From: Chryseobacterium aureum
GTDB lineage: Bacteria; Bacteroidota; Bacteroidia; Flavobacteriales; Weeksellaceae
Assembly (NCBI RefSeq): GCF_003971235.1
Contig: NZ_CP034661.1
Coordinates: forward strand, 1,240,001-1,304,000
Reading direction: 5' to 3'
DNA: 64,000 nucleotides
Part shown: positions 1-64,000 of the stretch, piece by piece
How the letters are laid out: each line of letters begins with the position of its first letter
Position numbering within the stretch: the first letter of the stretch is position 1
Notes under the pieces: generated by a model
The model's database searches: none
Seen by the model: the letters and a program-made list of their open reading frames with translations, nothing else
What the model was told of the DNA's origin: nothing
Position numbers and translations under genes: made by a program

Positions 1-2
1 GT

Positions 3-572
3 GATCAATATGCTGGAAAAGAAGTTGAAATCCCATTAAGTGAAGTGATTGAGTATACCGTTGCCAAAAGTGATAACAATGGCTGCGATATTCTGCTCAG
101 ATTACTGGGAGGCACCCAGCCCGTACAAAAGTTCATGGATACTAAGGGCATAAAGGATTTTCAGATCAAATATAATGAAGAAGACATGCATAAAGACTGG
201 AATGTTCAGTATCAAAATTACAGCACCACAAGATCAGCAGCAAATGCTCTTAAAAAATTCTATGACGGAAAATTGTTATCTAAAAAATCTACCGATTATC
301 TGATGAAAGTAATGCTATCTACTTCAACGGGATTAAATAAAATGGTAGAGCAGCTTCCGAAAAACACTCCTGTGGCAAGAAAAACGGGATCCTCCGGGAA
401 GAATAACGCAGGTTTAACAGGGGCAGAAAATGAAATAGGGATCGTTACCTTACCGAATGGCAGACATTATGCATTAGCTGTATTTGTCAGTAACTCAACG
501 GAAACGGATGCGGTTAACTGTAAGATGATTTCAGATATTTCCAGGGAAGTGTGGGAATATTTTAATAAATAA
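3..572 (+). CDS. bla: Class A (subclass A2) beta-lactamase, 3' part
   Basis: This is the C-terminal part of a serine beta-lactamase, which hydrolyses beta-lactam antibiotics in the periplasm. The frame is open from base 3 with no start in the window, so the signal peptide and the S-x-x-K nucleophile motif lie upstream. Visible motifs are S-D-N at bases 69-77, an omega-loop segment N-E-E-D-M-H followed by Q-Y-Q-N, and K-T-G at bases 381-389. The Q-Y-Q-N segment resembles subclass A2 enzymes of Bacteroidota (PER, VEB, CIA and CGA types). The GTG at base 45 is an internal valine codon and not a start. The gene looks intact to its stop. The exact enzyme type and spectrum cannot be read from this part. 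Confidence 0.88.
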   Translation, partial: DQYAGKEVEIPLSEVIEYTVAKSDNNGCDILLRLLGGTQPVQKFMDTKGIKDFQIKYNEEDMHKDWNVQYQNYSTTRSAANALKKFYDGKLLSKKSTDYLMKVMLSTSTGLNKMVEQLPKNTPVARKTGSSGKNNAGLTGAENEIGIVTLPNGRHYALAVFVSNSTETDAVNCKMISDISREVWEYFNK

Positions 573-603
573 AATTTTAAGCTTATTTTTAAAGCGATTT
601 AAC

Positions 604-1014
604 ATGAAAAAAATAATAGTAACAACAGCTCTATTTGCATTTACATTCTTTTATTCTCAAAAGAATCAGAATTATTTACAGATCAGCTATGGAAGTGTCT
701 GCTGCGGCCCGGCATCTGATAAGCCTGTGATGAGCTTTCTCAAGGATTTCAAGAATAAAAGCCAGATCAAAAGCATGGAAATCCTGATGCAGAAAGGAAG
801 AGGCAGAGAAGGCGAATATACATTATATGTAGGTACGGATTTTCTTACAAAAAATCAAAAAAAGCGGCTGATCAGGGGATTAACAGCGGCTGTCTCCAAT
901 CAGAACAACAGTAAGAAAAGCCAAAATGTGGGCAACGTTTTCTTTGATTCAACTGCTGTTGTTACACAATCTGAACTTGCAGACGCAAAAAATTTAACTA
1001 TCTATAAAAAATAA
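604..1014 (+). CDS. Secreted hypothetical protein
   Basis: This is a 136-residue protein of unknown function. It begins with a short lysine pair and a hydrophobic stretch ending near F-Y-S-Q, a typical Flavobacteriia signal peptide, so it is probably exported to the periplasm or cell surface. The mature part has a Cys-Cys-Gly-Pro segment near residue 34 and is otherwise rich in lysine and asparagine. It starts 31 bases after the beta-lactamase stop and ends 7 bases before the 3-hydroxybutyryl-CoA dehydrogenase start, so co-transcription with its neighbours is possible. I recognise no family. The ATG at 604 is followed directly by the signal sequence, which supports this start. Confidence 0.7.
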   Translation: MKKIIVTTALFAFTFFYSQKNQNYLQISYGSVCCGPASDKPVMSFLKDFKNKSQIKSMEILMQKGRGREGEYTLYVGTDFLTKNQKKRLIRGLTAAVSNQNNSKKSQNVGNVFFDSTAVVTQSELADAKNLTIYKK

Positions 1015-1021
1015 AGGAAAA

Positions 1022-1915
1022 ATGATCAAAAACATTGTAGTTATCGGAGCAGGAACCATGGGGAATGGTATTGCACATACTTTCGCACAAAGCGGTTTTA
1101 AAGTAAATCTTGTAGACGTATCCCAGGAGGCTTTGGACAGAGGTTTAAAAACCATTACTACCAATCTTGACAGAATCATTGCAAAAGGAAACCTTACAGA
1201 GGAGCAAAAAGCTGAGACTTTAGGCAACATCACTACTTTCACAGCACTGAATGATGCTGTAGGAGCAGCAGATCTTATTGTAGAGGCTGCTACAGAAAAC
1301 CAGGATCTTAAACTGAAGATCTTCGGACAGATGGATGAACTGGCTCCTGCCAACTGTATTCTTGCAACCAATACTTCATCCATATCCATCACCAAAATTG
1401 CTGCCGCTACCAAAAGGGCTGATAAAGTGATCGGTATGCACTTCATGAACCCGGTTCCTATTATGAAGCTGGTAGAAATCATCAAAGGATATTCTACTTC
1501 CAGGGAGACTTTTGATTCCATTTACGAAATGAGTAAAACTTTGGGTAAAGTTCCTGTAGAAGTGAATGACTATCCGGGGTTTGTGGCTAACAGAATTTTG
1601 ATGCCAATGATTAATGAATCTATCGAAACGCTTTATAACGGAGTGGCAGGGGTAGAAGAAATTGATACGGTAATGAAATTGGGAATGGCTCATCCTATGG
1701 GACCGCTTCAGCTGGCAGACTTTATTGGTCTTGATGTATGTCTTGCGATCCTGAATGTAATGTACGATGGTTTCAAAAATCCTAAGTATGCTCCGAACCC
1801 ATTGCTTGTGAATATGGTGACAGCCGGAAAACTGGGGGTAAAATCAGGGGAAGGCTTCTACGATTATTCTGAAAGCAAAAAAGCTGAAAAAGTTTCAAAA
1901 ATGTTTTTGAAGTAA
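1022..1915 (+). CDS. hbd: 3-hydroxybutyryl-CoA dehydrogenase
   Basis: This NAD(P)-dependent cytoplasmic enzyme interconverts 3-hydroxyacyl-CoA and 3-oxoacyl-CoA in short-chain fatty acid metabolism. The Rossmann fingerprint G-A-G-T-M-G is at residues 9-14, with an acidic residue (Asp32) at the end of strand 2. The catalytic set of the family is visible: Ser119/120 in A-T-N-T-S-S, His140 in G-M-H-F-M-N-P, Glu152, and Asn in the F-V-A-N-R segment near 190. The C-terminal helical domain ends with a G-K-L-G-V-K-S-G-x-G-F-Y-D-Y motif. At 297 residues it has the usual single-domain length. It follows the secreted hypothetical by 7 bases. A paaH-type role in phenylacetate degradation is an alternative, but no paa genes are visible. 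Confidence 0.92.
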   Translation: MIKNIVVIGAGTMGNGIAHTFAQSGFKVNLVDVSQEALDRGLKTITTNLDRIIAKGNLTEEQKAETLGNITTFTALNDAVGAADLIVEAATENQDLKLKIFGQMDELAPANCILATNTSSISITKIAAATKRADKVIGMHFMNPVPIMKLVEIIKGYSTSRETFDSIYEMSKTLGKVPVEVNDYPGFVANRILMPMINESIETLYNGVAGVEEIDTVMKLGMAHPMGPLQLADFIGLDVCLAILNVMYDGFKNPKYAPNPLLVNMVTAGKLGVKSGEGFYDYSESKKAEKVSKMFLK

Positions 1916-1936
1916 TTTTAAGTCAATAATTTTATT

Positions 1937-1944
1937 TATCTTTG
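1937..1944 (+). promoter_or_regulatory. Putative -7 box upstream of the small acidic protein
   Basis: TATCTTTG fits the Bacteroidota -7 consensus TAnnTTTG and lies 22 bases before the ATG at 1967. No TTG is found at the usual 19-21 base spacing, so only half of the promoter is convincing. Confidence 0.45.
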
Positions 1945-1966
1945 AGAAAGTTAAAACATTAAAAAA

Positions 1967-2206
1967 ATGAAATTACCAAAGTTTTTATTAGCAGATAATT
2001 CGGAATTTCCAGAGGATCTATTCGTAGTTCATACAGAATATCCAAGATTTATCTTAAACGTTGAGGAAGAAGAAGTTGAGTGGTTAGATGATCTTGAAGG
2101 TGATGATGAAGAAACAATGGCAGACGAGGCTACTAAAGTAGTAGAAGCAGCATTCAAATGGTGCGACGAAGAGTTGGCTAAGTACGACGAAGAAGAGGAA
2201 GATTAA
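1967..2206 (+). CDS. Small acidic conserved hypothetical protein
   Basis: This 79-residue protein is strikingly acidic. Its second half is dominated by Glu and Asp (an E-E-E-E run, D-D-L-E-G-D-D-E-E, and a terminal D-E-E-E-E-D). It has no signal peptide or membrane segment, so it is probably cytoplasmic. It has its own putative -7 box and a strong terminator after it, so it is likely a monocistronic and possibly well-expressed gene. I recognise it only as the kind of short acidic protein conserved among Flavobacteriia. Function is unknown; binding to a basic partner would be speculation. Confidence 0.8.
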   Translation: MKLPKFLLADNSEFPEDLFVVHTEYPRFILNVEEEEVEWLDDLEGDDEETMADEATKVVEAAFKWCDEELAKYDEEEED

Positions 2207-2222
2207 TAATACTCTAAACATA

Positions 2223-2250
2223 AAAAAGGAACTCAAATTGAGTTCCTTTT
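2223..2250. terminator. Bidirectional rho-independent terminator
   Basis: AAAAAGGAACTC and GAGTTCCTTTT form a perfect stem around a short AAATT loop, flanked by A-rich and T-rich tails. It sits between convergent genes (the acidic protein and the META lipoprotein) and can serve both. Confidence 0.85.
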
Positions 2251-2255
2251 GTTAT

Positions 2256-2666
2256 TTATTCTGATTTTGTGAATTTCAATAGTAATAGATTGTCTTTATA
2301 CAATTCTAAAGTATTTCCGGAAATCACATATTTATTAGCTTTGCCCATCATATCCATAAAGTTCTGCTCTACCCCGATGTTGCTGCACATCATCTTTGTA
2401 GATCCCATATGCCCTGCTGCAAACCCCCCTGTGGACGGATCTATGGTAGCCGTTCCGAAATAGTTGTTGCATCCGGCGTTTCCAGTAATTTTTTCTCCTT
2501 CAATATTCAATGTGGGAACTTTACCTTTTACCGTTTCAGCCAGAGACCATTTCGTATTGGTAAGTGCAGGCTGAGCTTTTCCTACTTTAGATGCAGACGG
2601 GCTTGTCATGGATCCGCATGAAGCCAGAACTGCTGCTGTACATATACTTAAAAAAAGATTTTTCAT
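2256..2666 (-). CDS. META-domain (HslJ-like) lipoprotein
   Basis: This 136-residue lipoprotein has a signal peptide ending in the lipobox L-A-S-C (Cys near residue 17). The rest is a single META domain, the fold of HslJ: the segment T-K-W-S-L near residue 40, G-N-A-G-C-N-N-Y-F-G in the middle, and a final strand L-L-L-L-K-F-T. Such proteins are anchored in the envelope; HslJ in E. coli is linked to heat shock and novobiocin resistance, but the biochemical role is not settled. It is convergent with the small acidic gene and appears to be a single-gene unit. Confidence 0.85.
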   Translation of the reverse strand: MKNLFLSICTAAVLASCGSMTSPSASKVGKAQPALTNTKWSLAETVKGKVPTLNIEGEKITGNAGCNNYFGTATIDPSTGGFAAGHMGSTKMMCSNIGVEQNFMDMMGKANKYVISGNTLELYKDNLLLLKFTKSE

Positions 2667-2861
2667 TTTTTACTTTTTGAATTAACCCAAATTTACGGAA
2701 ATTATATTATTTAAACGGGTTGCCACGAATTTTATTATTCTTTAACACTTGATATTTTGAATATTTTTCCGCTTAATTTTTTAACAACAAATGCAATTCT
2801 GGTTGTCTAAATTATAGTTGGAAAACCAAAAATTCTATCTCCGATAAATTTTTACATTCCC

Positions 2862-2933
2862 TTTTTCATTCCGAAGGAATCTATACTATAATTGTTTTAT
2901 AAAACATACTGAGACTTCTACGGAGTGACAAAG
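2862..2933 (-). repeat. Dispersed intergenic repeat, copy A
   Basis: Read on the minus strand, this stretch (TGTCACTC..., CAGTATGTTTTATAAA, AGTATAGATTCCTT, CGGAATGA) matches 10153-10231 on the plus strand almost base for base, apart from a short insertion. It codes for nothing visible. The CGGAATGACAAA end also recurs near 59560 and 59832. Confidence 0.75.
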
Positions 2934-3025
2934 ACTGTGGATAGATTGTTTTTATACAAAACTTTCCATTTTAAACACTAATGACACTAATATTTTCACT
3001 AATATCACTAATGCAATTCAATAGG

Positions 3026-3065
3026 AACGGGCTATAATCCTGAGCTTAGTCGAAGGGGGCCCGTT
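3026..3065 (+). repeat. Hairpin repeat with AACGGGC arms
   Basis: AACGGGCT pairs with GGCCCGTT across a loop containing CTGAGCTTAGTCGAAG, a sequence type often seen in bacterial intergenic repeats. The flank CAATTCAATAGGAACGGGCT recurs in inverted orientation at 10076-10110. It is followed by a T-run and may also act as a terminator. Confidence 0.6.
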
Positions 3066-3140
3066 TTTCTATCAACAAAAATTCATTGGGTTTTAGCCGA
3101 AACATATTAATACATTTTTATTAAAACCTTTAAAAACAAA

Positions 3141-3164
3141 AAACGGACTTAAAAAAGTCCGTTT
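3141..3164 (-). terminator. pheT terminator
   Basis: AAACGGACTT and AAGTCCGTTT form a perfect stem just downstream of the pheT stop codon, with A/T runs on both sides. Confidence 0.8.
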
Positions 3165-3193
3165 CTTTTATTGTGAAATATATTTTCAAAACA

Positions 3194-5596
3194 TTAAGAT
3201 CTCAACTCTGCGTTGAATTCTTTCTGGAAAGCTTTGATCAGAGAATCCATTACTTCTGTAATCTCTTTTTCTTCCAGGGTTTTTTCTTCATTTAACAGCT
3301 CAAAGCTCATAGCATAAGACTTTTTACCTTCAGGAAGATTTTTACCCTCATACACGTCGAACAGATTAATATTCTTAATGAATGGAGATTTATTCTTTTT
3401 AGCGGTCTGGTATAAATCCTGGTAGTTTACATTTTTATCAATCAATAACGCCAAATCTCTTCTGATTTTGTTGAATTTCGGAATATCCTTGAATTTCAAT
3501 TCATTTTTAGAACGCAATTCCTGAGCATATTCCAGTTCAATTTCTGCATAGAAACATTCCTGATCAATATCAAAGTCTTTCAATAAAGCAGGGGCAACTT
3601 TTCCTATTCTTACCAAAGTTTTACCTTCTGCCTCGTATGCCAATGCATCAGAAAATCTTTCGTCAGATAGGGCCACTTCTTTGTAATCTACCGCAAGTCT
3701 TTCCAGCAGAACTTTTACATACGCTTTAAGGTTATAGAAACTTACCGCAGATTTAGGCTGAAGCCAGTTTTCTGCAACATCTCTTCCTGAAACCAATATT
3801 GCCAGCTGTTTTCTTTCTTCGTATTTTTCTTTTTTGTGATAAATTTTTCCTAATTCGAAGAATTTGATATCCTGGTTCTTTCTGTTGATGTTATATACGG
3901 TATTCTGAAGAAGTCCTTCCAATAAAGACTTTCTCATGAATGCCAGATCACCGCTTAAAGGATTCAGTAGTTTTACGGCATCTGTTTCATCTTTTACAGA
4001 AGTTAAGGAATTGTTCATCACTTCATTGAAACCAAGTCCCTGTAAAGTTCTTGCCCAGCTGTTTTCCAGTTCATCCTGATCGTTTGCACTTAGCTTAACA
4101 GGAGTAAACGATATTTTCTGTGGAGCATCAATTTTATTGTATCCGTAGATTCTCAGGATTTCTTCAATCACGTCAATTTCTCTCGTTACATCTGCTCTGT
4201 ATGCCGGAACAGAGATTTCGAAACCGTTAGGAATTTCATTTAAAACCTGAATTTCCAATGCTTTTAAGATCTCTTTTACTTTTTCTCTGTGAATTTTTGT
4301 TCCTAAAATCTGTTCAATTTTAGAGAATCTGATAATCACATAGTTGTCTTCTATTTTCTTAGGATATTCCTCCAATAGCTCTCCTGCTAATTTTCCTTCG
4401 GCAATTTCCTGAATCATTTTAATAGCGTGAGTGATAGCTGTTCTTGTAAGGTTCGGGTCTACTCCTCTTTCAAATCTGAAAGAAGCATCTGTATTCAAGC
4501 TATGCGCTTTAGCTCCTTTTCTTACCGCAATCGGGTTGAAATAAGCACTTTCCAGGAATATTGTTTTTGTCGTTTCAGATACCCCGGATTTCTCACCACC
4601 AAATACTCCGGCAATACACATTGGATTATCTTTCCCGTCTTTGATCATGATTTCAGAACCATTCAAGGTTCTTTCCACACCATCTAAGGTCGTAAATTTC
4701 GTTCCCGGTTTTACTACTCCTACTTTCACTTTCTTATCGGCAATTTTATCGGCATCAAATGCGTGAAGCGGCTGTCCGTATCCGTGAAGGATATAGTTGG
4801 TAATATCCACAACGTTGTTAATCGGGCTTAATCCGATCGCTTTCAGTCTGCTTTTCAACCAGGACGGGGATTCTGCTACTTTTACATTTTCAATTACAGC
4901 ACCAATATATCTTGGGCACAATTCTGCGTCTTCAATTTCCAGTTTGAAATCATGAGTTCCCTCACCATTCAATGCCTCAGAAGCCACTTTATTAAATTGT
5001 GACTTCAATTGATTGGTAGAAAGATAAGCATGTAAATCTCTTGCAACACCATAGTGAGACATTGCATCTGTTCTGTTAGGCGTTAACCCGATTTCAAATA
5101 CTTCGTCAGTAGTAAGCTCAAAATAATCTGCAAAGTTTTTTCCAACTTCATATTGGGTTTCATCCAGCACCATAATACCTCCATGATCATCGCTAAGACC
5201 AAGTTCATCCTCAGCGCAGATCATTCCCTGGGAAACCTCCCCTCTGATTTTGGCTTCTTTAATTTCAAAAAAGTTTCCGGTTTTGTCATAGATTTTTGTT
5301 CCGACAACGGCTACAGGAACAGTTTGCCCTGCTTCAACATTAGGAGCTCCGCAAACAATGTTCAACACTTTTCCGTTTCCTACGTCTACAGTTGTCTTCT
5401 TCAGTTTGTCAGCATTAGGATGTTTTTCGCAGGTAAGTACTTTACCTACAACGATTCCTTCCAGGCTGCCTCTTACACTTTCAAATTTATCTATCCCTTC
5501 AACCTCAAGACCTATATCTGTAAGGAACTCACCGATTCTTTCAGTTTTTAATTCCGTTTTTACAAAGTCTTTCAGCCAGTTGTTTGATATTTTCAT
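3194..5596 (-). CDS. pheT: Phenylalanine--tRNA ligase beta subunit
   Basis: This is the beta subunit of the alpha2beta2 cytoplasmic enzyme that charges tRNA-Phe. At 800 residues it has the family length. In order it shows the N-terminal region, an EMAP-like tRNA-binding domain (about 40-150, with C-E-K-H-P-N-A-D-K-L), the B3/B4 editing domain (about 210-380, with P-L-H-A-F-D-A and F-E-R-G-V-D), the B5 domain (about 400-480), the catalytic-like core, and the FDX-ACB anticodon-binding domain at the C-terminus (I-R-R-D-L-A-L-L-I-D). The alpha subunit gene pheS is not in this window, as is common in Flavobacteriia where the two genes are unlinked. It ends at a strong terminator and appears monocistronic. 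Confidence 0.97.
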   Translation of the reverse strand: MKISNNWLKDFVKTELKTERIGEFLTDIGLEVEGIDKFESVRGSLEGIVVGKVLTCEKHPNADKLKKTTVDVGNGKVLNIVCGAPNVEAGQTVPVAVVGTKIYDKTGNFFEIKEAKIRGEVSQGMICAEDELGLSDDHGGIMVLDETQYEVGKNFADYFELTTDEVFEIGLTPNRTDAMSHYGVARDLHAYLSTNQLKSQFNKVASEALNGEGTHDFKLEIEDAELCPRYIGAVIENVKVAESPSWLKSRLKAIGLSPINNVVDITNYILHGYGQPLHAFDADKIADKKVKVGVVKPGTKFTTLDGVERTLNGSEIMIKDGKDNPMCIAGVFGGEKSGVSETTKTIFLESAYFNPIAVRKGAKAHSLNTDASFRFERGVDPNLTRTAITHAIKMIQEIAEGKLAGELLEEYPKKIEDNYVIIRFSKIEQILGTKIHREKVKEILKALEIQVLNEIPNGFEISVPAYRADVTREIDVIEEILRIYGYNKIDAPQKISFTPVKLSANDQDELENSWARTLQGLGFNEVMNNSLTSVKDETDAVKLLNPLSGDLAFMRKSLLEGLLQNTVYNINRKNQDIKFFELGKIYHKKEKYEERKQLAILVSGRDVAENWLQPKSAVSFYNLKAYVKVLLERLAVDYKEVALSDERFSDALAYEAEGKTLVRIGKVAPALLKDFDIDQECFYAEIELEYAQELRSKNELKFKDIPKFNKIRRDLALLIDKNVNYQDLYQTAKKNKSPFIKNINLFDVYEGKNLPEGKKSYAMSFELLNEEKTLEEKEITEVMDSLIKAFQKEFNAELRS

Positions 5597-5789
5597 TTGT
5601 TAATCTATCTACTTATTTAATTCGTCAGATGAGTTCTACGGTTTCATCTGCTCTATTTTGAAACTTGTATCTGAAATTCCACACTGTATTCCAATGCAGT
5701 TTTTCGAGCTACAAATGTCGTGTTTTTTTGATAAACAGAGAAATTTAGAAGCGATTTTAAGATAATAAATTTTCGTTAATGCCAGGATC

Positions 5790-6419
5790 TTATTCGGAAA
5801 TCTGTTGATCAGATGGTCTTACCACTTTCTTCAGGTTATCAGAAAATAAAACCAGTCCTCCGGCCATCATGATAATATCTTTCAGTACAAGACGTCCTGC
5901 ACCGGACAGATAAGGAAATCCATGCTGAGGGGTGGCATAATCTCCCCCCAGATCAGGAACATACACTTCAGGGGTAGTCAGCAGAAACGAGAGGGTAACC
6001 AATGACATCAAAAATGTTAAAGCACCACCAGCAGCTCCTGTTTTGGGAAACCAGATTCCTGACAGCACCAAAAGTCCTATCAAAACGATCATTGTTCCCA
6101 AACCATAAGAAAAAGCATACGTTCCGTTTTCCTGATGCCAGCTAATATTTTTCTGAATTACCCTGCCTTCAGGATTTTTATACAGGGTGTATTCTGGAAC
6201 CATCTTTTGATCTTCATTAAGGACTTTATGACCCGCATTTTTGTAGAAAAAACTCATCAAAGGGCTGTTGGCAACGAACGGCACTATTCCATCGGCTTCA
6301 TAATGGAATGCTTTCAGGCCTCCGATCCAGGCCATAACAATAAAAATTGAAATTCTGAGAAAATTAAAAAAATGGGCGTCCAATTGTACTAATTGGTGGT
6401 AAAGTCTGCTGTTTTTCAT
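5790..6419 (-). CDS. DUF417 (YkgB/RclC-like) membrane protein
   Basis: This 209-residue inner-membrane protein has about four hydrophobic segments: near 20-40, 110-130, 135-155 and 175-195. The W-I-G-G-L-K-A-F-H-Y-E-A-D-G-I segment and the later P-Y-L-S-G-A-G-R-L-V-L-K-D motif are typical of DUF417. That family includes E. coli RclC of the reactive-chlorine regulon. The ATG at 6419 is chosen over an upstream TTG because the protein begins well there. It lies 62 bases downstream of an AraC-family regulator on the same strand, so co-transcription or local control is likely. A role in oxidative or chlorine stress is inferred from family and context only. Confidence 0.8.
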   Translation of the reverse strand: MKNSRLYHQLVQLDAHFFNFLRISIFIVMAWIGGLKAFHYEADGIVPFVANSPLMSFFYKNAGHKVLNEDQKMVPEYTLYKNPEGRVIQKNISWHQENGTYAFSYGLGTMIVLIGLLVLSGIWFPKTGAAGGALTFLMSLVTLSFLLTTPEVYVPDLGGDYATPQHGFPYLSGAGRLVLKDIIMMAGGLVLFSDNLKKVVRPSDQQISE

Positions 6420-6481
6420 GTGAATTATTTTTACCAAAGGTATTCACCTGCCTGCAGCTCCGCCATAGATATTTAAGGACA

Positions 6482-7312
6482 TTACATGGACATTTTCGCC
6501 ACTATAGAGATTCCTACTGTTTCCCTGTAATTTCTGGGTGAACAGCCTACCGATTTTTTGAAATACCTGCTGAAGTAAAATTCATCTGCAAATCCGAACT
6601 CTGAAGCAATTTCCTTTACCGATCTGTAGGTTAAATGCAGCAGTTTCTTGGATTCCAGAATAATTCTTTCATTGATAAGCTGGGTAGGTGTTTTGGAAAA
6701 CTCTTTCTTTACGGCTTTGCTTAAAGTATTATTGGTAATATTCAGCTTGTCACTATAAAATGAAAGTTCTTTTTCCTTTTTAAAATGTATTTCCAGCAGT
6801 TTCTGAAATTCGGCTGCGTATTTATTGGAAAGCTTTTCGCCGGAAACCAAAGTGTTTTCCATACTGCTTTTCTGCTTGCTTCCAATGGCAAGAATAAGCT
6901 GAATATACGTTTTGATAATAGATTCCGAAAACGGGTGTTTCTCAGATTCTTCTTTCTGAATATGATTAAAGAGCTCCAATATATAGTTGTAGTTCTCTTC
7001 CGAAAGCTCAACGCCCGGATTCAGGTAAATATTATTGAAAAGAAGTCCGTTGCAAGCAACTTCTTCTTTGTGATATTCTATACAGTAATAATCTCCATGA
7101 AAGAAAAGTACATCGATATTTTCATCAGATTCGGAAGCCAGCTTTAACTTCTGATAGGGGGAAAGAAACAGAATATTGTATCCGCTGTAAGCATAGTTGA
7201 TGTCATCTACAGAGAAAATACCGGACCCTTTCCAAAGAATTACACTGTAGTTTTCTGTAGTGAGCTCTACAGGAAAATCTAAGGTAGAGTAAGTCTGGAT
7301 TTTTATTTTCAT
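6482..7312 (-). CDS. AraC-family transcriptional regulator
   Basis: This is a 276-residue cytoplasmic DNA-binding regulator. The N-terminal half (about 1-150) looks like a cupin-type sensing domain. The C-terminal hundred residues carry the two helix-turn-helix motifs of the AraC/XylS family, with the conserved I-A-S-E-F-G-F-A-D-E-F-Y-F-S-R-Y-F-K-K stretch followed by G-C-S-P-R-N-Y-R. The ligand is unknown. It is immediately upstream of the DUF417 membrane gene in the same direction, which recalls the rclR/rclC arrangement, although that similarity is contextual. A structured repeat element lies between its start and the dnaN terminator. Confidence 0.9.
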   Translation of the reverse strand: MKIKIQTYSTLDFPVELTTENYSVILWKGSGIFSVDDINYAYSGYNILFLSPYQKLKLASESDENIDVLFFHGDYYCIEYHKEEVACNGLLFNNIYLNPGVELSEENYNYILELFNHIQKEESEKHPFSESIIKTYIQLILAIGSKQKSSMENTLVSGEKLSNKYAAEFQKLLEIHFKKEKELSFYSDKLNITNNTLSKAVKKEFSKTPTQLINERIILESKKLLHLTYRSVKEIASEFGFADEFYFSRYFKKSVGCSPRNYRETVGISIVAKMSM

Positions 7313-7384
7313 GATTAAATATTTTTAAACACAAATTGCTCTAATGATTCACAAATAACACAATATTTTTTTTCTTATGATATT

Positions 7385-7583
7385 TTTACCTTGAAGCAAA
7401 ATTATACAAAAGTTCAAGACGGGAATCATCCGCTAAAAATTCTAATGTACTCCTAAAATTTCCAAACTCGCATGGATTACCTGATCCTGCTTCGGTTCTA
7501 AATTTCGTCCATGCTCAAACAATGGAAATTTTTTGACGGATTACATTAAAATTTTCTCAACGCTGCTGATTCCTAAGTCGATT
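7385..7583 (+). repeat. ~199-bp structured repeat element, copy 1
   Basis: This non-coding element matches 18345-18542 over its whole length in the same orientation, nearly gap-free and about 85-90 percent identical by eye. Its inner part is a nested inverted repeat. GGAATCA (7422-7428) pairs with TGATTCC (7567-7573). The 14-base arm at 7436-7449 pairs with 7542-7555. AAAATTTCCA (7455-7464) pairs with TGGAAATTTT (7523-7532). GCATGGA (7470-7476) pairs with TCCATGC (7508-7514). About 35 unpaired but conserved bases precede the hairpin. No reading frame is conserved between the copies. It lies between the dnaN terminator and the AraC gene promoter region. Confidence 0.85.
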
Positions 7584-7621
7584 CAGATATTTACAACTGT
7601 GAGTCGAATGGTAGAATTACA

Positions 7622-7648
7622 AAAAAGCCGGAAAATTCCGGCTTTTTA
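7622..7648 (-). terminator. dnaN terminator
   Basis: AAAAAGCCGGAA and TTCCGGCTTTTT form a strong stem-loop with flanking A and T runs, 21 bases beyond the dnaN stop. Confidence 0.88.
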
Positions 7649-7668
7649 TATTTGTAATATTTTAAATA

Positions 7669-8799
7669 TTATAATCCGATAACCGGCATTGATAACATTA
7701 AGATATTTTCGTTTTCTTCAAGACCGTCAAGAGGTTCGATGATCCCCGGTCTGTTGGGTTGAGACATTTTCATAGTAATATCATCAGATCCTAAAATCGT
7801 CAGCATTTCCGTTAAGAATTTTGAGCTGAATCCGATATTGATATCTTCTCCGTTGTAGTCACAAGGAATCTGCATGTCTGCTTTGTTTGCATATTCAGTA
7901 TCTTCTGCATGAAGATGAAGAATATTTCCGGAAAGCTTGAATCTTACCTGATTGGTAGATTTGTTAGACATGATCGATGCTCTTTTGATCGCTCCCAGCA
8001 ACAGGTTTCTGTTGATGGTCAATACATTTGGATTCTCTTTTGGGATTACCGCTGTATAGTTCGGATATTTTCCGTCGATCAGTCTACAGATCCAGATATG
8101 CTTACCAAAAGTAAATTTAGCCATATTCTCATTGAAGTCGATGGTAACGTCTTCATTGGAACTTGCCAGGATATTTTTGAAAATGTTCAGGGGCTTTTTA
8201 GGCATGATAAACTCCATTGGTTCGGCATTCATAAGATCAGCTCTTTTGTACACTACCAGTCTATGGGAGTCAGTAGAAACGAAATTGGTTTCATTTTCTC
8301 CAAACTGAAAAAGAACGCCTGTCATTACCGGACGAAGTGAATCGTTACTTGTAGCAAACAGGGTGTTTGTCAAAGCTTCAGACAAAACTCCTGCCGGCAT
8401 CGTTACACTTTGTGAAGCGTCGAATTCCGGTAATTCGGGATAGTCATCAGCATTATCTAATGCTACTGCGAAATTATCTTTTTCATCTAAAATCTCAAGC
8501 TGGCTTCCGGTACCTTCAGCATTGTCTTTTACAACAAATGTCAGAGGCTGTTCACCATAGGTCTTGATAAAATCCTGAAAAATTTTAGCAGGAACAGCAA
8601 ATTTACCTGTATCATCAGACTTTACTTCCAGGGAAGTAACAAGAGTTGTCTCGCCGTCAGATGCTGTAATGGTAACATTATTTCCGTCTAATTCAAAAAG
8701 ATAGTTTTCTAAAATCGGTCTCGATTGAGAGCTTGATATTACGCCACTTACAGTTTGCAAAGCCTTCTGCAGTTCACCACTTGAAATAATAAATTTCAT
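7669..8799 (-). CDS. dnaN: DNA polymerase III subunit beta (sliding clamp)
   Basis: This is the ring-shaped processivity factor that tethers DNA polymerase III to DNA. Its 376 residues match the family length, with three repeated clamp domains of about 125 residues. The N-terminal M-K-F-I-I-S-S-G-E-L-Q-K-A-L motif, the D-G-E-T-T-L segment, the central R-P-V-M-T-G-V-L-F and S-H-R-L-V-V-Y motifs and the C-terminal M-S-M-P-V-I-G-L (bacterial M-P-x-R/I-L type end) are all present. It is transcribed alone, divergent from dgkA, with a -7 box at 8822-8829 and its own terminator. dnaA is not adjacent, which is usual in this group. Confidence 0.97.
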   Translation of the reverse strand: MKFIISSGELQKALQTVSGVISSSQSRPILENYLFELDGNNVTITASDGETTLVTSLEVKSDDTGKFAVPAKIFQDFIKTYGEQPLTFVVKDNAEGTGSQLEILDEKDNFAVALDNADDYPELPEFDASQSVTMPAGVLSEALTNTLFATSNDSLRPVMTGVLFQFGENETNFVSTDSHRLVVYKRADLMNAEPMEFIMPKKPLNIFKNILASSNEDVTIDFNENMAKFTFGKHIWICRLIDGKYPNYTAVIPKENPNVLTINRNLLLGAIKRASIMSNKSTNQVRFKLSGNILHLHAEDTEYANKADMQIPCDYNGEDINIGFSSKFLTEMLTILGSDDITMKMSQPNRPGIIEPLDGLEENENILMLSMPVIGL

Positions 8800-8821
8800 A
8801 GATTTATAAAATAAGTTTCTA

Positions 8822-8829
8822 CAAATATA
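8822..8829 (-). promoter_or_regulatory. Putative dnaN -7 box
   Basis: On the minus strand this reads TATATTTG, a full match to TAnnTTTG, 23 bases before the dnaN ATG. A well-spaced TTG (-33) is not evident. Confidence 0.5.
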
Positions 8830-8956
8830 ATAAATAGATACAATAAAGAAAAGAATAATATGGAGGAGTTTTTCACAAATATCCTTAATCTGTTTTGAGC
8901 CTTGACATTATGCTTTGATTTCTGCGAAGATTCATTTTTTTATCAATTACAAAACC

Positions 8957-8964
8957 TATATTTG
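8957..8964 (+). promoter_or_regulatory. Putative dgkA -7 box
   Basis: TATATTTG lies 20 bases before the dgkA ATG and matches the Bacteroidota -7 consensus. The dnaN and dgkA boxes diverge from the same 184-base gap. Confidence 0.5.
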
Positions 8965-8983
8965 TGAAAAAAGTTTGTAAATC

Positions 8984-9370
8984 ATGCAAAAACCTCCTAT
9001 CCATAAAAGTTTTCTCAATGCTTTCCGGGGTGTTTTGATGATGATAAAAACGGAAAGAAATTTCCAGATCGAGCTTCTGGCCTTCTTTGTTAATCTCTTT
9101 CTTATTTTTTATTTCAAATTAAATTATACGGATGCAGCATTGGTTCTTATGGCTTCGTTTGCTGTTTTAAGTGCCGAAATTTTCAATACTGCTATTGAAA
9201 AGATCTGCGATATCATTCAACCTGATTTTGACAAGAGAATTGGCTTTATCAAAGATGTTGCGGCCGGTGCTGTTGTGCTGACGGCTATTGCAGCGGTGAT
9301 TGTGGGGATTCTCGTGTATGGAAAATATGTTGTAAGGTTTATGGAAACCGTAAAACTCTTGTTTCTGTAG
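8984..9370 (+). CDS. dgkA: Diacylglycerol/undecaprenol kinase, DgkA family
   Basis: This 128-residue integral membrane kinase phosphorylates diacylglycerol or undecaprenol, recycling lipids from envelope synthesis. Three hydrophobic segments are visible near 30-50, 55-75 and 100-120. The family signature E-I-F-N-T-A-I-E-K-I-C-D is at about residues 65-77, and the K-D-V-A-A-G-A-V motif follows near 95. In Gram-positives the DgkA homologue is an undecaprenol kinase; the substrate cannot be decided here. It is monocistronic and followed by a repeat with a GC-rich hairpin. Confidence 0.93.
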   Translation: MQKPPIHKSFLNAFRGVLMMIKTERNFQIELLAFFVNLFLIFYFKLNYTDAALVLMASFAVLSAEIFNTAIEKICDIIQPDFDKRIGFIKDVAAGAVVLTAIAAVIVGILVYGKYVVRFMETVKLLFL

Positions 9371-9383
9371 GATCAGACCACCC

Positions 9384-9430
9384 CGTCAAAAATTTTTTTG
9401 AATTTTTGCCCCCCTCCGAGGGAGGGGAAT
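9384..9430 (+). repeat. Intergenic repeat/terminator downstream of dgkA
   Basis: An A/T inverted segment (CAAAAATTTTTTTGAATTTTTG) is followed by a GC hairpin CCCCTCC-GAG-GGAGGGG at 9411-9427. The arrangement resembles dispersed non-coding elements of Bacteroidota. It may end dgkA transcripts, but no T-run follows the GC stem on the plus strand. Confidence 0.5.
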
Positions 9431-9479
9431 ATCACGTCTCCAGTTCAAAGGTGTATGAAAGTAGGTGTTTTTCTCTTTT

Positions 9480-9938
9480 TTATTTTACAGCGATGAAAAT
9501 ATCAATTTCTGCCTCTGACGGATTTTGTGCTTTTTCTCCGTATACTTCAAAATCGGCAGTAAACACCCTTCCTAAATCCATGTTCCAGATTTTGATCCAT
9601 TCATTGATGACCAGATCTTTTGAAATATCTCCTTTTGCTGTAAATTTCAGATAATTTCCACCCTCAAAAGAATACCCAACCATTCCTTCCGGAATATTAT
9701 CAAGGTTTTCCACTTCGCATCCCAGAACTGTAGTGTATGGTTTTGTGTGGTCTTTTTCGTAATCCGTGTAGATGGAATAAATGGTATTGTCTACCTTATT
9801 CGGAATTGAATTGAGAATATCTTCATTCATCATTTTCTCCCATAGAGCGGGGATATCTTTTCCTGCCTGTCCATTTTCATTGGTTGTTCTTACTGCAATA
9901 CCAATTACTTTAAAAGGTCCTATTTTTACGTTCTTCAT
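9480..9938 (-). CDS. GyrI-like / effector-binding domain protein
   Basis: This 152-residue cytoplasmic protein consists of a single GyrI-like (AraC effector-binding, SOUL-like) domain. It has the opening strand I-G-P-F-K-V-I-G-I-A-V-R-T, a central L-G-C-E-V-E-N segment, and the closing I-D-I-F-I-A-V strand. Stand-alone members are thought to bind small amphipathic or cationic ligands and some hydrolyse xenobiotics. No DNA-binding domain is present. The ATG at 9938 is preferred to a TTG eight codons upstream. It stands alone between repeat-rich gaps. Confidence 0.8.
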   Translation of the reverse strand: MKNVKIGPFKVIGIAVRTTNENGQAGKDIPALWEKMMNEDILNSIPNKVDNTIYSIYTDYEKDHTKPYTTVLGCEVENLDNIPEGMVGYSFEGGNYLKFTAKGDISKDLVINEWIKIWNMDLGRVFTADFEVYGEKAQNPSEAEIDIFIAVK

Positions 9939-10075
9939 TATTAATTCTTTGTTATAGAGCAAAAATAAGGTGAGATTGTGACAAGGGGGTGTCAGGAGTT
10001 TTTTAAAATTGATTGAATAGGATATTGTTTTTAAGTTTTGGCTAAAGCCATTTTAAAGGTTAAAATTTTTGCATA

Positions 10076-10093
10076 AACGGGCTAAAGCCCGTT
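10076..10093. repeat. Palindromic AACGGGC-TAAA-GCCCGTT module
   Basis: This is a perfect 7-base stem with a TAAA loop. The same arm and flank (CAATTCAATAGGAACGGGCT on the other strand) occur at 3014-3033, and a weaker relative TGGCTAAAGCCA lies 25 bases upstream. Confidence 0.7.
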
Positions 10094-10152
10094 CCTATTG
10101 AATTGAATTGAATTTCTGTGACTATTCTCTTTTGGCTTAGCCTATTCTAATT

Positions 10153-10231
10153 TTGTCACTCAGTAGGAGTTTCAGTATGTTTTATAAACCAATTAGAGTA
10201 TAGATTCCTTGCTTTGCCCGGAATGACAAAG
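10153..10231 (+). repeat. Dispersed intergenic repeat, copy B
   Basis: This matches 2862-2933 in inverted orientation through TGTCACTC, CAGTATGTTTTATAAA, CAATTA, AGTATAGATTCCTT and CGGAATGACAAAG. Relative to copy A it has an extra GCTTTGCC-like segment before CGGAATGA. Confidence 0.75.
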
Positions 10232-10286
10232 AGACTGTTGATATTTTATCTGAGATAGTGAGATTGCTTCACCTGGCTTGCAATGG

Positions 10287-10619
10287 CTATTTTCCGACAT
10301 AAATAAACCCTTTCTTTCCGGATTTAAAAACAGTTTCAATTCTTTTGTAATCATCTACTTCATATTCGTCAGCCTGAAGGATTTCTGCTTCTGTTACTTC
10401 AAAAAGTACTCCTTCTACCTGATCATCATTATTTCCTGAGAATTTCAGTACAGGATGGTATTTCTGACCGCTTTTCCGCAACACTTCAGGATCTGTAATT
10501 TCCAGCATCCTTAATTTATATCCTGATAAAATGTCTTTTTCACCTTGTAAGAGTCTTCCAAAGGTTTCTATTTGAACCTGTTCTTTCTGAAGGGTTCCAT
10601 AAGAAAATAAATAGGGCAT
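10287..10619 (-). CDS. Gamma-glutamylcyclotransferase-like (AIG2/GGCT fold) protein
   Basis: This 110-residue protein has the GGCT-like fold. The substrate-binding Y-G-T-L motif is at residues 7-10 and a candidate catalytic Glu85 lies in A-D-E-Y-E. Family members cyclise gamma-glutamyl amines to 5-oxoproline, but many bacterial members are uncharacterised, so the substrate is unknown. The start codon overlaps the stop of the upstream SGNH hydrolase gene by one base, which indicates translational coupling. It has no signal peptide and is probably cytoplasmic. Confidence 0.85.
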   Translation of the reverse strand: MPYLFSYGTLQKEQVQIETFGRLLQGEKDILSGYKLRMLEITDPEVLRKSGQKYHPVLKFSGNNDDQVEGVLFEVTEAEILQADEYEVDDYKRIETVFKSGKKGFIYVGK

Positions 10620-11248
10620 TATAAATATTTTTCAATGATTGGGATTGCCACTTCAGCCATCATTCCATAACCTTTTTCATTGGGATGTACGCCGTCTGCG
10701 GAAAGCAGAATCTCTTTATCATCCAGGAAGGCGGAATAAAAATCAATATACATTAGTCCGTTCTCTGTAGCCAGATCCTTCAAAATCTGATTATAAACAA
10801 CTACATCTTCATTAACTCTCTTCTTCCCGGAGCTTACCACTACTCCATCTATCTTTTGAGAAAAAGGGAGAATGCTTACTAGGTAAATTTCATGGGAAAA
10901 CCTGCTTGCATGGTCAACAGCTTCTTTGATATTATTTCTGAATTTTTCAGGATCTACCATCTGTACTCCATCTTTTACAGCAAGATCATTGGCTCCATAA
11001 CTTATGAAAACGATATTTCCGTCTGCGGAATTTCTTGCGTTTAATTCGTGAGGCATTCTTTTCAGTAATCCTTCCGTAGTTTCTCCTCCTATTCCGAGAT
11101 TGAAGAGAATCAGTTCATCTCCATTTCCTTCATGAAATTTCTGCAGGGCATATCTTTTCAGAATATCTACCCAACCGCCAAAAACGCCGTCATATTCCCC
11201 GTAGGTAATGCTGTCACCGAAGAACAGCCCGTAAATAATTTTCTTCAT
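10619..11248 (-). CDS. SGNH/GDSL-family hydrolase
   Basis: This is a 209-residue esterase/lipase-type hydrolase. Block I G-D-S-I-T is at residues 11-15 (nucleophile Ser13), block II Gly in G-I-G-G-E-T-T, block III G-A-N-D-L near residue 85, and block V D-G-V-H-P with catalytic Asp185 and His188. There is no signal peptide, so a cytoplasmic role on a small acyl ester is more likely than secretion. It is coupled to the downstream GGCT-like gene by a one-base overlap. The substrate cannot be predicted. Confidence 0.88.
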   Translation of the reverse strand: MKKIIYGLFFGDSITYGEYDGVFGGWVDILKRYALQKFHEGNGDELILFNLGIGGETTEGLLKRMPHELNARNSADGNIVFISYGANDLAVKDGVQMVDPEKFRNNIKEAVDHASRFSHEIYLVSILPFSQKIDGVVVSSGKKRVNEDVVVYNQILKDLATENGLMYIDFYSAFLDDKEILLSADGVHPNEKGYGMMAEVAIPIIEKYL

Positions 11249-11441
11249 TCAGTTTTGTTATTTCCTGTTTTGATTAAGTAAAAGTATTAAGAAAAAATTG
11301 TTTAAGGAGTATAAAATAGCTGAATTTATGGAACGTTTTAACGCAAAGTTTTACTATTTTTTATAGTATTTTTAAGGGAGCTAAGGTGAATCAGCTGGAA
11401 ATATCAACACTACAAAATTTCCACTCATTACACATTACTCG

Positions 11442-11855
11442 TTATTCCAGTCTCAAAGTAATATTCGTATGTGATTCTATAATTTCCACCAGGATTTCAA
11501 AAAGCGTCTGTCCTTTTCCTTCTATCAATTCATCTAGTTTCTGTTGAATTAATTCTATGTTGAAAGGTTTACCCTGTCTGATTTTATTTTCGTAGAATTC
11601 GCGGGTGGCTTCATAGCCTAAGTCTTCTTTTGATTTTTCCGATTCTTTCCAGATGATTTCAAATTCTTCTTTTCCTTCAATGATTCCAAAACCACCATAA
11701 AGAATGTCATTAAATCCATCCAATGTTCCTACTTTCCAGTCTGTATTCTTCATCAGAACGCTGGAAGCTTCTTCGTAGAAACCTCCTAAAGACGAAAAAT
11801 GACCGCCATGAATGACGATCACTTTTCCTGTATTGTTATTTGAAGTATTCAACAC
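11442..11855 (-). CDS. Barstar-like (ribonuclease inhibitor) protein
   Basis: This 137-residue cytoplasmic protein resembles the barstar family. It opens with a strand followed by the segment F-S-S-L-G-G-F-Y-E-E and continues with D-G-F-N-D-I-L-Y-G-G-F-G. The tail pattern T-L-F-E-I-L-V-E-I-I-E-S-H ends in a strand, as in inhibitors of barnase-type RNases. Its start (GTG at 11855, or the next codon TTG) lies within the last codons of purL, overlapping by 20 bases, so it is translated with or after purL. No barnase-like RNase gene is visible in the window. It may be an orphan immunity gene or a domesticated regulator. Confidence 0.75.
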   Translation of the reverse strand: MLNTSNNNTGKVIVIHGGHFSSLGGFYEEASSVLMKNTDWKVGTLDGFNDILYGGFGIIEGKEEFEIIWKESEKSKEDLGYEATREFYENKIRQGKPFNIELIQQKLDELIEGKGQTLFEILVEIIESHTNITLRLE

Positions 11856-14800
11856 CGTTTTTGAATATGTTGTGATAATTCGCGGTCGGTATATTCTTCA
11901 TGAGACCTTCAGCAAATCGTTCCGGGTGTCCCATTCTTCCATAGATCTTTCCACATGGGCTGGTAATTCCTTCGATTCCGAATAATGAGTTATTCGGGTT
12001 GAATGGCATTCCGTGGGCAATGTTTCCATCAAGATCAATGTATTGAGTGGCAATCTGTCCGTTTTCATATAATTTCCTGATTTCATCTTCTGAAGCCATG
12101 AAACGTCCTTCTCCGTGGGAAATCGGAATGGTGAAAGTTTGTCCTTTCATTCCTTTTAACCAAGGGCTTTCGTCATTTACTACCTGCACTGTTACCATCT
12201 GGGAGATGTGTCTTCTGATGGCGTTGTGCGCTAATGTTGGAGAATTCTCATCCAGATCTTTGATTCTTCCGTAAGGTAACAATCCTGACTTCACAAGCGC
12301 CTGGAATCCGTTGCAGATTCCGATGATCATTCCGTCTCTGTCTAATAATTCGTGAACTGCATTTTTCATTTTCTCGTTTTTCAGAACGTTTACAATGAAT
12401 TTTGCAGAACCATCCGGCTCATCACCCGCTGAGAAACCTCCTGAGAATGCAAGGATCTGAGATGTTCTGATCTCTTCCACCCATGCATCAATGCTTTCGT
12501 CCAGTAACTGGTGATTGATATTGATTAAAGGCAAGCTGCTTACTACAGCGCCTTCTTTCTGAAATGCATTCAGCGTGTCATATTCACAGTTGGTTCCCGG
12601 GAATACCGGAGCAAATACTTTCGGCTGTGCGATTCCGTGTTTTTTAATGATGATATTTCTTGGATTGACCGAGTTATGTTTTGCATCAATTTCAACCGTG
12701 ATCTTTTCTTTTTCTACAGTCGGGAAAAGATTTTCAAATGTATTAGTATTGGCCGCAACAAGGTCTGTAATGTTTGATTCAATACCGTTAATTTTTAAGG
12801 TTCCAGAGTCTTTTACTTCTCCGATCAACTGAAGGGTAGCTGTGCTTAATTCCTCTTTTGCCTCGATAACTAAGCTTCCGATATTTTTCGCTAATAATAC
12901 ATTTTCATCAGCATTGATCTCTGCTCCTAATCTGTTTCCGAAGCTCATTTTTGCTAACGCTACCGCAAGACCTCCTTCTTTCACTGTTTTCACAGAAACA
13001 ATTTTTCCTGCTTTGATGTTTTCAAAAATGAATTCAAAAACTTCTTTTAGAGCATTATAGTTTGGAAGTCCGCTTTCCTGAGCGGTATGATTGAAGAAAT
13101 ATAATCTGTTTCCGGCGCTTTTCAATTCAGGAGAAATGATATTTTCTTTGTCTCCGTTAGCACACGCAAAAGAAATTAGGGTTGGAGGGACGTTCAGATC
13201 CTGATACGTTCCGCTCATAGAATCTTTCCCACCGATGGCTGCAAGACCCAAATTGATCTGAGCGTCGTAAGCCCCTAAAAGTGAAGCCAAAGGTTTTCCC
13301 CATTTTTCAGGGTTCTGCCCCAATTTTTCGAAATATTCCTGGAAGCTCAGTCTGATATTTTTATAATCACCTCCCATTGCTACAATTTTCGCAACGCTCT
13401 CTACTACGGCATACGATGATCCTAACAGTGAGTTTTGTTTTGAAATTTCAGCATCGAATCCCCAGCTTGCCAGAGAAACTGTTTTAATATCTTTTGCTCC
13501 TAAAATTGGCAGGGTCTGCACACTTCCTTCCATCAGGGTCTGCTGGTATTTTCCTCCTAAAGGCATTGCAACTGTAGTCGCACCGATTGAAGAGTCAAAC
13601 ATTTCAAGCAATCCTTTTTGGGAAGCCACGTTTTTATCTTTTAAGATGTTCAGGAAGTTTTCTGCTGTGAACGCTTTTGTTTCTTCTTTTACTTCTTCAA
13701 GGTGAGTGATTTTCACTTCCTGAGATTTTGAACATCCGTTGGTATCTAAGAAAGCTCTTGAAAGGTCTACAATTTTGTCTCCTTTCCAGAACATCTGCAT
13801 TCTTCCTGAATCTGTTACTTTTGCTACTTCTACGGCAACAATGTTTTCAGCTTCACAGAATCTGATGAATTTTTCTTTATCCTGAGGATCTACTACCACC
13901 GCCATTCTTTCCTGCGATTCAGAAATAGCCAGCTCGGTTCCGTTTAATCCTTCATATTTTAATGGTAATACATCAAGGTTTACTTCCAAAGAGTCTGCAA
14001 TTTCACCAATGGCTACAGAAACTCCGCCTGCTCCGAAGTCATTTGATTTTTTGATCAGCTTCGTTACTTCAGGATTTCTGAACAGTCTCTGAATTTTACG
14101 TTCTTCTACGGCATTTCCTTTCTGAACTTCAGAGCTCATGGTGTGGATAGAGGTTTCGTCCTGTTCTTTTGAGCTTCCGCTTGCTCCCCCTACTCCGTCT
14201 CGGCCTGTTGCTCCTCCTAAGATAATAATGGAATCCCCGTTTTCAGGTTTCTCACGTCTTACCCAGTCTACAGGAACAGCTCCGGTTACGAAACCAACTT
14301 CCATTCTCTTTGCTTTATAGCCTTCGTCATAGATTTCAGAAACCATTGTCGTAGCAAGACCAATCTGGTTACCGTAAGATGAATATCCGTTGGCAGCCTG
14401 TTTCGTAATGGTTTTCTGGGGTAATTTCCCCGGTAATGTTTTGTCAACAGATTCCAAAACGTCTGCAGCACCCGTTAATCTCATGGCCTGAAAAACGAAA
14501 GATCTTCCGGATAATGGGTCTCTGATAGCTCCTCCCAAACAAGTGGATGCTCCCCCGAAAGGTTCAATTTCTGTTGGGTGGTTGTGCGTTTCGTTTTTGA
14601 ATAATAAATACCAGGGTTCTTTTTTACCGTCGTATTCTGCTTCGATCTGGATGGTACAGGCATTGATTTCATCAGAAATAACAAGGTTATCCAGATTGCC
14701 TGTTTTGTGGAAATATTTACCGCACACTGTTGCCAGATCCATTAATGAAATGGGCTTCAGCTCACGGCCTAAGAATTTTCTTTTTTCGATATAATCATTG

Positions 14801-15531
14801 AAAATCGTTTCCAATGTGTGTTTGAACTGACCTTCAAACTGAATGTCTGACAACTGTGTTTCGAAAGTGGTGTGACGGCAGTGGTCACTCCAATAGGTGT
14901 CTAATACTTTTAATTCTGTTTCCGTAGGATTTCTTTCTTCAGTTTTGAAATATTCCTGAATGAATTTCAGGTCATCCAAACCTAATGCAAAACCATGATT
15001 GTTATAGAAGTTTTCAAGTTCCGCATCATTAAAATTGATGAAGTTTTCGTGGATGATTACTTTTGACGGTGTTTCTTCAGCTGGAATATCCAGAATTGAC
15101 AGGTCTTTTTCCTGAGATTCCACTTTATTGATCAGAAGGTCTTTGATTTTCACCAAATCTGCTTCAGAAACTCCTTCAAATTCGATCAGTTTTCCACTTC
15201 TTACTTTTGATTTTTCATTTTCAGTCAGCAACGCGATACACTGCTGCGCAGAATCTGCTCTCTGATCATACTGGCCCGGTAAAAATTCCATTCCGAAATG
15301 AATAGTTTTTGCAGGGTTTTCTGTGTGTAAAATATCAGTAACAGGGTCTACAAAGGTGTTGTTTACCACTTTTTCAAATTCTCCGTCATTCAGGTTGAAA
15401 ATATCGTATACGTTGTATACTTTCACGCTTTGAACTGCCGGAACAACCGCTTTTACTTCATCAAAAATTTTTGGACTTTCAACATCGAAAATTCCTCTTT
15501 TTTCTACGAAAATTCTTTTGTTATTAGACAT
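11836..15531 (-). CDS. purL: Phosphoribosylformylglycinamidine synthase
   Basis: This is the large single-chain form of FGAM synthase, which uses ATP and glutamine to convert FGAR to FGAM in purine synthesis. At 1231 residues it has the fused length. An N-terminal PurS-like domain precedes a linker with L-D-T-Y-W-S-D-H-C-R-H-T-T-F. Two AIRS-type synthetase halves follow, with N-E-T-H-N-H-P-T near residue 315 and G-G-K-D-S-M-S. The C-terminal class I glutamine amidotransferase domain has its nucleophile Cys near 1073 (G-I-C-N-G-F-Q) and the G-H-P-E-R triad segment near 1202. purB lies 1.3 kb upstream on the same strand, with the WG-repeat gene between. No purine riboswitch is apparent in its leader. 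Confidence 0.97.
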   Translation of the reverse strand: MSNNKRIFVEKRGIFDVESPKIFDEVKAVVPAVQSVKVYNVYDIFNLNDGEFEKVVNNTFVDPVTDILHTENPAKTIHFGMEFLPGQYDQRADSAQQCIALLTENEKSKVRSGKLIEFEGVSEADLVKIKDLLINKVESQEKDLSILDIPAEETPSKVIIHENFINFNDAELENFYNNHGFALGLDDLKFIQEYFKTEERNPTETELKVLDTYWSDHCRHTTFETQLSDIQFEGQFKHTLETIFNDYIEKRKFLGRELKPISLMDLATVCGKYFHKTGNLDNLVISDEINACTIQIEAEYDGKKEPWYLLFKNETHNHPTEIEPFGGASTCLGGAIRDPLSGRSFVFQAMRLTGAADVLESVDKTLPGKLPQKTITKQAANGYSSYGNQIGLATTMVSEIYDEGYKAKRMEVGFVTGAVPVDWVRREKPENGDSIIILGGATGRDGVGGASGSSKEQDETSIHTMSSEVQKGNAVEERKIQRLFRNPEVTKLIKKSNDFGAGGVSVAIGEIADSLEVNLDVLPLKYEGLNGTELAISESQERMAVVVDPQDKEKFIRFCEAENIVAVEVAKVTDSGRMQMFWKGDKIVDLSRAFLDTNGCSKSQEVKITHLEEVKEETKAFTAENFLNILKDKNVASQKGLLEMFDSSIGATTVAMPLGGKYQQTLMEGSVQTLPILGAKDIKTVSLASWGFDAEISKQNSLLGSSYAVVESVAKIVAMGGDYKNIRLSFQEYFEKLGQNPEKWGKPLASLLGAYDAQINLGLAAIGGKDSMSGTYQDLNVPPTLISFACANGDKENIISPELKSAGNRLYFFNHTAQESGLPNYNALKEVFEFIFENIKAGKIVSVKTVKEGGLAVALAKMSFGNRLGAEINADENVLLAKNIGSLVIEAKEELSTATLQLIGEVKDSGTLKINGIESNITDLVAANTNTFENLFPTVEKEKITVEIDAKHNSVNPRNIIIKKHGIAQPKVFAPVFPGTNCEYDTLNAFQKEGAVVSSLPLININHQLLDESIDAWVEEIRTSQILAFSGGFSAGDEPDGSAKFIVNVLKNEKMKNAVHELLDRDGMIIGICNGFQALVKSGLLPYGRIKDLDENSPTLAHNAIRRHISQMVTVQVVNDESPWLKGMKGQTFTIPISHGEGRFMASEDEIRKLYENGQIATQYIDLDGNIAHGMPFNPNNSLFGIEGITSPCGKIYGRMGHPERFAEGLMKNIPTANYHNIFKNGVEYFK

Positions 15532-15557
15532 TAGATGTCAGATTTTTAATATTAGAT

Positions 15558-15768
15558 TTATTTTTTATTTTCAAATTTATTTCTTGCTATCTCTATTGAA
15601 CGATGCAATTTTTCAAGCAAAACTTTTTCTGAAGGTAAGATAAGTAAATATTCTGCTACTTTTATATTATCTCCTTCCAGATTCATGAGTTCTATATGCC
15701 CATGATAATTGTCGCATCGCTGATGCGACAATTTCAAAATTATTAAAAACAGAAGTAAACTCCATCAT
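15558..15768 (-). pseudogene. Possible frameshifted short gene
   Basis: Two short overlapping frames look like one broken gene. The first runs from ATG-ATG at 15768 to a TAA at 15667 (33 residues, with V-F-N-N-F-E-I-V-A-S-A-M-R-Q-L). The second reads from within the first to 15558 and continues with a charged helical sequence (A-E-Y-L-L-I-L-P-S-E-K-V-L-L-E-K-L). A perfect hairpin at 15707-15733 lies inside the first part. No family is recognised. It could also be chance open frames in a leader region. Confidence 0.35.
15707..15733. repeat. 27-bp perfect hairpin
   Basis: AATTGTCGCATC and GATGCGACAATT are exact reverse complements around a GCT loop. There is no adjacent T-run, so it is more like a small palindromic repeat than a terminator. 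Confidence 0.7.
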
Positions 15769-15788
15769 TTTTCAGATATATTACTTAC

Positions 15789-16751
15789 TTATAATTTATT
15801 CGGATTATCCTTATGCTCTTTCTGAAAGTCTTCTGCATTTTTGATTTCTTCTTTCAGCCAGTTTTCAAAAGAAACTTTCTTTTCATTAAAATCCTCAATG
15901 GCATAAAATGTTTTACCATCTTCTGAAACCAAGAACTTGAAGCGGTAAAGCATATCCAAATCTTTCTTTCTGTCATTATAAGTATTCACCTGATAATAGG
16001 GGAAATTTTCTTTTGGCCTCTCTACGATTTCAAAAAACAGATTCTTTTCCTTTTCAGATAATTTTTCATAAAAATTTACATAATAAAGATCTGAAAGTTT
16101 TTTCTTCTGCTTTTGAAAAAACTGAAGGATATTTTTCTCTTTTTCATTATATTGAAATGGGTTAGGATAATATTTCCCGTTTATTTCAACATCCTCTTTC
16201 TTAGGTTTTGCGAGTGGCTGAACAGTTTGCCCTTTGACATCCATCACTCCCCATTTTCCTCCTACAATGGATCTGTGCTCGTCATTTGTTTTTTCCCAGT
16301 CGCAGCCATCACAAAATGCGGCATACCCATAATTGAAGGGGAATGCAAAATCATGCTCAGCTTCAATAACCGTCTTTCCGTTACGGTCTGCAAATCCTAC
16401 TTTACCATTTTTAACCAGTCTTCTTACTCCTTCAGAGAAATAATCTGCACCATTGTCGAAAAAGAAAGGCTGATAAAGGAATTTTCCTTTTCTGTCATAC
16501 ACATATCCCCATGCATTTTTCTCTGTTTTTTCACCTTCTTTACTGCCATCAAAAAGAATGGTTTCTCCTTCTACCGGATCTCCATCTTTAAGGTATGAGA
16601 AGACTTTGAATTCTGCAGGAACAATTATTTTTCCGGCTTTATCTTTTACTCCCACTAAAGAATCTTTGGATTTAAAATAATGTAAATCTTCTTTAGTCTG
16701 AGAAAAAGAAATGATTGGAATCAATAAAATGGTTACCAGTAGTTTTTTCAT
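15789..16751 (-). CDS. WG-repeat secreted protein
   Basis: This 320-residue protein has an N-terminal signal peptide ending near I-S-F-S-Q. The first two thirds contain degenerate WG repeats, for example N-A-W-G-Y-V-Y-D-R-K-G-K, N-G-K-V-G-F-A-D-R-N-G-K and G-K-W-G-V-M-D-V-K-G-Q, each about 35-50 residues apart. The C-terminal third is charged and helical. WG-repeat proteins of Bacteroidota are exported and probably form beta-rich surface or periplasmic structures, but their roles are unknown. It sits between purB and purL on the same strand, separated from purB by a terminator. Confidence 0.8.
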   Translation of the reverse strand: MKKLLVTILLIPIISFSQTKEDLHYFKSKDSLVGVKDKAGKIIVPAEFKVFSYLKDGDPVEGETILFDGSKEGEKTEKNAWGYVYDRKGKFLYQPFFFDNGADYFSEGVRRLVKNGKVGFADRNGKTVIEAEHDFAFPFNYGYAAFCDGCDWEKTNDEHRSIVGGKWGVMDVKGQTVQPLAKPKKEDVEINGKYYPNPFQYNEKEKNILQFFQKQKKKLSDLYYVNFYEKLSEKEKNLFFEIVERPKENFPYYQVNTYNDRKKDLDMLYRFKFLVSEDGKTFYAIEDFNEKKVSFENWLKEEIKNAEDFQKEHKDNPNKL

Positions 16752-16771
16752 AGCAATGGAGTGGGAAATAA

Positions 16772-16798
16772 AATATGCAGCCCAAAAGACTGCATATT
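16772..16798 (-). terminator. purB terminator
   Basis: AATATGCAG and CTGCATATT form a perfect stem 4 bases after the purB stop, followed on the minus strand by T-rich sequence. Confidence 0.72.
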
Positions 16799-16802
16799 GT
16801 TT

Positions 16803-18230
16803 TTATACTTTAAGATCAGCTTCCAATCCTATTAAGTCTTTGTTTTGGTCTATAATCGGCTGTACTTCATTTTTGATGAATTCCTCCGTCTGGATCGGCG
16901 CGAAACCAATAAAGTTTTTAGGATCTAACACTTCTTTCAGTTTTGATTTGTCTAATTTTAAAGAATCATCGTTTAAGATTCTTTCGATAAGATCGTTTTC
17001 TTTTCCTTCTTCTTTCACTTTCTTGGAAGCTTCCATAGAATGAACTCTGATTACTTCGTGAATTTCCTGGCGGTCACCACCAGCTTTCACTTCTTCCATG
17101 ATGATATATTCAGTCGCCATGAAAGGAAGCTCTTCCATAATGTGCTTGTTGATTCTGTTTGGATAAACAACGATACCGTTCATGATGTTGTTCCAGATCA
17201 ATAGAATGGCATCCACAGCTAAAAATGCCTGAGGAATGGTTAATCTTTTGTTCGCAGAGTCATCCAACGTTCTTTCAAACCATTGTGTAGAAGCTACCAT
17301 TGCAGAACTTGTTGTAAGAGACATTACATATTTTGCCAATGCTCCGATTCTTTCACTTCTCATCGGGTTACGTTTATAGGCCATTGCCGATGAACCGATC
17401 TGGTTTTTCTCGAATGGCTCTTCAATTTCCTTAAGGTTTTGAAGTAAACGTAAATCGTTTGTGAATTTGTGTGCAGATTGTGCAATATTTCCTAATAAAG
17501 CCACAACTTTTGCATCAATTTTTCTATCGTAAGTTTGTCCGGAAACTCCGAACACTTTTTCGAAACCGAATCTTTTTGAAAGTTCCTTATCTAAGTGTTT
17601 TACTTTAGAATAATCACCGTTGAAAAGCTCAAGGAAGCTGGCAGCAGTTCCTGTAGTTCCTTTTACTCCTCTGAAACGAAGGGTTTCAAGGAAGAAATCC
17701 AATTCTTCGATGTCAAGAACCAGACTCTGTAACCAAAGTGTTGCTCTTTTTCCTACGGTTGTCAACTGAGCCGGCTGGAAGTGGGTGAAACCTAAAGTAG
17801 GAAGGTCTTTATACTGAATGGCAAAATCCGAAAGATTTTTCATCACGTTTACCAACTTTTTCTTTAAGATTAAAAGTCCGTCACGGATTTGAATTAAATC
17901 GGTATTGTCTCCTACAAAAGCTGAAGTTGCTCCCAAGTGGATAATTCCTTTTGCCGAAGGCGCCACATCACCATATGCGTGAACGTGAGCCATTACGTCA
18001 TGACGGAATTTTTTCTCGTACTCTGCTGCTTTTACATAATCAATATTTTCAGCATTTGCTTTCAATTCTGCAATCTGCTCGTCTGTAATATCAAGACCAA
18101 GATCTTTTTCAATTTCAGCAAGAGCTATCCAAAGCTTTCTCCAATTCTGGAATTTGTTATTGTGTGAGAAGTTAAATAACATTTCTTCACTGGAGTAGCG
18201 TTCTTCCAATGGATTTTTGTAGGAATTCAT
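16803..18230 (-). CDS. purB: Adenylosuccinate lyase
   Basis: This cytoplasmic homotetrameric enzyme cleaves adenylosuccinate and SAICAR to release fumarate in purine synthesis. The 475-residue protein shows the fumarase/aspartase superfamily layout. H-L-G-A-T-S lies near residue 97, the T-H-F-Q-P-A-Q motif near 160, and the signature G-S-S-A-M-A-Y-K-R-N-P-M-R-S-E near 285, which carries the catalytic serine loop. The C-terminal helical domain is complete. A -7 box lies 25 bases upstream. Together with purL it gives two non-consecutive purine steps in this area. Confidence 0.97.
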   Translation of the reverse strand: MNSYKNPLEERYSSEEMLFNFSHNNKFQNWRKLWIALAEIEKDLGLDITDEQIAELKANAENIDYVKAAEYEKKFRHDVMAHVHAYGDVAPSAKGIIHLGATSAFVGDNTDLIQIRDGLLILKKKLVNVMKNLSDFAIQYKDLPTLGFTHFQPAQLTTVGKRATLWLQSLVLDIEELDFFLETLRFRGVKGTTGTAASFLELFNGDYSKVKHLDKELSKRFGFEKVFGVSGQTYDRKIDAKVVALLGNIAQSAHKFTNDLRLLQNLKEIEEPFEKNQIGSSAMAYKRNPMRSERIGALAKYVMSLTTSSAMVASTQWFERTLDDSANKRLTIPQAFLAVDAILLIWNNIMNGIVVYPNRINKHIMEELPFMATEYIIMEEVKAGGDRQEIHEVIRVHSMEASKKVKEEGKENDLIERILNDDSLKLDKSKLKEVLDPKNFIGFAPIQTEEFIKNEVQPIIDQNKDLIGLEADLKV

Positions 18231-18254
18231 TCGTTCTTTTACTTTTTAGATGCA

Positions 18255-18262
18255 CAAAAATA
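18255..18262 (-). promoter_or_regulatory. Putative purB -7 box
   Basis: On the minus strand this reads TATTTTTG, fitting TAnnTTTG, 25 bases before the purB ATG. No spaced TTG was found. Confidence 0.4.
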
Positions 18263-18344
18263 CGGATTTTCAGTGAGAGATGAAAATCCTGTTCTGATGA
18301 TTTTTCAACTATATTTTGATGATTTTATAGTTTCATTTATACTT

Positions 18345-18542
18345 TTACCTTGAAGCAAAAGTATACAAAAGTTCAAGACGGGAATCATCCGCTAAAAATT
18401 TGATTGTACTCCTAAAATTTCCAAACCCGCATGGATCATCCGGTTCTGCTTCGGTTCTGAACAAGTCCCGTGCTCAGACAGTGGAAATTTTTTAACGGAC
18501 TACATTCTAATTTTCTTAACGCTACTGATTCCTAAGTCGATT
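18345..18542 (+). repeat. ~199-bp structured repeat element, copy 2
   Basis: This is the second copy of the element at 7385-7583, in the same orientation. The nested arms are kept: GGAATCA/TGATTCC, 18395-18408 with 18501-18514, AAAATTTCCA/TGGAAATTTT, and GCATGG (18429-18434) with CCGTGC (pairing through one G-U). It lies between purB and the terminator of the small GG-leader peptide gene. Confidence 0.85.
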
Positions 18543-18550
18543 GATGTAAC

Positions 18551-18588
18551 TAAAACAGGCTGTCTCATTTCTGAAACAGCCTGTTTTA
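18551..18588 (-). terminator. Terminator of the GG-leader peptide gene
   Basis: TAAAACAGGCTGT and ACAGCCTGTTTTA form a 13-base perfect stem, 20 bases beyond the peptide stop on the minus strand, with T-rich sequence following. Confidence 0.82.
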
Positions 18589-18607
18589 GTTATTTTCATG
18601 AATCAAA

Positions 18608-18748
18608 TTAATCAATAAGCCCGCATGGTGATCCTACGGGGATACATTTTTTTTCAAATGTACACCAGAAGTATCCTGCAAGACACATTGGGATCCCACC
18701 CTGAACGGTTTTCAATTCTCTTTTTGAAAGTTTTCTTAGGTTTTTCAT
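18608..18748 (-). CDS. Double-glycine-leader bacteriocin-like peptide
   Basis: This is a 46-residue peptide. The leader MKNLRKLSKRELKTVQGG (residues 1-18) has the basic, leucine-spaced pattern and terminal Gly-Gly of precursors cleaved by C39-peptidase transporters. The 28-residue core contains four cysteines at positions 22, 29, 35 and 42, spaced 7, 6 and 7, which could form two disulfides, and also Trp28 and several glycines. It has its own putative promoter and a strong terminator, so it is a stand-alone transcription unit. No processing transporter or immunity gene is nearby. Chryseobacterium genomes carry orphan genes of this kind, annotated as bacteriocin-like; antimicrobial activity is not established. 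Confidence 0.82.
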   Translation of the reverse strand: MKNLRKLSKRELKTVQGGIPMCLAGYFWCTFEKKCIPVGSPCGLID

Positions 18749-18870
18749 AGTTCTATTTTTTTGATTTTTCTCCTACTCTATATGCTTTTCGGATTACGCT
18801 TTAATTTGGTAATACCAATATACATTTTTTGGAGACAAAAAAACATAACCCGTTCATTTTATACAATTTA

Positions 18871-18878
18871 CAAATATA
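18871..18878 (-). promoter_or_regulatory. Putative -7 box for the GG-leader peptide
   Basis: The minus strand reads TATATTTG, an exact TAnnTTTG match, about 120 bases before the ATG. This would leave a long leader of about 115 bases. Confidence 0.45.
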
Positions 18879-18930
18879 ATTTTATTAACTTCGGTCATTG
18901 TATATCAATATAGCTTCTTAAGACAAAATA

Positions 18931-18966
18931 AAATAAAACCTCCGCTGTTGCAGAGGTTTCATTTTA
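18931..18966 (-). terminator. Terminator downstream of the Rhs/immunity locus
   Basis: AAACCTC (18936-18942) and GAGGTTT (18953-18959) pair, with partly complementary A/T flanks extending the stem. It is the first clear terminator after the immunity-like gene on the minus strand. Confidence 0.65.
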
Positions 18967-19007
18967 TTTGTGGACACGAGCGAGACGCTCGCGCAAGCGG
19001 GAGGGGG

Positions 19008-19048
19008 TATGTATAATTGTATACATACTTTCCGGTTTAAATATTAAA
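19008..19048 (-). pseudogene. Relic of an Rhs gene 3' region
   Basis: The stretch TGTATAATTGTATACATA, TTTCCGGTTT and ATTAAAA matches the intact Rhs gene at about 20461-20500 with about three changes and in the same orientation, but is followed by unrelated sequence. In the intact gene it encodes N-V-E-T-G-K-Y-V-Y-N-Y-T. It lies downstream of the immunity-like gene, where displaced Rhs ends are expected. Confidence 0.65.
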
Positions 19049-19195
19049 AAAAACTCAGAGATCAAACAAAAGAAATATAGGTAAATATAGAGCAAAAGCT
19101 AAACCCCTAATCTCTAAAAATCAAAAAAATAGCTTATAATTGTTTACTAACTTAATGACATTACGCTCGCACCAGCAAGTACCAAAGCTAGTTTT

Positions 19196-19489
19196 CTAAT
19201 TTATAATAAAGAATTCATCAACAAAATTTTCATTTTCATCCAAATATAAAACATATGAGCCTAAACGTTTATTCGTATTATCTTCAATATCTATATCTAT
19301 TTTGTATGTATTATTAAAATATGTGTGTTCATTATAAAAAACATAACAAATGGATTTTTCTATAAATTTCAAACTATTTGTATTATATAATTCTTTTAAC
19401 TCAATTTCTAAGTCTTCATTCTTAAAAATTTCATGAATACTAGCAATTGCATTTTTAAATTTTTTTTTAATTTCTATTTTATCTTCCAT
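19196..19489 (-). CDS. Probable immunity protein for the Rhs toxin
   Basis: This is a small acidic 97-residue protein without signal peptide or known motif. It starts 3 bases after the Rhs stop codon, so it is translationally linked to the toxin-bearing C-terminus. Size, position, AT-rich codon use and lack of paralogs in the window fit a cognate immunity protein that protects the producer and its kin by binding the toxin domain in the cytoplasm. The sequence is rich in Glu, Asp, Asn, Phe and Tyr, as many immunity proteins are. The assignment rests on context only. Confidence 0.7.
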   Translation of the reverse strand: MEDKIEIKKKFKNAIASIHEIFKNEDLEIELKELYNTNSLKFIEKSICYVFYNEHTYFNNTYKIDIDIEDNTNKRLGSYVLYLDENENFVDEFFIIN

Positions 19490-19492
19490 AAA

Positions 19493-22400
19493 TTAATGTC
19501 TCATTATTTTATCAAATATTATATGTCCATTTGAACTCGGATTACCATATATTCTGATATCACCACCTGTTTTATCTAATATTTTAAGCTTAAAAGTATA
19601 CCCTGTTGCTTTAGCTTCACTTTCTGTTAATCTTATAATTCCTATATTACCTCGTGGAGCAACAATCCCTTTGGTTAATGCGTGTTTAAATTTTGTTTGT
19701 AATAAGGGATCTAAAGAATTAAAAACCTTACTTACTATCCAGCCTGAAACAGTTCTATTAACACCCATTTTCGCAACATTCCCTACCTTACCTTTTTTAA
19801 AACTTACTAAGGTAATAGCTGCTATAGTTATAACTTCCTCTGGATCTTCACTTTCTCTAATAGAATTAAATGACTCCGATAAAAGATTAGGAACATCAGT
19901 AATCATATTACCTACAATTTTCAAATCACTTAAAATTCCGTTACCATACTTTCCATATCTTGCGGTGTGCCATTCCATTTCTTCTTTAGTATTAGGTCTA
20001 ATAGGTGCTATAAACATTAACACATCATTAGCTTTAGACTTAAACGCATTATATTTTGTGATAACAATTTCTGGAATCTCTATTGTTTTAGTAGGTTCTT
20101 CTTTCTTTTTTTTCTTAGGATCTTCACCATTACCAAAGCTTTCTCCAATCATTCCAGTTGGATCATTGAAAAAAACAGGGTTGTTAAATACATAAGAATA
20201 TGGACTATAATGTAACTGCAGTTCACTTAGGTCATCTTGAGTTCCCCATCTTCCAATATCCGGCATATAGAACCTTGCTCCATAATCATACATACCAGTC
20301 TCCTGAAGTTCCTTCCCATTGTAGTTGTACTTATACGCTGGATTTCCTGCTAATACATTATATCCCTCATGCTTCAATCCAAACGGATAATAATTACTTT
20401 CTTCAATGATCTCTGTTCCTGCCCCGTTCTTAGCATAGCTTAGCCTAACATTTCCAAGGTGATCTGTATAATTGTATACATATTTTCCGGTTTCAACATT
20501 AAAATATCCTTCTGCTGTTGGGAAGAATTTTAATACTGAGTCAGTATATTGAAAACCATCAAGATAATCAGTTGTTTCTGTACCGAAAACCTTTTTTACT
20601 TTTACTCCGTCTGCTCTGTAAATATAGTCTGTTACTTTAGCATTTTGAGTAACTTTTTCAGGTAAATTTAGATAATTATATTGGATGGAGGAAATTCCTT
20701 TATCCAATTGGGTCGTCATATTTCCGTTGACATCGTAAGTAATGGTGCCTCCTGTACTTCCTGATGCTAATGGATATCCACTGATGGCATTTCCGGTTCC
20801 TATTTCTTTAAGATAAGACAACTTATTGCTTTGTTCCCCATTCTCGTAATGATATTCCAGATTGTCCATTACCTCAGGAGCAGTATATCCCGGAAGCTGT
20901 CTTCCTCTTCTTAAAAGTGTTTTTATGTTTCCATTAAGATCGTAGGTAAGCTGCTCATGATACTCTCCTCTTTCTAAATTCATGGCATCCCAGAAACGTC
21001 CTTCCTTAAGTCGGTTAAGGGCATCATATTCATAGGAGTAATTTCTAAGTACTGCATCATTTTGAGTAATCCATGACATTTGGGAAATATTTCCATTATA
21101 TCTTGCAGAGCCTGAAAACTGATTGTTAGGTGTGTTATAACGCAGTTCGTAAGCAAAAAGCTTATTCTGCAAATTGGCAGGATCATTCACTTTTGTCATC
21201 CAGCCTCTGATGTTGTAGGCATATTTTACACTCTGTAGTGGGCTACCTGTTGTATTTCCTACATTTTTAGTCTGTAATTGTCCCAGATCATTATACAGGT
21301 TTTCTGCAAGAAGTTCCTGAGCACCACCGTTTACCTGGTTCCAATGTCTTACCAGTCTTTCCTGATGATCATATTCAAAGGTTTCCTTGATGTTTACTTT
21401 GGTATCATTTGCTGACCTTTTATGTTCAACAAGGCTATACTCCGGAACTCCTGAAAACTTCAAAGAGCTTTCGGTTTTTGTATATCCTCCCAAATGATTT
21501 AAAGAATGGGTCGCAATGGCTCTTCCTTTTTTACCATAGTAGGTAAATGATTTTGTCCAGCTGTCATTTTCGATATTCTTAACATAAGAAGCTGTCGGAA
21601 GACTTTTAGTACTTACCGTTGAATTCTGTGTGGTTTGTGGCAACACATCCTGCCCTAAAACCGTACTTACAGCCGGAGCTTCCTGAGGATAAGTATCATA
21701 ATAATTAACGGTAAGAAGCTTATCAACAGTTGTAGGATAAGCTGTGTTTCCGTATTCAATGCTAACTCCATTCAACGTAAGGCTTCCACCGCGGGTTTCA
21801 AAAGTATCCGCAGGTTGATTATCAATAGCATTCTGTATCGCATTTCTTGAATTGGTATCCCTGGTAATGCCTGTATAGACTACTCTTCCGAAACGGTCAT
21901 ATTTGGTAAACAACCATGACTGATCCGCTGAAAAATTAGCAATTCCATTTTTGAGAGCAATATCTCTGGAAAGAATAATCTGATCTTTTTTATTGTAAAC
22001 CATTTGCTCCAGGCCTTTCCCCGGAAGTTTCTTTTCTACCAGTCTGCTTTTACCATCATATTTATATTGATAGCAAAGATGCTCCATTGCAGAAGCCGAG
22101 ACTATTGCTGTTGCAGAAGCTAAAGGCGGAATAACAAATGCCAGTTGATCATATTCATTATAGACGTAATAGGTGTCTGCATTTTCTGAAGAACTGATTA
22201 CTTTTCTTACCAACAGAGTCTGCCCGCTGCCGTTCTTAAATTCTATGGTTTTATTACCGTCTTCGTCTGTTACCGTGTTTTTATACAACTGTGCTTCTCC
22301 ATAGGTTCCGGATGCAATGAGCTCAGAGGAAGTAGCACCAGCTACCCAAGAGGTAATAGTAGTATATTTTTTAACTTCGCCAGCTGCATTGGCTTCATAT

Positions 22401-23047
22401 CCAAAAACAACAGGTTTACTCTGCCAGTCATTACCCGGATTTTTCTGGTTTAAAACTCTGTCTAGCGGAGAATTCTCCAGTGTTTTATGGCTAAAAGGAA
22501 AAGAATCGTTAATCCCATTCGCCTGATAGTAGCTATTGGCACTGCCTTCTACATTGGTCTGGATATTTCCACTCAATGAATTCATAGGAACAGGCAGCCA
22601 GCTGTCAACCTGTCTTCCAAAATTGTCATAAGGAATATGGGTTACCAAATCTTTTCCGGTAGGTGTAGATTTAATGCTTACAGCCTGTTTAGGTCTTCCC
22701 AAGCCGTCAAAAAACTGTACACTCTGTACCTGCTGAAGGGATCCGTCTGAAACCGTAGTGGGTACTAAATACTGTCTGGTATAAATATAGTTTTCCGTAG
22801 ATGGAATATTGGATGAATAATTTACATTGATGGGAGTATAGATACCTCCACCATTACCAGAAGAGGATCCTCCGATGTAGGCACGAAAAGTTCCACTGGA
22901 AGAGCTGAAACTAAATCCAGGAACCATCCGTATACTTTGTGGGTCAGCTACTTCAGTATTAGGAGCAGGAGGTGCTGATAAGACAACCTGCCCGTAATGA
23001 TGAAGGCTCCATAGCAGCCCAATTATTATATATTTTTTTCTATACAT
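19493..23047 (-). CDS. Rhs protein (DUF6443) with variable C-terminal toxin-like domain
   Basis: This is a 1184-residue exported protein with a signal peptide in the first 22 residues. A DUF6443-type N-terminal domain (about 80-210) is followed by many YD/Rhs repeats (such as Y-D-H-Q-E-R-L-V-R, Y-D-V-N-G-N-M). The Rhs-associated core is near 885-965, with Y-D-Y-G-A-R-F-Y-M-P-D-I-G-R-W and the end N-D-P-T-G. After residue 965 (base 20152) the sequence changes: a lysine run, then about 200 residues of visibly more A+T-rich coding. It ends with a compact domain whose tail G-G-D-I-R-I-Y-G, N-G-H-I-I-F-D-K-I, R-H resembles small nuclease-type toxins. The toxin family is not identified. It is the fourth gene of the locus and is followed by the immunity-like gene. 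Confidence 0.88.
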   Translation of the reverse strand: MYRKKYIIIGLLWSLHHYGQVVLSAPPAPNTEVADPQSIRMVPGFSFSSSSGTFRAYIGGSSSGNGGGIYTPINVNYSSNIPSTENYIYTRQYLVPTTVSDGSLQQVQSVQFFDGLGRPKQAVSIKSTPTGKDLVTHIPYDNFGRQVDSWLPVPMNSLSGNIQTNVEGSANSYYQANGINDSFPFSHKTLENSPLDRVLNQKNPGNDWQSKPVVFGYEANAAGEVKKYTTITSWVAGATSSELIASGTYGEAQLYKNTVTDEDGNKTIEFKNGSGQTLLVRKVISSSENADTYYVYNEYDQLAFVIPPLASATAIVSASAMEHLCYQYKYDGKSRLVEKKLPGKGLEQMVYNKKDQIILSRDIALKNGIANFSADQSWLFTKYDRFGRVVYTGITRDTNSRNAIQNAIDNQPADTFETRGGSLTLNGVSIEYGNTAYPTTVDKLLTVNYYDTYPQEAPAVSTVLGQDVLPQTTQNSTVSTKSLPTASYVKNIENDSWTKSFTYYGKKGRAIATHSLNHLGGYTKTESSLKFSGVPEYSLVEHKRSANDTKVNIKETFEYDHQERLVRHWNQVNGGAQELLAENLYNDLGQLQTKNVGNTTGSPLQSVKYAYNIRGWMTKVNDPANLQNKLFAYELRYNTPNNQFSGSARYNGNISQMSWITQNDAVLRNYSYEYDALNRLKEGRFWDAMNLERGEYHEQLTYDLNGNIKTLLRRGRQLPGYTAPEVMDNLEYHYENGEQSNKLSYLKEIGTGNAISGYPLASGSTGGTITYDVNGNMTTQLDKGISSIQYNYLNLPEKVTQNAKVTDYIYRADGVKVKKVFGTETTDYLDGFQYTDSVLKFFPTAEGYFNVETGKYVYNYTDHLGNVRLSYAKNGAGTEIIEESNYYPFGLKHEGYNVLAGNPAYKYNYNGKELQETGMYDYGARFYMPDIGRWGTQDDLSELQLHYSPYSYVFNNPVFFNDPTGMIGESFGNGEDPKKKKKEEPTKTIEIPEIVITKYNAFKSKANDVLMFIAPIRPNTKEEMEWHTARYGKYGNGILSDLKIVGNMITDVPNLLSESFNSIRESEDPEEVITIAAITLVSFKKGKVGNVAKMGVNRTVSGWIVSKVFNSLDPLLQTKFKHALTKGIVAPRGNIGIIRLTESEAKATGYTFKLKILDKTGGDIRIYGNPSSNGHIIFDKIMRH

Positions 23048-23056
23048 TGCTTTATA

Positions 23057-24034
23057 TTAATGAGTTGCACTGGATTTCATCGTAAGAACCTGCTCTTTCA
23101 GCTGTTTAATCTCTGAAGCAAGGTTTTTTAAATCTGAATTTTCAGTTTCTAATTTCTTTATTTGTTGATCCTGCTTAATAACGTATAATGTAAGCTCTTC
23201 AATTTTTTGCAATAGTTTGATCTGGAATTCGCCTACATTCACTCCTTCTTTCTCCATCACCTTTGCAGAAGCAATTTCAGGAAGGTGCTTTTTCTCTTTA
23301 ATGTGTCTGGCAACTTCTTCAAGCCTTGGAAGATCATAATTTTCATCAAAAACAAAGTCGGCAGTTGGAGTTAAAGTTACTTTTAATTCTTTAGCTTCCA
23401 GTTTGCCATTCAACAATGCATTACCATTAGGTCTGATGGCCATTTGTATCTTCTTATTGGTAATAAAGTTAATGGATCCATATATTGGGGAATCACTGTC
23501 ATTTTCAATGTTAAAATCTGCAAAGTTTCCATATCTTAATCCGGAGGATGCATACGCTGAATTGATTTCAAGATTAGCTTTATTATGAAACCCAATACTA
23601 ACAATATTACTTCCTCCTGATGCTCCAGAACCTAAAAACTGAGCCATCACAAAATTCTTATCATTAGTAATCTCACTGGCAACTTCCAGTTTTGCCTGGG
23701 GATTGACAGACCCAATTCCAACATTTCCTCCCACATACATTTGTCCGTCCTGTCTTAAAGAAAATGTAACATCTTCTGTACCTGTACCGAAAATAATATT
23801 TTTCATAAAATATCTCTGTGAATTTCTTAAATGATTAGTTCTTAACTCAAAATGATTAGAACCTGCCACTCCTGAATCATATACTGTTAATTTTGATTGG
23901 GGATCAGAAACCCCGATTCCTACATTTGGAGAGTTAGGGGTAGCGCTTTGATTGACAACACCTCCCGAAGTGTATAATTGAGCAAAAGATAATTGTGCTG
24001 CTAAAATTCCTGCAATGAATATTACTTTTTTCAT
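23057..24034 (-). CDS. Secreted tail-fibre-like coiled-coil protein
   Basis: This 325-residue exported protein (signal peptide ending near L-S-F-A-Q) has an N-terminal region with repeated V-G-I-G motifs (N-V-G-I-G-V-S-D-P, N-V-G-I-G-S-V-N-P), as in Bacteroidota tail-fibre and autotransporter-like proteins. A conserved segment follows: T-A-D-F-V-F-D-E-N-Y-D-L-P-R-L-E-E-V and I-K-E-K-K-H-L-P-E-I. The C-terminal coiled coil covers about 255-320 (I-E-E-L-T-L-Y-V-I-K-Q-D-Q-Q-I-K-K-L). The conserved block resembles an endosialidase-type intramolecular chaperone region. Its stop is 9 bases before the Rhs start, so it is in the same operon and may form the fibre or anchor for the Rhs protein. Confidence 0.8.
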   Translation of the reverse strand: MKKVIFIAGILAAQLSFAQLYTSGGVVNQSATPNSPNVGIGVSDPQSKLTVYDSGVAGSNHFELRTNHLRNSQRYFMKNIIFGTGTEDVTFSLRQDGQMYVGGNVGIGSVNPQAKLEVASEITNDKNFVMAQFLGSGASGGSNIVSIGFHNKANLEINSAYASSGLRYGNFADFNIENDSDSPIYGSINFITNKKIQMAIRPNGNALLNGKLEAKELKVTLTPTADFVFDENYDLPRLEEVARHIKEKKHLPEIASAKVMEKEGVNVGEFQIKLLQKIEELTLYVIKQDQQIKKLETENSDLKNLASEIKQLKEQVLTMKSSATH

Positions 24035-24175
24035 AATTTGAGTTTTTATTGTTTATAATTATATTTAAATTCTTTTATAAGTTTCCTGTTTTGTTACTTT
24101 CTCTGATTTCCTTATACTTAACTATATCTATGTATAATTTCATTAAATAGATTATTTTTTTTCACAATTGTATTC

Positions 24176-27100
24176 TTATTTCTGATATTGGAATTGTAAA
24201 ATAATCGGATTCGTTGATGAACTATCCACAGTTCCGGAAATTAATCTTAAAGTAAGAGCACCTGCAGTATCTATAAAAATTTTCCACTGACGGTTAAAGT
24301 TTGGCTCAGAATAAGTAATTTCTTTATTAATTGTAGGTTTGCAATCCCCTTCAATTGTTCCTATATTAACACCATTTGCCCAGTTCTGCCATATTCCATA
24401 CGCAGAAAAAGAAACATTAAAACTAACATTGTTATTTATCGTTGTAGTATTATTGTATTTATACTGAGAATTTGCTGTAATGGATGAAAATGTAAACGGA
24501 CAAGATACTGCTGATATACAAGTTCCATTTTGGTTGGCTATATTTTGACCATTCATATTAATATCATCTAAAGCTTTCTGATCTGCCGCTAACTGACTTA
24601 CATCGGAAGAATATGATCCCGCTGGGACTGTATATATATAAGAACTACCGACAGAATTTCCTGTACAGTTTGTTCTTGTAAATGTCTTACTTTGTACCGT
24701 ATTGGAGTAAATTATGTAACTTGTAGTTCCATATCTGTATTTAAATTCTTTAATTATTTTATTATTGACATCTACAATTTTCTCTAATCTATTGGTTGTA
24801 TCATACTTGTAGTATTCTCTAAGTCCTGATGGTGGTGTAATGCTTGTCACTCCAATCAGTGGATCATAGGTATAAGTAGTGATGGAATAAGAAACCAAAT
24901 TGATATTTTTCCTTAAATTATCTCCAGCTGTTAATAAATCTTGTTCTTTAGATGGATCTTGTGCATCATAATTGGATGTCGAAATGATATCATTAATATA
25001 CATTCCAATATTATCATACTGTGCACCCTCAATTTTTGCTATTGGCAGGCTAAAATTATATCCCCAAATAATAGACACCGGAGATCCTTCTTTTGTTGTA
25101 TACTGAATAATATTTCCTTTTTGATCATATTTATCCACTTTCATCTCCGTCAAAGATGTATTGCTTGCTAAATCATAAGACATTACAGATTTTGGCAGCA
25201 CAAAATTACCAGCTTGAGCATCTGGTATTGAAGTAGGATAAACAGTTTCTATTTTTGATAAAGTTTTGGTTACTCCATTGTCAGTTTTGGTCACAATAGT
25301 TTCCAATGGAATGTCAACCATATTTTTATTCACCATCAATTGATTTCCCTTTTCTACAGCATACTTATAAGTGGTTTCTTTTATTGATTTATCAGGATTA
25401 GTAATTTTCTGAATACTCGGCTGATATCTATCATTATATGTAGTTAAGGTTTTTGTTTCGACAAAGGTGTCTGATCCTGCAGGAAAGTATTCTTTTGTAG
25501 TTGTGGATTCTAATAAAGATTTCCACAAATTAATTGAATAATTAAAGAGAATTCCTCCATATGAATTATAGACAATTCCTTGACCAGGATAACTTGATTG
25601 TCCTACACCTGCAAAATTACTTACTGGCTCTGTAATTGTTCCTTGCAAAACATAAGTATTCAAACCATCTTCTTTGTTTTGTCTATAATTATACAGGACT
25701 TCATTTATTAGATTATTATTATTGTCATAACTACGTTGTTTTAAAAGGTCGCCATCACCAATAAGTAATGACTCTCCTTTTGCTCCCATTAACAGACATG
25801 ATTGATTGTAATCACTTTTAAAATAATTTTCTTTTTTTCCTTTACCAATAGTTTGCTCTATTACTTTTGAGTAACCAACATATTTACCCTGAGGTAATGT
25901 TGAAGTTCCTTGATTTGGTACCCCTTCATAAACGGACATTTTGAAAGGAGTTTTAGCTGGTTCCAGATTCATATAACATCCTGGATTTGAATAAACAGAT
26001 GCAAAGTTAGTTGTCGCATCTCTATAGAAACACCTGTTTTCTATTTCAAAAAACTTTGGAAACTCTGCTAATTTTCCATAAGAGGTAATTTTTGTACCAG
26101 CATCTGAGATTTCATCATATATATAGTTTTTTATAATTGGAATTATTCCTACCCTTTCAGTTGTTTTAATACTTTTAATTCTAACTCCTGCACCGGAGCT
26201 GTAATTATATTCAACTCCGTTAATAATACTTTTTTCATTAACATATTTTACCTTAAATGTATTGTCAATAGCATTGCCCCCTCCTGAAACCTGTGTATTT
26301 GCAACTGTAAAATCATTATTATATGACATTCCAACTTCATATGTACCAGATTGTAAAATGATATTATCAGAGACAAAAGTAGTCTGATAAGAACCTATAT
26401 TCGGATTATATATTTTCTTTACGATTGCTCCTGTTGATTTGTTTTTTATATATGTCCAAAAAGATTTCTGTACATCATCACTTACAGAAGAAAGATAATT
26501 AAAACCAAAATGGGAAAATATACTTACCTTAATATTATTACCAATGATGTTAAATTCTACAGGATTATTTGTATGAATGATATTTCCATTAATATTATTA
26601 ATGGAATAATTTCCTCCCGTCTCTTTGTTTGTGTTGTCATTAATTAATGACTGCATAGGAAAATTAGAAAATGTATTGGGCTCATATTCATATTCGGTCT
26701 TACCACCAGTAGGATAATTAATAGCAGTTAGCATTCCCGCCAAAGAATATAAAGAAGTTCTTCTATCTGAAAGATAATGCTTACCATCTGGTGAAAAGCT
26801 ATAATAAATTTGTGATCCTCCATTATTTGGATTAAACGTTGAAGATGCAAAAGATTCATTATACCAGTAGTTTGAATCATCTTTATTAAAAGATGTAACG
26901 TTGTATACCGTTTCTCCTTTTATATATTTCTCTGGATCAGGTATAAATGTGTCACTATTATTTTGCCCATTGTAATACCCCCAAAAGTCTGAAGAATAAC
27001 TTAATTTGTTTGGTAAATTATAAGTAGAGTTATATTCAAAAGAGTATTTTTCATTTCTTACAGATTCTGTTACACCCAATAATTTTAATCGATGCGTAAA

Positions 27101-28306
27101 TATATTATTACTAGATGCTCCTAGCCAGGTTGCTAATTGGCTTGTATTTAAATTATCAGTCGCCACAAAATAATCATAACTGAAATCATATTGTTTGATA
27201 AGCTTGTAATTATTATAAATTTTAATTGATGACAATTTTTTAGAATTATAAATATCATCTCTCGTTGTCCAGATAAATTCAACTTTCCCATTAGTAAACT
27301 CTATTTTCTCCAAATAACTTTCATCAGCGAGTTGTTTAGAACAATCTGTTAGTCCATTCTGTTTATCATAACCCAAATTTTGATTAGGTCCAGGTAAATA
27401 CAAAAAATCAGTTCTTGTATTTTTACAACCTGACAATCTTGCATTTTGGACGCTATTTGAATTATAGAAATTAACTGCATGTCCTTTTGTGTCTTCAATT
27501 TTGGAAAGTATTCTTGAAAGTCCTGAAATGGTATTCCAACCCGTTTCACGTGTTGTTATTTCTCCTTTATCGAAATAATAATTTAGCCCTCTTTCATCAG
27601 TTACCTGAAAAGTATAACTACCTCCTGAATTTGCTGCTCCAATCAACTTAAAATTGATGTTCTCTTGTCCAGATATTAAAAACTTAATAGCTCCATTGGG
27701 CTTTGTTGTCTTTGCCATATCAAGGTAAGCCTTATAATTTTTTTGAGGAAGGTTAATTAAGAAAAGATCCGGCTGAAAATCAGACCCCTCATATATTGTT
27801 GACGTTGATTGTGCGGAATTATCTATTTTCATGAACCAGTCCGTATAAAAAGCTCCATTATAAGTAGCTGTATTCCAGGGAAGCTGTGGGCATCCTGTTA
27901 TACCTCCATATTGAGGATATACTGTTTTGGGATAAATATTATAGTATCCATATAGACTAAAATCATTAACTCCCGCCATAATGTGGGAAACTCTTCCCCC
28001 TGCATTAAGGGACCATCCTAATCCTACCGAAGAAGCTTCATCTGTCACTTTAATTCCTCCTGCATGATATGATATTGATATAGGAATTTCTATATCCCCT
28101 TCCTTAATTGTATAAATTGGGATATCAATATTGGGTACTCCTGTATAAAGTGAGACCGGTGTTTCTGTGTACCTAAATAGTGCTGCTGCATCAGGAGATT
28201 TTGGAGCAATACTATTTACAGAATTTTGAATTAAGTTACCAGAAGGTGCCTGACTATAAACTGCCACCGTAACCAAACTGAATAACAGTATTAATTTTTT
28301 TCTCAT
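24176..28306 (-). CDS. Large Rhs-like secreted protein with DUF5977 domain
   Basis: This is a 1376-residue exported protein with a signal peptide ending near V-Y-S-Q. The N-terminal part has the S-P-D-A-A-A-L-F-R-Y and P-V-S-L-Y-T-G-V-P-N-I-D-I-P segments and G-L-G-W-S-L-N-A-G-G, which are typical of SpvB/YD-repeat shell proteins of Bacteroidota. The middle contains YD-like repeats, and near 1205-1265 there is a DUF5977 domain (V-P-A-G-S-Y-S-S, then N-G-Q-N-I-A-N-Q-N-G-T-C). It ends in a short beta-rich tail without a toxin-like region. It is 6 bases downstream of the T9SS propeller gene. It may form a structural partner of the Rhs protein, as TcB does for TcC, but this is inferred. Confidence 0.82.
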   Translation of the reverse strand: MRKKLILLFSLVTVAVYSQAPSGNLIQNSVNSIAPKSPDAAALFRYTETPVSLYTGVPNIDIPIYTIKEGDIEIPISISYHAGGIKVTDEASSVGLGWSLNAGGRVSHIMAGVNDFSLYGYYNIYPKTVYPQYGGITGCPQLPWNTATYNGAFYTDWFMKIDNSAQSTSTIYEGSDFQPDLFLINLPQKNYKAYLDMAKTTKPNGAIKFLISGQENINFKLIGAANSGGSYTFQVTDERGLNYYFDKGEITTRETGWNTISGLSRILSKIEDTKGHAVNFYNSNSVQNARLSGCKNTRTDFLYLPGPNQNLGYDKQNGLTDCSKQLADESYLEKIEFTNGKVEFIWTTRDDIYNSKKLSSIKIYNNYKLIKQYDFSYDYFVATDNLNTSQLATWLGASSNNIFTHRLKLLGVTESVRNEKYSFEYNSTYNLPNKLSYSSDFWGYYNGQNNSDTFIPDPEKYIKGETVYNVTSFNKDDSNYWYNESFASSTFNPNNGGSQIYYSFSPDGKHYLSDRRTSLYSLAGMLTAINYPTGGKTEYEYEPNTFSNFPMQSLINDNTNKETGGNYSINNINGNIIHTNNPVEFNIIGNNIKVSIFSHFGFNYLSSVSDDVQKSFWTYIKNKSTGAIVKKIYNPNIGSYQTTFVSDNIILQSGTYEVGMSYNNDFTVANTQVSGGGNAIDNTFKVKYVNEKSIINGVEYNYSSGAGVRIKSIKTTERVGIIPIIKNYIYDEISDAGTKITSYGKLAEFPKFFEIENRCFYRDATTNFASVYSNPGCYMNLEPAKTPFKMSVYEGVPNQGTSTLPQGKYVGYSKVIEQTIGKGKKENYFKSDYNQSCLLMGAKGESLLIGDGDLLKQRSYDNNNNLINEVLYNYRQNKEDGLNTYVLQGTITEPVSNFAGVGQSSYPGQGIVYNSYGGILFNYSINLWKSLLESTTTKEYFPAGSDTFVETKTLTTYNDRYQPSIQKITNPDKSIKETTYKYAVEKGNQLMVNKNMVDIPLETIVTKTDNGVTKTLSKIETVYPTSIPDAQAGNFVLPKSVMSYDLASNTSLTEMKVDKYDQKGNIIQYTTKEGSPVSIIWGYNFSLPIAKIEGAQYDNIGMYINDIISTSNYDAQDPSKEQDLLTAGDNLRKNINLVSYSITTYTYDPLIGVTSITPPSGLREYYKYDTTNRLEKIVDVNNKIIKEFKYRYGTTSYIIYSNTVQSKTFTRTNCTGNSVGSSYIYTVPAGSYSSDVSQLAADQKALDDINMNGQNIANQNGTCISAVSCPFTFSSITANSQYKYNNTTTINNNVSFNVSFSAYGIWQNWANGVNIGTIEGDCKPTINKEITYSEPNFNRQWKIFIDTAGALTLRLISGTVDSSSTNPIILQFQYQK

Positions 28307-28312
28307 TTTGTT

Positions 28313-29893
28313 TTATTTCTTGATTAATTTAGCATTCGCCGTTTTATTAGTATCCGTTTTTATCGTTACCAGATAAGCTCCCTGAACTAAAGCCTGAGTA
28401 TTAATCTTGGTCACTTTGTTTTTTGTTTTAATACTTTGAAGCTGTCTTCCAGACATATCATACAACAGAATATCAGCATCTTTGAAGCCCTGTTCTGAGC
28501 CTGTCGAAGAATCAAAACCAATTTCTATGTAAGCATAATCTGATACAGGGTTTGGATAGATTTTGATATCATATTTTTCAATCAGCTGATCAACCTGCTT
28601 GTCGCCCAGCTTTACAATCTTCCAGTTTTCTTTACCCAATTCTTCTGCGCTGGTTCCGGCTAAGACGATTGAACCATCTCTATTCAATTTTAAATCGGAA
28701 AGCCTTTCCTCTTTCTGTCTGGATTCTCCTTTTACGTGCTTTCTCCACTTTTCATTTCCGTTTTGGTCTAAATATAGCATCCAGAAAGTTTCATCATCGG
28801 ATTGTACTCTTCCTTCAGCCTGAGTATAACCTCCCAGCAGAATGCCTTTAGACTTCTCGCTTCCATCTTCCAGCCTCCCGCCTACAACACTCATTCCCAT
28901 TAGAACATCTCTGTTTTTGAAGTTGTAGGATTTCTGCCACTGTTCATCGCCTCTTTCGTTTAAAGCAATCAGCCAGAGATCTGTTCCTTCTTCCAATCCA
29001 ACCGTTTTATTGCCTGATATTTCTGATCTAGATTCTCCACCTATAACGTATCCAGTTGAAGTTAAAACCATTGTTCTTATATGATCATCACCTTTACCGC
29101 CGAAGTTCTTTTCCCATTCAATTTTTCCGTCTTTTGAAAGCTTGACAATCCAGTAGTCTCCTTCACCGTAGTTTTCTGTTTTCTTGGTACCACCGATACC
29201 GCTTCTGGAATAAATTCCAAGTAAGGCTCCGCCATCACGGGTTGGAATCATATTCTCGACCTGGTCTAAACTTTTTGATCCAAAAATTAATTGAGATAAT
29301 TCTTTTCCGTCTTTGTCTAATCTCACGATAAGGATATCTTTGGAACCGTAGCCCTTAGAAGAGTTTTGGACATTGCCTGCTACTATAAACCCCTGATCAG
29401 TTGTTTGAATAACTGATCTTGCCTCTTCATCTGCTGAAGTTCCTATGGTTTTTTGCCATAATTGATCTCCAAATTCATTGATTCTTATAAGCCAAATGTC
29501 TGATCCTCCTTTAGAATCCTCTTTTTTATCCAGTCCCTTGCCTGAATATGATGTTCCAGAAATAAGGAATCCTCCGTCTTGAGTAGTGACCGTTGCAGAC
29601 AGATAATCGTGATTATTTCCAGAGAAGTACTTTTCCCAGACTTCTTCCCCCTGTTGGTTAAGTTTTACAAGGTGGAAATCGTAACCGTTATTCTGCTTAC
29701 TTCCAGCCTCCAGCTTCCCACTTCCTGACTGTATAGAGCTTCCTGTAATTAAATATTGCTGATCAATGGTTGTAGTAACCTGGCTTAGAAAATTCTGGGT
29801 AGAGGATTTGATATCTTTCTGCCACACTACTTCCTGGGCAGATATAATGAAGACAGTACATAAAGTGAATGCACTGAGATAGAACTTTTTCAT
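28313..29893 (-). CDS. T9SS type A sorted beta-propeller-like protein
   Basis: This 526-residue surface protein has a signal peptide (ending I-I-S-A-Q) and six or more related repeats with patterns such as D-G-G-F-L-I-S-G, D-I-W-L-I-R-I-N-E-F-G-D and W-Q-K-T-I-G. These suggest a propeller of about 55-residue blades. The last ~80 residues form a type A T9SS sorting domain: I-Y-P-N-P-V-S-D-Y, then L-L-Y-D-M-S-G-R-Q-L, and Q-G-A-Y-L-V-T-I-K with a lysine end. It should cross the outer membrane through the type IX system and be anchored on the surface. It heads the Rhs locus and overlaps nothing; the next gene begins 6 bases later. Confidence 0.9.
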   Translation of the reverse strand: MKKFYLSAFTLCTVFIISAQEVVWQKDIKSSTQNFLSQVTTTIDQQYLITGSSIQSGSGKLEAGSKQNNGYDFHLVKLNQQGEEVWEKYFSGNNHDYLSATVTTQDGGFLISGTSYSGKGLDKKEDSKGGSDIWLIRINEFGDQLWQKTIGTSADEEARSVIQTTDQGFIVAGNVQNSSKGYGSKDILIVRLDKDGKELSQLIFGSKSLDQVENMIPTRDGGALLGIYSRSGIGGTKKTENYGEGDYWIVKLSKDGKIEWEKNFGGKGDDHIRTMVLTSTGYVIGGESRSEISGNKTVGLEEGTDLWLIALNERGDEQWQKSYNFKNRDVLMGMSVVGGRLEDGSEKSKGILLGGYTQAEGRVQSDDETFWMLYLDQNGNEKWRKHVKGESRQKEERLSDLKLNRDGSIVLAGTSAEELGKENWKIVKLGDKQVDQLIEKYDIKIYPNPVSDYAYIEIGFDSSTGSEQGFKDADILLYDMSGRQLQSIKTKNKVTKINTQALVQGAYLVTIKTDTNKTANAKLIKK

Positions 29894-29933
29894 TCCCTGT
29901 TGTTTTCTGAGTTAGTAATTAGTTGAAACTCCG

Positions 29934-29941
29934 CAAATTTA
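29934..29941 (-). promoter_or_regulatory. Putative promoter of the T9SS/Rhs operon
   Basis: The minus strand reads TAAATTTG (TAnnTTTG), 41 bases before the T9SS gene ATG. No good -33 TTG is seen, but it is the only such box near the head of the five-gene run. Confidence 0.45.
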
Positions 29942-30144
29942 ACATTTTTTAAGATATAAGAATTAGTAAAATGTGGTATTGTGTAAATCATACTAATAAT
30001 AATTAAATCCTATTTATAATATATTAAATCCGTTTTACTGCGATGTAAAATTATTTCATAACAACGACAAAACCTGTCGTATTAAATTTTATAAACTCAA
30101 TGTAGATTATTTATTTAAAGCTACTTTACTGATATCCATAAAAA

Positions 30145-30166
30145 AAACCACTCTTCCGAGTGGTTT
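30145..30166 (-). terminator. Terminator of the first small secreted paralog
   Basis: AAACCACTC and GAGTGGTTT form a perfect stem with a TTCC loop and a flanking A-run, 20 bases after the stop at 30187. Its sequence is related to the terminator at 30674-30697. Confidence 0.82.
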
Positions 30167-30186
30167 CCTATTTTTGAGAATCTGTC

Positions 30187-30594
30187 TTACTGATATATTA
30201 CTTCATCATTTTTCTTGATCTGGTAGCTTTTTTTGTAAGGTGTTAAAACATAACTGTCTTTCACGTGAGTTCCGCTTTTCCAGAGTTTTTCTTTTCCCTG
30301 TTTGTCAAGAATAATGCTTTTTGCAGCTCCATCCGGAATAAATATTTCAGCTTTTGTCATGCTTTTATTGAAAATCACTGCGGTGCCTGAAGTGTAACTT
30401 TTATCTGTACTGACTTCCTTAAGTTTAATCTTCTGATTGAAGGTTTTTATACAATTATTTTTAAGCTGAGAGTAGGTATACCCTGCTGAACCAATACAGC
30501 CGTGAACATCTCTGTCACCTCCTAAAACAGGAGATTTTTGAGCAAAAATACATGTACCAAGGAGCATTGCACTGAATAAAATAGTTTTTTTCAT
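30187..30594 (-). CDS. Small secreted protein, tandem paralog 1
   Basis: This 135-residue exported protein has a signal peptide ending at C-I-F-A-Q. Just after it comes the conserved block G-G-D-R-D-V-H-G-C-I-G-S-A-G-Y-T-Y-S, with a second cysteine 14 residues after the first (N-N-C-I), so one disulfide is likely. The remainder is lysine-rich beta sequence ending K-K-N-D-E-V-I-Y-Q. It is a clear tandem duplicate of the gene at 30718-31116. I know the G-C-I-x-S-A-G-Y-x-W/Y-S pattern from small periplasmic proteins or lipoproteins of Bacteroidota, but no function. It has its own terminator. Confidence 0.78.
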   Translation of the reverse strand: MKKTILFSAMLLGTCIFAQKSPVLGGDRDVHGCIGSAGYTYSQLKNNCIKTFNQKIKLKEVSTDKSYTSGTAVIFNKSMTKAEIFIPDGAAKSIILDKQGKEKLWKSGTHVKDSYVLTPYKKSYQIKKNDEVIYQ

Positions 30595-30673
30595 AGGTTA
30601 AATTTTTGTTTTTTGAGAGGTTAAAGATATCACAAAAAAGTGATATGAATTAATTGCTTTCTAAGTTACAAAA

Positions 30674-30697
30674 AAAGTCACTCTTTCGAGTGACTTT
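30674..30697 (-). terminator. Terminator of the second small secreted paralog
   Basis: AAAGTCACTC and GAGTGACTTT form a perfect stem with a TTTC loop, flanked by A and T runs, 20 bases after the stop at 30718. It is a diverged copy of the hairpin at 30145. Confidence 0.82.
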
Positions 30698-30717
30698 CTC
30701 TATTTTCAAATCTGATC

Positions 30718-31116
30718 TTACTGATAGATCACGATATTATCTTTTTTAAGCTGGTATCCGTTTTTTTTGAAAGGTACCAATACATAGCCATCCTTTTTCC
30801 AGGCTTTTGCTTTACCAGCTGCTCTGGTTAGGATGATACTTCCTGAATCAGCATCTTTAACGAAAACCTCAGCTTTTTTCATGTCTTTGCTGAAAATGAC
30901 GGCTGCCATTGAAGTAGAGCTTCCTTTCGGAGACACTTCTGTTAACTTGATCTTCTGTTCAAAAGTTCTTACACAGTCCTTTTTAATTTGAGAATACGTG
31001 TATCCTGCTGAACCTATACATCCATGTGCATCTCTGTCACCTCCTACAACATGTGTCTGTTGTGCAAATACTAATGAACCCAGGAACATTGTGCTAAGGA
31101 AAATTGTTTTTTTCAT
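30718..31116 (-). CDS. Small secreted protein, tandem paralog 2
   Basis: This is a 132-residue paralog of the preceding gene, with the same M-K-K-T-I start, a signal peptide ending V-F-A-Q, the block G-G-D-R-D-A-H-G-C-I-G-S-A-G-Y-T-Y-S and the ending D-N-I-V-I-Y-Q. The two cysteines are kept. Divergence is spread through the middle and 3' part, so the duplication is not recent. Each copy carries its own related terminator, so the duplicated unit covered gene and hairpin. The gene lies between the Rhs locus and the glucan locus, and linkage to either is not shown. Confidence 0.78.
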   Translation of the reverse strand: MKKTIFLSTMFLGSLVFAQQTHVVGGDRDAHGCIGSAGYTYSQIKKDCVRTFEQKIKLTEVSPKGSSTSMAAVIFSKDMKKAEVFVKDADSGSIILTRAAGKAKAWKKDGYVLVPFKKNGYQLKKDNIVIYQ

Positions 31117-31210
31117 ATTGATTTTTTATATAATAATAGTTACCGTGTTATTATTAAAAATCATGCCAAATAAACCATAACACACATTTCTGTGAATAAA
31201 TTTTATTTTA

Positions 31211-33538
31211 TTACTTAGTCCAATTAATCTTTGAATGTTTCACTTCTGAAGAGCTTGTACCGATCATTACATCAAATTCTCCTGATTCCCAGTCGTATTT
31301 CAGATCTCCATTGTAAAATTTAAGTGTTTCAGGAGTGATATCAAAAATAACTTTTTTAGATTCTCCTTTTTTCAGAAATATTTTCTGGAAACCTTTCAGT
31401 TCTTTTACCGGTCTTGTAATGCTTCCCACCATATCTCTGATATACAGCTGAACCACTTCTGCTCCGTCATAATTACCAGTATTCGTTACCGTAACAGATG
31501 CCTGAACCGTCTGATTTCCTTTCGGGTTAGCGTTAGACACTGTAACATCAGAATATCCGAATTTTGTATAGCTTAAACCAAATCCAAACGGATACAATGG
31601 TGTATTACACTCATCCATATAATTGGAACGGAATCTCTGGTATTCACATTTATCTGTTAATTCCTGGCTTAGCGGACGGCCAGTATTTTTAGCATTATAA
31701 TAAATAGGAACCTGTCCAAGGCTTCTTGGGAAGGTCATCGGAAGTTTTCCTGATGGATTTACTTTTCCGAAAAGAACATCTGCAATAGCATTTCCTGCTT
31801 CAGAACCTGCAAACCATGCATTCAGTATGGCGTCCGGAGTATCTTTTACGTTGGTTAGAGCTAATGGGCGTCCTGTGAAAAGAACCACAGCGATTGGTTT
31901 TCCGGTTTTCTTTAGTTCATTTAAAAGATCAACCTGAGACTGAGGAATGGTAATCTCTGTTCTGGAAGAGGATTCCCCGCTCATCTCTGCTGATTCTCCG
32001 ATGGCCAGAACAATTACATCTGCTTTGTTGGCAACATCTACCGCTTCTTTTAACAGTGCTTCTTTTGAACGGCTGTCTCTGTCGGTTTTCTTCCCGTGAG
32101 CTGCATAAATATCTTCTAATTTAGCATCATAATCAATATTGGCCCCTTTAGCAGAAAGGAATTTTACTTCTTTACCATAGTTAGCCTGAAGCCCCTGCAT
32201 CAGGTTTACGGCTTTGTCATGCTTTGCTGCAACACTCCAGGTTCCGGCCATATTTAATGAATTATTCACCAGTGGCCCTATTACTGCGACAGTTCCTGAT
32301 TTCTTCAAAGGAAGCACCTGATTGTCATTTTTCATTAAAACCATCGACTGGGCAGCAGCACTTCTAGCAATATTTCTGTTTTCCATGCTGAAAACTTCTT
32401 TTGCCGCCAGTTTTGCATCCCCATATTTGTATGGGTCTGTAAACAGTCCTAAGTCATATTTTGCTTCAAGGATTCTTCTGGCAGCCAGATCAATTTCAGC
32501 CTGTGTTACCTTTCCTTCGGATAAAGATTTTTTTAATGTGGTTAAAAAGCCTTCTCCTACCATGTCCATATCCACACCAGCTTTCAGGGCCAATGCGGAA
32601 ACCTGCTGAAGATCTCCCATGCCATGGTCAACCATTTCATTGATTCCTGTATAATCGGTTACTACAAACCCTTTAAAGTTCCATTTATTTCTTAGAACTT
32701 CTGTTTGAAGCCATCTGTTTCCTGTTGCGGGTACCCCGTCCACTTCGTTGAACGAAGCCATTACAGAAGCTACACCAGCATCCACAGCTGCTTTGTAAGG
32801 TGGAAAATATTCATTGAACATTCTCACGTGGCTCATATCAACCGTATTGTAATCTCTTCCGGCTTCACCTGCTCCATATAGCGCAAAATGCTTTACACAA
32901 GCTAAAATGGTGTTTCCAACAGATAAATCTTTCCCCTGGTATCCATACACCATATTTTTTGCGATTTCACTTCCCAGGTACGGGTCTTCACCGGAACCTT
33001 CGGAAACCCTTCCCCATCTTGGTTCGCGGGAAATATCTACCATCGGCGAGAACGTCCAGTTAATCCCGTCAGAAGATGCTTCTTTGGCAGCTACTCTTGC
33101 TGACTGCTGAACAAGGTTCATATCCCATGAAGCGGCTAACCCTAATGGTATCGGGAATGTAGTTTCATAACCATGGATGACATCCATCCCGAAGATCAAA
33201 GGAATTTTCAGACGGCTGTTTTCTACGGCTACTTTTTGAACGGCTCTGATTTTGTCAGCTCCTTTTATATTGAATAGTCCGCCTACGAGACCTTGCTCCA
33301 CTTTTTTCCCGATATCTGAACTTTTAGCCAGACCTGTGGTAAAGTCTCCGGAGCTTGGTAAATTCAGCTGACCTATCTTTTCATCCAGTGTCATTTTAGA
33401 CAAAAGATTGTCTACAAAAGCTTTCTTTTTGGCCTGATACTGTGCAGTCTGGTAAGACTGAACCGGCTTATCTACCATTTCCTGTGCAGAAAATACGGGA
33501 GCCAATGCTAAAGTGGCAATTACAATTAACTTTTTCAT
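31211..33538 (-). CDS. bglX: Periplasmic beta-glucosidase, GH3 (BglX-like)
   Basis: This 775-residue exported enzyme (signal peptide to about residue 18) releases glucose from beta-glucosides. The GH3 N-terminal barrel holds K-H-F near 216 and the nucleophile Asp295 in G-F-V-V-T-D-Y-T-G. The C-terminal alpha/beta sandwich (about 395-640) has G-E-S-A-E-M-S-G-E-S-S-S-R, where the acid/base glutamate is expected. A fibronectin type III-like domain ends the protein. It is the last gene of the glucan locus. GH3 enzymes linked to GH144-type endoglucanases can be specific for sophorose and other beta-1,2-glucosides, which fits here, but beta-1,3/1,4 or 1,6 activity cannot be excluded. Confidence 0.94.
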   Translation of the reverse strand: MKKLIVIATLALAPVFSAQEMVDKPVQSYQTAQYQAKKKAFVDNLLSKMTLDEKIGQLNLPSSGDFTTGLAKSSDIGKKVEQGLVGGLFNIKGADKIRAVQKVAVENSRLKIPLIFGMDVIHGYETTFPIPLGLAASWDMNLVQQSARVAAKEASSDGINWTFSPMVDISREPRWGRVSEGSGEDPYLGSEIAKNMVYGYQGKDLSVGNTILACVKHFALYGAGEAGRDYNTVDMSHVRMFNEYFPPYKAAVDAGVASVMASFNEVDGVPATGNRWLQTEVLRNKWNFKGFVVTDYTGINEMVDHGMGDLQQVSALALKAGVDMDMVGEGFLTTLKKSLSEGKVTQAEIDLAARRILEAKYDLGLFTDPYKYGDAKLAAKEVFSMENRNIARSAAAQSMVLMKNDNQVLPLKKSGTVAVIGPLVNNSLNMAGTWSVAAKHDKAVNLMQGLQANYGKEVKFLSAKGANIDYDAKLEDIYAAHGKKTDRDSRSKEALLKEAVDVANKADVIVLAIGESAEMSGESSSRTEITIPQSQVDLLNELKKTGKPIAVVLFTGRPLALTNVKDTPDAILNAWFAGSEAGNAIADVLFGKVNPSGKLPMTFPRSLGQVPIYYNAKNTGRPLSQELTDKCEYQRFRSNYMDECNTPLYPFGFGLSYTKFGYSDVTVSNANPKGNQTVQASVTVTNTGNYDGAEVVQLYIRDMVGSITRPVKELKGFQKIFLKKGESKKVIFDITPETLKFYNGDLKYDWESGEFDVMIGTSSSEVKHSKINWTK

Positions 33539-33588
33539 AAATCTATCTTCTTAAATTATTGTTTTTATTTGTTAGTTTTAACCTTAAA

Positions 33589-33975
33589 CTATTCTACAAT
33601 CAAGTATAATTCGTTCTTTTTTTTATTCGATTCCAGATATCCCAAAACGCAAATTAAACTTCCATATTCATTCATGGTATTATCATTTTGAGAAATATCA
33701 AGCCATTCAAAATATTTTTTTCCAAGATCATCCGGATGGAGATGCTGCCCTTTATATTGGGATAAATTAATTAATTTTCTATTGCCTGAACTTTTAACGT
33801 TCTCCAGTTTTACTTCTGTTTGAAAAATAAAATTCAATACATTAAAAAAATTCTGATCATTGATCACTTTATTTTCAAACAAAAGATTTTCTGCTGTACA
33901 TTTTTCAAAAAATAAATTTTCGTCCAGTAGACTATCATCATCAGATTCATTTAATCCAATAAAAATTAATTCCAT
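33589..33975 (-). CDS. Hypothetical cytoplasmic protein in the glucan locus
   Basis: This 128-residue protein has no signal peptide or membrane segment and no motif I recognise. It is acidic at the N-terminus (N-E-S-D-D-D-S-L-L-D) and rich in Asn, Phe and Leu. Its start overlaps the last base of the upstream esterase stop, and the GH3 gene starts 50 bases after it, so it belongs to the same transcription unit. The coding sequence is more A+T-rich than its enzyme neighbours, which may indicate later insertion into the locus. Confidence 0.6.
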   Translation of the reverse strand: MELIFIGLNESDDDSLLDENLFFEKCTAENLLFENKVINDQNFFNVLNFIFQTEVKLENVKSSGNRKLINLSQYKGQHLHPDDLGKKYFEWLDISQNDNTMNEYGSLICVLGYLESNKKKNELYLIVE

Positions 33976-34682
33976 TATTTCCCTTTCTTTTTAGATAGCA
34001 TCCATTCATATAATGCAGGATTTGAATAAGTGGAATCCCAAGAATTATGATTATCATTTGGAAAAATCACCAGTTCTGCGGTTGGATTTACCGGGTGCAG
34101 CTTCTGATAAAAATTGAAAGCATTGGCAGGCAGTACAATATCATCCATTCCGCCATGAAATATTTTCATATTCAAATCTTTAAACTGCTGAATATTGGCT
34201 GTCATTATCTGATCTGTCGGAGCACAAACTGAGGCGACAGCGGCAAACATTTCCGGATGCTCCATGGCCAGCTTCAATGTTCCCCATCCTCCCATAGAAA
34301 GTCCTGTAAGATAAATACGGGAAGCATCAATTTTATATTTTTTCTGAATTTCCTGAATGAGGTTGTAAACGGTAACAGTATCCCACCACATTCCTTCCGG
34401 GCACTGAGGTGCCAGAATAGCTACGGGTTCTTTGATCAGGTTTTTATAGGTAAAGGGGCTGTGTGCTTTTACCATATCCAGATTGGTTCCGCGTTCTCCT
34501 GAACCATGAAGAAATACAATCAAAGGTACGTTGCCTTTTGTATTCTTAGGATAGTCCAGAATATAAGACATTTTTTCCTGTCTTTTAATTTCTTTATTCA
34601 GTTCTGCTTTTATTTCCTGTGCATTCGTCTGTAATGAAAATGGCAGGAGTAAAAAAAGCAAATGGTTTATTTTCAAATTCAT
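33975..34682 (-). CDS. Secreted alpha/beta-hydrolase (PHB-depolymerase/peptidase-like esterase)
   Basis: This 235-residue exported hydrolase (signal peptide to about residue 22) has the oxyanion segment H-G-S-G-E-R-G at 60-66, the nucleophile Ser129 in G-L-S-M-G-G-W-G, Asp180 in G-G-M-D-D-I-V and His212 in N-D-N-H-N-S-W-D. It resembles the COG4099 predicted-peptidase family that often acts as a carbohydrate esterase beside glycosidases. In this locus it could remove acyl or succinyl groups from glucan chains, but that is inferred from position. It overlaps the downstream hypothetical by one base. Confidence 0.85.
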   Translation of the reverse strand: MNLKINHLLFLLLPFSLQTNAQEIKAELNKEIKRQEKMSYILDYPKNTKGNVPLIVFLHGSGERGTNLDMVKAHSPFTYKNLIKEPVAILAPQCPEGMWWDTVTVYNLIQEIQKKYKIDASRIYLTGLSMGGWGTLKLAMEHPEMFAAVASVCAPTDQIMTANIQQFKDLNMKIFHGGMDDIVLPANAFNFYQKLHPVNPTAELVIFPNDNHNSWDSTYSNPALYEWMLSKKKGK

Positions 34683-34728
34683 TTTTAATATTTTAGGATG
34701 AATGTATAGTAATTATCTGTAATGTAAC

Positions 34729-35004
34729 TTAAACTGATGTTACAAATAATCCAAATATTATTATAAACACTAATAAATGTATTATAAAAGGTACAATATA
34801 GGTTTTATCATTTTTAAAAAGTTTTACCAGGCATAAGAGAGAAAAAATCAATGCCATGACCATGGTGAAAGGAATAATGAGAATTCCAAAACCGGGAGTA
34901 CAAGGCCCACCTGGAAAAAAATAATTTAGAATTAATAGCGTTAAAAAACAAAAAATATAAAATAGTATGCTCTGAAATATTATATTTCTAAAAACCTGTA
35001 TCAT
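34729..35004 (-). CDS. Small membrane protein
   Basis: This 91-residue, very hydrophobic protein has three likely transmembrane helices (about 8-28, 37-58, 68-88) separated by a G-G-P-C-T-P-G-F-G loop. There is no recognised family. It begins 25 bases after the GH144-type gene and ends 46 bases before the esterase, so it is co-transcribed with the glucan locus, yet nothing ties it functionally to glucan use. Confidence 0.6.
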   Translation of the reverse strand: MIQVFRNIIFQSILFYIFCFLTLLILNYFFPGGPCTPGFGILIIPFTMVMALIFSLLCLVKLFKNDKTYIVPFIIHLLVFIIIFGLFVTSV

Positions 35005-35029
35005 ATTCTAATTCTAAATTATACCATTT

Positions 35030-36418
35030 CTACCATCCATACTTTTTGGAATGAAAATCCAACTTCTTCAAGCCCTGCTGAATTTCCGGCGCATTCATAA
35101 ACAGTTTCCAAAGGAATCCTGACCTGTAATTCTCAATCATCGGAGCTATCGTTCCCTGATCAATAGCGAGATATCTAGGAGTAAACCAATTGTTATAATT
35201 AATAGAAGTGGCATCATAAGGTCCAGCTGATCCAATAAATTCCGGTTTTTGGGTATACAGGAATCTAAGAAAAGCCATTGATTCTTTTGGTGTATACGGG
35301 AAGCTGCTTAATGCTGCTGTAGGCGTTATGACTCCGTTATCATTGCTTGGCATATGAGCGGTGTATCCTGTGCTTCCGTCCTCATTTCTGGTATATCCGG
35401 CTGTAAGCCCCCAATAGTGGGGACCGTATCCTTTCCATTGTTTTGGATTTTCAACACAGTATTTATAATCAATAAGGGTTTGATTTTTATTAATATCAAA
35501 ATAGTTTTTCACCAGTTTATCAGATAATCCTGTAGGATCAAGCCCGATATATGAATACTGGGCCCAGAAAAGCGGTCCGCCGTATTCTTCGGCATAATTG
35601 TGTTTTACATACAGGGGTAACCCGTATTTTGTTTTGTCTGTAAGGTAGGTTCCGTTTCTCGTCCAGCCTTTGTAATAGGTTTCGGCATCAATGGAATAAG
35701 TAGGGGAAGATGCGGCTAGAATATAGGTGATCAGGCATTCGTTGTATCCTTCCAGAGGGAAGTTCATTTCCCATTGGTATTCCGGTGACCAGTGCCAGTA
35801 AAGGACTTTTTGCCCTCCTTTAGTGTACCAGTTCCACTGAATTCCTTTCCAAAGCTCGTCACATTTTGCTGCGAGGGCTTTTTCTTCCGGAGTTCCGTTT
35901 TTAAAGTATTCACGGACCATCAGTATTCCTGAAGTAAGGAATGCGGTTTCTACAAGGTCTCCACCATTATCTTTTTTACCAAAAGGAACTGTTTTTCCGG
36001 TTTCTCCATTGATCCAGTGTGACCACGCTCCTTTGTGACGGTCTGCTTTTGCAAGAAAATCCATGATATGAGTAAGCCTTTTTACCGCTTCTTTCCTTGG
36101 AACAAATCCTCTTTCTACTCCTACCAGAATAGTGGCCAGCCCAAATCCTGAGCCACCTGTAGTAACAACATGCTTATCATTATCAGGATAGATATTGTCT
36201 TCATGATAGCGCTCTCTTCCCAGCATTGAATTGGGTTCAGCATAATCCCAGAAATACTTAAGGGCATCTTTCTGTACTCTGTCCATCAGCTGCTCATCTG
36301 TAATATTGCTTTTTACGGCTTCTGTTTTTCCAGCTTCCTGTCGGGCTACAGGAGCATTTTTACAGGAATATACAAAGAATAGAGAGGTGACAGCAATTGA
36401 TAATAGGTTCCTTTTCAT
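35030..36418 (-). CDS. Glucoamylase-family lipoprotein (PF10091, GH144-like)
   Basis: This is a 462-residue lipoprotein with signal peptide and lipobox ending V-Y-S-C (Cys near residue 19). The remainder is an all-helical (alpha/alpha)6 domain of the PF10091 family: K-Y-F-W-D-Y-A-E-P near 54, G-G-S-G-F-G-L near 89, W-S-H-W-I-N near 132, and Y-H-W-S-P-E-Y-Q-W. This family includes GH144 endo-beta-1,2-glucanases such as the Chitinophaga pinensis enzyme. It would act on the cell surface or periplasm to cut polysaccharide for uptake. It follows SusD by 71 bases. The family name glucoamylase is historical and does not prove alpha-glucan activity. Confidence 0.85.
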   Translation of the reverse strand: MKRNLLSIAVTSLFFVYSCKNAPVARQEAGKTEAVKSNITDEQLMDRVQKDALKYFWDYAEPNSMLGRERYHEDNIYPDNDKHVVTTGGSGFGLATILVGVERGFVPRKEAVKRLTHIMDFLAKADRHKGAWSHWINGETGKTVPFGKKDNGGDLVETAFLTSGILMVREYFKNGTPEEKALAAKCDELWKGIQWNWYTKGGQKVLYWHWSPEYQWEMNFPLEGYNECLITYILAASSPTYSIDAETYYKGWTRNGTYLTDKTKYGLPLYVKHNYAEEYGGPLFWAQYSYIGLDPTGLSDKLVKNYFDINKNQTLIDYKYCVENPKQWKGYGPHYWGLTAGYTRNEDGSTGYTAHMPSNDNGVITPTAALSSFPYTPKESMAFLRFLYTQKPEFIGSAGPYDATSINYNNWFTPRYLAIDQGTIAPMIENYRSGFLWKLFMNAPEIQQGLKKLDFHSKKYGW

Positions 36419-36489
36419 GAGATCTCTTGTTATAGGTTTCTAAAAGAAGAGGAGAATTTTCATTCTCCTCTAATGTTTATGGTTTATTT

Positions 36490-37941
36490 TTAATAGCCAG
36501 GGTTTTGAGCTGACAATCCGCCTGCTTCCATAATAAAGTCCTGCGGAAGTGGAAATAATTCATGTTTTCCAACGATGAATTTTTTACCCCCATCTGCAGC
36601 CATTGCTGCTTGTGCCTGTCCGGTTCTTACCAGATCAAACCATCTATCATGTTCAAAAGCAAGTTCCAGCCTTCTTTGCTTCCAGATGTCTAATCTTACA
36701 TCTGCCTGAGAAGAAGCAGGAGTATTTCCAATATTAGCTCTGTTTCTTACCTGATTTAGGAAAGGAATAGCTGCTGATGTCTGTCCTAATTCATTCATTG
36801 CTTCAGCTTTGATTAATAATACTTCAGCATATCTCAGATAACGAATGTTTACGTCTGTTGAAGCCTGATCTCTATAGTTTGAAGAGTAAGCTTTATAGTT
36901 ATAGAATTTGTTTTCTGTATTTGGCCCTACATAATATCCGTCATACAATGTCATATCTCTGTGGATAATCGTAGCATCTCTTCTGGAATCTGTTGCAGAA
37001 TAAGCATCATACAAACCTTGGGTAGGAGTAGCAAATCCCCAGCCCCAACCTGTAGTACCTCTGGCCCCCTGTACCTGACTGTATTGCTGTATTGCTCTTC
37101 CGGCTGTTCCTCCACTTCCATTAATTTCAAAAATAGATTCAGCATTATTTTCTCCTGAAACTTTATAAATATCCTGGAAAATGGGTGTCAGTGAATAACC
37201 TGTAACCAAATTCGCCTCATCAACAGCCAGCTGCCATTTTTTCTGATATAAATAAACCTTAGCAAGAAGCGCATGTGCAGCTCCTTTTGTAGCCCTCTCT
37301 CCTCCAGTTTTAGATGGTAGAACAGCTGCCGCCTCTTTAAGATCTTTTTCTATAAATGCATAAATTTCTTCCTTGCTTTTTCTGGTAAGCGTCATCAACT
37401 TATCGGCCTCTACTCCTGTTACAGGAACGTGATCTACCAATGGAACACCTCCAAAAGATCTTACTAATGTAAAATACATAAACGCTCTTAAAAATTTAGC
37501 CTCACCAGCTAATCTTTCACGCAGTTGTGGATCGGCTTTATCTAATTGTGGAAGATATTTTAATGCTTGGTTGCATCTATTAATCCCCTGATAATTAGAA
37601 GCAAACAATTCTTTGAACGATGGCGTTGATGCTGTAAATGTTAACGCATCTAAAATATCTTTATCTGAACCGGAATCACTTGCACTTGAACCTTTATCGG
37701 CATCATCAGAAACGATTGATGTAACCCCGATCCAGGCAAACGTACTCATATTCCAATCTAAAAATTTAGCATAAATTGCTGTAACTAAACTATTTGCTCC
37801 TGCATCGTTATTATATATTTCTCCAAGTGCAGACTCAGGAATTGCTTCCGTAGGTGACACCTCTATAAAGTCATTACTACAACTTTGTGTAACAGCTCCT
37901 AAAATCAGAAATGCAGCTGCTATGATATATTTTTTGTTCAT
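36490..37941 (-). CDS. SusD/RagB nutrient-binding lipoprotein
   Basis: This 483-residue surface lipoprotein has the lipobox Q-S-C near residue 21. The SusD fold is shown by the N-terminal F-I-E-V-S-P-T segment, the TPR helices (R-A-F-M-Y-F-T-L-V-R-S-F-G-G-V-P-L at about 151-167), and the C-terminal W-K-Q-R-R-L-E-L-A-F-E-H-D-R-W-F-D-L-V-R-T-G motif. It caps the SusC channel and binds oligosaccharide at the cell surface. It starts 3 bases after the susC stop, so the two are translationally coupled. The ligand is probably a beta-glucan by locus context. Confidence 0.95.
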   Translation of the reverse strand: MNKKYIIAAAFLILGAVTQSCSNDFIEVSPTEAIPESALGEIYNNDAGANSLVTAIYAKFLDWNMSTFAWIGVTSIVSDDADKGSSASDSGSDKDILDALTFTASTPSFKELFASNYQGINRCNQALKYLPQLDKADPQLRERLAGEAKFLRAFMYFTLVRSFGGVPLVDHVPVTGVEADKLMTLTRKSKEEIYAFIEKDLKEAAAVLPSKTGGERATKGAAHALLAKVYLYQKKWQLAVDEANLVTGYSLTPIFQDIYKVSGENNAESIFEINGSGGTAGRAIQQYSQVQGARGTTGWGWGFATPTQGLYDAYSATDSRRDATIIHRDMTLYDGYYVGPNTENKFYNYKAYSSNYRDQASTDVNIRYLRYAEVLLIKAEAMNELGQTSAAIPFLNQVRNRANIGNTPASSQADVRLDIWKQRRLELAFEHDRWFDLVRTGQAQAAMAADGGKKFIVGKHELFPLPQDFIMEAGGLSAQNPGY

Positions 37942-37944
37942 TTT

Positions 37945-40791
37945 TTAAAAATTAAGGTTAACACCAAATACAAAAGATCTCAACGTAGGATAAGCATCCA
38001 ATTCTACCCCTGCACGTTTGTATGGATCCCCCTCTACAGTAGGATCTGAAGGATTGTATCCGGATAGTTCTGAAGAATATCCTGTATACTTCTGGAATAC
38101 AAAAGGATTAATTGCACTTACGTAAAGCTTGATTGATTTTACATAATCAACTACGTTTTTAAATGTATATCCTACCGAAATATTGTTGATTCTGAAATAA
38201 TCTCCACTTTCTAAATAGAAAGTTGAAGCAATTGGAATATTTGTAGGATTTACAGGATTCGCAGCATTAGTATTTGTAGGTGTCCAGAAATCATTTGCTA
38301 CAGAAGCTTCAACGTTTTCTCCTCCATTTCGCTGTGCTTTTTTACCATTGTATACTTTAAAGCCAAAAGCTCCATAACCACTAAGGGCAAAGTCCCAACT
38401 TTTATAAGACATGGAAATATTTACGCCTAATGTTGATTTTGGTATATAAGAATCAAAGAAACGTCTGTCTCCCGGATCTGCACTTCCTGTAATCCCGTTA
38501 CCATTTAAGTCTTTAAACTTCAGATTACCGTTTGCATCATAACCGTCTGCCTCCCATAAGTAGAAACTTCCTAAAGCATATCCAACTGCATTGGCGTTAA
38601 ATAATTTTGTATCTTGTCCGTTTCCAAGATTTCCTCCAACAATCTGAGAAACCGGTTTAGAAAGATCAATGCTGGCAAGTTTATTTTTATTGTAAGAATA
38701 ATTGGCACCAATTGAATAAGTAAAATCCTGACCAACTTTATCAGCCCAGTTTAAACTTACTTCTGCTCCTTTATTTACAACACTTCCCATATGAGAATAG
38801 TTCAAATCAGAAATTCCCGTTGCCATGTACGGAACAACACCTAAAATTAGATTTTTGGTTTTTCTGTTATAAATATCAAAGGTACCACTCAATCTCTTAT
38901 CTAGAATACTAAAATCTAGTCCTAAAGAAGATTCTTCCGTGACTTCCCATCCCAAATCCGGGTCGTAACCTTTATTAACAGTTACTCCATTACTTACCGG
39001 TGAACTTCCAAACGCATAATTGTAAGTAGCTCCCATTGACAATGGTAAATAATTCAGCGGTACATTCTGGTTACCAATTTTACCCCATCCTCCTCTAAGC
39101 TTCAATAAGTCAAAGAAACCATCTTTCATAAAGTTTTCTTCAGAGATGATCCAGCCTGCACCAAATGAAGGGAATGTGCCCCATTTATTACCTGCTGCAA
39201 ACTGAGAAGAACCATCTCTTCTGATTGTTCCGCTTAATAAATAACGATTCATAAACTTATATTGAAATCTTCCAAAATAAGAAATGGTAGTATTTCTGTT
39301 TCCTTTAATGGATTCAAGAGCTTTTGTATCACTATCACTATACAAGTTACCATAGTAATCTACTCCGCTAAGGTTCCAGTAATCTTTTGAAACCGGAACA
39401 TCCTTTCTGTTAATAATTAATGTTTCCAGACCATTCTTTACCGAAGCTTCTGTACCTAAAACAACTTCAAAATCATGATTTTCAACTTTCTTTGTATAGG
39501 TTAAGTAATTATTAAGCAACCAGTTGAAATAGTTCTGGCTTTTATTAGTTAATCTTGTTAGCGGTGATGTAGCTGAATACTGGTTTTCCGTTCTCATTGG
39601 ATCACTATCTAACCAGAAAGATTTAGAATTTACAAAGTTGTAGTATTTATAATTACCATACTCCCCGCTAAATTGAGAAGTAAACTTCAAATCTTTAAAG
39701 ATATCAACATCCAACTTTAATCCGCCCTGCAGTAAGAAGTTACGACCTCTTTGATTATCATAGGCAAGCTGCATTATAGGGTTTCCAACATTATTAAAAC
39801 GTCCGCCAGTATAGCTTATATTACCATTAGAATCATAAATTGGCTGACCATATTGACCATTTGGATAATATACAGGAACTAAAGGAGATTGCTTATAAGC
39901 ATTCGTAAAGGCTCCATACGATTTAGGAGTGTCATTAGTAAATGTAGCACTTAAAGTTTGAGCTAACCTGATTCCTTTCGTAATTCTGAACTCATTATTG
40001 GTTCTTACTGTAGTTCTGTTATAGTTAGTGCCTTTCAGGATAGACTGTTCATCATAATTGCTTAAACTTAAATAGTATTTTGCAACTTCAGATGATCCGG
40101 AAACTGATAAATTATGTTGATTATATATACCGGTTCTTGTAATTTCCTTAAACCAATCTGTATTGTAGGGTTGATTAGGATTCAAATAGTTACTTGCCTT
40201 ACCTGCGTTATTATAATTTGCAAACTCAGATGCATTGGCCATTTTAATTGTTTTTAACGGGCTTCTGAATCCCACTAAACCGTCATAGGCAACGCTTAAC
40301 TTACCTTTTCCTGATTTCGTAGTGATGATGATTACCCCGTTGGCGGCTCTGTTACCATAGATCGCCAATGCTGCGGCATCTTTTAACACATCATATGTCA
40401 GAATATCATTAGAGTTGATATTATTAATGTTATCAGTAAACATTCCGTCAACTACATATAGAGGAGTTCTACCTCCTAGTACAGTACCAAGACCTCTGAT
40501 CATCACGGTAGGAGTAGATCCCGGTGCATCGGAAGCAATTACCTGTACTCCGGCAGCTTTTCCTTGAATGGCCTGTGAAGCATTCAATACTTTTGTTCGT
40601 GTTACTTCCTCCGCACTGATAGAACTAATAGAAGTAGTATTATCTACTTTTTTACGGCTACCATATCCAATCATAACGATTTCGTCGATTTTCTTGACTT
40701 TGGAGGAATCTTGTGTAACCTGTGCATTCACGTTCATCCCGAAATACAGAACGGCAACGAGACATGAGTACTTTAAATTACTTTGTTTCAT
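37945..40791 (-). CDS. SusC/RagA-family TonB-dependent transporter
   Basis: This is a 948-residue outer-membrane transporter that imports oligosaccharides with TonB energy. After the signal peptide there is a TonB-box-like D-E-I-V-M-I-G-Y-G-S segment near 32-41, the plug with Q-A-I-Q-G-K-A-A-G-V-Q-V and I-R-G-L-G-T, and then the long beta-barrel ending in aromatic N-L-N-F. It lacks the carboxypeptidase-regulatory-like domain found at the N-terminus of many SusC proteins. It is the first gene of the polysaccharide locus. No hybrid two-component, sigma/anti-sigma or SusR-like regulator lies next to it. Confidence 0.96.
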   Translation of the reverse strand: MKQSNLKYSCLVAVLYFGMNVNAQVTQDSSKVKKIDEIVMIGYGSRKKVDNTTSISSISAEEVTRTKVLNASQAIQGKAAGVQVIASDAPGSTPTVMIRGLGTVLGGRTPLYVVDGMFTDNINNINSNDILTYDVLKDAAALAIYGNRAANGVIIITTKSGKGKLSVAYDGLVGFRSPLKTIKMANASEFANYNNAGKASNYLNPNQPYNTDWFKEITRTGIYNQHNLSVSGSSEVAKYYLSLSNYDEQSILKGTNYNRTTVRTNNEFRITKGIRLAQTLSATFTNDTPKSYGAFTNAYKQSPLVPVYYPNGQYGQPIYDSNGNISYTGGRFNNVGNPIMQLAYDNQRGRNFLLQGGLKLDVDIFKDLKFTSQFSGEYGNYKYYNFVNSKSFWLDSDPMRTENQYSATSPLTRLTNKSQNYFNWLLNNYLTYTKKVENHDFEVVLGTEASVKNGLETLIINRKDVPVSKDYWNLSGVDYYGNLYSDSDTKALESIKGNRNTTISYFGRFQYKFMNRYLLSGTIRRDGSSQFAAGNKWGTFPSFGAGWIISEENFMKDGFFDLLKLRGGWGKIGNQNVPLNYLPLSMGATYNYAFGSSPVSNGVTVNKGYDPDLGWEVTEESSLGLDFSILDKRLSGTFDIYNRKTKNLILGVVPYMATGISDLNYSHMGSVVNKGAEVSLNWADKVGQDFTYSIGANYSYNKNKLASIDLSKPVSQIVGGNLGNGQDTKLFNANAVGYALGSFYLWEADGYDANGNLKFKDLNGNGITGSADPGDRRFFDSYIPKSTLGVNISMSYKSWDFALSGYGAFGFKVYNGKKAQRNGGENVEASVANDFWTPTNTNAANPVNPTNIPIASTFYLESGDYFRINNISVGYTFKNVVDYVKSIKLYVSAINPFVFQKYTGYSSELSGYNPSDPTVEGDPYKRAGVELDAYPTLRSFVFGVNLNF

Positions 40792-40877
40792 ATAGTTTCA
40801 ATTTTATTCAAATAAATTCAATTTTTTGCTGTCTCTAAATAGTGGAGTTATTTAAAATCTCAAAAAAAGACATTAGC

Positions 40878-40885
40878 CAAAAATA
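40878..40885 (-). promoter_or_regulatory. Putative -7 box for the susC operon
   Basis: The minus strand reads TATTTTTG, fitting TAnnTTTG, 87 bases before the susC ATG. The only upstream TTG is too close, so confidence is limited. Confidence 0.4.
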
Positions 40886-41045
40886 TAAAAAATATCGAAC
40901 AATGTTAAATTATCTTAAACATTTATGCTTTCCCCTGTTTTATTGCATTAAAAGTGATAAATATTCAAATATTATAATTTTATACTCAATATAATTATCA
41001 ATTAACCATTATTTCATTAATGTTAAATTAACATAGTCAGCCTAA

Positions 41046-41072
41046 AAATTCACCAAATCTACCGGTGAATTT
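41046..41072. repeat. Inverted repeat between the divergent susC and DUF4197 genes
   Basis: AAATTCACC and GGTGAATTT are exact complements around a 9-base centre. It lies just upstream of the DUF4197 promoter and could be an operator or a hairpin; no T-run marks it as a terminator. Confidence 0.45.
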
Positions 41073-41078
41073 AATATT

Positions 41079-41108
41079 TTGTTAAATAGAGAATAGTAAT
41101 TACCTTTG
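41079..41108 (+). promoter_or_regulatory. Complete Bacteroidota promoter for the DUF4197 gene
   Basis: TTG (41079-41081), a 19-base spacer and TACCTTTG (41101-41108) match the TTG-N19-TAnnTTTG consensus. Transcription would start near 41115, giving a leader of about 43 bases. Confidence 0.78.
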
Positions 41109-41157
41109 GTGCAGTTTTTGACAAAAGCTTTTACACAATAATCAAGTAAAAAGATCA

Positions 41158-41829
41158 ATGAAAAAATATATCATTGCAGCCGCTCTTATGATCGGGACCG
41201 TTGCTGTTATTACCACAAGCGTACAATCCTGTACAACACTGGCCACCTCAGATATGGGGCTTTCTATTATTAAAAGAATCCTGCTTAATGGAATTGATAA
41301 AGGAATGGGTATTTACGGAAATAAAGAAGCTTTTCTTCAGAATAATATGGTAGATAAAGCGCTTCCGAAAGAACTTAGGGATATCAACTCCATGCTGGAA
41401 AAAGTGGCGCCCTCGCTGGTAGCCAAAGAAAGGGATTATATTGCACAGGCTGCAGCTTATACGGTAAATACTTCCAAACCTATCTTAGAAGGTGCTGTAA
41501 ACAGCCTGAATGCTCAGGATGTCACCAGAATCATGCAGGGAACTACGGCTACGCAGGTTCTGAAAGAAAAAACATCCCAGCAGCTTATTGCCGCTATTTC
41601 TCCGAAAGTAGACGAGAAACTGAATGAATATGGAATTGTAAAAACCATCAATACCGCGTTATCAGGAAGTAATTTTCTGGGCAGTCTTTTAGGCGGAAAC
41701 AAGAACACCGTTAATTCAGGAGGACTGAGCCAACTTGCTTCTGAACAGCTGGTAAACGGACTGTTCAATATCATTGAAGATTACGAAAATAAGAACTCCA
41801 AATCCCTTTTGGGACCATTTGGAAAATAG
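41158..41829 (+). CDS. DUF4197 lipoprotein
   Basis: This 223-residue exported protein has a signal peptide and lipobox-like V-Q-S-C near residue 25. The body is mainly helical, with the DUF4197 pattern: L-N-G-I-D-K-G, L-P-K-E-L-R-D, and D-V-T-R-I-M-Q-G-T-T-A-A/T. The ending I-I-E-D-Y-E-N-K-N is typical. The function of the family is unknown. It has a well-formed promoter of its own and is divergent from the glucan locus. Confidence 0.85.
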   Translation: MKKYIIAAALMIGTVAVITTSVQSCTTLATSDMGLSIIKRILLNGIDKGMGIYGNKEAFLQNNMVDKALPKELRDINSMLEKVAPSLVAKERDYIAQAAAYTVNTSKPILEGAVNSLNAQDVTRIMQGTTATQVLKEKTSQQLIAAISPKVDEKLNEYGIVKTINTALSGSNFLGSLLGGNKNTVNSGGLSQLASEQLVNGLFNIIEDYENKNSKSLLGPFGK

Positions 41830-41869
41830 GAGAAATTTCGTTATATTTATACTATATTAATAATTGCAG

Positions 41870-42175
41870 ATGGATATATTACAAGGAAATCAACACGCAA
41901 ATCCTGAAGATTTTTACAAATCTTTGAAGGATAAACTGGAGGGTCATCATGATTTTCCGGAGGATTATTTATTTAAATTCATTATCCCTACGGACCAATC
42001 AAAACTTACTGAAATTTATAAAGTTTTTGATGGTATTAAGTTTACACTGGGAAACCGCGAAAGTAAAAATGGAAAATACACGGCCTGCAACATCAATGCA
42101 TTTGTTTTGGATGCTGATCAGGTGGTAACTATTTATAAAGAAGTAGCAAAAATAGAAGGCGTTATTCTATTGTAA
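41870..42175 (+). CDS. DUF493-family protein
   Basis: This 101-residue cytoplasmic protein has an alpha/beta fold of the DUF493 type (relatives of E. coli YbeD). It has Y-L-F-K-F-I-I-P in the first strand and the ending V-A-K-I-E-G-V-I-L-L. The ATG at 41870 is chosen over a TTG two codons upstream. It follows the DUF4197 gene by 40 bases and is closed by a strong terminator. The E. coli homologue is an allosteric-like small protein of unclear role. Confidence 0.8.
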   Translation: MDILQGNQHANPEDFYKSLKDKLEGHHDFPEDYLFKFIIPTDQSKLTEIYKVFDGIKFTLGNRESKNGKYTACNINAFVLDADQVVTIYKEVAKIEGVILL

Positions 42176-42180
42176 AAAAG

Positions 42181-42214
42181 AAAAGCCGTTTCATCATATT
42201 ATGAAGCGGTTTTT
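42181..42214 (+). terminator. Terminator after the DUF493 gene
   Basis: AAAGCCGTTTCAT pairs with ATGAAGCGGTTTT (two G-U pairs) and is followed by a T-run, directly after the stop at 42175. Confidence 0.82.
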
Positions 42215-42245
42215 TATTATCCAAAAAAAATTAAACCAAAGCACA

Positions 42246-42716
42246 ATGAACATCCAACTGATCTTATTCAATATTATTTTAACGGCAACTACCGCAACAA
42301 GCTGTATGCATAAAAATAACAGTGATACTTCAACCAGCATCACCAATGCGGTTCAAAAACAAAAGATTGAAAAAATCCAATTAACAGAGAGAACAAGAGG
42401 CTTCAGTAAAAGTTTACTCTTTACTTCCTCGGGAAAAACCATCAACACCAACGAAGAAGTCGTTAATGCTACAATGTCACCCTCTGAATGGAGCACAGTT
42501 ACCAAACTGGCGGAAACCATTGACCTATCCAAGATATCAGGTCTTCAGTCCCCTACGAATGGCAGGAATTCTGACCGCGCATTGGCAAGCACAATCATCA
42601 TTACTTCCAACGGAACCGAGTATACTTCTGCAACTTTTGATTCCGGGTTTCCTCCAAAGGAACTGCAGGCTTTATACAATGTAATTATAGCGTCTGATAA
42701 AACAAAAAAACCATAA
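42246..42716 (+). CDS. Small lipoprotein, hypothetical
   Basis: This 156-residue lipoprotein starts M-N-I-Q-L-I-L and has a lipobox ending T-S-C near residue 20. The body resembles small Bacteroidota envelope proteins with a T-R-G segment and I-I-I-T-S-N-G-T-E-Y strand, but I assign no family. The ATG at 42246 is preferred because the in-frame ATG at 42201 lies inside the preceding terminator stem and would spoil the signal peptide. It is convergent with the ArsC-like gene across a shared terminator. Confidence 0.72.
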   Translation: MNIQLILFNIILTATTATSCMHKNNSDTSTSITNAVQKQKIEKIQLTERTRGFSKSLLFTSSGKTINTNEEVVNATMSPSEWSTVTKLAETIDLSKISGLQSPTNGRNSDRALASTIIITSNGTEYTSATFDSGFPPKELQALYNVIIASDKTKKP

Positions 42717-42720
42717 AATA

Positions 42721-42754
42721 AAAATCCGCTCTTTACACTAAAGAGCGGATTTTT
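42721..42754. terminator. Bidirectional terminator
   Basis: AAAATCCGCTCTTT and AAAGAGCGGATTTT form a 14-base perfect stem between convergent genes, flanked by A and T runs. Confidence 0.88.
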
Positions 42755-42770
42755 TATGATGCATTCCTTA

Positions 42771-43121
42771 CTACTTTTCAATAAAGAACTTTACATTTTC
42801 AATAGGTCTTCCCAGCATGGCTACAGATCCTTTTACCAAAATAGGTCTTTGTATCAGGGAAGGGTTTTCCGACAGAATTTTCAGCCATTCTTCTTCTGAA
42901 TAATTCTTATCTGCATAGTTTTCCGTATACAGCTTATCCGTTTTACGGATAATATGAAAAACACTCTGATTCAGCTTTTTAAGCACAGTTCTGAGTTCAA
43001 GAACACTTAATGGATCTTCAATAATATTAATGATCTCAAAAGGCACTCCGTTTTCGTCAAGATACTCTAATACAGCATTTGACTTTGAACAATTTCCGTT
43101 ATGTAAAACTTTAACTACCAT
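42771..43121 (-). CDS. ArsC/Spx-family thioredoxin-fold protein
   Basis: This 116-residue cytoplasmic protein has the ArsC fold. The N-terminal strand is followed by N-C-S-K-S with Cys11 in the catalytic position, and the later I-Q-R-P-I-L segment holds the conserved Arg92-Pro. The family includes glutaredoxin-linked arsenate reductases and the YffB/Spx group. No ars operon genes are near, so arsenate reduction is uncertain and a general redox role is equally possible. Confidence 0.8.
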   Translation of the reverse strand: MVVKVLHNGNCSKSNAVLEYLDENGVPFEIINIIEDPLSVLELRTVLKKLNQSVFHIIRKTDKLYTENYADKNYSEEEWLKILSENPSLIQRPILVKGSVAMLGRPIENVKFFIEK

Positions 43122-43210
43122 GATCTGTTATTGAAAAATAATTAAACCTTATTTAAACAAATTTAAAAAGAATTACCCCGAGTCTGTCTTAATGTACTGA
43201 TAAAAATATG

Positions 43211-43825
43211 TTAAAACAGTCCGTGAAGTTCAGCTTCTATTTTTTCCAGAATAAATCCGAAATCTTCCGGTTTTTCTACAAAATCAAGATCATCCACTTC
43301 CACAATCAGAAGTTTACCTTCCGTATAGTTAGATATCCATTTTTCATACTTCTGATTTAGTTTTGAAAGGTATTCAATACTGATGGATGCTTCATATTCA
43401 CGGCCTCTTTTATAGATTTTTTTAACCAGATTGGGAACATCTGATTTCAGATAAATCAACAGATCCGGAGCGGAAACAAACGATTTCATCAGATTGAAAA
43501 CCGAAGAATAATTATTGAAATCCCTGTCTGAAAGGAGATTCATATCATTCAGGTTTTCGGCAAAAATATGGGCATCTTCGTAAATGGTACGGTCCTGAAT
43601 AATGTTTTTGCCACTTTCTCTGATTTCCTTTACCTGACGGAATCTGCTTCCCAGGAAATACACCTGCAATGCAAAGCTCCATTTGCTCATATCGGAATAA
43701 AAATCTTCCAGATAAGGGTTATGATCTACGTCTTCAAATTGTGCATCCCATCCGTAATGCTTGGAAAGCATCGTCGTCAAAGTAGTTTTTCCTGCTCCGA
43801 TGTTTCCTGTAACTGCAATATGCAT
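43211..43825 (-). CDS. Deoxynucleoside kinase
   Basis: This 204-residue cytoplasmic kinase phosphorylates deoxynucleosides for salvage. The Walker A motif G-N-I-G-A-G-K-T-T is at residues 7-15, the substrate-binding D-R-T-I-Y-E-D (dNK family signature) is near 78-84, and an arginine-rich lid (K-K-I-Y-K-R-G-R-E-Y-E) is near 133. Its size and motifs match the bacterial dAK/dGK family. Which base it prefers cannot be seen. It follows the beta-propeller-like gene by 27 bases on the same strand. Confidence 0.92.
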   Translation of the reverse strand: MHIAVTGNIGAGKTTLTTMLSKHYGWDAQFEDVDHNPYLEDFYSDMSKWSFALQVYFLGSRFRQVKEIRESGKNIIQDRTIYEDAHIFAENLNDMNLLSDRDFNNYSSVFNLMKSFVSAPDLLIYLKSDVPNLVKKIYKRGREYEASISIEYLSKLNQKYEKWISNYTEGKLLIVEVDDLDFVEKPEDFGFILEKIEAELHGLF

Positions 43826-43852
43826 AATATTCTTTTTCCTTGTATTTACTGA

Positions 43853-44815
43853 TTAATTGATAAGTTTTTCCAGGCTTTCAGTCTGAACTTCGGAAACCTC
43901 GTCAATCAATTTCTGTAATGTATTGTCTGAGGGTTTCTCTGCTGTGGTCTCTTTCGGCTGTTCTTCAGTTTTTTCTACGGGTTTTTCTGTAGGCTGCTGT
44001 AAGGAATCCGGCTGAGCTTCGAGCTGTTTCTGCTGTTTGGCTTTCTTTACTTTTTCAAGGCTGTAAAGATAGAGTTTGTTGCCCTTGATTTCAAAATAAG
44101 AGAGGATATTTTTATCCACAATTTGCGCATCCTGATCTTCAAAAACAGTTGTCATTCCTTTTTCAGGAGTGTATTGTGAGATAAAATTATTGGCCACCAC
44201 AAGAATTGCATCATTTTCTCTTCTAAAACGTTTTCCGTTTTCTAAAGGGGCTTCAAACAGTTTTTCAAATTTCAGGCTGTAAATTCTGATATGTTTTCTT
44301 GTTAAAATATACACCTTGTTTTCATACACCAGCATATCCATCAGATCTTCAAAACTGATGTCAAAAGGATATGAATTGATGGTGGTATCATTTCTGAAAT
44401 TATACTGAATAAGACGTTTTGTGCTGTCATCCAGAAGCCACAGCTGCTGAAGGTCTTCGGCATAGGCCATTCTGATGAAACCAAATTTCTGTTTAAAATC
44501 AAGCCTTTGGATTTCATTCATATTCTGATCTACAAACTTCATTTCCTGGGCATTTTCGGAAAACAAAGGGACATTCAGCGGATTTTGTACGGTCTGTACT
44601 TTATAAGGAACGGTAAGCATCATTTTCCCAATCTGTTTTCCTAAAGAATCGTATTTGGTAAAACTAAAATCTTTGTTTTTATAGATATACAGATTTCCGT
44701 AGTCATCGGCAAGCATATCCTTAGCTTCCTTGAGTTTCAAGGTATCTAAAGGAATAATATTCTGCGCCGAAGCCGTACAGAAAAGGAGAAAAAATAGTAT
44801 GTTTAAAAACTTCAC
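43853..44815 (-). CDS. Secreted hypothetical protein with a Pro/Glu-rich tail
   Basis: This is a 320-residue exported protein with a signal peptide to about residue 18 (T-A-S-A-Q). The first 250 residues show repeated short strands with aromatic and Asp/Asn turns (D-D-Y-G-N-L-Y-I-Y, Q-L-W-L-L-D-D-S, N-K-V-Y-I-L-T-R), suggesting a beta-propeller. After about 255 comes a low-complexity Lys/Gln/Glu/Pro/Thr linker (Q-P-T-E-K-P-V-E-K-T-E-E-Q-P-K-E), then a final helix. Its start overlaps the 60-residue upstream gene by 4 bases, so it is translated with it. The function is unknown. Confidence 0.78.
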   Translation of the reverse strand: MKFLNILFFLLFCTASAQNIIPLDTLKLKEAKDMLADDYGNLYIYKNKDFSFTKYDSLGKQIGKMMLTVPYKVQTVQNPLNVPLFSENAQEMKFVDQNMNEIQRLDFKQKFGFIRMAYAEDLQQLWLLDDSTKRLIQYNFRNDTTINSYPFDISFEDLMDMLVYENKVYILTRKHIRIYSLKFEKLFEAPLENGKRFRRENDAILVVANNFISQYTPEKGMTTVFEDQDAQIVDKNILSYFEIKGNKLYLYSLEKVKKAKQQKQLEAQPDSLQQPTEKPVEKTEEQPKETTAEKPSDNTLQKLIDEVSEVQTESLEKLIN

Positions 44816-44994
44816 TCTGCTTTTTTAATGGGGTCAAGATACTGAAAAATAATTTCATTCAAAAGAGGATTAAATCCGGTAAGATCTTCTTTTATACCCA
44901 TCAAAACCGAGACCACATTGCTGTTAAAAAAAGAACGGTTTTCCCCAATTTCAATCATGGAGGCATCGTTCAGTTTATTGAAAAGAAATTTCAT
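44812..44994 (-). CDS. Small hypothetical protein overlapping both neighbours
   Basis: This is a 60-residue frame with no signal peptide or known motif. It overlaps the upstream glutaminyl cyclotransferase by 20 bases and the downstream secreted gene by 4 bases (ATGA). Such tight coupling is typical of real operon members, and without it a 162-base gap would separate the flanking genes. It has a plausible helical amphipathic sequence. I treat it as probably real. Confidence 0.5.
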   Translation of the reverse strand: MKFLFNKLNDASMIEIGENRSFFNSNVVSVLMGIKEDLTGFNPLLNEIIFQYLDPIKKAE

Positions 44995-46015
44995 AAATTT
45001 TAGGCCAGTTTTTTCCTGTTACAAGCATATTTTCACCTTTGAAAGCAATTCCGTTTAAAACATGTTCACTATCACCACGGCTGTTCTCCTTTGTCAGCTG
45101 AGTAAAGTCAAATTTCCCTGTTACCTCTCCGGTTTTAGGATTGATCTTCAGAATGACAGGTTTATGCCATACATTGGCATAGATAAATCCATTGTGGTAC
45201 TCCAGTTCATTAAGCTGGTCATAGATATTTTTACTTCCGGCCACACAGACAGTCTTCACTACTTCTGACGGGTTATCAGCATCCAGATAATAAAGATTCT
45301 TTGAACCGTCTGTAGCAATAAGGTTCTTTCCGTCGTACGTAAGGCCCCAGCCTTCTCCGATGATATTGGGTAAGGAAAATTCTGATATTTTCCTAAGTGT
45401 ATTTTTATCATAAATAAAACCGAGCTTATTCCGGTAGGTAAGCTGGTATATCTTATCTCCTACAACGGTACAGCCTTCAGAGAAAATCTCAGCGGGCTGC
45501 TTTGCAACAATTTTGGGTACGGATGACCCTAAAGTATATTTTATCAATTGCGAGGCATTGTTCATCCCATCACTTTCATATACTGTATTTCCTTCTACCA
45601 CAAAACCTTCAATAAAGTTTTGGGGATCATGAGGGTAATCGGCAATTATCTTATAGGGAATATCTTTTTCAGTAATTGTAGAGTATACATTAATGGTGGC
45701 ATCCTGGTTCAGGACTTCACCGCCTTTTGTTTTGATGATAAAAACAACGTTATTATCTCCCAGCGTGAAAAATTTGGGATCAATTGTTAAATCCGTTGTT
45801 TCCTGATCTCCGAGGCTTACTGCTATACTTTCTGCATTTTTTGTAATTTCTTCCGGCAGTTCAATTTTATCTCCGAAATGATAGCCTTTTTCTTCTTTTG
45901 CATTATTATAATCTGCCAAAGAATCGAGCATTTTTTCGTTGTTGCTGCAGGAGGCAAGCAAAAGAGCTGCCGCCAGGCCAATATTGATATTCCGCTTAAT
46001 AAAGGTATTAATCAT
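44975..46015 (-). CDS. Glutaminyl-peptide cyclotransferase, paralog 1
   Basis: This 346-residue envelope lipoprotein (lipobox L-A-S-C near residue 23) ends in a five-bladed-propeller domain of the plant-type glutaminyl cyclase family (Glu_cyclase_2, PF05096). The core has Y-P-H-D-P-Q-N-F-I-E-G-F, Y-E-S-D-G, F-S-E-G-C-T-V, G-E-G-W-G-L-T-Y-D-G and L-N-E-L-E-Y-H-N-G-F-I-Y-A-N-V-W. These enzymes form pyroglutamate at N-terminal Gln. It is a tandem copy of 46102-47124, with about 120 residues of N-terminal Ig-like sequence before the propeller. The first gene of this strand unit is the downstream paralog. Confidence 0.88.
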   Translation of the reverse strand: MINTFIKRNINIGLAAALLLASCSNNEKMLDSLADYNNAKEEKGYHFGDKIELPEEITKNAESIAVSLGDQETTDLTIDPKFFTLGDNNVVFIIKTKGGEVLNQDATINVYSTITEKDIPYKIIADYPHDPQNFIEGFVVEGNTVYESDGMNNASQLIKYTLGSSVPKIVAKQPAEIFSEGCTVVGDKIYQLTYRNKLGFIYDKNTLRKISEFSLPNIIGEGWGLTYDGKNLIATDGSKNLYYLDADNPSEVVKTVCVAGSKNIYDQLNELEYHNGFIYANVWHKPVILKINPKTGEVTGKFDFTQLTKENSRGDSEHVLNGIAFKGENMLVTGKNWPKIYEISFQ

Positions 46016-46101
46016 TCTTCAAAAATACTAAATTTTAGTCCTCAAAACGAAAATAGCGTCCCAATGGGAACGCTACTCTGTTATTGTATTAAACCATCAG
46101 A

Positions 46102-47124
46102 TTACTTGATCTGAACTTCATAAATTTTTGACCAGTTTTTCCCTGTTACAAGCATATTATCACCTTTAAAAGCAATTCCGTTTAATACGTCATCACTTCC
46201 TTTGGTATTCTGTTTTGCAATTTCTGAGAAATCAAAGGTTCCCACTACTTCTCCGTTGGCCGGATTGATCTTTAAAATAACAGGTTTTTGCCACACGTTG
46301 GCATAGATAAACCCGTTGTGGTATTCAAGCTCGTTCAATTGGTCATATGCCTGAGAGCTTCCTGCTACAGCAATATATTTGATCAGTTTTGAAGGGTTGG
46401 CAGGATCCAGGAAATATAAAAGTTTACTTCCGTCAGAAGCGATTAGGTTTTTCCCGTCATACGTTAACCCCCAACCTTCTCCCAATACATTAGGATAAGG
46501 AAATTCTGACAAGAGTTTTAAAGAACTTTTATCATAAATATATCCTTTTTTGCTCTGCCACGTCAGCTGATACACTTTATCCCCAACGATGGTGCTCCCT
46601 TCTGAAAAGTCTTCCTGAGCCTGTTTCGTAGAGGCAAGCGGTGTAGTGGTTCCAAGGGTATATTTCAGAATCTGAGAAGATCCGTTCTGCCCGTCACTTT
46701 CATAGATGGTATTTCCTTCAATCTGGAATCCCTGTACAAAGTTTTTGGGATCATGAGGATATTCTGCCACAATCTGGTAAGCCAGATTTTTTTCGGGATT
46801 TTTTGCAAATACATTGATGGTGGCATCCTGATTCAGGATTTCCCCTCCTTTTGTTTTGATATTGAATGTAACAGCGTTGTCACCCAAAGTAAAAAACTGG
46901 GGATCAATGGTTAAGTTTGTTGTTTCTTTATCTCCAAAGCTGATGGTTACGCTTTCTGCATTTTCCGTCACCTCTTTCGGAAGCTCCAGCTTATCCCCGA
47001 AATGGTATCCCTTTGCCTCCATTGAAGTATTATAAGTGTTTAGTGTATTAAGAATTTCTTTATCCTTGTTACAAGACGCTAATAATAAAATCGCTGCGAA
47101 ACCCGCTATTATACTTTTTTTCAT
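46102..47124 (-). CDS. Glutaminyl-peptide cyclotransferase, paralog 2
   Basis: This 340-residue lipoprotein (lipobox L-A-S-C near 18) is a close paralog of the following gene and shares the Y-P-H-D-P-K-N-F, Y-E-S-D-G, G-E-G-W-G-L-T-Y-D-G and L-E-Y-H-N-G-F-I-Y-A-N-V-W motifs. A possible -7 box (TATTTTTG) lies at 47145-47152, 21 bases upstream. Since many exported Bacteroidota proteins begin with Gln after signal cleavage (several in this window have A-Q or S-Q sites), periplasmic pyroglutamate formation is a plausible role. Confidence 0.88.
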   Translation of the reverse strand: MKKSIIAGFAAILLLASCNKDKEILNTLNTYNTSMEAKGYHFGDKLELPKEVTENAESVTISFGDKETTNLTIDPQFFTLGDNAVTFNIKTKGGEILNQDATINVFAKNPEKNLAYQIVAEYPHDPKNFVQGFQIEGNTIYESDGQNGSSQILKYTLGTTTPLASTKQAQEDFSEGSTIVGDKVYQLTWQSKKGYIYDKSSLKLLSEFPYPNVLGEGWGLTYDGKNLIASDGSKLLYFLDPANPSKLIKYIAVAGSSQAYDQLNELEYHNGFIYANVWQKPVILKINPANGEVVGTFDFSEIAKQNTKGSDDVLNGIAFKGDNMLVTGKNWSKIYEVQIK

Positions 47125-47159
47125 TGAATTTCTAAATATTTCTCCAAAAATAGCAAATT

Positions 47160-47543
47160 TTATTCCGTATTGCCAATATTATCTACGGGTTCACCGAATT
47201 GTAATATATATCCGTTGTTATCATAGATGGCAAATTCTCTCATTCCCCATTCGAAAGTTTCTATTTCATAGCATACTTTTGCTTTTGTCTTGAGATCTTC
47301 CCAGAGATCATTCACTTTATTTACGTTGAAATAAAATGACCCGGAAAATCCGATGGAAGTATTTTTTTCATGCTCATTAGGCTGAGAAAGCATGATATAT
47401 ATTTCATCTTTTCGGAGGGAGGCCCATTGCCAGTCATCATTTCTGCCCATGAGGGTAAACCCCAGAACCTGTCTGTAAAAACCTATGGTTTCATCCAGAT
47501 TTTCTGTCCAGAGAACAGGGCGAAGTGTGGTAAACCGTGTCAT
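47160..47543 (-). CDS. VOC-superfamily (glyoxalase/bleomycin-resistance-like) protein
   Basis: This 127-residue cytoplasmic protein has one VOC fold with an N-terminal R-P-V-L-W-T-E-N-L-D-E-T-I-G-F-Y-R segment and the later Y-D-N-N-G-Y-I-L-Q-F-G-E. The substrate is unknown. It is the last gene of a three-gene set (SRPBCC, GNAT, VOC) in which each gene overlaps the next by 4 bases, so the three products are made together. Confidence 0.82.
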   Translation of the reverse strand: MTRFTTLRPVLWTENLDETIGFYRQVLGFTLMGRNDDWQWASLRKDEIYIMLSQPNEHEKNTSIGFSGSFYFNVNKVNDLWEDLKTKAKVCYEIETFEWGMREFAIYDNNGYILQFGEPVDNIGNTE

Positions 47544-48046
47544 GATTCCTGTGATTCAAAAGTTTTTCTGTGGATTTTCATATTGAGGGAAACCCATGTT
47601 TCCTGATCCATTTTCGCTTCGCTTTTAACGTCCGGATCAAAATCAAAACCTACTTTCCTGTAGCATTCAATAGCTCCGGTATTCCAGTCGTAAACGTTCA
47701 GCTCTGCGGTTTCTTTACCGAAATGGGTGAAGCCATATTTCAGCAGTTCCTGCATTATCTTCTTACCATATCCTTTCCCCCTGTTGTTCTCGTCCCAGAT
47801 CAGAATTCTTCCCAGCAGAAATGTTTTTTCCTTCAGGAAAATCTGAGCATGGCCAATGGGATCTCCGGATTGATCTGTAATGGTAAAAAGTGTCCTTTTT
47901 TCATCAGACAAATCTGTTTGCAGCTGTTCTTCTGTGAGGGGAAAACGGTATACAGGTCCGGCGAACTGAAGAAGTATTCTTTCGTTTTCTATCTTTGAGA
48001 TGAGCAACGGAGCATCTTTGATCGTGAATGGCAATAGGGTAATCAT
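47540..48046 (-). CDS. GNAT-family N-acetyltransferase
   Basis: This 168-residue cytoplasmic acetyltransferase has the GNAT core: strand with G-R-I-L-I-W, then the acetyl-CoA loop N-R-G-K-G-Y-G-K-K (about 91-99), and the C-terminal A-I-E-C-Y-R-K-V-G-F. Its acceptor is unknown, although the layout resembles RimJ/RimL-type enzymes. It overlaps both neighbours by 4 bases. Confidence 0.85.
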   Translation of the reverse strand: MITLLPFTIKDAPLLISKIENERILLQFAGPVYRFPLTEEQLQTDLSDEKRTLFTITDQSGDPIGHAQIFLKEKTFLLGRILIWDENNRGKGYGKKIMQELLKYGFTHFGKETAELNVYDWNTGAIECYRKVGFDFDPDVKSEAKMDQETWVSLNMKIHRKTFESQES

Positions 48047-48471
48047 GGTTTTTCCAGGTATTCTTTTAAACTTTGTCCTATAATAGTATTCCAGCCTTCT
48101 GTAAAGTTTTGTCTTGAAAAGCTTTCGCCTAAGTCTTTGAAATTTTCAATGTCTTCATGGGTCAGCTTTACTAAAGTTGATCCTTCTTCAGGTAGTAACT
48201 CCCAGGTTACCATGGTCTTCAGTGCTGAAAAATCAGGATACGACCAGGTATGTTTCAATTTCTGAACAGGTACTATTTCCAAGATCCGTCCCTGATGATG
48301 ATACTTATTGGCTCCTCCAGGCTCATAGAAATTAAATTCCGCACCCTGTTCCAATACAAAATCCTGGATATCAAAATACCAGGATTTCATTTCATTTTTA
48401 TCGGTTAATGCTTTCCATACTTTTTCAGCTGAAGCATTGATGGTGTACTGAATTGTGATGGGTGTTGTCAT
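48043..48471 (-). CDS. SRPBCC (AHSA1-like) domain protein
   Basis: This 142-residue cytoplasmic START-like protein has A-S-A-E-K-V-W-K-A-L-T-D near residue 14, F-Y-E-P-G-G in the middle and G-W-N-T-I-I near the end, typical of AHSA1-type SRPBCC proteins. They bind hydrophobic ligands or stimulate chaperones; the role here is unknown. It starts the three-gene overlapping set and has a perfect palindrome just upstream of its ATG. Confidence 0.85.
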   Translation of the reverse strand: MTTPITIQYTINASAEKVWKALTDKNEMKSWYFDIQDFVLEQGAEFNFYEPGGANKYHHQGRILEIVPVQKLKHTWSYPDFSALKTMVTWELLPEEGSTLVKLTHEDIENFKDLGESFSRQNFTEGWNTIIGQSLKEYLEKP

Positions 48472-48479
48472 ATTATGGG

Positions 48480-48495
48480 TTTTAACATGTTAAAA
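48480..48495. promoter_or_regulatory. 16-bp palindrome upstream of the SRPBCC-GNAT-VOC set
   Basis: TTTTAACATGTTAAAA is a perfect palindrome 9-24 bases before the SRPBCC start codon. Position and symmetry suit a dimeric repressor operator, but no regulator is identified. Confidence 0.4.
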
Positions 48496-48528
48496 GTACA
48501 CAATTTGTCCCTACTATTTACTCATTAC

Positions 48529-50142
48529 TTATCCATGAGAAAATCCTGTGATCTTCGCTTCATCAAAATCCAGCTGCATTTCAATGGCCCTCATGACATG
48601 ATCATCAAATATTTTCTCTCTTTTCATCCTGTGCAGTTCATTTCTCTGGGCCTGAATAATCTGCCGAAGGACATCTTTATTTTCATTAATGGCCGATACA
48701 TAATCTCCTGTGGAAGCCATGCATTGAGCTTTGTCTGCCATCAGCATCATTTCATTTTCCAACTTATGCTTTTGATGACGGACCAGGCTGTTGGTTACGG
48801 CTAATTCAGAAAAGTCATTATCCAGCTTGTGCAATGCGGTTTCTTTCAGTTTTCGCATAAGGATTACTTCCTGTTTTTCTTCCGGCAATTCACTTCCGGC
48901 ATCCTGAATATTCAGTAATTTAAGGATTGGACTCAGCAATAGCCCCTGCCCGACCAAAGTAATTAAGATGATAACGAAAGTTACGAATAAAATAATATTT
49001 CTGTGCGGAAATGCTTCCCCGTTAGGTAAAAAAGCAGGAATCGACAAGGCTGCAGCCAGAGAAACCACTCCTCTCATTGCAGCAAAGCTAATGATGAACG
49101 GCTCCCTCCAATCCGGTTTAGGAACTTTTAACCGTAATTCTTTTGAACAAACCCTTGGGAAATACATTAATGCATAACTGTACAAAATTCTTGTTCCGAT
49201 AATTGCTCCGCCAATAACAACACTGTAGAAGATCCCTTCTGAAATGGTATATTCCTGCATTCCTTCCACTACAATGGGAAGTTCAAGGCCAATCAGAATA
49301 AAGATGATGGTATTCATCAGGAATATAAGGACACTCCACACGTTTCCGGACTGTATCCTTGAGGTATGGCTCAGATAGCAGTGCGAATTGTAAGACATCA
49401 GCAGACCTCCGGCAACCACTGCCAGCACACCCGAGAAATGGAAATGCTCTGCTCCTACATACATGATATAAGGAACAATCAGTGTGATAATTGTATCTAT
49501 ATTAGAGTTGGTAGGAATGATCTTCAGCAGTGCCCCAAACAGAAAACCAACGGCAGCTCCTACAGCAATTCCCCCAATGGCCATCATAAAGAAATCCTGA
49601 ACGGCATCTCTCCAGATAAACTGCCCTGAAATAACGGCTGCCAGAGCAAATTTAAAAACAATTAAACTGGATGCATCGTTAATCAGACTTTCTCCTTCCA
49701 GAATATTGGTGATTTTTTTAGGAATTTTCATATGTTTCAAGACCGAAGTGGCAGCTACCGCATCCGGCGGAGAGTTTACCCCTCCGAGCAAAAATCCCAT
49801 CGCTACAGTAAGTCCGGGAATAATAGAAGATGAGAGATAGGCGACCACTATTGATGTTAAAAACACCAGTCCGAAAGCCATTGAAAAAATCTGTTTTCTC
49901 CATTTATGAAAATCCTGCCATGAAGTGAACCAGGCAGCCTCAAACAAAATAGGCGGCAGAAAAATAAGAAAAACAAGATCTGGTTCTATTTCAATACGCG
50001 GCATTCCCGGTATAAAGCTTATCAGTAACCCTGCAATTACAAGGAAAATGGGATAGGCTACTTTCAGTTTCTGGCCGATCATTACCAATATCATCACAGA
50101 CAGGAGTACTGCGATCGATATTATAACATAGCTGTGAATCAT
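48529..50142 (-). CDS. CPA1-family Na+/H+ antiporter
   Basis: This 537-residue inner-membrane antiporter exchanges sodium for protons for pH and salt balance. About twelve transmembrane segments fill the first 400 residues. The CPA1 motifs are clear: L-P-P-I-L-F-E-A-A near 65, N-S-P-P-D-A-V-A near 125 and G-E-S-L-I-N-D-A-S-S near 150, the N-D pair being the ion-binding site. The last ~130 residues are a cytoplasmic helical tail with M-A-D-K-A-Q-C. It begins after a 33-bp palindrome and is transcribed alone. Confidence 0.93.
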   Translation of the reverse strand: MIHSYVIISIAVLLSVMILVMIGQKLKVAYPIFLVIAGLLISFIPGMPRIEIEPDLVFLIFLPPILFEAAWFTSWQDFHKWRKQIFSMAFGLVFLTSIVVAYLSSSIIPGLTVAMGFLLGGVNSPPDAVAATSVLKHMKIPKKITNILEGESLINDASSLIVFKFALAAVISGQFIWRDAVQDFFMMAIGGIAVGAAVGFLFGALLKIIPTNSNIDTIITLIVPYIMYVGAEHFHFSGVLAVVAGGLLMSYNSHCYLSHTSRIQSGNVWSVLIFLMNTIIFILIGLELPIVVEGMQEYTISEGIFYSVVIGGAIIGTRILYSYALMYFPRVCSKELRLKVPKPDWREPFIISFAAMRGVVSLAAALSIPAFLPNGEAFPHRNIILFVTFVIILITLVGQGLLLSPILKLLNIQDAGSELPEEKQEVILMRKLKETALHKLDNDFSELAVTNSLVRHQKHKLENEMMLMADKAQCMASTGDYVSAINENKDVLRQIIQAQRNELHRMKREKIFDDHVMRAIEMQLDFDEAKITGFSHG

Positions 50143-50187
50143 TTTAAGTAAGTTTTTTAAGTGTTATTTTTATTTGTAAAGACTTCC

Positions 50188-50220
50188 AAACCTTATAGGT
50201 TTTTAAAACCTATAAGGTTT
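50188..50220. repeat. 33-bp near-perfect palindrome
   Basis: AAACCTTATAGGTTTT and its complement meet at a short A/T centre. It lies between the bestrophin stop and the antiporter start, with no T-run beyond the stem. It looks like a small dispersed palindromic element, though it may also end the bestrophin transcript. Confidence 0.65.
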
Positions 50221-50256
50221 AGTTTATCCTCTGATTTCAGGCACTAATCAATTGAA

Positions 50257-51261
50257 TTAAAGCACAATATTATTCTTAGGCGCAATGGCTGGCGGAAGGT
50301 CAGATTCATCCAGCATGTCTCTCATATCAATTTCTATGGTACGGCTGATCTGGGTGATGGGTACATCATTGGCACTTCCTTCAAATGGATTGACTGAGGC
50401 TTCACCTACATTATCAAGGGTATGAAAGCACCATGTTACCAGTAAAGAGAACGGAATATTAAACCACAATGTCCATCCTTCCACCATGGTCCCTTCTCCT
50501 AATTTGTCAAACTCTTTCAATAACCCGAAAGGCACAAAAACAATGAACAAAAGCAAAAGATAAGTGGTAATTGAGGAAAAATTTCTTGGATAGGGAAAGT
50601 TTTTAATTCTTTCCGCTTTTCCCTGGTCATCAGTAAATTTTACCAACTGCTGATTGATTTGCGTCCATTGAAAATCGTTAAGTTCTCCCTTTTCATAGGC
50701 TTCGGACAATGCTTTACTCTGTTTCGCCATCAATTGGGTGGCTCTGTTCTTTTTGCTTAAAATATACTGAAGCTCAGGCTCGGAAAGGTATTTTTTTAAT
50801 TCATCATCCAGCTTGGAGAGCCTTTCCGGAATGTCATATTTTTTGGCGTATTCATCAAACTGCTCTGTACCCATGTTTTCCCATGCTCTTGGTTCACGAA
50901 GCTGAAATCTCAGAGCCGTAAGCCATGCATAATGACGAAGAAACATTTCTTTTACCTGATCCGGGTCTTTAGAAAGCAGGGCGTCTCTCAGAATATATCC
51001 AAAGCTTCGGCTGTCATTGATAATCGCGCCATAGATCTGTCTGGCTTCCCAGAGTCTGCTGTAGCTGGCATTGTTTTTAAATCCCACAATAAAGGCTACT
51101 GCTGTTCCCATGATGGCAATCGGTTGCCAGGGAACGGAGAGAAATGTCCAGCCAAAAAAATAGAGGGCTGTAGGAATGGCTGACAGTATAAGCAGGGCAT
51201 AAATGCTCCGTCTGGTCCACATAATGAACTCACGGGCTCCGAATCTTTTTCCTGAATGCAT
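50257..51261 (-). CDS. Bestrophin-family ion channel
   Basis: This 334-residue membrane protein of the bestrophin/UPF0187 family forms anion or cation channels. Key motifs are the N-terminal R-R-S-I-Y-A-L, the N-N-A-S-Y-S-R-L-W-E-A-R segment near 65, P-F-G-L-L-K-E near 220, and W-C-F-H-T-L-D-N-V-G-E-A-S-V-N-P-F-E near 285. Four helices are expected. It is next to the DUF2490 gene (81-base gap) and the antiporter, so an ion-homeostasis cluster is plausible. Confidence 0.9.
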   Translation of the reverse strand: MHSGKRFGAREFIMWTRRSIYALLILSAIPTALYFFGWTFLSVPWQPIAIMGTAVAFIVGFKNNASYSRLWEARQIYGAIINDSRSFGYILRDALLSKDPDQVKEMFLRHYAWLTALRFQLREPRAWENMGTEQFDEYAKKYDIPERLSKLDDELKKYLSEPELQYILSKKNRATQLMAKQSKALSEAYEKGELNDFQWTQINQQLVKFTDDQGKAERIKNFPYPRNFSSITTYLLLLFIVFVPFGLLKEFDKLGEGTMVEGWTLWFNIPFSLLVTWCFHTLDNVGEASVNPFEGSANDVPITQISRTIEIDMRDMLDESDLPPAIAPKNNIVL

Positions 51262-51342
51262 AGGTGTTTATTTTTTTATGGTGTTTATTATTTTTATTTT
51301 TCAAATAATGGCTTTCCTCAGGGCATTCAGCAGCGGTTACAA

Positions 51343-52020
51343 TTAGTTTTTTGTAAAGGGAATATTGTTATAAAAACCAATCTGAATCTGCCCCCGGTTT
51401 CGGTTTTCCTGAATCTGGTTCATATAACCGGCTTCAATCCTCATATTTTTATTAATGACATATCCTACAGCCCCATAGACTCTGTTCCTGTCGAAAACCG
51501 GGCTGTTGAAATGCAGGAAAATCTCATTATAGACTGAAGCATAAAGGGTTTTGGGCAGCATTTCCTTTTGGGTAATCGGAATATTCAGTCCCAGCATGTA
51601 ACGGAATCTCATTCTGAAATCATCTTCCAGAAAACGTTCTTCCAAACGGTACCGGTGCTGAAGATAAAAACGTCCAAATCTCTGCTTGGTAATATACTGC
51701 TGAAAAATCCGGTGTTCTCTATTATCTTTTTTCTCCCCGTTTACATAAGGCTGGCTCAGAATAAAACCGTAACCTAATAGAACATTGTTGTTATTTTCGG
51801 TAAGATCATACCCGATTCCTGTACGGATCAGTAATTGTTCCAGATCTCCGGCAGCATCGAAATTACGGTACTGAATTTCATTATGCCAGTTCAGCTTTTT
51901 GCTGATTTTATTATTCCCAAAATACATATACCATGCTCCCAGGTCGCTTTTTTGAGCAAATATAAAAATGGAACCCAAATTTAAAACGGTGAATGCCAAC
52001 TTCGTCAAAACCTTTCTCAT
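51343..52020 (-). CDS. DUF2490 outer-membrane-like protein
   Basis: This 225-residue exported protein has a signal peptide to about residue 22 (F-I-F-A-Q) and alternating aromatic strands typical of an outer-membrane beta-barrel (L-G-A-W-Y-M-Y-F-G, H-N-E-I-Q-Y-R, Y-L-Q-H-R-Y-R-L-E-E-R-F, I-Q-I-G-F-Y-N-N). The family, DUF2490, has no known function. It is in the same direction as bestrophin and the antiporter. Confidence 0.85.
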   Translation of the reverse strand: MRKVLTKLAFTVLNLGSIFIFAQKSDLGAWYMYFGNNKISKKLNWHNEIQYRNFDAAGDLEQLLIRTGIGYDLTENNNNVLLGYGFILSQPYVNGEKKDNREHRIFQQYITKQRFGRFYLQHRYRLEERFLEDDFRMRFRYMLGLNIPITQKEMLPKTLYASVYNEIFLHFNSPVFDRNRVYGAVGYVINKNMRIEAGYMNQIQENRNRGQIQIGFYNNIPFTKN

Positions 52021-52111
52021 GCTTATTAATTACTATTATCTATCGTTTTTAACAAAATTAATATTTTAAATCAATAATAGCAAACAATATTTTTCTCATG
52101 AAGGAAAGAGC

Positions 52112-52136
52112 TCCGGAAGACATATTTTCTTCCGGA
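52112..52136. repeat. Hairpin between DUF2490 and DUF1398 genes
   Basis: TCCGGAAGA and TCTTCCGGA pair perfectly. It lies just past the DUF1398 stop on the minus strand, so it may end that transcript, though the T-tract is weak. Confidence 0.5.
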
Positions 52137-52149
52137 TTTCTCTAACGTA

Positions 52150-52542
52150 TTATCCAGGAACCTGTTCTGCAAGTACGACTGTTTCATTACGGTCAAAATA
52201 AATACAGGTCATTGCATAAAGATCCATTGTCCAGCCTTTAATTCCGTTTTCTGCACAGTCTTTACAGAAAGTCATATAATCTGTTTTTCCCTGTTGGTGA
52301 AGTTTCAGCCTTTCTTTAAACTTTTCAAGATTTACAGCATCAGAAACGGTAAGGGTATCATATTTTCTTCCTGTCTGAACAGCTGCATTTTCGGCATTAA
52401 AATACTCAGTATTTCCATCCGGAACGTAAGCTTTATAATGAGAAACTCCAAGTGCTTTTATCGCCTGAATATATTGAGGAAAGTCGGCTCCGCTTTTTAC
52501 TTTTTGATGCTCTGCCTTAATGTTTTCAATTGTAAATTTCAT
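52150..52542 (-). CDS. DUF1398-family protein
   Basis: This 130-residue cytoplasmic protein matches DUF1398, sometimes labelled a phage envelope protein. It has the I-Q-A-I-K-A-L-G-V-S-H-Y-K-A-Y-V-P-D-G core and G-I-K-G-W-T-M-D near the end. There is no phage gene around it, so that label is uninformative. Its role is unknown. Confidence 0.8.
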   Translation of the reverse strand: MKFTIENIKAEHQKVKSGADFPQYIQAIKALGVSHYKAYVPDGNTEYFNAENAAVQTGRKYDTLTVSDAVNLEKFKERLKLHQQGKTDYMTFCKDCAENGIKGWTMDLYAMTCIYFDRNETVVLAEQVPG

Positions 52543-52648
52543 TTTTATGTTTTTTATGTTTAAAGAATATTCTTTTTATGAATGATGAGTGATCTTCTTT
52601 TTATCAAATTTAAAAATTTTCAGGATGCAAATATATACCCAATAAAAA

Positions 52649-52669
52649 ACCGGTAACATGATTACCGGT
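52649..52669 (-). terminator. Terminator downstream of the PhnB-like gene
   Basis: ACCGGTAA and TTACCGGT form a perfect stem with a CATGA loop, with an A-run on one side, 36 bases past the stop of the PhnB-like gene. Confidence 0.68.
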
Positions 52670-52705
52670 AAGTTTTAACTATATTTCGAATACAAAATAT
52701 AAATC

Positions 52706-53155
52706 TTATGGGTGCTGCTGCATTTTAGCAGGGTCATCATAGTTAACCATCCAGTTGATTCCGAACTGATCTGTAAACATTCCGAAATAAGCTCCCCAGA
52801 AAGTATCTGCCATTGGCATGGTAATCTGCCCTCCTGCAGAAAGCCCTCCGAATAATTTGTCTGCTTCTTCTTTAGATGCTGCATTCACAGAAATTGAGAA
52901 GTTATTTCCAGCCTTGAAGTTGGAAGACCACTCCCCTCCTGTATCGCTTCCCATTAAAATGGTTTCTTTAGAGATTGGAAGTGATACATGCATGATCTTG
53001 TCTTTGTCTTCTTCAGGGGTCTCCTTGCCTTCCATTGGAGGCATTTCTCCAAATGTTCCGATATAAGGATATTCTCCCCCAAAAACAGATTTATAGAAAT
53101 CGAAAGCTTCTTTGCAATTTCCGTTGAATGTAAGGTAAACGTTTACTGTTGCCAT
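52706..53155 (-). CDS. PhnB-like VOC-superfamily protein
   Basis: This 149-residue cytoplasmic protein belongs to the PhnB/YdcE-like VOC group: N-C-K-E-A-F-D-F-Y-K-S-V-F-G-G near 13, I-L-M-G-S-D near 65, and W-G-A-Y-F-G-M-F-T-D-Q-F-G-I-N-W near 120. The actual substrate is unknown, and phosphonate use is not supported by any neighbouring phn gene. It is 35 bases downstream of an SRPBCC gene. Confidence 0.85.
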   Translation of the reverse strand: MATVNVYLTFNGNCKEAFDFYKSVFGGEYPYIGTFGEMPPMEGKETPEEDKDKIMHVSLPISKETILMGSDTGGEWSSNFKAGNNFSISVNAASKEEADKLFGGLSAGGQITMPMADTFWGAYFGMFTDQFGINWMVNYDDPAKMQQHP

Positions 53156-53190
53156 AATTGTCTTGTTTTTTTAAGTTTAGTTTGTATTTT

Positions 53191-53739
53191 TTATTGAGGT
53201 TTTTCAGATAAAGTTTTCAATCTTGAAAGTCCTTTCTGATAATCTTTTCCTATAGCATCCTCCATATTCATCAACAGCTTCATCAGGGTAAACGGATAAG
53301 GAATCTGTGATGTAAATCCCCACGTGGCCTTGCTTCCTTTTTCTTCCGGAACTACCGTTACATAAGCGTTTGCTTCACTTTCATATGGAGTAAGAAATCG
53401 GATCTCTGTATCTACCCTTTTACCTGCTTCATCTACTTTTTTCAATTCCTGACAACCTTTTCCTGCATTTTCATTTTTACTATCCCAGCAAACTTTTTCT
53501 CCGGGCTGCCCCGTTGTGCCCGTCCAGTCTTTTTTCATATTGGGATCAAGGTCATTCCATGGGCTCCATTGATCCATTGCTCTGAGGGAATTCGTATTTT
53601 GCCATACTTTATCTACCGGAGCGTTGATAGAAATCGTTTTTTCATACTTGCAGTCTTCTGAAATAAACGCAGCCACCCCTAACAAAATGATTAGTACTGC
53701 GGCCAAAAACAGCATCAATCTTTTAATTATTTTCATCAT
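53191..53739 (-). CDS. SRPBCC-family protein with membrane anchor
   Basis: This 182-residue protein starts with a hydrophobic helix (residues 8-26) that may anchor it or act as a signal peptide. It continues as a START-like domain: I-N-A-P-V-D-K-V-W-Q-N-T-N near 40, W-S-P-W-N-D-L-D near 57, and L-M-N-M-E-D-A-I-G-K-D near 162. Relatives are called polyketide cyclase-like, but function is unknown. It is sandwiched between two VOC genes on the same strand. Confidence 0.82.
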   Translation of the reverse strand: MMKIIKRLMLFLAAVLIILLGVAAFISEDCKYEKTISINAPVDKVWQNTNSLRAMDQWSPWNDLDPNMKKDWTGTTGQPGEKVCWDSKNENAGKGCQELKKVDEAGKRVDTEIRFLTPYESEANAYVTVVPEEKGSKATWGFTSQIPYPFTLMKLLMNMEDAIGKDYQKGLSRLKTLSEKPQ

Positions 53740-53752
53740 CTGTGTATTTTAA

Positions 53753-54127
53753 TTATGATCTGTGCTGATCGATAAGAATCATATTCCCATCGGGATCTTT
53801 CAGGTAAATATGTTCAGGCCCTGAAGTGGTTTCATCAGCTTCTCTTCCGATTTCTATTCCGTTTTCTTTTAATTTTTTCTGAATTTCGCGCACATCGTCA
53901 AAAGATTCAAGATCCTGTGCATTTTCATCCCATCCAGGATTGAAAGTAAGCATATTTCCATCAAACATTGCCTGAAAAAGGCCTATCAGTGTAGAACCGT
54001 TTTTCATGATCAGATAATTACTTTCTGCAGTTCCCGCCGTGGCTGTAAACCCAAGTTTTTCATAAAAGTCTCTGGATTTCTGAAGATCTTTTACACTTAA
54101 GCTGATTGAAAAAGCTCCTAATTTCAT
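53753..54127 (-). CDS. VOC-superfamily protein
   Basis: This 124-residue cytoplasmic protein shows a single glyoxalase-like fold: S-L-S-V-K-D-L-Q-K-S-R-D-F-Y-E-K-L-G-F near 9-27 and the C-terminal Y-L-K-D-P-D-G-N-M-I-L-I-D-Q-H. It may bind a metal but the substrate is unknown. The SRPBCC gene follows after 13 bases, so the two are probably co-transcribed. Confidence 0.85.
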   Translation of the reverse strand: MKLGAFSISLSVKDLQKSRDFYEKLGFTATAGTAESNYLIMKNGSTLIGLFQAMFDGNMLTFNPGWDENAQDLESFDDVREIQKKLKENGIEIGREADETTSGPEHIYLKDPDGNMILIDQHRS

Positions 54128-54273
54128 ATTTTTTTATTTTTAAAGCGAATGGATGTCCTGCAAAAGCCAGTCCCGATATAATCCGGAACCACATGCAAGC
54201 AGGGGAAAGACGGGATCATGTAATCCGTAAAAAAATGATCCCACGGCTATGACTGCTATCTTTCCGGGTATAT
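54128..54273 (-). other. Gap with a hairpin and open frame
   Basis: This 146-base gap contains GGGATCAT (minus strand) pairing with ATGATCCC, and a minus-strand frame open throughout to a TAA at 54139-54141, with no good ATG. The frame reads H-D-P-V-F-P-L-L-A-C-G-S-G-L-Y-R-D. It looks like a degenerate repeat tail and not a gene. Confidence 0.35.
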
Positions 54274-54744
54274 TTACTGATTTTTTAAATGGGTCTTAAA
54301 GGCTATGGTTCCGTCATAGCTTTTCCAGTCTCCAATCAACTCAATATACTGTCCTTCTATTTTTTCTGTTTTTCTGTTCCATTTGAAATTATAGACAAAT
54401 TTTCCTTTGAAAATTCCGGAATGCTTTCCTTTGTTTTCTTCTGCCAGTTCATATTCTCCGAACACAGTTCCCTGTTTTTTGGAATCTTTGTATTTTGAAA
54501 TGGTCATTTTCCCTTCAAATTTTGAATAATTGGTGTCTACAAGGGAATATCCCGAAACGAAGTATTCCTGGTCATTTTTTTTATTCTGTTCAGAAATATT
54601 GATCTTCAGTTTCAGTTCCTGTCCTTTGCTTCCAATGGTTCCTATGTAAGGTTTGCTGTTATTCAGCCAGGTATTCGAGATATCAGGCATCTGTCCTAAT
54701 GCAAAATTGGCAACAAGAATGAGGAGTAATAAAAGTTTTTTCAT
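54274..54744 (-). CDS. Secreted hypothetical protein
   Basis: This 156-residue exported protein begins M-K-K-L-L-L-L-L with a signal peptide ending near A-L-G-Q. It is beta-rich, with F-K-G-K-F-V-Y-N-F-K-W-N-R-K-T-E-K-I-E-G near the end, and shows no known family. The ATG at 54744 is chosen over a frame extension that would overlap the DUF1569 gene. It is 14 bases after that gene and so probably in the same operon. Confidence 0.72.
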   Translation of the reverse strand: MKKLLLLLILVANFALGQMPDISNTWLNNSKPYIGTIGSKGQELKLKINISEQNKKNDQEYFVSGYSLVDTNYSKFEGKMTISKYKDSKKQGTVFGEYELAEENKGKHSGIFKGKFVYNFKWNRKTEKIEGQYIELIGDWKSYDGTIAFKTHLKNQ

Positions 54745-54758
54745 ATTGTGTGATTTTT

Positions 54759-55214
54759 TTAAACGCCAAATTGTGCCAAATGGTGGTTCAAATGTTTCGC
54801 AAACATATTGTTCCATTCCTGAGCATTCAGCTTTCCGAAAGAAAAAGATTCTTTACCATCAAATGCATCAGCACCCAACTGTTGTGTTTTCTGGATGAAA
54901 CCAATGAGTCTTGCTTTCTCTTCGTGAAAATTCTTTCTGGTAGTGATCAAAAACTGGGGAGCGGTAGGAGAATCTCTCGGATAGGCTTTTTCTCCCACTA
55001 CTTTTGGTTTTACGAAAGTTTTTAATATAAATTTTGCAATGGCTCCCGGCTTTTTGTGCTTTTCCGGTTCATAAATCATTTCATAGGTAATGGAACAGTG
55101 GGCCAGCATCTGGTCTACTGTCATTTTTCCCCACAGACCATGGGTATCTTCTACGAGTCTGTTGATTCTGTCAATATAGTTTTGAGCATCTTTTGCATCA
55201 AATACATTTTCCAT
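54759..55214 (-). CDS. DUF1569 (DinB-like) protein
   Basis: This 151-residue cytoplasmic four-helix protein matches DUF1569 of the DinB superfamily: W-G-K-M-T-V-D-Q-M-L-A-H-C-S near residue 28 and the end N-M-F-A-K-H-L-N-H-H-L-A-Q-F-G. The histidines (His in L-A-H-C and H-L-N-H-H) could bind a metal, as in DinB-fold thiol transferases. Activity is unknown. Confidence 0.82.
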   Translation of the reverse strand: MENVFDAKDAQNYIDRINRLVEDTHGLWGKMTVDQMLAHCSITYEMIYEPEKHKKPGAIAKFILKTFVKPKVVGEKAYPRDSPTAPQFLITTRKNFHEEKARLIGFIQKTQQLGADAFDGKESFSFGKLNAQEWNNMFAKHLNHHLAQFGV

Positions 55215-55612
55215 ATAATTTCTATTTTACTATGGGCAAATATATCAGTTTTTTTGTTTGATTTTATCGTTGGCTGAAAAAATTGAGGGGTGTGGTGCGA
55301 GTCGCGAGTTGTGGGTTCGGGTTACGAATTGCTTGTTGCCAGTTTGTGATTAAGCGTAGGGATAAAGGTTGAGGATTTTAAGTAGATAAGCTACAGGATG
55401 CGGGTTTTGGGATTGCGGGACTTTGGAGTGTGAAAATGTGGAGTTTGGTTAATACAGGTTATTTTGTTTTTTTAATTATTTCTTGATGTTTTTAAGGTAA
55501 ATACTCATAACCGATACAATTAACAGCAAGCACCTGATCAATCAAAAGCTAGCAACAAAAACAAGCAACAAGAAACCAGCAACAGATTAACCAGCAACTG
55601 GAAACAAAAAAA
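55215..55612. other. Low-complexity gene-free region
   Basis: These 398 bases hold no gene. A G/T-rich part (about 55290-55450; GCGAGTCGCGAGTTG-like, GTGGGTTCGGGTTACG) is followed by an AGCAAC-rich part (about 55505-55605; CAGCAAC, AGCAACAAAAACAAGCAAC). The units are degenerate and not evenly spaced, so this is not a CRISPR array. Confidence 0.6.
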
Positions 55613-56818
55613 TTACTCAATCTCCTCAGAAGTATTCTCAACTGCGATTTCCTGTGGTGCAGATTTTTTGAAAATAAACCAAAGTTTAATCTTCAAAGCA
55701 ATCCAGCCTATAATGGCATATATTACTAAAAGAATGCTTAAGTGTTTCAGATAAGGGAAAGTAAGTTCCACCGAACCTTTTTGAATCAATAAGATTTTAA
55801 ATGCCTGTAGAAATGGAGTTAACGGAATAATATTGGCAATAAACTGAACAAAAGCAGGCATTGCATTCAAAGGCCATGTAAAACCACTGATGATGAAAGC
55901 CGGTGAAGCTATAACCATCAGGATTTGTGTAGCCTTCAAAGCATCCGGAATCAGAATACTGATGAATACCCCCAAAAATGAGGCTGACCCTACAAAAACT
56001 GCTGTTAAAAGAATAAAATTAAGAATTCCTTCCGGCATCGGAACTCTGAAAATCATATGCATAAAGTAGTAAATACCTACAATAAGAATAGAAAACACCC
56101 AGATTGGGATCACCTTTATGAGCATGGTTGGGAAGGCCCATTTTTTCATTTTCAGGTATTCTTTCACAAAGGATCCCCTTTCAAATTCAGCAGCAAAACT
56201 TACGGCCATTGCCAGCAGGATCACCTGCTGTAATACCACTGCCAGCATTGCAGGCCACATAAAGATCAGATAGTTTCCGGTAGTATTGAAAAGGGTGATG
56301 TAATTGGCTTTGAAAGGTTCATATTGTGTAGCAGCCTTTGCAGCGGGCATTCCTGCTTTCTGAAGGGCTTTAATGGATGCTCCGGCAGAAAATGTTCCTA
56401 TGGTAAGCTGAAGTGCTTTGGAGGCGAAATTAGCTGTTAAAACATTTCCTGTATTGATGTAGACATTCAGTTCGGGATATTTTTTCTGCAGCATATCTCC
56501 TTCAAACCTTGAAGGAATAATCACCACAGCGGCAGCTTCATGCCTGATTACCTCATCTTTGATACTCAGAGGTTCCTGAAGATATCTGATAATTCTGATG
56601 CTTTTATTATCATCCAGCATTTCCGTCAATTGGTTGGATAAAGGAGTATTATCCCTATCCACTACCAATACGGGGGTATTTTCAACTTTTCCGCTTTTGT
56701 AGACAAACCCCAGCAAGGTTGCATAGAATACCGGTGCCAAAAAGAACACCGTCCTTAAGGTAGAATTGCCGATAAAAAGTTTGAACTCTCGTTTTAAAAG
56801 ACGGAAAAATTCTTTCAT
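55613..56818 (-). CDS. ABC-2 type permease (exporter subunit)
   Basis: This is a 401-residue membrane protein. One transmembrane helix lies near residue 20, then a large periplasmic loop to about 180, and then five C-terminal helices (about 182-205, 228-252, 262-285, 290-312, 345-370). This is the ABC2_membrane_3 (YhhJ/YbhS-like) layout. It should pair with an ATPase, but no ABC ATPase gene is adjacent. It ends with an acidic cytoplasmic tail. It is the last gene of a TolC-HlyD-permease operon, 68 bases after HlyD. Confidence 0.88.
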   Translation of the reverse strand: MKEFFRLLKREFKLFIGNSTLRTVFFLAPVFYATLLGFVYKSGKVENTPVLVVDRDNTPLSNQLTEMLDDNKSIRIIRYLQEPLSIKDEVIRHEAAAVVIIPSRFEGDMLQKKYPELNVYINTGNVLTANFASKALQLTIGTFSAGASIKALQKAGMPAAKAATQYEPFKANYITLFNTTGNYLIFMWPAMLAVVLQQVILLAMAVSFAAEFERGSFVKEYLKMKKWAFPTMLIKVIPIWVFSILIVGIYYFMHMIFRVPMPEGILNFILLTAVFVGSASFLGVFISILIPDALKATQILMVIASPAFIISGFTWPLNAMPAFVQFIANIIPLTPFLQAFKILLIQKGSVELTFPYLKHLSILLVIYAIIGWIALKIKLWFIFKKSAPQEIAVENTSEEIE

Positions 56819-56886
56819 CTGTATATTTTTATAGGTTGATGAACGCCATGAAATTCAATTGGAAATCTCATGTGCTCTTTTTCAAT

Positions 56887-57846
56887 TTATTTCAGGATTA
56901 CATTGGCATTGACAAGAATACTTTTAGCCTTGTTCATGTCTTTGGGTTTTACTTTGATCTCGTAGATGGCATCCTGTAACTGGTAATCCGGATAAGCTGT
57001 TGTGATATCTGCATATTTTGTAAGCTGCTTGATATACACGATATTTCCTGTGAGGTTTTCTTTGTTATACACCACCTGCATGGTCACTTCCTGTCCTTTT
57101 CTGTATTTTGAAATTGCACTTTCCGGGATAGTAAATCTGAAATAAGTACTTTCGGGAATATACCCGTTGAATAAAGCAAAACCGGCGGTTGCCAGCTCAC
57201 CTGTATTTAAACTGATGGTTTCAATTTCCATATCATTGGTGGCGATGATATATCTTTCGGAATAGGCTACATTAGCTTCCTGTAGGGCTCCTTTGGCCTG
57301 TGAAGCCTGGCCGGCTGCCATTTCTATTTTTTCTACACGGGTTCCTCTGTTGACATCATCCAGCTCCGCCACTACCGCATCATACTGTGCTTTTGCCCCC
57401 TGTAATTTTGCATAGATCTCATCATGAGCCTGTGGAGACATTAAGCTGTCCCGGAACATATTGTTGGCTCTTTTGTAAGATTTCTGGGCAAATTCATATT
57501 GTTCTTTCAATCCTTTATATTTGGCCTGAAGCTGTCTCAGCTGATCGGCAGTGGCTCCGTTTTTAGCCATCTGTTCCTGGGCAGAGGCGGCATTTACTGC
57601 ACCTTGCGCCTGGGCAATTTTTGCTGAAACTTCAGGGACATCAAGCTGCGCCAGCGTATCTCCTTTTTTCACGGTCTGACCTTCAGAAACGTATATTTTC
57701 AGGATCCTTCCGGTCACTTTAGGGGCAAAAGAGATCACCTCTTTTTTAGTTTTTCCCTCAGGTTCTTTTATTTTTTCATTTTTCTTGTCACAGCTCCCTA
57801 ACAAAAACAGAGCAGCGAAGAGTACAGATATATTTTTATGCATCAT
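56887..57846 (-). CDS. HlyD-family membrane fusion lipoprotein
   Basis: This 319-residue periplasmic adaptor has the lipobox L-G-S-C near 19. A biotinyl-lipoyl-like segment follows (V-S-E-G-Q-T-V-K-K-G-D-T-L-A-Q-L-D), then a coiled-coil hairpin about 80-185 rich in Ala/Gln (A-A-S-A-Q-E-Q-M-A) and a barrel domain after 210 (G-Q-E-V-T-M-Q-V-V). It bridges the inner-membrane permease and TolC. It starts 8 bases after the TolC gene stop. Confidence 0.88.
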   Translation of the reverse strand: MMHKNISVLFAALFLLGSCDKKNEKIKEPEGKTKKEVISFAPKVTGRILKIYVSEGQTVKKGDTLAQLDVPEVSAKIAQAQGAVNAASAQEQMAKNGATADQLRQLQAKYKGLKEQYEFAQKSYKRANNMFRDSLMSPQAHDEIYAKLQGAKAQYDAVVAELDDVNRGTRVEKIEMAAGQASQAKGALQEANVAYSERYIIATNDMEIETISLNTGELATAGFALFNGYIPESTYFRFTIPESAISKYRKGQEVTMQVVYNKENLTGNIVYIKQLTKYADITTAYPDYQLQDAIYEIKVKPKDMNKAKSILVNANVILK

Positions 57847-57854
57847 TTAAATTT

Positions 57855-59273
57855 TTAAGGGATTAAATAAAATTTGGTGATATCCAGTTCCTGGGTAGAC
57901 CTCATCAGTTCTATTCCGGCTCTTCTCTGATTGAAAATGGCATTCTGATATTCCAGTTCCGCAACTTCAAGATCATTTTCAGCATCAATAAGCTGTGAAG
58001 ATTTACTCATTCCGTATCTGAATTCTTTTTCTGCCTGCACCAATGCATTTTTTGCGAGTTCTTTTTCTTTGGCTTTCAAGGGGATCTGTGCGGAAGCAAT
58101 ATCATAATTGGTTTGATTATTCGCCAGATTCAGCGAAAGTTTTTTCAGAGCGTCTTCTTTCTGATTCTGTAAAACTTCTTTTCCTACTTTGGCTGTTTCT
58201 TCTGCATGTTTTCCTTCTTTACCGTCAAAAATTTCCCATTTAAAACCGACTCCTGCCGTAATGAATGGAAATACGTTGATATTATTAGGTCTCCAGTCCA
58301 GTTTTTTTCCTTCATATCCAAGAATTGGAACTGCGGGGATGATATTTTCTGAGGATTTTATCCTGTTTCCGTACAGTCCGATATAATAAGCAGAAGCCAT
58401 CAGCTGTACTTTAGGAATCATCCATGTTCTTTCTGCTTTTATTTTATAGTCTGCAGCACTGATTCCATGTTCCAGAGCTCTGATTTCTGCTCTTTGCTCA
58501 ATTCCTTTTTCTGCGGCAAGCAATTCTACAGGGTACAATACAGGATCAATCATTCTGAGCCTTTCCCTATTGATTCCCGTTAATATATAAAGCTGGGTAA
58601 GAAGGAGTTCTTTTTTTCCTTCATATTCTACCATCTTCGCATTTAAAGTAGCCTGGGCCAACTCAATTTTCTTATGATCATAAGGTGTTATCAGACCATA
58701 ACCGAGTGCTTTATCTGCCGTTTTCCTGTTGATATCCAGTCTTTTTTTACTTTCATCCAGTACTTTTTTAGACTGATGAATCAGCGCCAGCTGATCATAG
58801 GCTTTGGAAATGGTGGCAATAACCTCATCTTTTGTTTTTTCCAGAAGGATATCTTCGGATTTTTTCTTTTCTTCAACTGCTTTTTTCAGGTACTTGACCT
58901 TTCCTCCTGAGTACAGAACCATCTTGGCATCTGCTTTGGCAATTCCTGAAAAACCTGATACGTTGAAATTATTATTGAAAGCCCCTTCCGGAATATTGAT
59001 AAAGGGAGCCAGGTTGAATTCCGGTGACGTCAGTCTTGCTGTTCCGTTAAGATAGCTGGCTTTACCACTCAATTCCAGAGTCGGAAGAAAGATGTCTTTC
59101 AGTTTGTGTTCATCAAGATCGGTAAGTTTATTTTGAGTAATCTGCATTTTAAGGTCCGAATCCCGAACCATAGCACTATCCAGAAGTTCTTTAAAATCCG
59201 GAGCAGATTGTGCCCAGCCAAAAGCAGGGAAAGCAAAAAAACTAAACGTAAAAATCAATAAATTGTTTTTCAT
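57855..59273 (-). CDS. TolC-family outer membrane protein
   Basis: This 472-residue exported protein has a signal peptide to about 22. Two repeated helical halves (L-K-D-I-F-L-P-T-L-E-L-S-G, and near the C-terminus A-L-V-Q-A-E-K-E-F-R-Y-G and A-E-L-E-Y-Q-N-A-I-F-N-Q-R-R) are typical of the TolC channel. It leads the export operon. A TATATTTG -7 box (59289-59296) lies only 16 bases upstream, which would give a very short leader. No TetR-type repressor is next to it. Confidence 0.9.
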   Translation of the reverse strand: MKNNLLIFTFSFFAFPAFGWAQSAPDFKELLDSAMVRDSDLKMQITQNKLTDLDEHKLKDIFLPTLELSGKASYLNGTARLTSPEFNLAPFINIPEGAFNNNFNVSGFSGIAKADAKMVLYSGGKVKYLKKAVEEKKKSEDILLEKTKDEVIATISKAYDQLALIHQSKKVLDESKKRLDINRKTADKALGYGLITPYDHKKIELAQATLNAKMVEYEGKKELLLTQLYILTGINRERLRMIDPVLYPVELLAAEKGIEQRAEIRALEHGISAADYKIKAERTWMIPKVQLMASAYYIGLYGNRIKSSENIIPAVPILGYEGKKLDWRPNNINVFPFITAGVGFKWEIFDGKEGKHAEETAKVGKEVLQNQKEDALKKLSLNLANNQTNYDIASAQIPLKAKEKELAKNALVQAEKEFRYGMSKSSQLIDAENDLEVAELEYQNAIFNQRRAGIELMRSTQELDITKFYLIP

Positions 59274-59931
59274 GGTTTATGTTTGTAACAAATATAATGC
59301 AAAAAAAGATAAAATACTTAAAGATAATTCTACAATGTAGTGAATTTAAAGCAAGTTTAAAATATGTTTAAGTTTAAATCCTTATTAAATAAAGTTTTGC
59401 CCAAAGCGTTTAAATGTTAATTAAAGTTTAAAAAAATTTAAAAAAAAGATTAACTCTACTTTTTTGCTCTATTTTTATGATACTTTTTTGAGGAAATAAA
59501 GGGGTTACATCATATTTTATATGAAAAACCAGGTCTGAATTTTGTAAGCTGATTCCTTCGGAATGACAAACTCCGATGAATAGGTTTTGAAGGAAAAACG
59601 ATAAGTCTGCAAAGTATTTATGGAGAGCTATAAAACATTTCTGAATTGATGAATTCTATAGAAATGGATAATTAAAGCGCATAATTTGTCCATTCCGCAG
59701 GAGTCAACACTTTTACAATACCAATACCTTAATTCACAAACACCATCACTCTCAAACTCTCAAACACTCTAACCCTCTCGCTCAACACAGAATTCTTTTC
59801 CAAAGATTAAATATAATGTCTGGAGCCCTGCGGAATGACAAACTGAGTGGCATACATTTGCTATCCATTAAAAACGAAAACTCCCCACTTCACTGTGAGG
59901 AGTTTTCTGTTTATCATTATAATAAGCTGAT
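59274..59931. other. Gene-free region
   Basis: These 658 bases hold no gene. The A/T-rich upstream region of the TolC gene (59274-59480) is followed by repeat-like pieces, including CTTCGGAATGACAAA near 59560 and GCGGAATGACAAA near 59832 that match the dispersed repeat. A C/A-rich stretch (about 59730-59790; ACTCTCAAACACTC) follows, and the terminator of ecotin ends the region. Confidence 0.65.
59877..59905 (-). terminator. Terminator of the ecotin gene
   Basis: AAAACTCC and GGAGTTTT pair around CCACTTCACTGTGA, and T-rich sequence follows on the minus strand. It is 27 bases past the ecotin stop. Confidence 0.75.
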
Positions 59932-60420
59932 TTATCTTTGAACTGCTTTTTTCATAGCAGCATCAGGACGTAAAATTCTGTAACGAACTTCGATGTCTTT
60001 CGGTACATAGAATACCAATGGAAGTTTACTGTTGTATCTTACAATTTCAGGCTTAAGCGTCACAAATTTTTTCGTCAGTTTTTTATCCAGACAAGCCATT
60101 AGTGTCCCTCCTGTTTCTCCTTTGGATTCTACCTCATAATAGTTGTATCCCCACCCCTGTAGATCCTGAGTTTTCATTTCTCCCATTAAGAAATAATTGT
60201 TACAGTCTAACATTTTCTCAGCGCCGACAAAAAGTTCAACTTTTAAATCGTTTTCATTTTTAGCAACGGGAAGCTGAATATATACCTGCTTATATCCTTC
60301 TTTTGCTTTTGGGAACATTTCAATCTGTAGTTTTTCAAACTTTTCTGCTTTCTTTTGTGCAAAAGCATTTACTCCAGCCATTAGTACTAATCCTGTCATT
60401 AAAGTTTTAGAAAATTTCAT
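59932..60420 (-). CDS. eco: Ecotin (serine protease inhibitor)
   Basis: This 162-residue exported protein (signal peptide to about residue 21) matches ecotin, a periplasmic dimeric inhibitor of trypsin-like, chymotrypsin-like and elastase serine proteases. It shows F-P-K-A-K-E-G-Y-K-Q near 36-45, V-E-L-F-V-G at 61-66, G-W-G-Y-N-Y-Y-E-V near 89-97, and R-Y-N-S-K-L-P-L-V-F-Y-V-P at 128-140. The two cysteines at 73 and 110 match the E. coli disulfide. The reactive loop reads T-L-M-A-C, so the P1 position aligned with E. coli Met84 is Leu107. It stands 150 bases downstream of the alpha-2-macroglobulin gene with a terminator between, and has a -7 box at 60470-60477 next to an AAACAATTGTTT palindrome. 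Confidence 0.93.
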   Translation of the reverse strand: MKFSKTLMTGLVLMAGVNAFAQKKAEKFEKLQIEMFPKAKEGYKQVYIQLPVAKNENDLKVELFVGAEKMLDCNNYFLMGEMKTQDLQGWGYNYYEVESKGETGGTLMACLDKKLTKKFVTLKPEIVRYNSKLPLVFYVPKDIEVRYRILRPDAAMKKAVQR

Positions 60421-60469
60421 CTTTTAATAATTTTTTTAATTGATACTATCTTAATTCCAAAAACCATTC

Positions 60470-60477
60470 CAAATTTA
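60470..60477 (-). promoter_or_regulatory. Putative ecotin -7 box
   Basis: The minus strand reads TAAATTTG (TAnnTTTG), 50 bases before the ecotin ATG. The palindrome AAACAATTGTTT (60478-60489) sits directly upstream of it. Confidence 0.45.
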
Positions 60478-60530
60478 AACAATTGTTTAAATTCTAGAAT
60501 TAATTCTATTTCTTCAAAATTTTCAAACAA

Positions 60531-60557
60531 AAACAGCAGTAAAAATTACTGCTGTTT
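60531..60557 (-). terminator. Terminator of the alpha-2-macroglobulin gene
   Basis: AAACAGCAGTAA and TTACTGCTGTTT form a perfect 12-base stem just after the stop codon on the minus strand. Confidence 0.85.
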
Positions 60558-60570
60558 TGATATCTGTCAC

Positions 60571-63500
60571 TTATTCTGAAATTGATACATTACTTCCTTT
60601 TGTATGTGCATTCATTTGTGGGGCGTAATAGTTCTGCATCGTTGTAATTCCGTTGGAGAAGGTACCGGACGCATTGGCTACCACATCGTATTCAAAGACA
60701 TATTTCCCTTTCGGCATGTACTGAATGTAGAAATTGGTGGAGGCATCTTTGGTGGACTGATAATATCCAAGGTTATTTTTCCATTGATATCCTGAAAGTA
60801 CATCTACCGGTTCAAATCCCGCAGCACGCATATCTTTAATATGAATAAATTCCATGGCTCTGTCTGTATTCAGAATCATTCTCACTGTTACTTTGTCTCC
60901 TACTTTCAATGGTGTTTCAGGAGAAATTTTCTGAAGTTCCTCTCCATTTACCGTTTTCACTTTTTTATAAAGCTCTTTTGTTACAGAAATATAGTTTTCA
61001 GAAGATTTGATTTTATCAAGGTCTTCATAGTACTGCCAGAACAGTCCTCCCTGCACAATTCCCGGACCAGGTTTGGTAACCGTTACTGTTGCTAAGCTGT
61101 TATCTACAGCTTGTGGTTTCAAAGTGGATTTCACATAACCTGAAGCCTGTGTCTGTGGGGCCACTTCTTTTCCGCCCCAGATAATTGTTGCTTTGTCACT
61201 TTCCGCACCTGTCCATGATTTTCCTGAATTCAAAATCGTAAAGATAACTTCTGCTGTCCCTCTTGAGCTTCCCCACGAGTTGACTTCTTTTTGGGTTACC
61301 AGCCAGATTTTCATGTCTTCAATAAAGTTCGGATCGTTAGATTGCAACGTATTGAAAGCTTCCAGTGCTCCGGCATGGTTCACTACTTTTGAGCCGAACC
61401 ATCCCCAATCATTCAGATTTTGCTTCCAGTAAACGCCCTGCGTTTTGGTATCTGTAGAAGTCTCTTTAAGGTAGGTCATCAGCCTGGCAGATACATCTTT
61501 CAGTCCGTAATCATTCATCAGTAAAGGAACACGGTGAAGTCCGAAGAATGTAAAGTCTGTGATTTTTGCAGTTTTTGCTTTTTGCTTCACCAGAGTTTTC
61601 AGAGTAGCTCCTTTTCCTTTCAAAGGATACTGCTGTTCCCAGTAGTTTCTGGTGTCAAGATAATCTATTGCCCAGTTGTTCCATACATTATCTTTTTTCA
61701 CATCATAATATTTGGCAACCTCATTGTCTACATACTGAATCAATTTAGCCACAAGTATTTTTTGATCGGCACTTTGATAATCTTTCACATTATCTTTTAA
61801 CCATGAATTGATTTTCCCGAGATTTTTAAGGATATACAGTGATGTTCCGTAAGAACTTGGATAGCCGGGATACCACGAGAATCCGCCATCCGGATTCTGT
61901 AACTTTTTGAAGTCATCCCAATCCTGATTGATTGCATTTTTCATGCTATTCACATCAAATAATAATGCCAGCTTCTGCATCTGCTCACCTTCATTTTTAC
62001 TTTCCAGTACCCATGGAGTTTCTTCCAGCAGCAATTGCTTGAGTTCCTGATTTTTTTCAAGATTTGAATTCAATAAACCTTTGCTCTGATATTCTTCAAA
62101 AACTGTTTTAATTTTCGGATTGGCTTTGAATATTTCCGAAGCCAGCACATCTGCAAACCATTTGTTAAAGATCACATCCGCCGAATTGTTCTGATCATTT
62201 TTCAGACTTGGAAGGGCAAACATGATTTCCCAGATCGGATTGGTGGTCAGCTCCAGTGTATTCGAAACATTGGAGGCTGTGGCGGATGTATTATTTTTAA
62301 GGTTATCCAGCACAAATGTTTTAGTTTCGCCTTCTTTCACAAAAACCGGAACAGCATCTGTCACGAGCATTCTGTTCGGCAATACGGCCACTGCCTGCTG
62401 TTCTCCATCAGAATAAGCTCCTGCTTTGGCAACTATTTTAAAAATAATGGAAGAAATATTTTCCGGAACTTTTAATTTCCATGCCAATGCACTGCTTCCG
62501 TTTTCATTCAAATTAAAGTTCTGTACTCCTGAAGTGATTCCGAATTTTGAAGAAATATTTTCATTGGTAAAGGCATCCAGAATCTGTAATTCAGCAGAAC
62601 CGCTCAGTTTTTTAGCAGTAAGATTGGACAATTTCGACTGAAGATTCAGTTCATCTCCTTCTCTCAGGAATCTCGGGTAATTAGGTGTTACTGAGAATTC
62701 TTTCTGGGTTACCACTTCTTTTTCCAAGGTGGCTGCTCTTGCATCTTTGGTGTGTGCCAGGAACATCAGTTTCCATTTTGTCAGTGCTTCCGGAGAGGTG
62801 AACTCAAAGTTTACGTTTCCTTCTTCATCAGTTTTAAGATCCGGATAGAAGAAAGCAGTTTCGTTCAGATTTTGACGAACAGCTACTTTTTCCAGACCTT
62901 TTTCTACATCATCATGATCTATAACTCCATCTGCATTAGATTCCATTGCTTCAGGTAATACATTCTCATTATGTGCTATTGCTATTCTATTTGCTGAAAC
63001 AGTAGATTTGACAGTTTTAAATCTAGCCCCTGCAATTGGTGACGGCGGAGCCATACGACCTTCAACCGTAACTCCTGCTGCTTGTCCCTGCAATGTGTAA
63101 AAAAGGTCACCATCGAACCAGTTGAACTGAGGAACTGTTATTAATTTGTCCTGGAAATATCTTAGTCTCTTCTGATAGCTTTGCTGCTGCAGGTAATTGT
63201 TGATACCATATGAAGTAACGATGACAAATGGTGTGTACAGTTTTCTCCAACTATAATTATTTACGGCAAACTGATCGAGAGACCTATCATACATATTGGC
63301 TAATACTTCTGCATTGATCTCTTCTTTGTCATTTCCGGTTACTTTTACCGTCCACTTTTCTTTAACATTAGGCTCAAGTTTATCTCTGAAGGTGACTGTT
63401 TCAATTTTTAAAGGTTTTTCTGTGTCTTTTATTTTTAAGGAAACAGATTCTGTATTCACGTCATTAAATGCTACCAGCTGAAACTGAAGGTTCAGATCAG

Positions 63501-64000
63501 ATACACTTTTTTCTTTAGGAATTTCAGCCGTATATTCCAAGATGCCATTTTTTATCTGATGAACTTCCGAAACGGTTTTCCCGGATCCGTCCTGTACAAA
63601 AACATTGACCAAAGCATCAGGAATTGCTGAGAAAACATATACTTTTGCCTTTTGTCCTCTGGACAGTTCTTCTTTAGGAGCAATCACGGTAAGGAATGTT
63701 TTTTGTGCAGGCTTTAAAGCTTTTTTGTCCCAGACACTGAAGTATTGTGATGTTCTGATGGTATCTTTTCCTTCTATGTTAAATAGTTCCAGCTGATAAT
63801 CTCCTGTTTCCAGTTTTCCCAAATCAAGATTAGCCGAAAGCTGAGTATTGTCTGCGGATGGCTGCTGCTGTCTTTCAATGACTACTTTTTCCGTTTTCCA
63901 GTTTTTGATCTCGTCATTTTTATCAAAAAGATCATGAGGAAATTTGCTGATAAATTCTTCTTTTGAATATTTCGGAAGGTTCTGAACATCAGATTTGAAA
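60571..64000 (-). CDS. Alpha-2-macroglobulin-family protein, 3' part
   Basis: This is the C-terminal ~1140 residues of a large envelope protein; the frame is open to the window edge, so the start lies beyond. It shows MG-type domains (L-S-R-G-Q-K-A-K-V-Y), an A2M domain with V-A-V-R-Q-N-L-N-E-T-A-F-F-Y-P-D-L near base 62860, the macroglobulin thioester-helical domain with G-G-F-S-W-Y-P-G, and a receptor-binding-like C-terminus. The C-x-E-Q thioester is not found; at the expected place it reads N-N-S-A-D-V-I-F-N-K-W-F-A. The segment L-Q-G-Q-A-A-G-V-T-V (base 63071-63096) resembles a SusC-type plug motif. The protein probably traps or inhibits proteases in the periplasm, without a thioester mechanism. 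Confidence 0.88.
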   Translation of the reverse strand, partial: FKSDVQNLPKYSKEEFISKFPHDLFDKNDEIKNWKTEKVVIERQQQPSADNTQLSANLDLGKLETGDYQLELFNIEGKDTIRTSQYFSVWDKKALKPAQKTFLTVIAPKEELSRGQKAKVYVFSAIPDALVNVFVQDGSGKTVSEVHQIKNGILEYTAEIPKEKSVSDLNLQFQLVAFNDVNTESVSLKIKDTEKPLKIETVTFRDKLEPNVKEKWTVKVTGNDKEEINAEVLANMYDRSLDQFAVNNYSWRKLYTPFVIVTSYGINNYLQQQSYQKRLRYFQDKLITVPQFNWFDGDLFYTLQGQAAGVTVEGRMAPPSPIAGARFKTVKSTVSANRIAIAHNENVLPEAMESNADGVIDHDDVEKGLEKVAVRQNLNETAFFYPDLKTDEEGNVNFEFTSPEALTKWKLMFLAHTKDARAATLEKEVVTQKEFSVTPNYPRFLREGDELNLQSKLSNLTAKKLSGSAELQILDAFTNENISSKFGITSGVQNFNLNENGSSALAWKLKVPENISSIIFKIVAKAGAYSDGEQQAVAVLPNRMLVTDAVPVFVKEGETKTFVLDNLKNNTSATASNVSNTLELTTNPIWEIMFALPSLKNDQNNSADVIFNKWFADVLASEIFKANPKIKTVFEEYQSKGLLNSNLEKNQELKQLLLEETPWVLESKNEGEQMQKLALLFDVNSMKNAINQDWDDFKKLQNPDGGFSWYPGYPSSYGTSLYILKNLGKINSWLKDNVKDYQSADQKILVAKLIQYVDNEVAKYYDVKKDNVWNNWAIDYLDTRNYWEQQYPLKGKGATLKTLVKQKAKTAKITDFTFFGLHRVPLLMNDYGLKDVSARLMTYLKETSTDTKTQGVYWKQNLNDWGWFGSKVVNHAGALEAFNTLQSNDPNFIEDMKIWLVTQKEVNSWGSSRGTAEVIFTILNSGKSWTGAESDKATIIWGGKEVAPQTQASGYVKSTLKPQAVDNSLATVTVTKPGPGIVQGGLFWQYYEDLDKIKSSENYISVTKELYKKVKTVNGEELQKISPETPLKVGDKVTVRMILNTDRAMEFIHIKDMRAAGFEPVDVLSGYQWKNNLGYYQSTKDASTNFYIQYMPKGKYVFEYDVVANASGTFSNGITTMQNYYAPQMNAHTKGSNVSISE

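Follow-up and report, generated by a model that had tools for sequence, protein, structure and literature searches.

ERIC-type repeats are imperfect palindromes of 100-200 bp found in transcribed intergenic regions, and to our knowledge neither a pseudoknot nor a strict sense orientation has been reported for them. The attC sites of integrons are structured sites located just behind a gene in a fixed orientation, with conserved ends and a variable interior. REP sequences are described, in the parts of the literature drawn on here, as multi-copy extragenic palindromic repeats with hypothesised roles in mRNA stabilisation and termination (PMC3733652, PMC2817692) and a length of 20-40 bp (PMC3733652). 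Among the structured RNA candidates of Bacteroidetes, Flavo-1, Bacteroidales-1 and others are given in the portion of Weinberg 2010 used here (PMC2864571).

The element described here is about 205 nt long and was found in two copies in a 64,000-nucleotide stretch of the Chryseobacterium aureum genome (hereafter the window). Unlike the candidates of Weinberg 2010, it belongs to no Rfam family at gathering score where scanned. It resembles the RAYT-associated REP/BIME sequences in being a multi-copy extragenic palindromic repeat, but differs from a REP palindrome in its much greater length, its pseudoknot, its nested helices that covary and its preference for the sense orientation. With ERIC it shares the imperfect palindrome in transcribed intergenic regions, although ERIC belongs to another phylum and the two are likened by description and not by sequence. 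The likeness to attC is one of context and covers the features given above, whereas the element lies behind resident genes (dnaN, arg operons) instead of in cassette arrays and shows an RNA-like mismatch bias in its well-paired copies. The kind of sequence, an intergenic structured repeat, is thus known. We know of no earlier description of a phylum-wide, pseudoknot-ended and mostly sense-oriented one, and a search of openly licensed papers that included the motif stretches gave no description of the element, which is not proof of absence. The explanation that we put first, and to which we give about an even chance, is a structured 3'UTR or intercistronic RNA module that acts in cis on the mRNA and spreads as a non-autonomous repeat.

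Structure of the two window copies

The earlier note had reported two same-orientation copies at 7385-7583 and 18345-18542, and these were 87% identical (E 1.4e-64) and each located between called genes, in agreement with the non-coding placement that had been claimed. The ends at 7583 and 18542 were retained, while the starts were moved slightly outwards, to about 7380 and 18339. The proposed nested hairpin was also borne out, as both copies folded on the given (+) strand better than nearly all of 200 shuffled sequences (copy 1: z -4.15, 0/200 shuffles as good; copy 2: z -2.37, 2/200).

Read on the + strand, the element begins with a 9-10 bp hairpin (S1) with the loop CTTGAA, which can form a pseudoknot with TTCAAG 16-17 nt farther along. 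The GAC that ends the TTCAAG stretch opens the closing helix P2, and a GTC at the far end closes it. Within P2 the helices P3 (17 pairs), P4 (9) and P5 (6) are nested, with asymmetric loops between them, two of which have the same motif (CUAAAA / UUUUNUUAACG on the + strand), and with a variable apical loop. The coordinates are given in Table 1. In S1 of copy 1, A7388/C7397 corresponds to a G-U pair on the complement, and T7383/T7402 is mismatched. The first 35 bases had been taken as an unpaired lead-in. This proved wrong: they are paired (hairpin and pseudoknot) and are the most conserved part of the element, and the hairpin loop both pairs and covaries with the downstream sequence.

Table 1. 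Features of the element and its neighbours, in window coordinates; for the element and its parts the strand is that of the probable RNA.
Feature	Position	Strand	Basis and remarks
Copy 1	7380..7583	- (probable RNA strand, 5' end near 7583, 3' end near 7380)	CM match 7377-7584, E 1.3e-44; covariation; mismatch types; gene orientation
Terminal hairpin S1, copy 1	7380..7405	-	Arms 7380-7389/7396-7405, loop 7390-7395; sequence, alignment A2 columns 5-14/22-33
Pseudoknot, copy 1	7390..7418	-	Loop CTTGAA 7390-7395 with TTCAAG 7413-7418; covariation
Closing helix P2, copy 1	7418..7579	-	7418-7427 with 7568-7579, GAC...GTC at base
Nested hairpin P3-P5, copy 1	7432..7563	-	Alignments A2, A3
AraC-type regulator gene	6482..7312	-	Downstream of copy 1; AraC-family matches, none over curated cut-off
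Terminator-like hairpin	7622..7647	.	Between dnaN and copy 1; listed on + strand
dnaN	7669..8799	-	Upstream of copy 1 in the probable RNA sense; TIGR00663 over cut-off
Copy 2	18339..18542	- (probable RNA strand)	CM match 18336-18543, E 1.2e-45
Terminal hairpin S1, copy 2	18339..18364	-	Loop CTTGAA 18349-18354, pseudoknot partner TTCAAG 18372-18377; sequence
purB	16803..18230	-	Downstream of copy 2; TIGR00928 over cut-off
Terminator-like hairpin	18264..18289	-	Between copy 2 and purB, after the element; 1 found vs 0.5 ± 0.8 in shuffles, weak
46-aa bacteriocin-like double-glycine peptide gene	18608..18748	-	Upstream of copy 2; NF047798 leader_Chryseo over cut-off

Two paired differences between the copies had been noted. 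The exchange of T7443/A7548 (copy 1) for G18402/C18507 (copy 2) was found in the sequence as described. That of T7473/A7511 for T18432/G18470 was present as well, but on the strand that we regard as the RNA the supposed change from U-A to U-G becomes an A-C mismatch.

Copies in the genome, genus, order and phylum

As the earlier note had suggested, copies were collected and a covariance model was built from 42 copies (alignment A2); the model recovered the family and was used for the genome, genus and order searches. The 5.07-Mb genome of C. aureum contained 14 strong copies, all at E 6.6e-28 or better, besides a fragment at 4e-5. The 14 are the two window copies, one array of seven (period 285-286), one array of three (period 361) and two singles. 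In the genus, 90/98 genomes had a match with E of 0.001 or below. The matches per genome ranged from 0 to 24, and these numbers are lower bounds, as no more than 24 candidates were scored in any one genome (no more than 8 in the order search). The absence of a match from the remaining 8 genomes indicated that the element is not essential. At E 0.01, 85/296 genomes and 36/90 genera of the order were matched, more weakly outside the family.

In the phylum, a 37-nt end motif with at most 3 mismatches was found in 23/395 genomes and 15/170 genera, and the same pattern reversed gave 0 in every phylum entry listed. The exact end motif occurred in at least 120 stretches of named genomes. Among the 80 stretches listed by name most were from Chryseobacterium, and the others included Mucilaginibacter, Segetibacter, Capnocytophaga, Riemerella, Winogradskyella, Flavivirga, Aurantibacter and one assembly labelled Neomarinimicrobiota, a single metagenome assembly that may be misbinned. 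The similar sequences that the earlier note placed in other Flavobacteriia are thus borne out, and the element also occurs in further families and classes of the phylum and in this one assembly.

Rfam gave nothing at gathering score on the element in the window, in four further stretches of the same genome or in 20 loci from the phylum search; the matches in those scans were to DUF805b, Flavo-1 and tRNA, all off the element. When matches with E up to 10 were allowed around copy 1, 20 were found, none of which reached gathering; the strongest (E 0.0062) was on a hairpin at 7624-7675. The DUF805b RNA (RF02914, 36.9 bits, above gathering) is at 18770-18802 (-) of the window, directly upstream of the peptide gene 18608-18748. 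The Flavo-1 RNA (RF01705; L033, 1666-1752, -) lies in the same 5-kb stretch as another element copy, and the tRNA match (RF00005; L033, 2802-2940, +) in that stretch was not reported by ARAGORN.

Turnover of copies and exchange of inner hairpins

Occupancy was read at the dnaN site in 30 of 98 genomes and at the argD site in 30 of the 88 genomes with argD. By reading, the element behind dnaN was intact in 5 loci (L141, L142, L143, L147, L149) and decayed in one (L148); short remnants with the ends kept were present in at least 3 (L144, L145, L151), doubtful traces in L146 and L150, and nothing in the rest. The argC-argD spacer had an intact element in 13 of its 30 loci, a remnant in 1 and other sequence in 16, and presence alternated among close relatives. 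Across species this spacer (L351-L380) consisted of at least three unlike sequences, and the element-free ones reach the argD start codon, as if intercistronic spacers were exchangeable. The alternative 112-nt argC-argD spacer of C. aureum itself was not a high-copy repeat and gave one further partial match.

The interior of the element also turns over. At the fucosidase site, L198 and L205, from two species, had 30/30 nt downstream in common and a downstream gene with 90% identity, but their inner hairpins were only 68% identical; by this comparison the interior was either exchanged or changed very fast while the frame around it was kept. At argC-argD, the inner hairpins of six of eight loci were 0.80-0.93 alike and the flanking coding sequences 0.65-0.89, the downstream gene being more alike than the inner hairpin in three of those fifteen pairs. 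For the other two of the eight loci, inner hairpin likeness was 0.72-0.76 and 0.40-0.50. Given the presence differences among relatives and the exchange of inner hairpins, gain at new sites is likely, although gain and loss were not told apart. The repetitive or mobile nature that had been proposed is supported by multiplicity, by the differences in occupancy and by the arrays.

Such turnover would also be expected of a MITE- or REP-like DNA transposon that is not autonomous: an enzyme encoded elsewhere would recognise its hairpins in single-stranded or cruciform form. Pairing would then be kept for the enzyme, and a preference for targets at gene 3' ends would account for the orientation. The 0 to 24 matches per genus genome (lower bounds), the sites that are occupied in one close relative and not in another, the arrays in C. 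aureum, the end motif kept across the phylum and the near equality of A-C and G-T mismatches when all copies are counted (70:49, see below) agree with this explanation. Against it, inspection showed no inverted repeat between the S1 hairpin and the GTC end, and no clean insertion with a target duplication was seen, the possible empty site at dnaN (L152) being without a clear duplication. Furthermore, no blastn match at E 0.001 was obtained among 72,556 plasmid and 50,697 phage records, the exact motif was not found in viral contigs, and the well-paired copies show an RNA-like bias towards one strand. We consider a DNA transposon rather unlikely, and retain it since copies clearly turn over and the strand signal hinges on restricting the count to those that are well paired.

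Covariation and structural conservation

In the alignment of 42 copies, 93.7% of the cells could pair (shuffles 82.7 ± 0.4), 29 of 56 pairs showed changes on both sides (19.3 ± 1.4) and 251 cells were doubly changed (89.0 ± 7.5). None of the five covariation measures was reached by any of 500 shuffles, and when the partners were slid by 1-3 columns the paired cells fell to 30-55%. Given that the shuffles ignore relatedness and that cells are not independent events, this excess is not to be read as a probability. The covariation anticipated from two copies was thus found in 42, above both the shuffled and the slid controls.

Pairing was also retained outside the genus. Among 22 loci from the phylum search (3 mismatches allowed), the pseudoknot read CTTGAA/TTCAAG in 9, CTTGAT/ATCAAG in 8 (6 genomes) and CTTGAC/GTCAAG in 1, and was uncompensated in 4; the other 21 of the 43 loci that lie outside the genus or lack a Chryseobacterium label were exact-motif loci and uninformative on these letters. 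A C-G pair replaced a G-C pair of S1 in 4 of the 22, and the closing triplet, read by eye, pairs as GAC/GTC, GGC/GCC, GCC/GGC or GTC/GAC in other genera. Within the genus, a compensated T-A pseudoknot pair was present in 3 of 42 copies. In other genera the ends are kept and the inner hairpin differs in length and sequence. Judged from these patterns, the evidence is strong that selection acts on the shape of the element, as the earlier note had supposed.

Pairing could alternatively be kept without selection if the element were a passive palindromic repeat corrected by template switching or gene conversion in quasi-palindromes, with its orientation produced by purging of transcription-disturbing copies. 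Frequent A-T to T-A swaps in the pairs of the element and the exchange of whole inner hairpins fit template-driven correction of this kind. The pairing between the S1 loop and the downstream sequence is not one hairpin's stem, but it too covaries (three letter pairs), and mismatches in well-paired copies are strand biased. The inner hairpin at argC-argD is moreover often more alike than the flanking coding DNA, although conversion could also do so. On balance a passive repeat appears unlikely, more so than a DNA transposon.

Two further sequences were observed at the S1 end. About 22 nt of similar sequence (TCGAAGATTCGAC-like, partly palindromic) are inserted in the S1 loop of L034, L057, L059, L086, L092, L098, L132 and L135, across different subfamilies, as if a second small repeat used the loop or the loop had an alternative form. 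In L171, L187, L211, L213, L239, L336 and L337 (Mucilaginibacter and others), a further similar motif, about GCTCATTGCCGCGG..GGCTACTT, precedes the S1 end on the + strand.

Position and orientation relative to genes

Strand and context were non-random, as the complement strand tends to follow a gene in the direction of that gene. The preceding gene was co-directional with the complement in 68 of the 78 loci for which a neighbour on that side was called (a first set in which some array or site loci were counted repeatedly) and in 91 of 105 loci of the named set, from which filters had removed 12 of 120 loci to leave 108. When loci with related flanking genes were merged, omitting 8 more without a called gene on one side, 46 of 58 contexts were co-directional and tandem contexts were 31 sense vs 7 antisense (p 1.2e-4). 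Gene calls for these and the following counts were simple longest-frame calls. For loci from outside the genus or without a Chryseobacterium label the values were 30/41 and, in tandem, 18:5; this 43-locus set takes 21 loci from the named set and includes a few Flavobacteriaceae assemblies and some genomes with two or three loci.

In 17 of the 31 tandem sense contexts the element starts at most 60 nt past the stop codon, and in 17 the next gene starts at most 100 nt away; for four of these the distance from the element to that start is 19-28 nt. Copies were found inside argC-argD, inside argE-argH (the first gene presumably argE) and inside a gene pair that we take to be fucosidase-like and glucosidase-like, with the next start 20-30 nt on; argC and argH scored over their NCBIfam cut-offs and argD below its own. 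Copy pairs about 4.6 kb apart had raised the suspicion of flanked rRNA operons, which was rejected as the copies sit at argC-argD and argE-argH.

Both window copies are in sense behind their preceding gene (dnaN and the 46-aa peptide gene). The hairpin at 7622..7647, which in our reading also fits a dnaN terminator on the - strand, is also present behind dnaN in other species, whether or not they have the element, and a palindrome that the terminator scan did not list was seen by eye between the peptide gene and copy 2. With such a structure between the preceding gene and each copy, both window copies may be little transcribed. Insertion behind terminators as a rule was rejected: in a simple scan a terminator preceded the element in 12 of 108 loci, and the reverse strand gave the same number, so the dnaN picture does not generalise.

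A sense bias and a conserved end could also arise if the element spread in a SINE-like way, through RNA, by a reverse transcriptase of the host or of a mobile element that recognises the 3' pseudoknot. It would then be a phylum-wide module, an exchangeable intercistronic part of mRNAs whose interior evolves under pairing alone. This we hold to be improbable.

Which strand is the RNA

Paired RNA tolerates G-U and does not tolerate A-C, and on the opposite strand the two swap roles; under strand-symmetric mutation without selection both are expected to be equal. Mismatches were counted in 139 copies, after 8 gap-rich copies of 147 and pairs with less than 75% Watson-Crick cells had been dropped. 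Over all 139 copies there were 70 A-C vs 49 G-T events on the + strand (p 0.066). The 77 copies with at most two mismatches had 23 A-C vs 5 G-T (p 0.001), and changes common to at least three copies were 12 vs 2 (p 0.013); the cut-offs for these counts were picked after seeing the data and several were tried. In the 77 well-paired copies the ratio of A-C to G-T was 10:1 from A-T pairs and 13:4 from G-C pairs, and because the excess comes from both kinds of ancestor, cytosine deamination alone is no explanation. By helix, in all copies, the A-C:G-T counts were 13:6 in S1, 11:3 in the pseudoknot, 24:10 in P3 and 6:3 in P4, with the opposite lean in P2 (6:13) and P5 (10:14). A control count on RNase P RNA from 30 genomes of the genus gave 13 G-U vs 1 A-C, a contrast that is somewhat overstated since RNAalifold, the source of the predicted helices, is biased towards G-U columns.

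We read this as a strand signal blurred by decaying copies. From the mismatch types in well-paired copies we infer, in line with gene orientation, that the RNA is probably the complement of the strand first described, and that the earlier assignment to the + strand is probably wrong. Folding energy was rejected as a test of strand, as the complement was more stable by 6.8 kcal/mol (mean of 74 copies) and shuffled sequences gave 6.6, so that it does not discriminate.

An antisense or trans-acting small RNA on the + strand with its own promoter would have a comfortable pseudoknot geometry with an A-rich third loop (an estimate), one subfamily with TACTTTTG, which fits what we take to be the flavobacterial -7 box consensus, and the lean of the P2 and P5 mismatches, but it appears very improbable, slightly more so than SINE-like spread, as G-T changes are rarer in total than A-C on the + strand, opposite to RNase P RNA, and as in 46 of 58 contexts its direction would be opposite to that of the preceding gene.

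Proposed function and spread

In the cis-acting module that we favour, the complement strand would give an RNA of about 205 nt in the same direction as the preceding gene, transcribed within the 3' UTR of that gene or in the operon spacer between two genes. Its 3' end would be the almost invariant hairpin, the loop of which would pair with sequence just 5' of it, either as a pseudoknot or as two alternating helices. Because no loop nucleotides are spare, there seems to be little steric room on the complement for all 6 pairs of the pseudoknot, which may there be partial or alternate with the hairpin. The closing helix would lead to the long nested hairpin, in which the sequence would drift while pairing is kept.

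A covarying element in sense within transcribed spacers makes action in cis on the mRNA the simplest assumption, and its placement inside operons makes a strong terminator unlikely. By its structure, the element would most likely be a processing or stability boundary of the transcript: the A/U-rich helix of about 17 pairs together with the 9-pair helix would be a plausible site for a double-strand nuclease, and the 3'-terminal pseudoknot might resist 3' exonucleases and so protect an end. Multiplication would proceed by local tandem duplication, by exchange between copies and by gain at new sites behind genes. Of the possibilities originally offered (a small RNA, a 3' or intergenic RNA regulator, or a mobile hairpin), the RNA and the repetitive or mobile nature are kept, and the strand is probably the other one.

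A conserved, multi-copy, RNA-like structure lies behind genes in many Bacteroidota, including those of arginine biosynthesis operons; should it affect the ends of mRNAs, it would be a cis-acting component found widely in these genomes. With a conserved end and an interior that evolves freely, it is also well suited to asking how a repeat retains its shape and how it comes to be oriented one way relative to transcription.

Other repeats were also seen close to the element. In L211 a different palindromic repeat ('cattctgagc...agattcttcgc...gctcagaatg') occurs within a few hundred bases of it, and stretches resembling that repeat are found at similar distances in L325 and L332.
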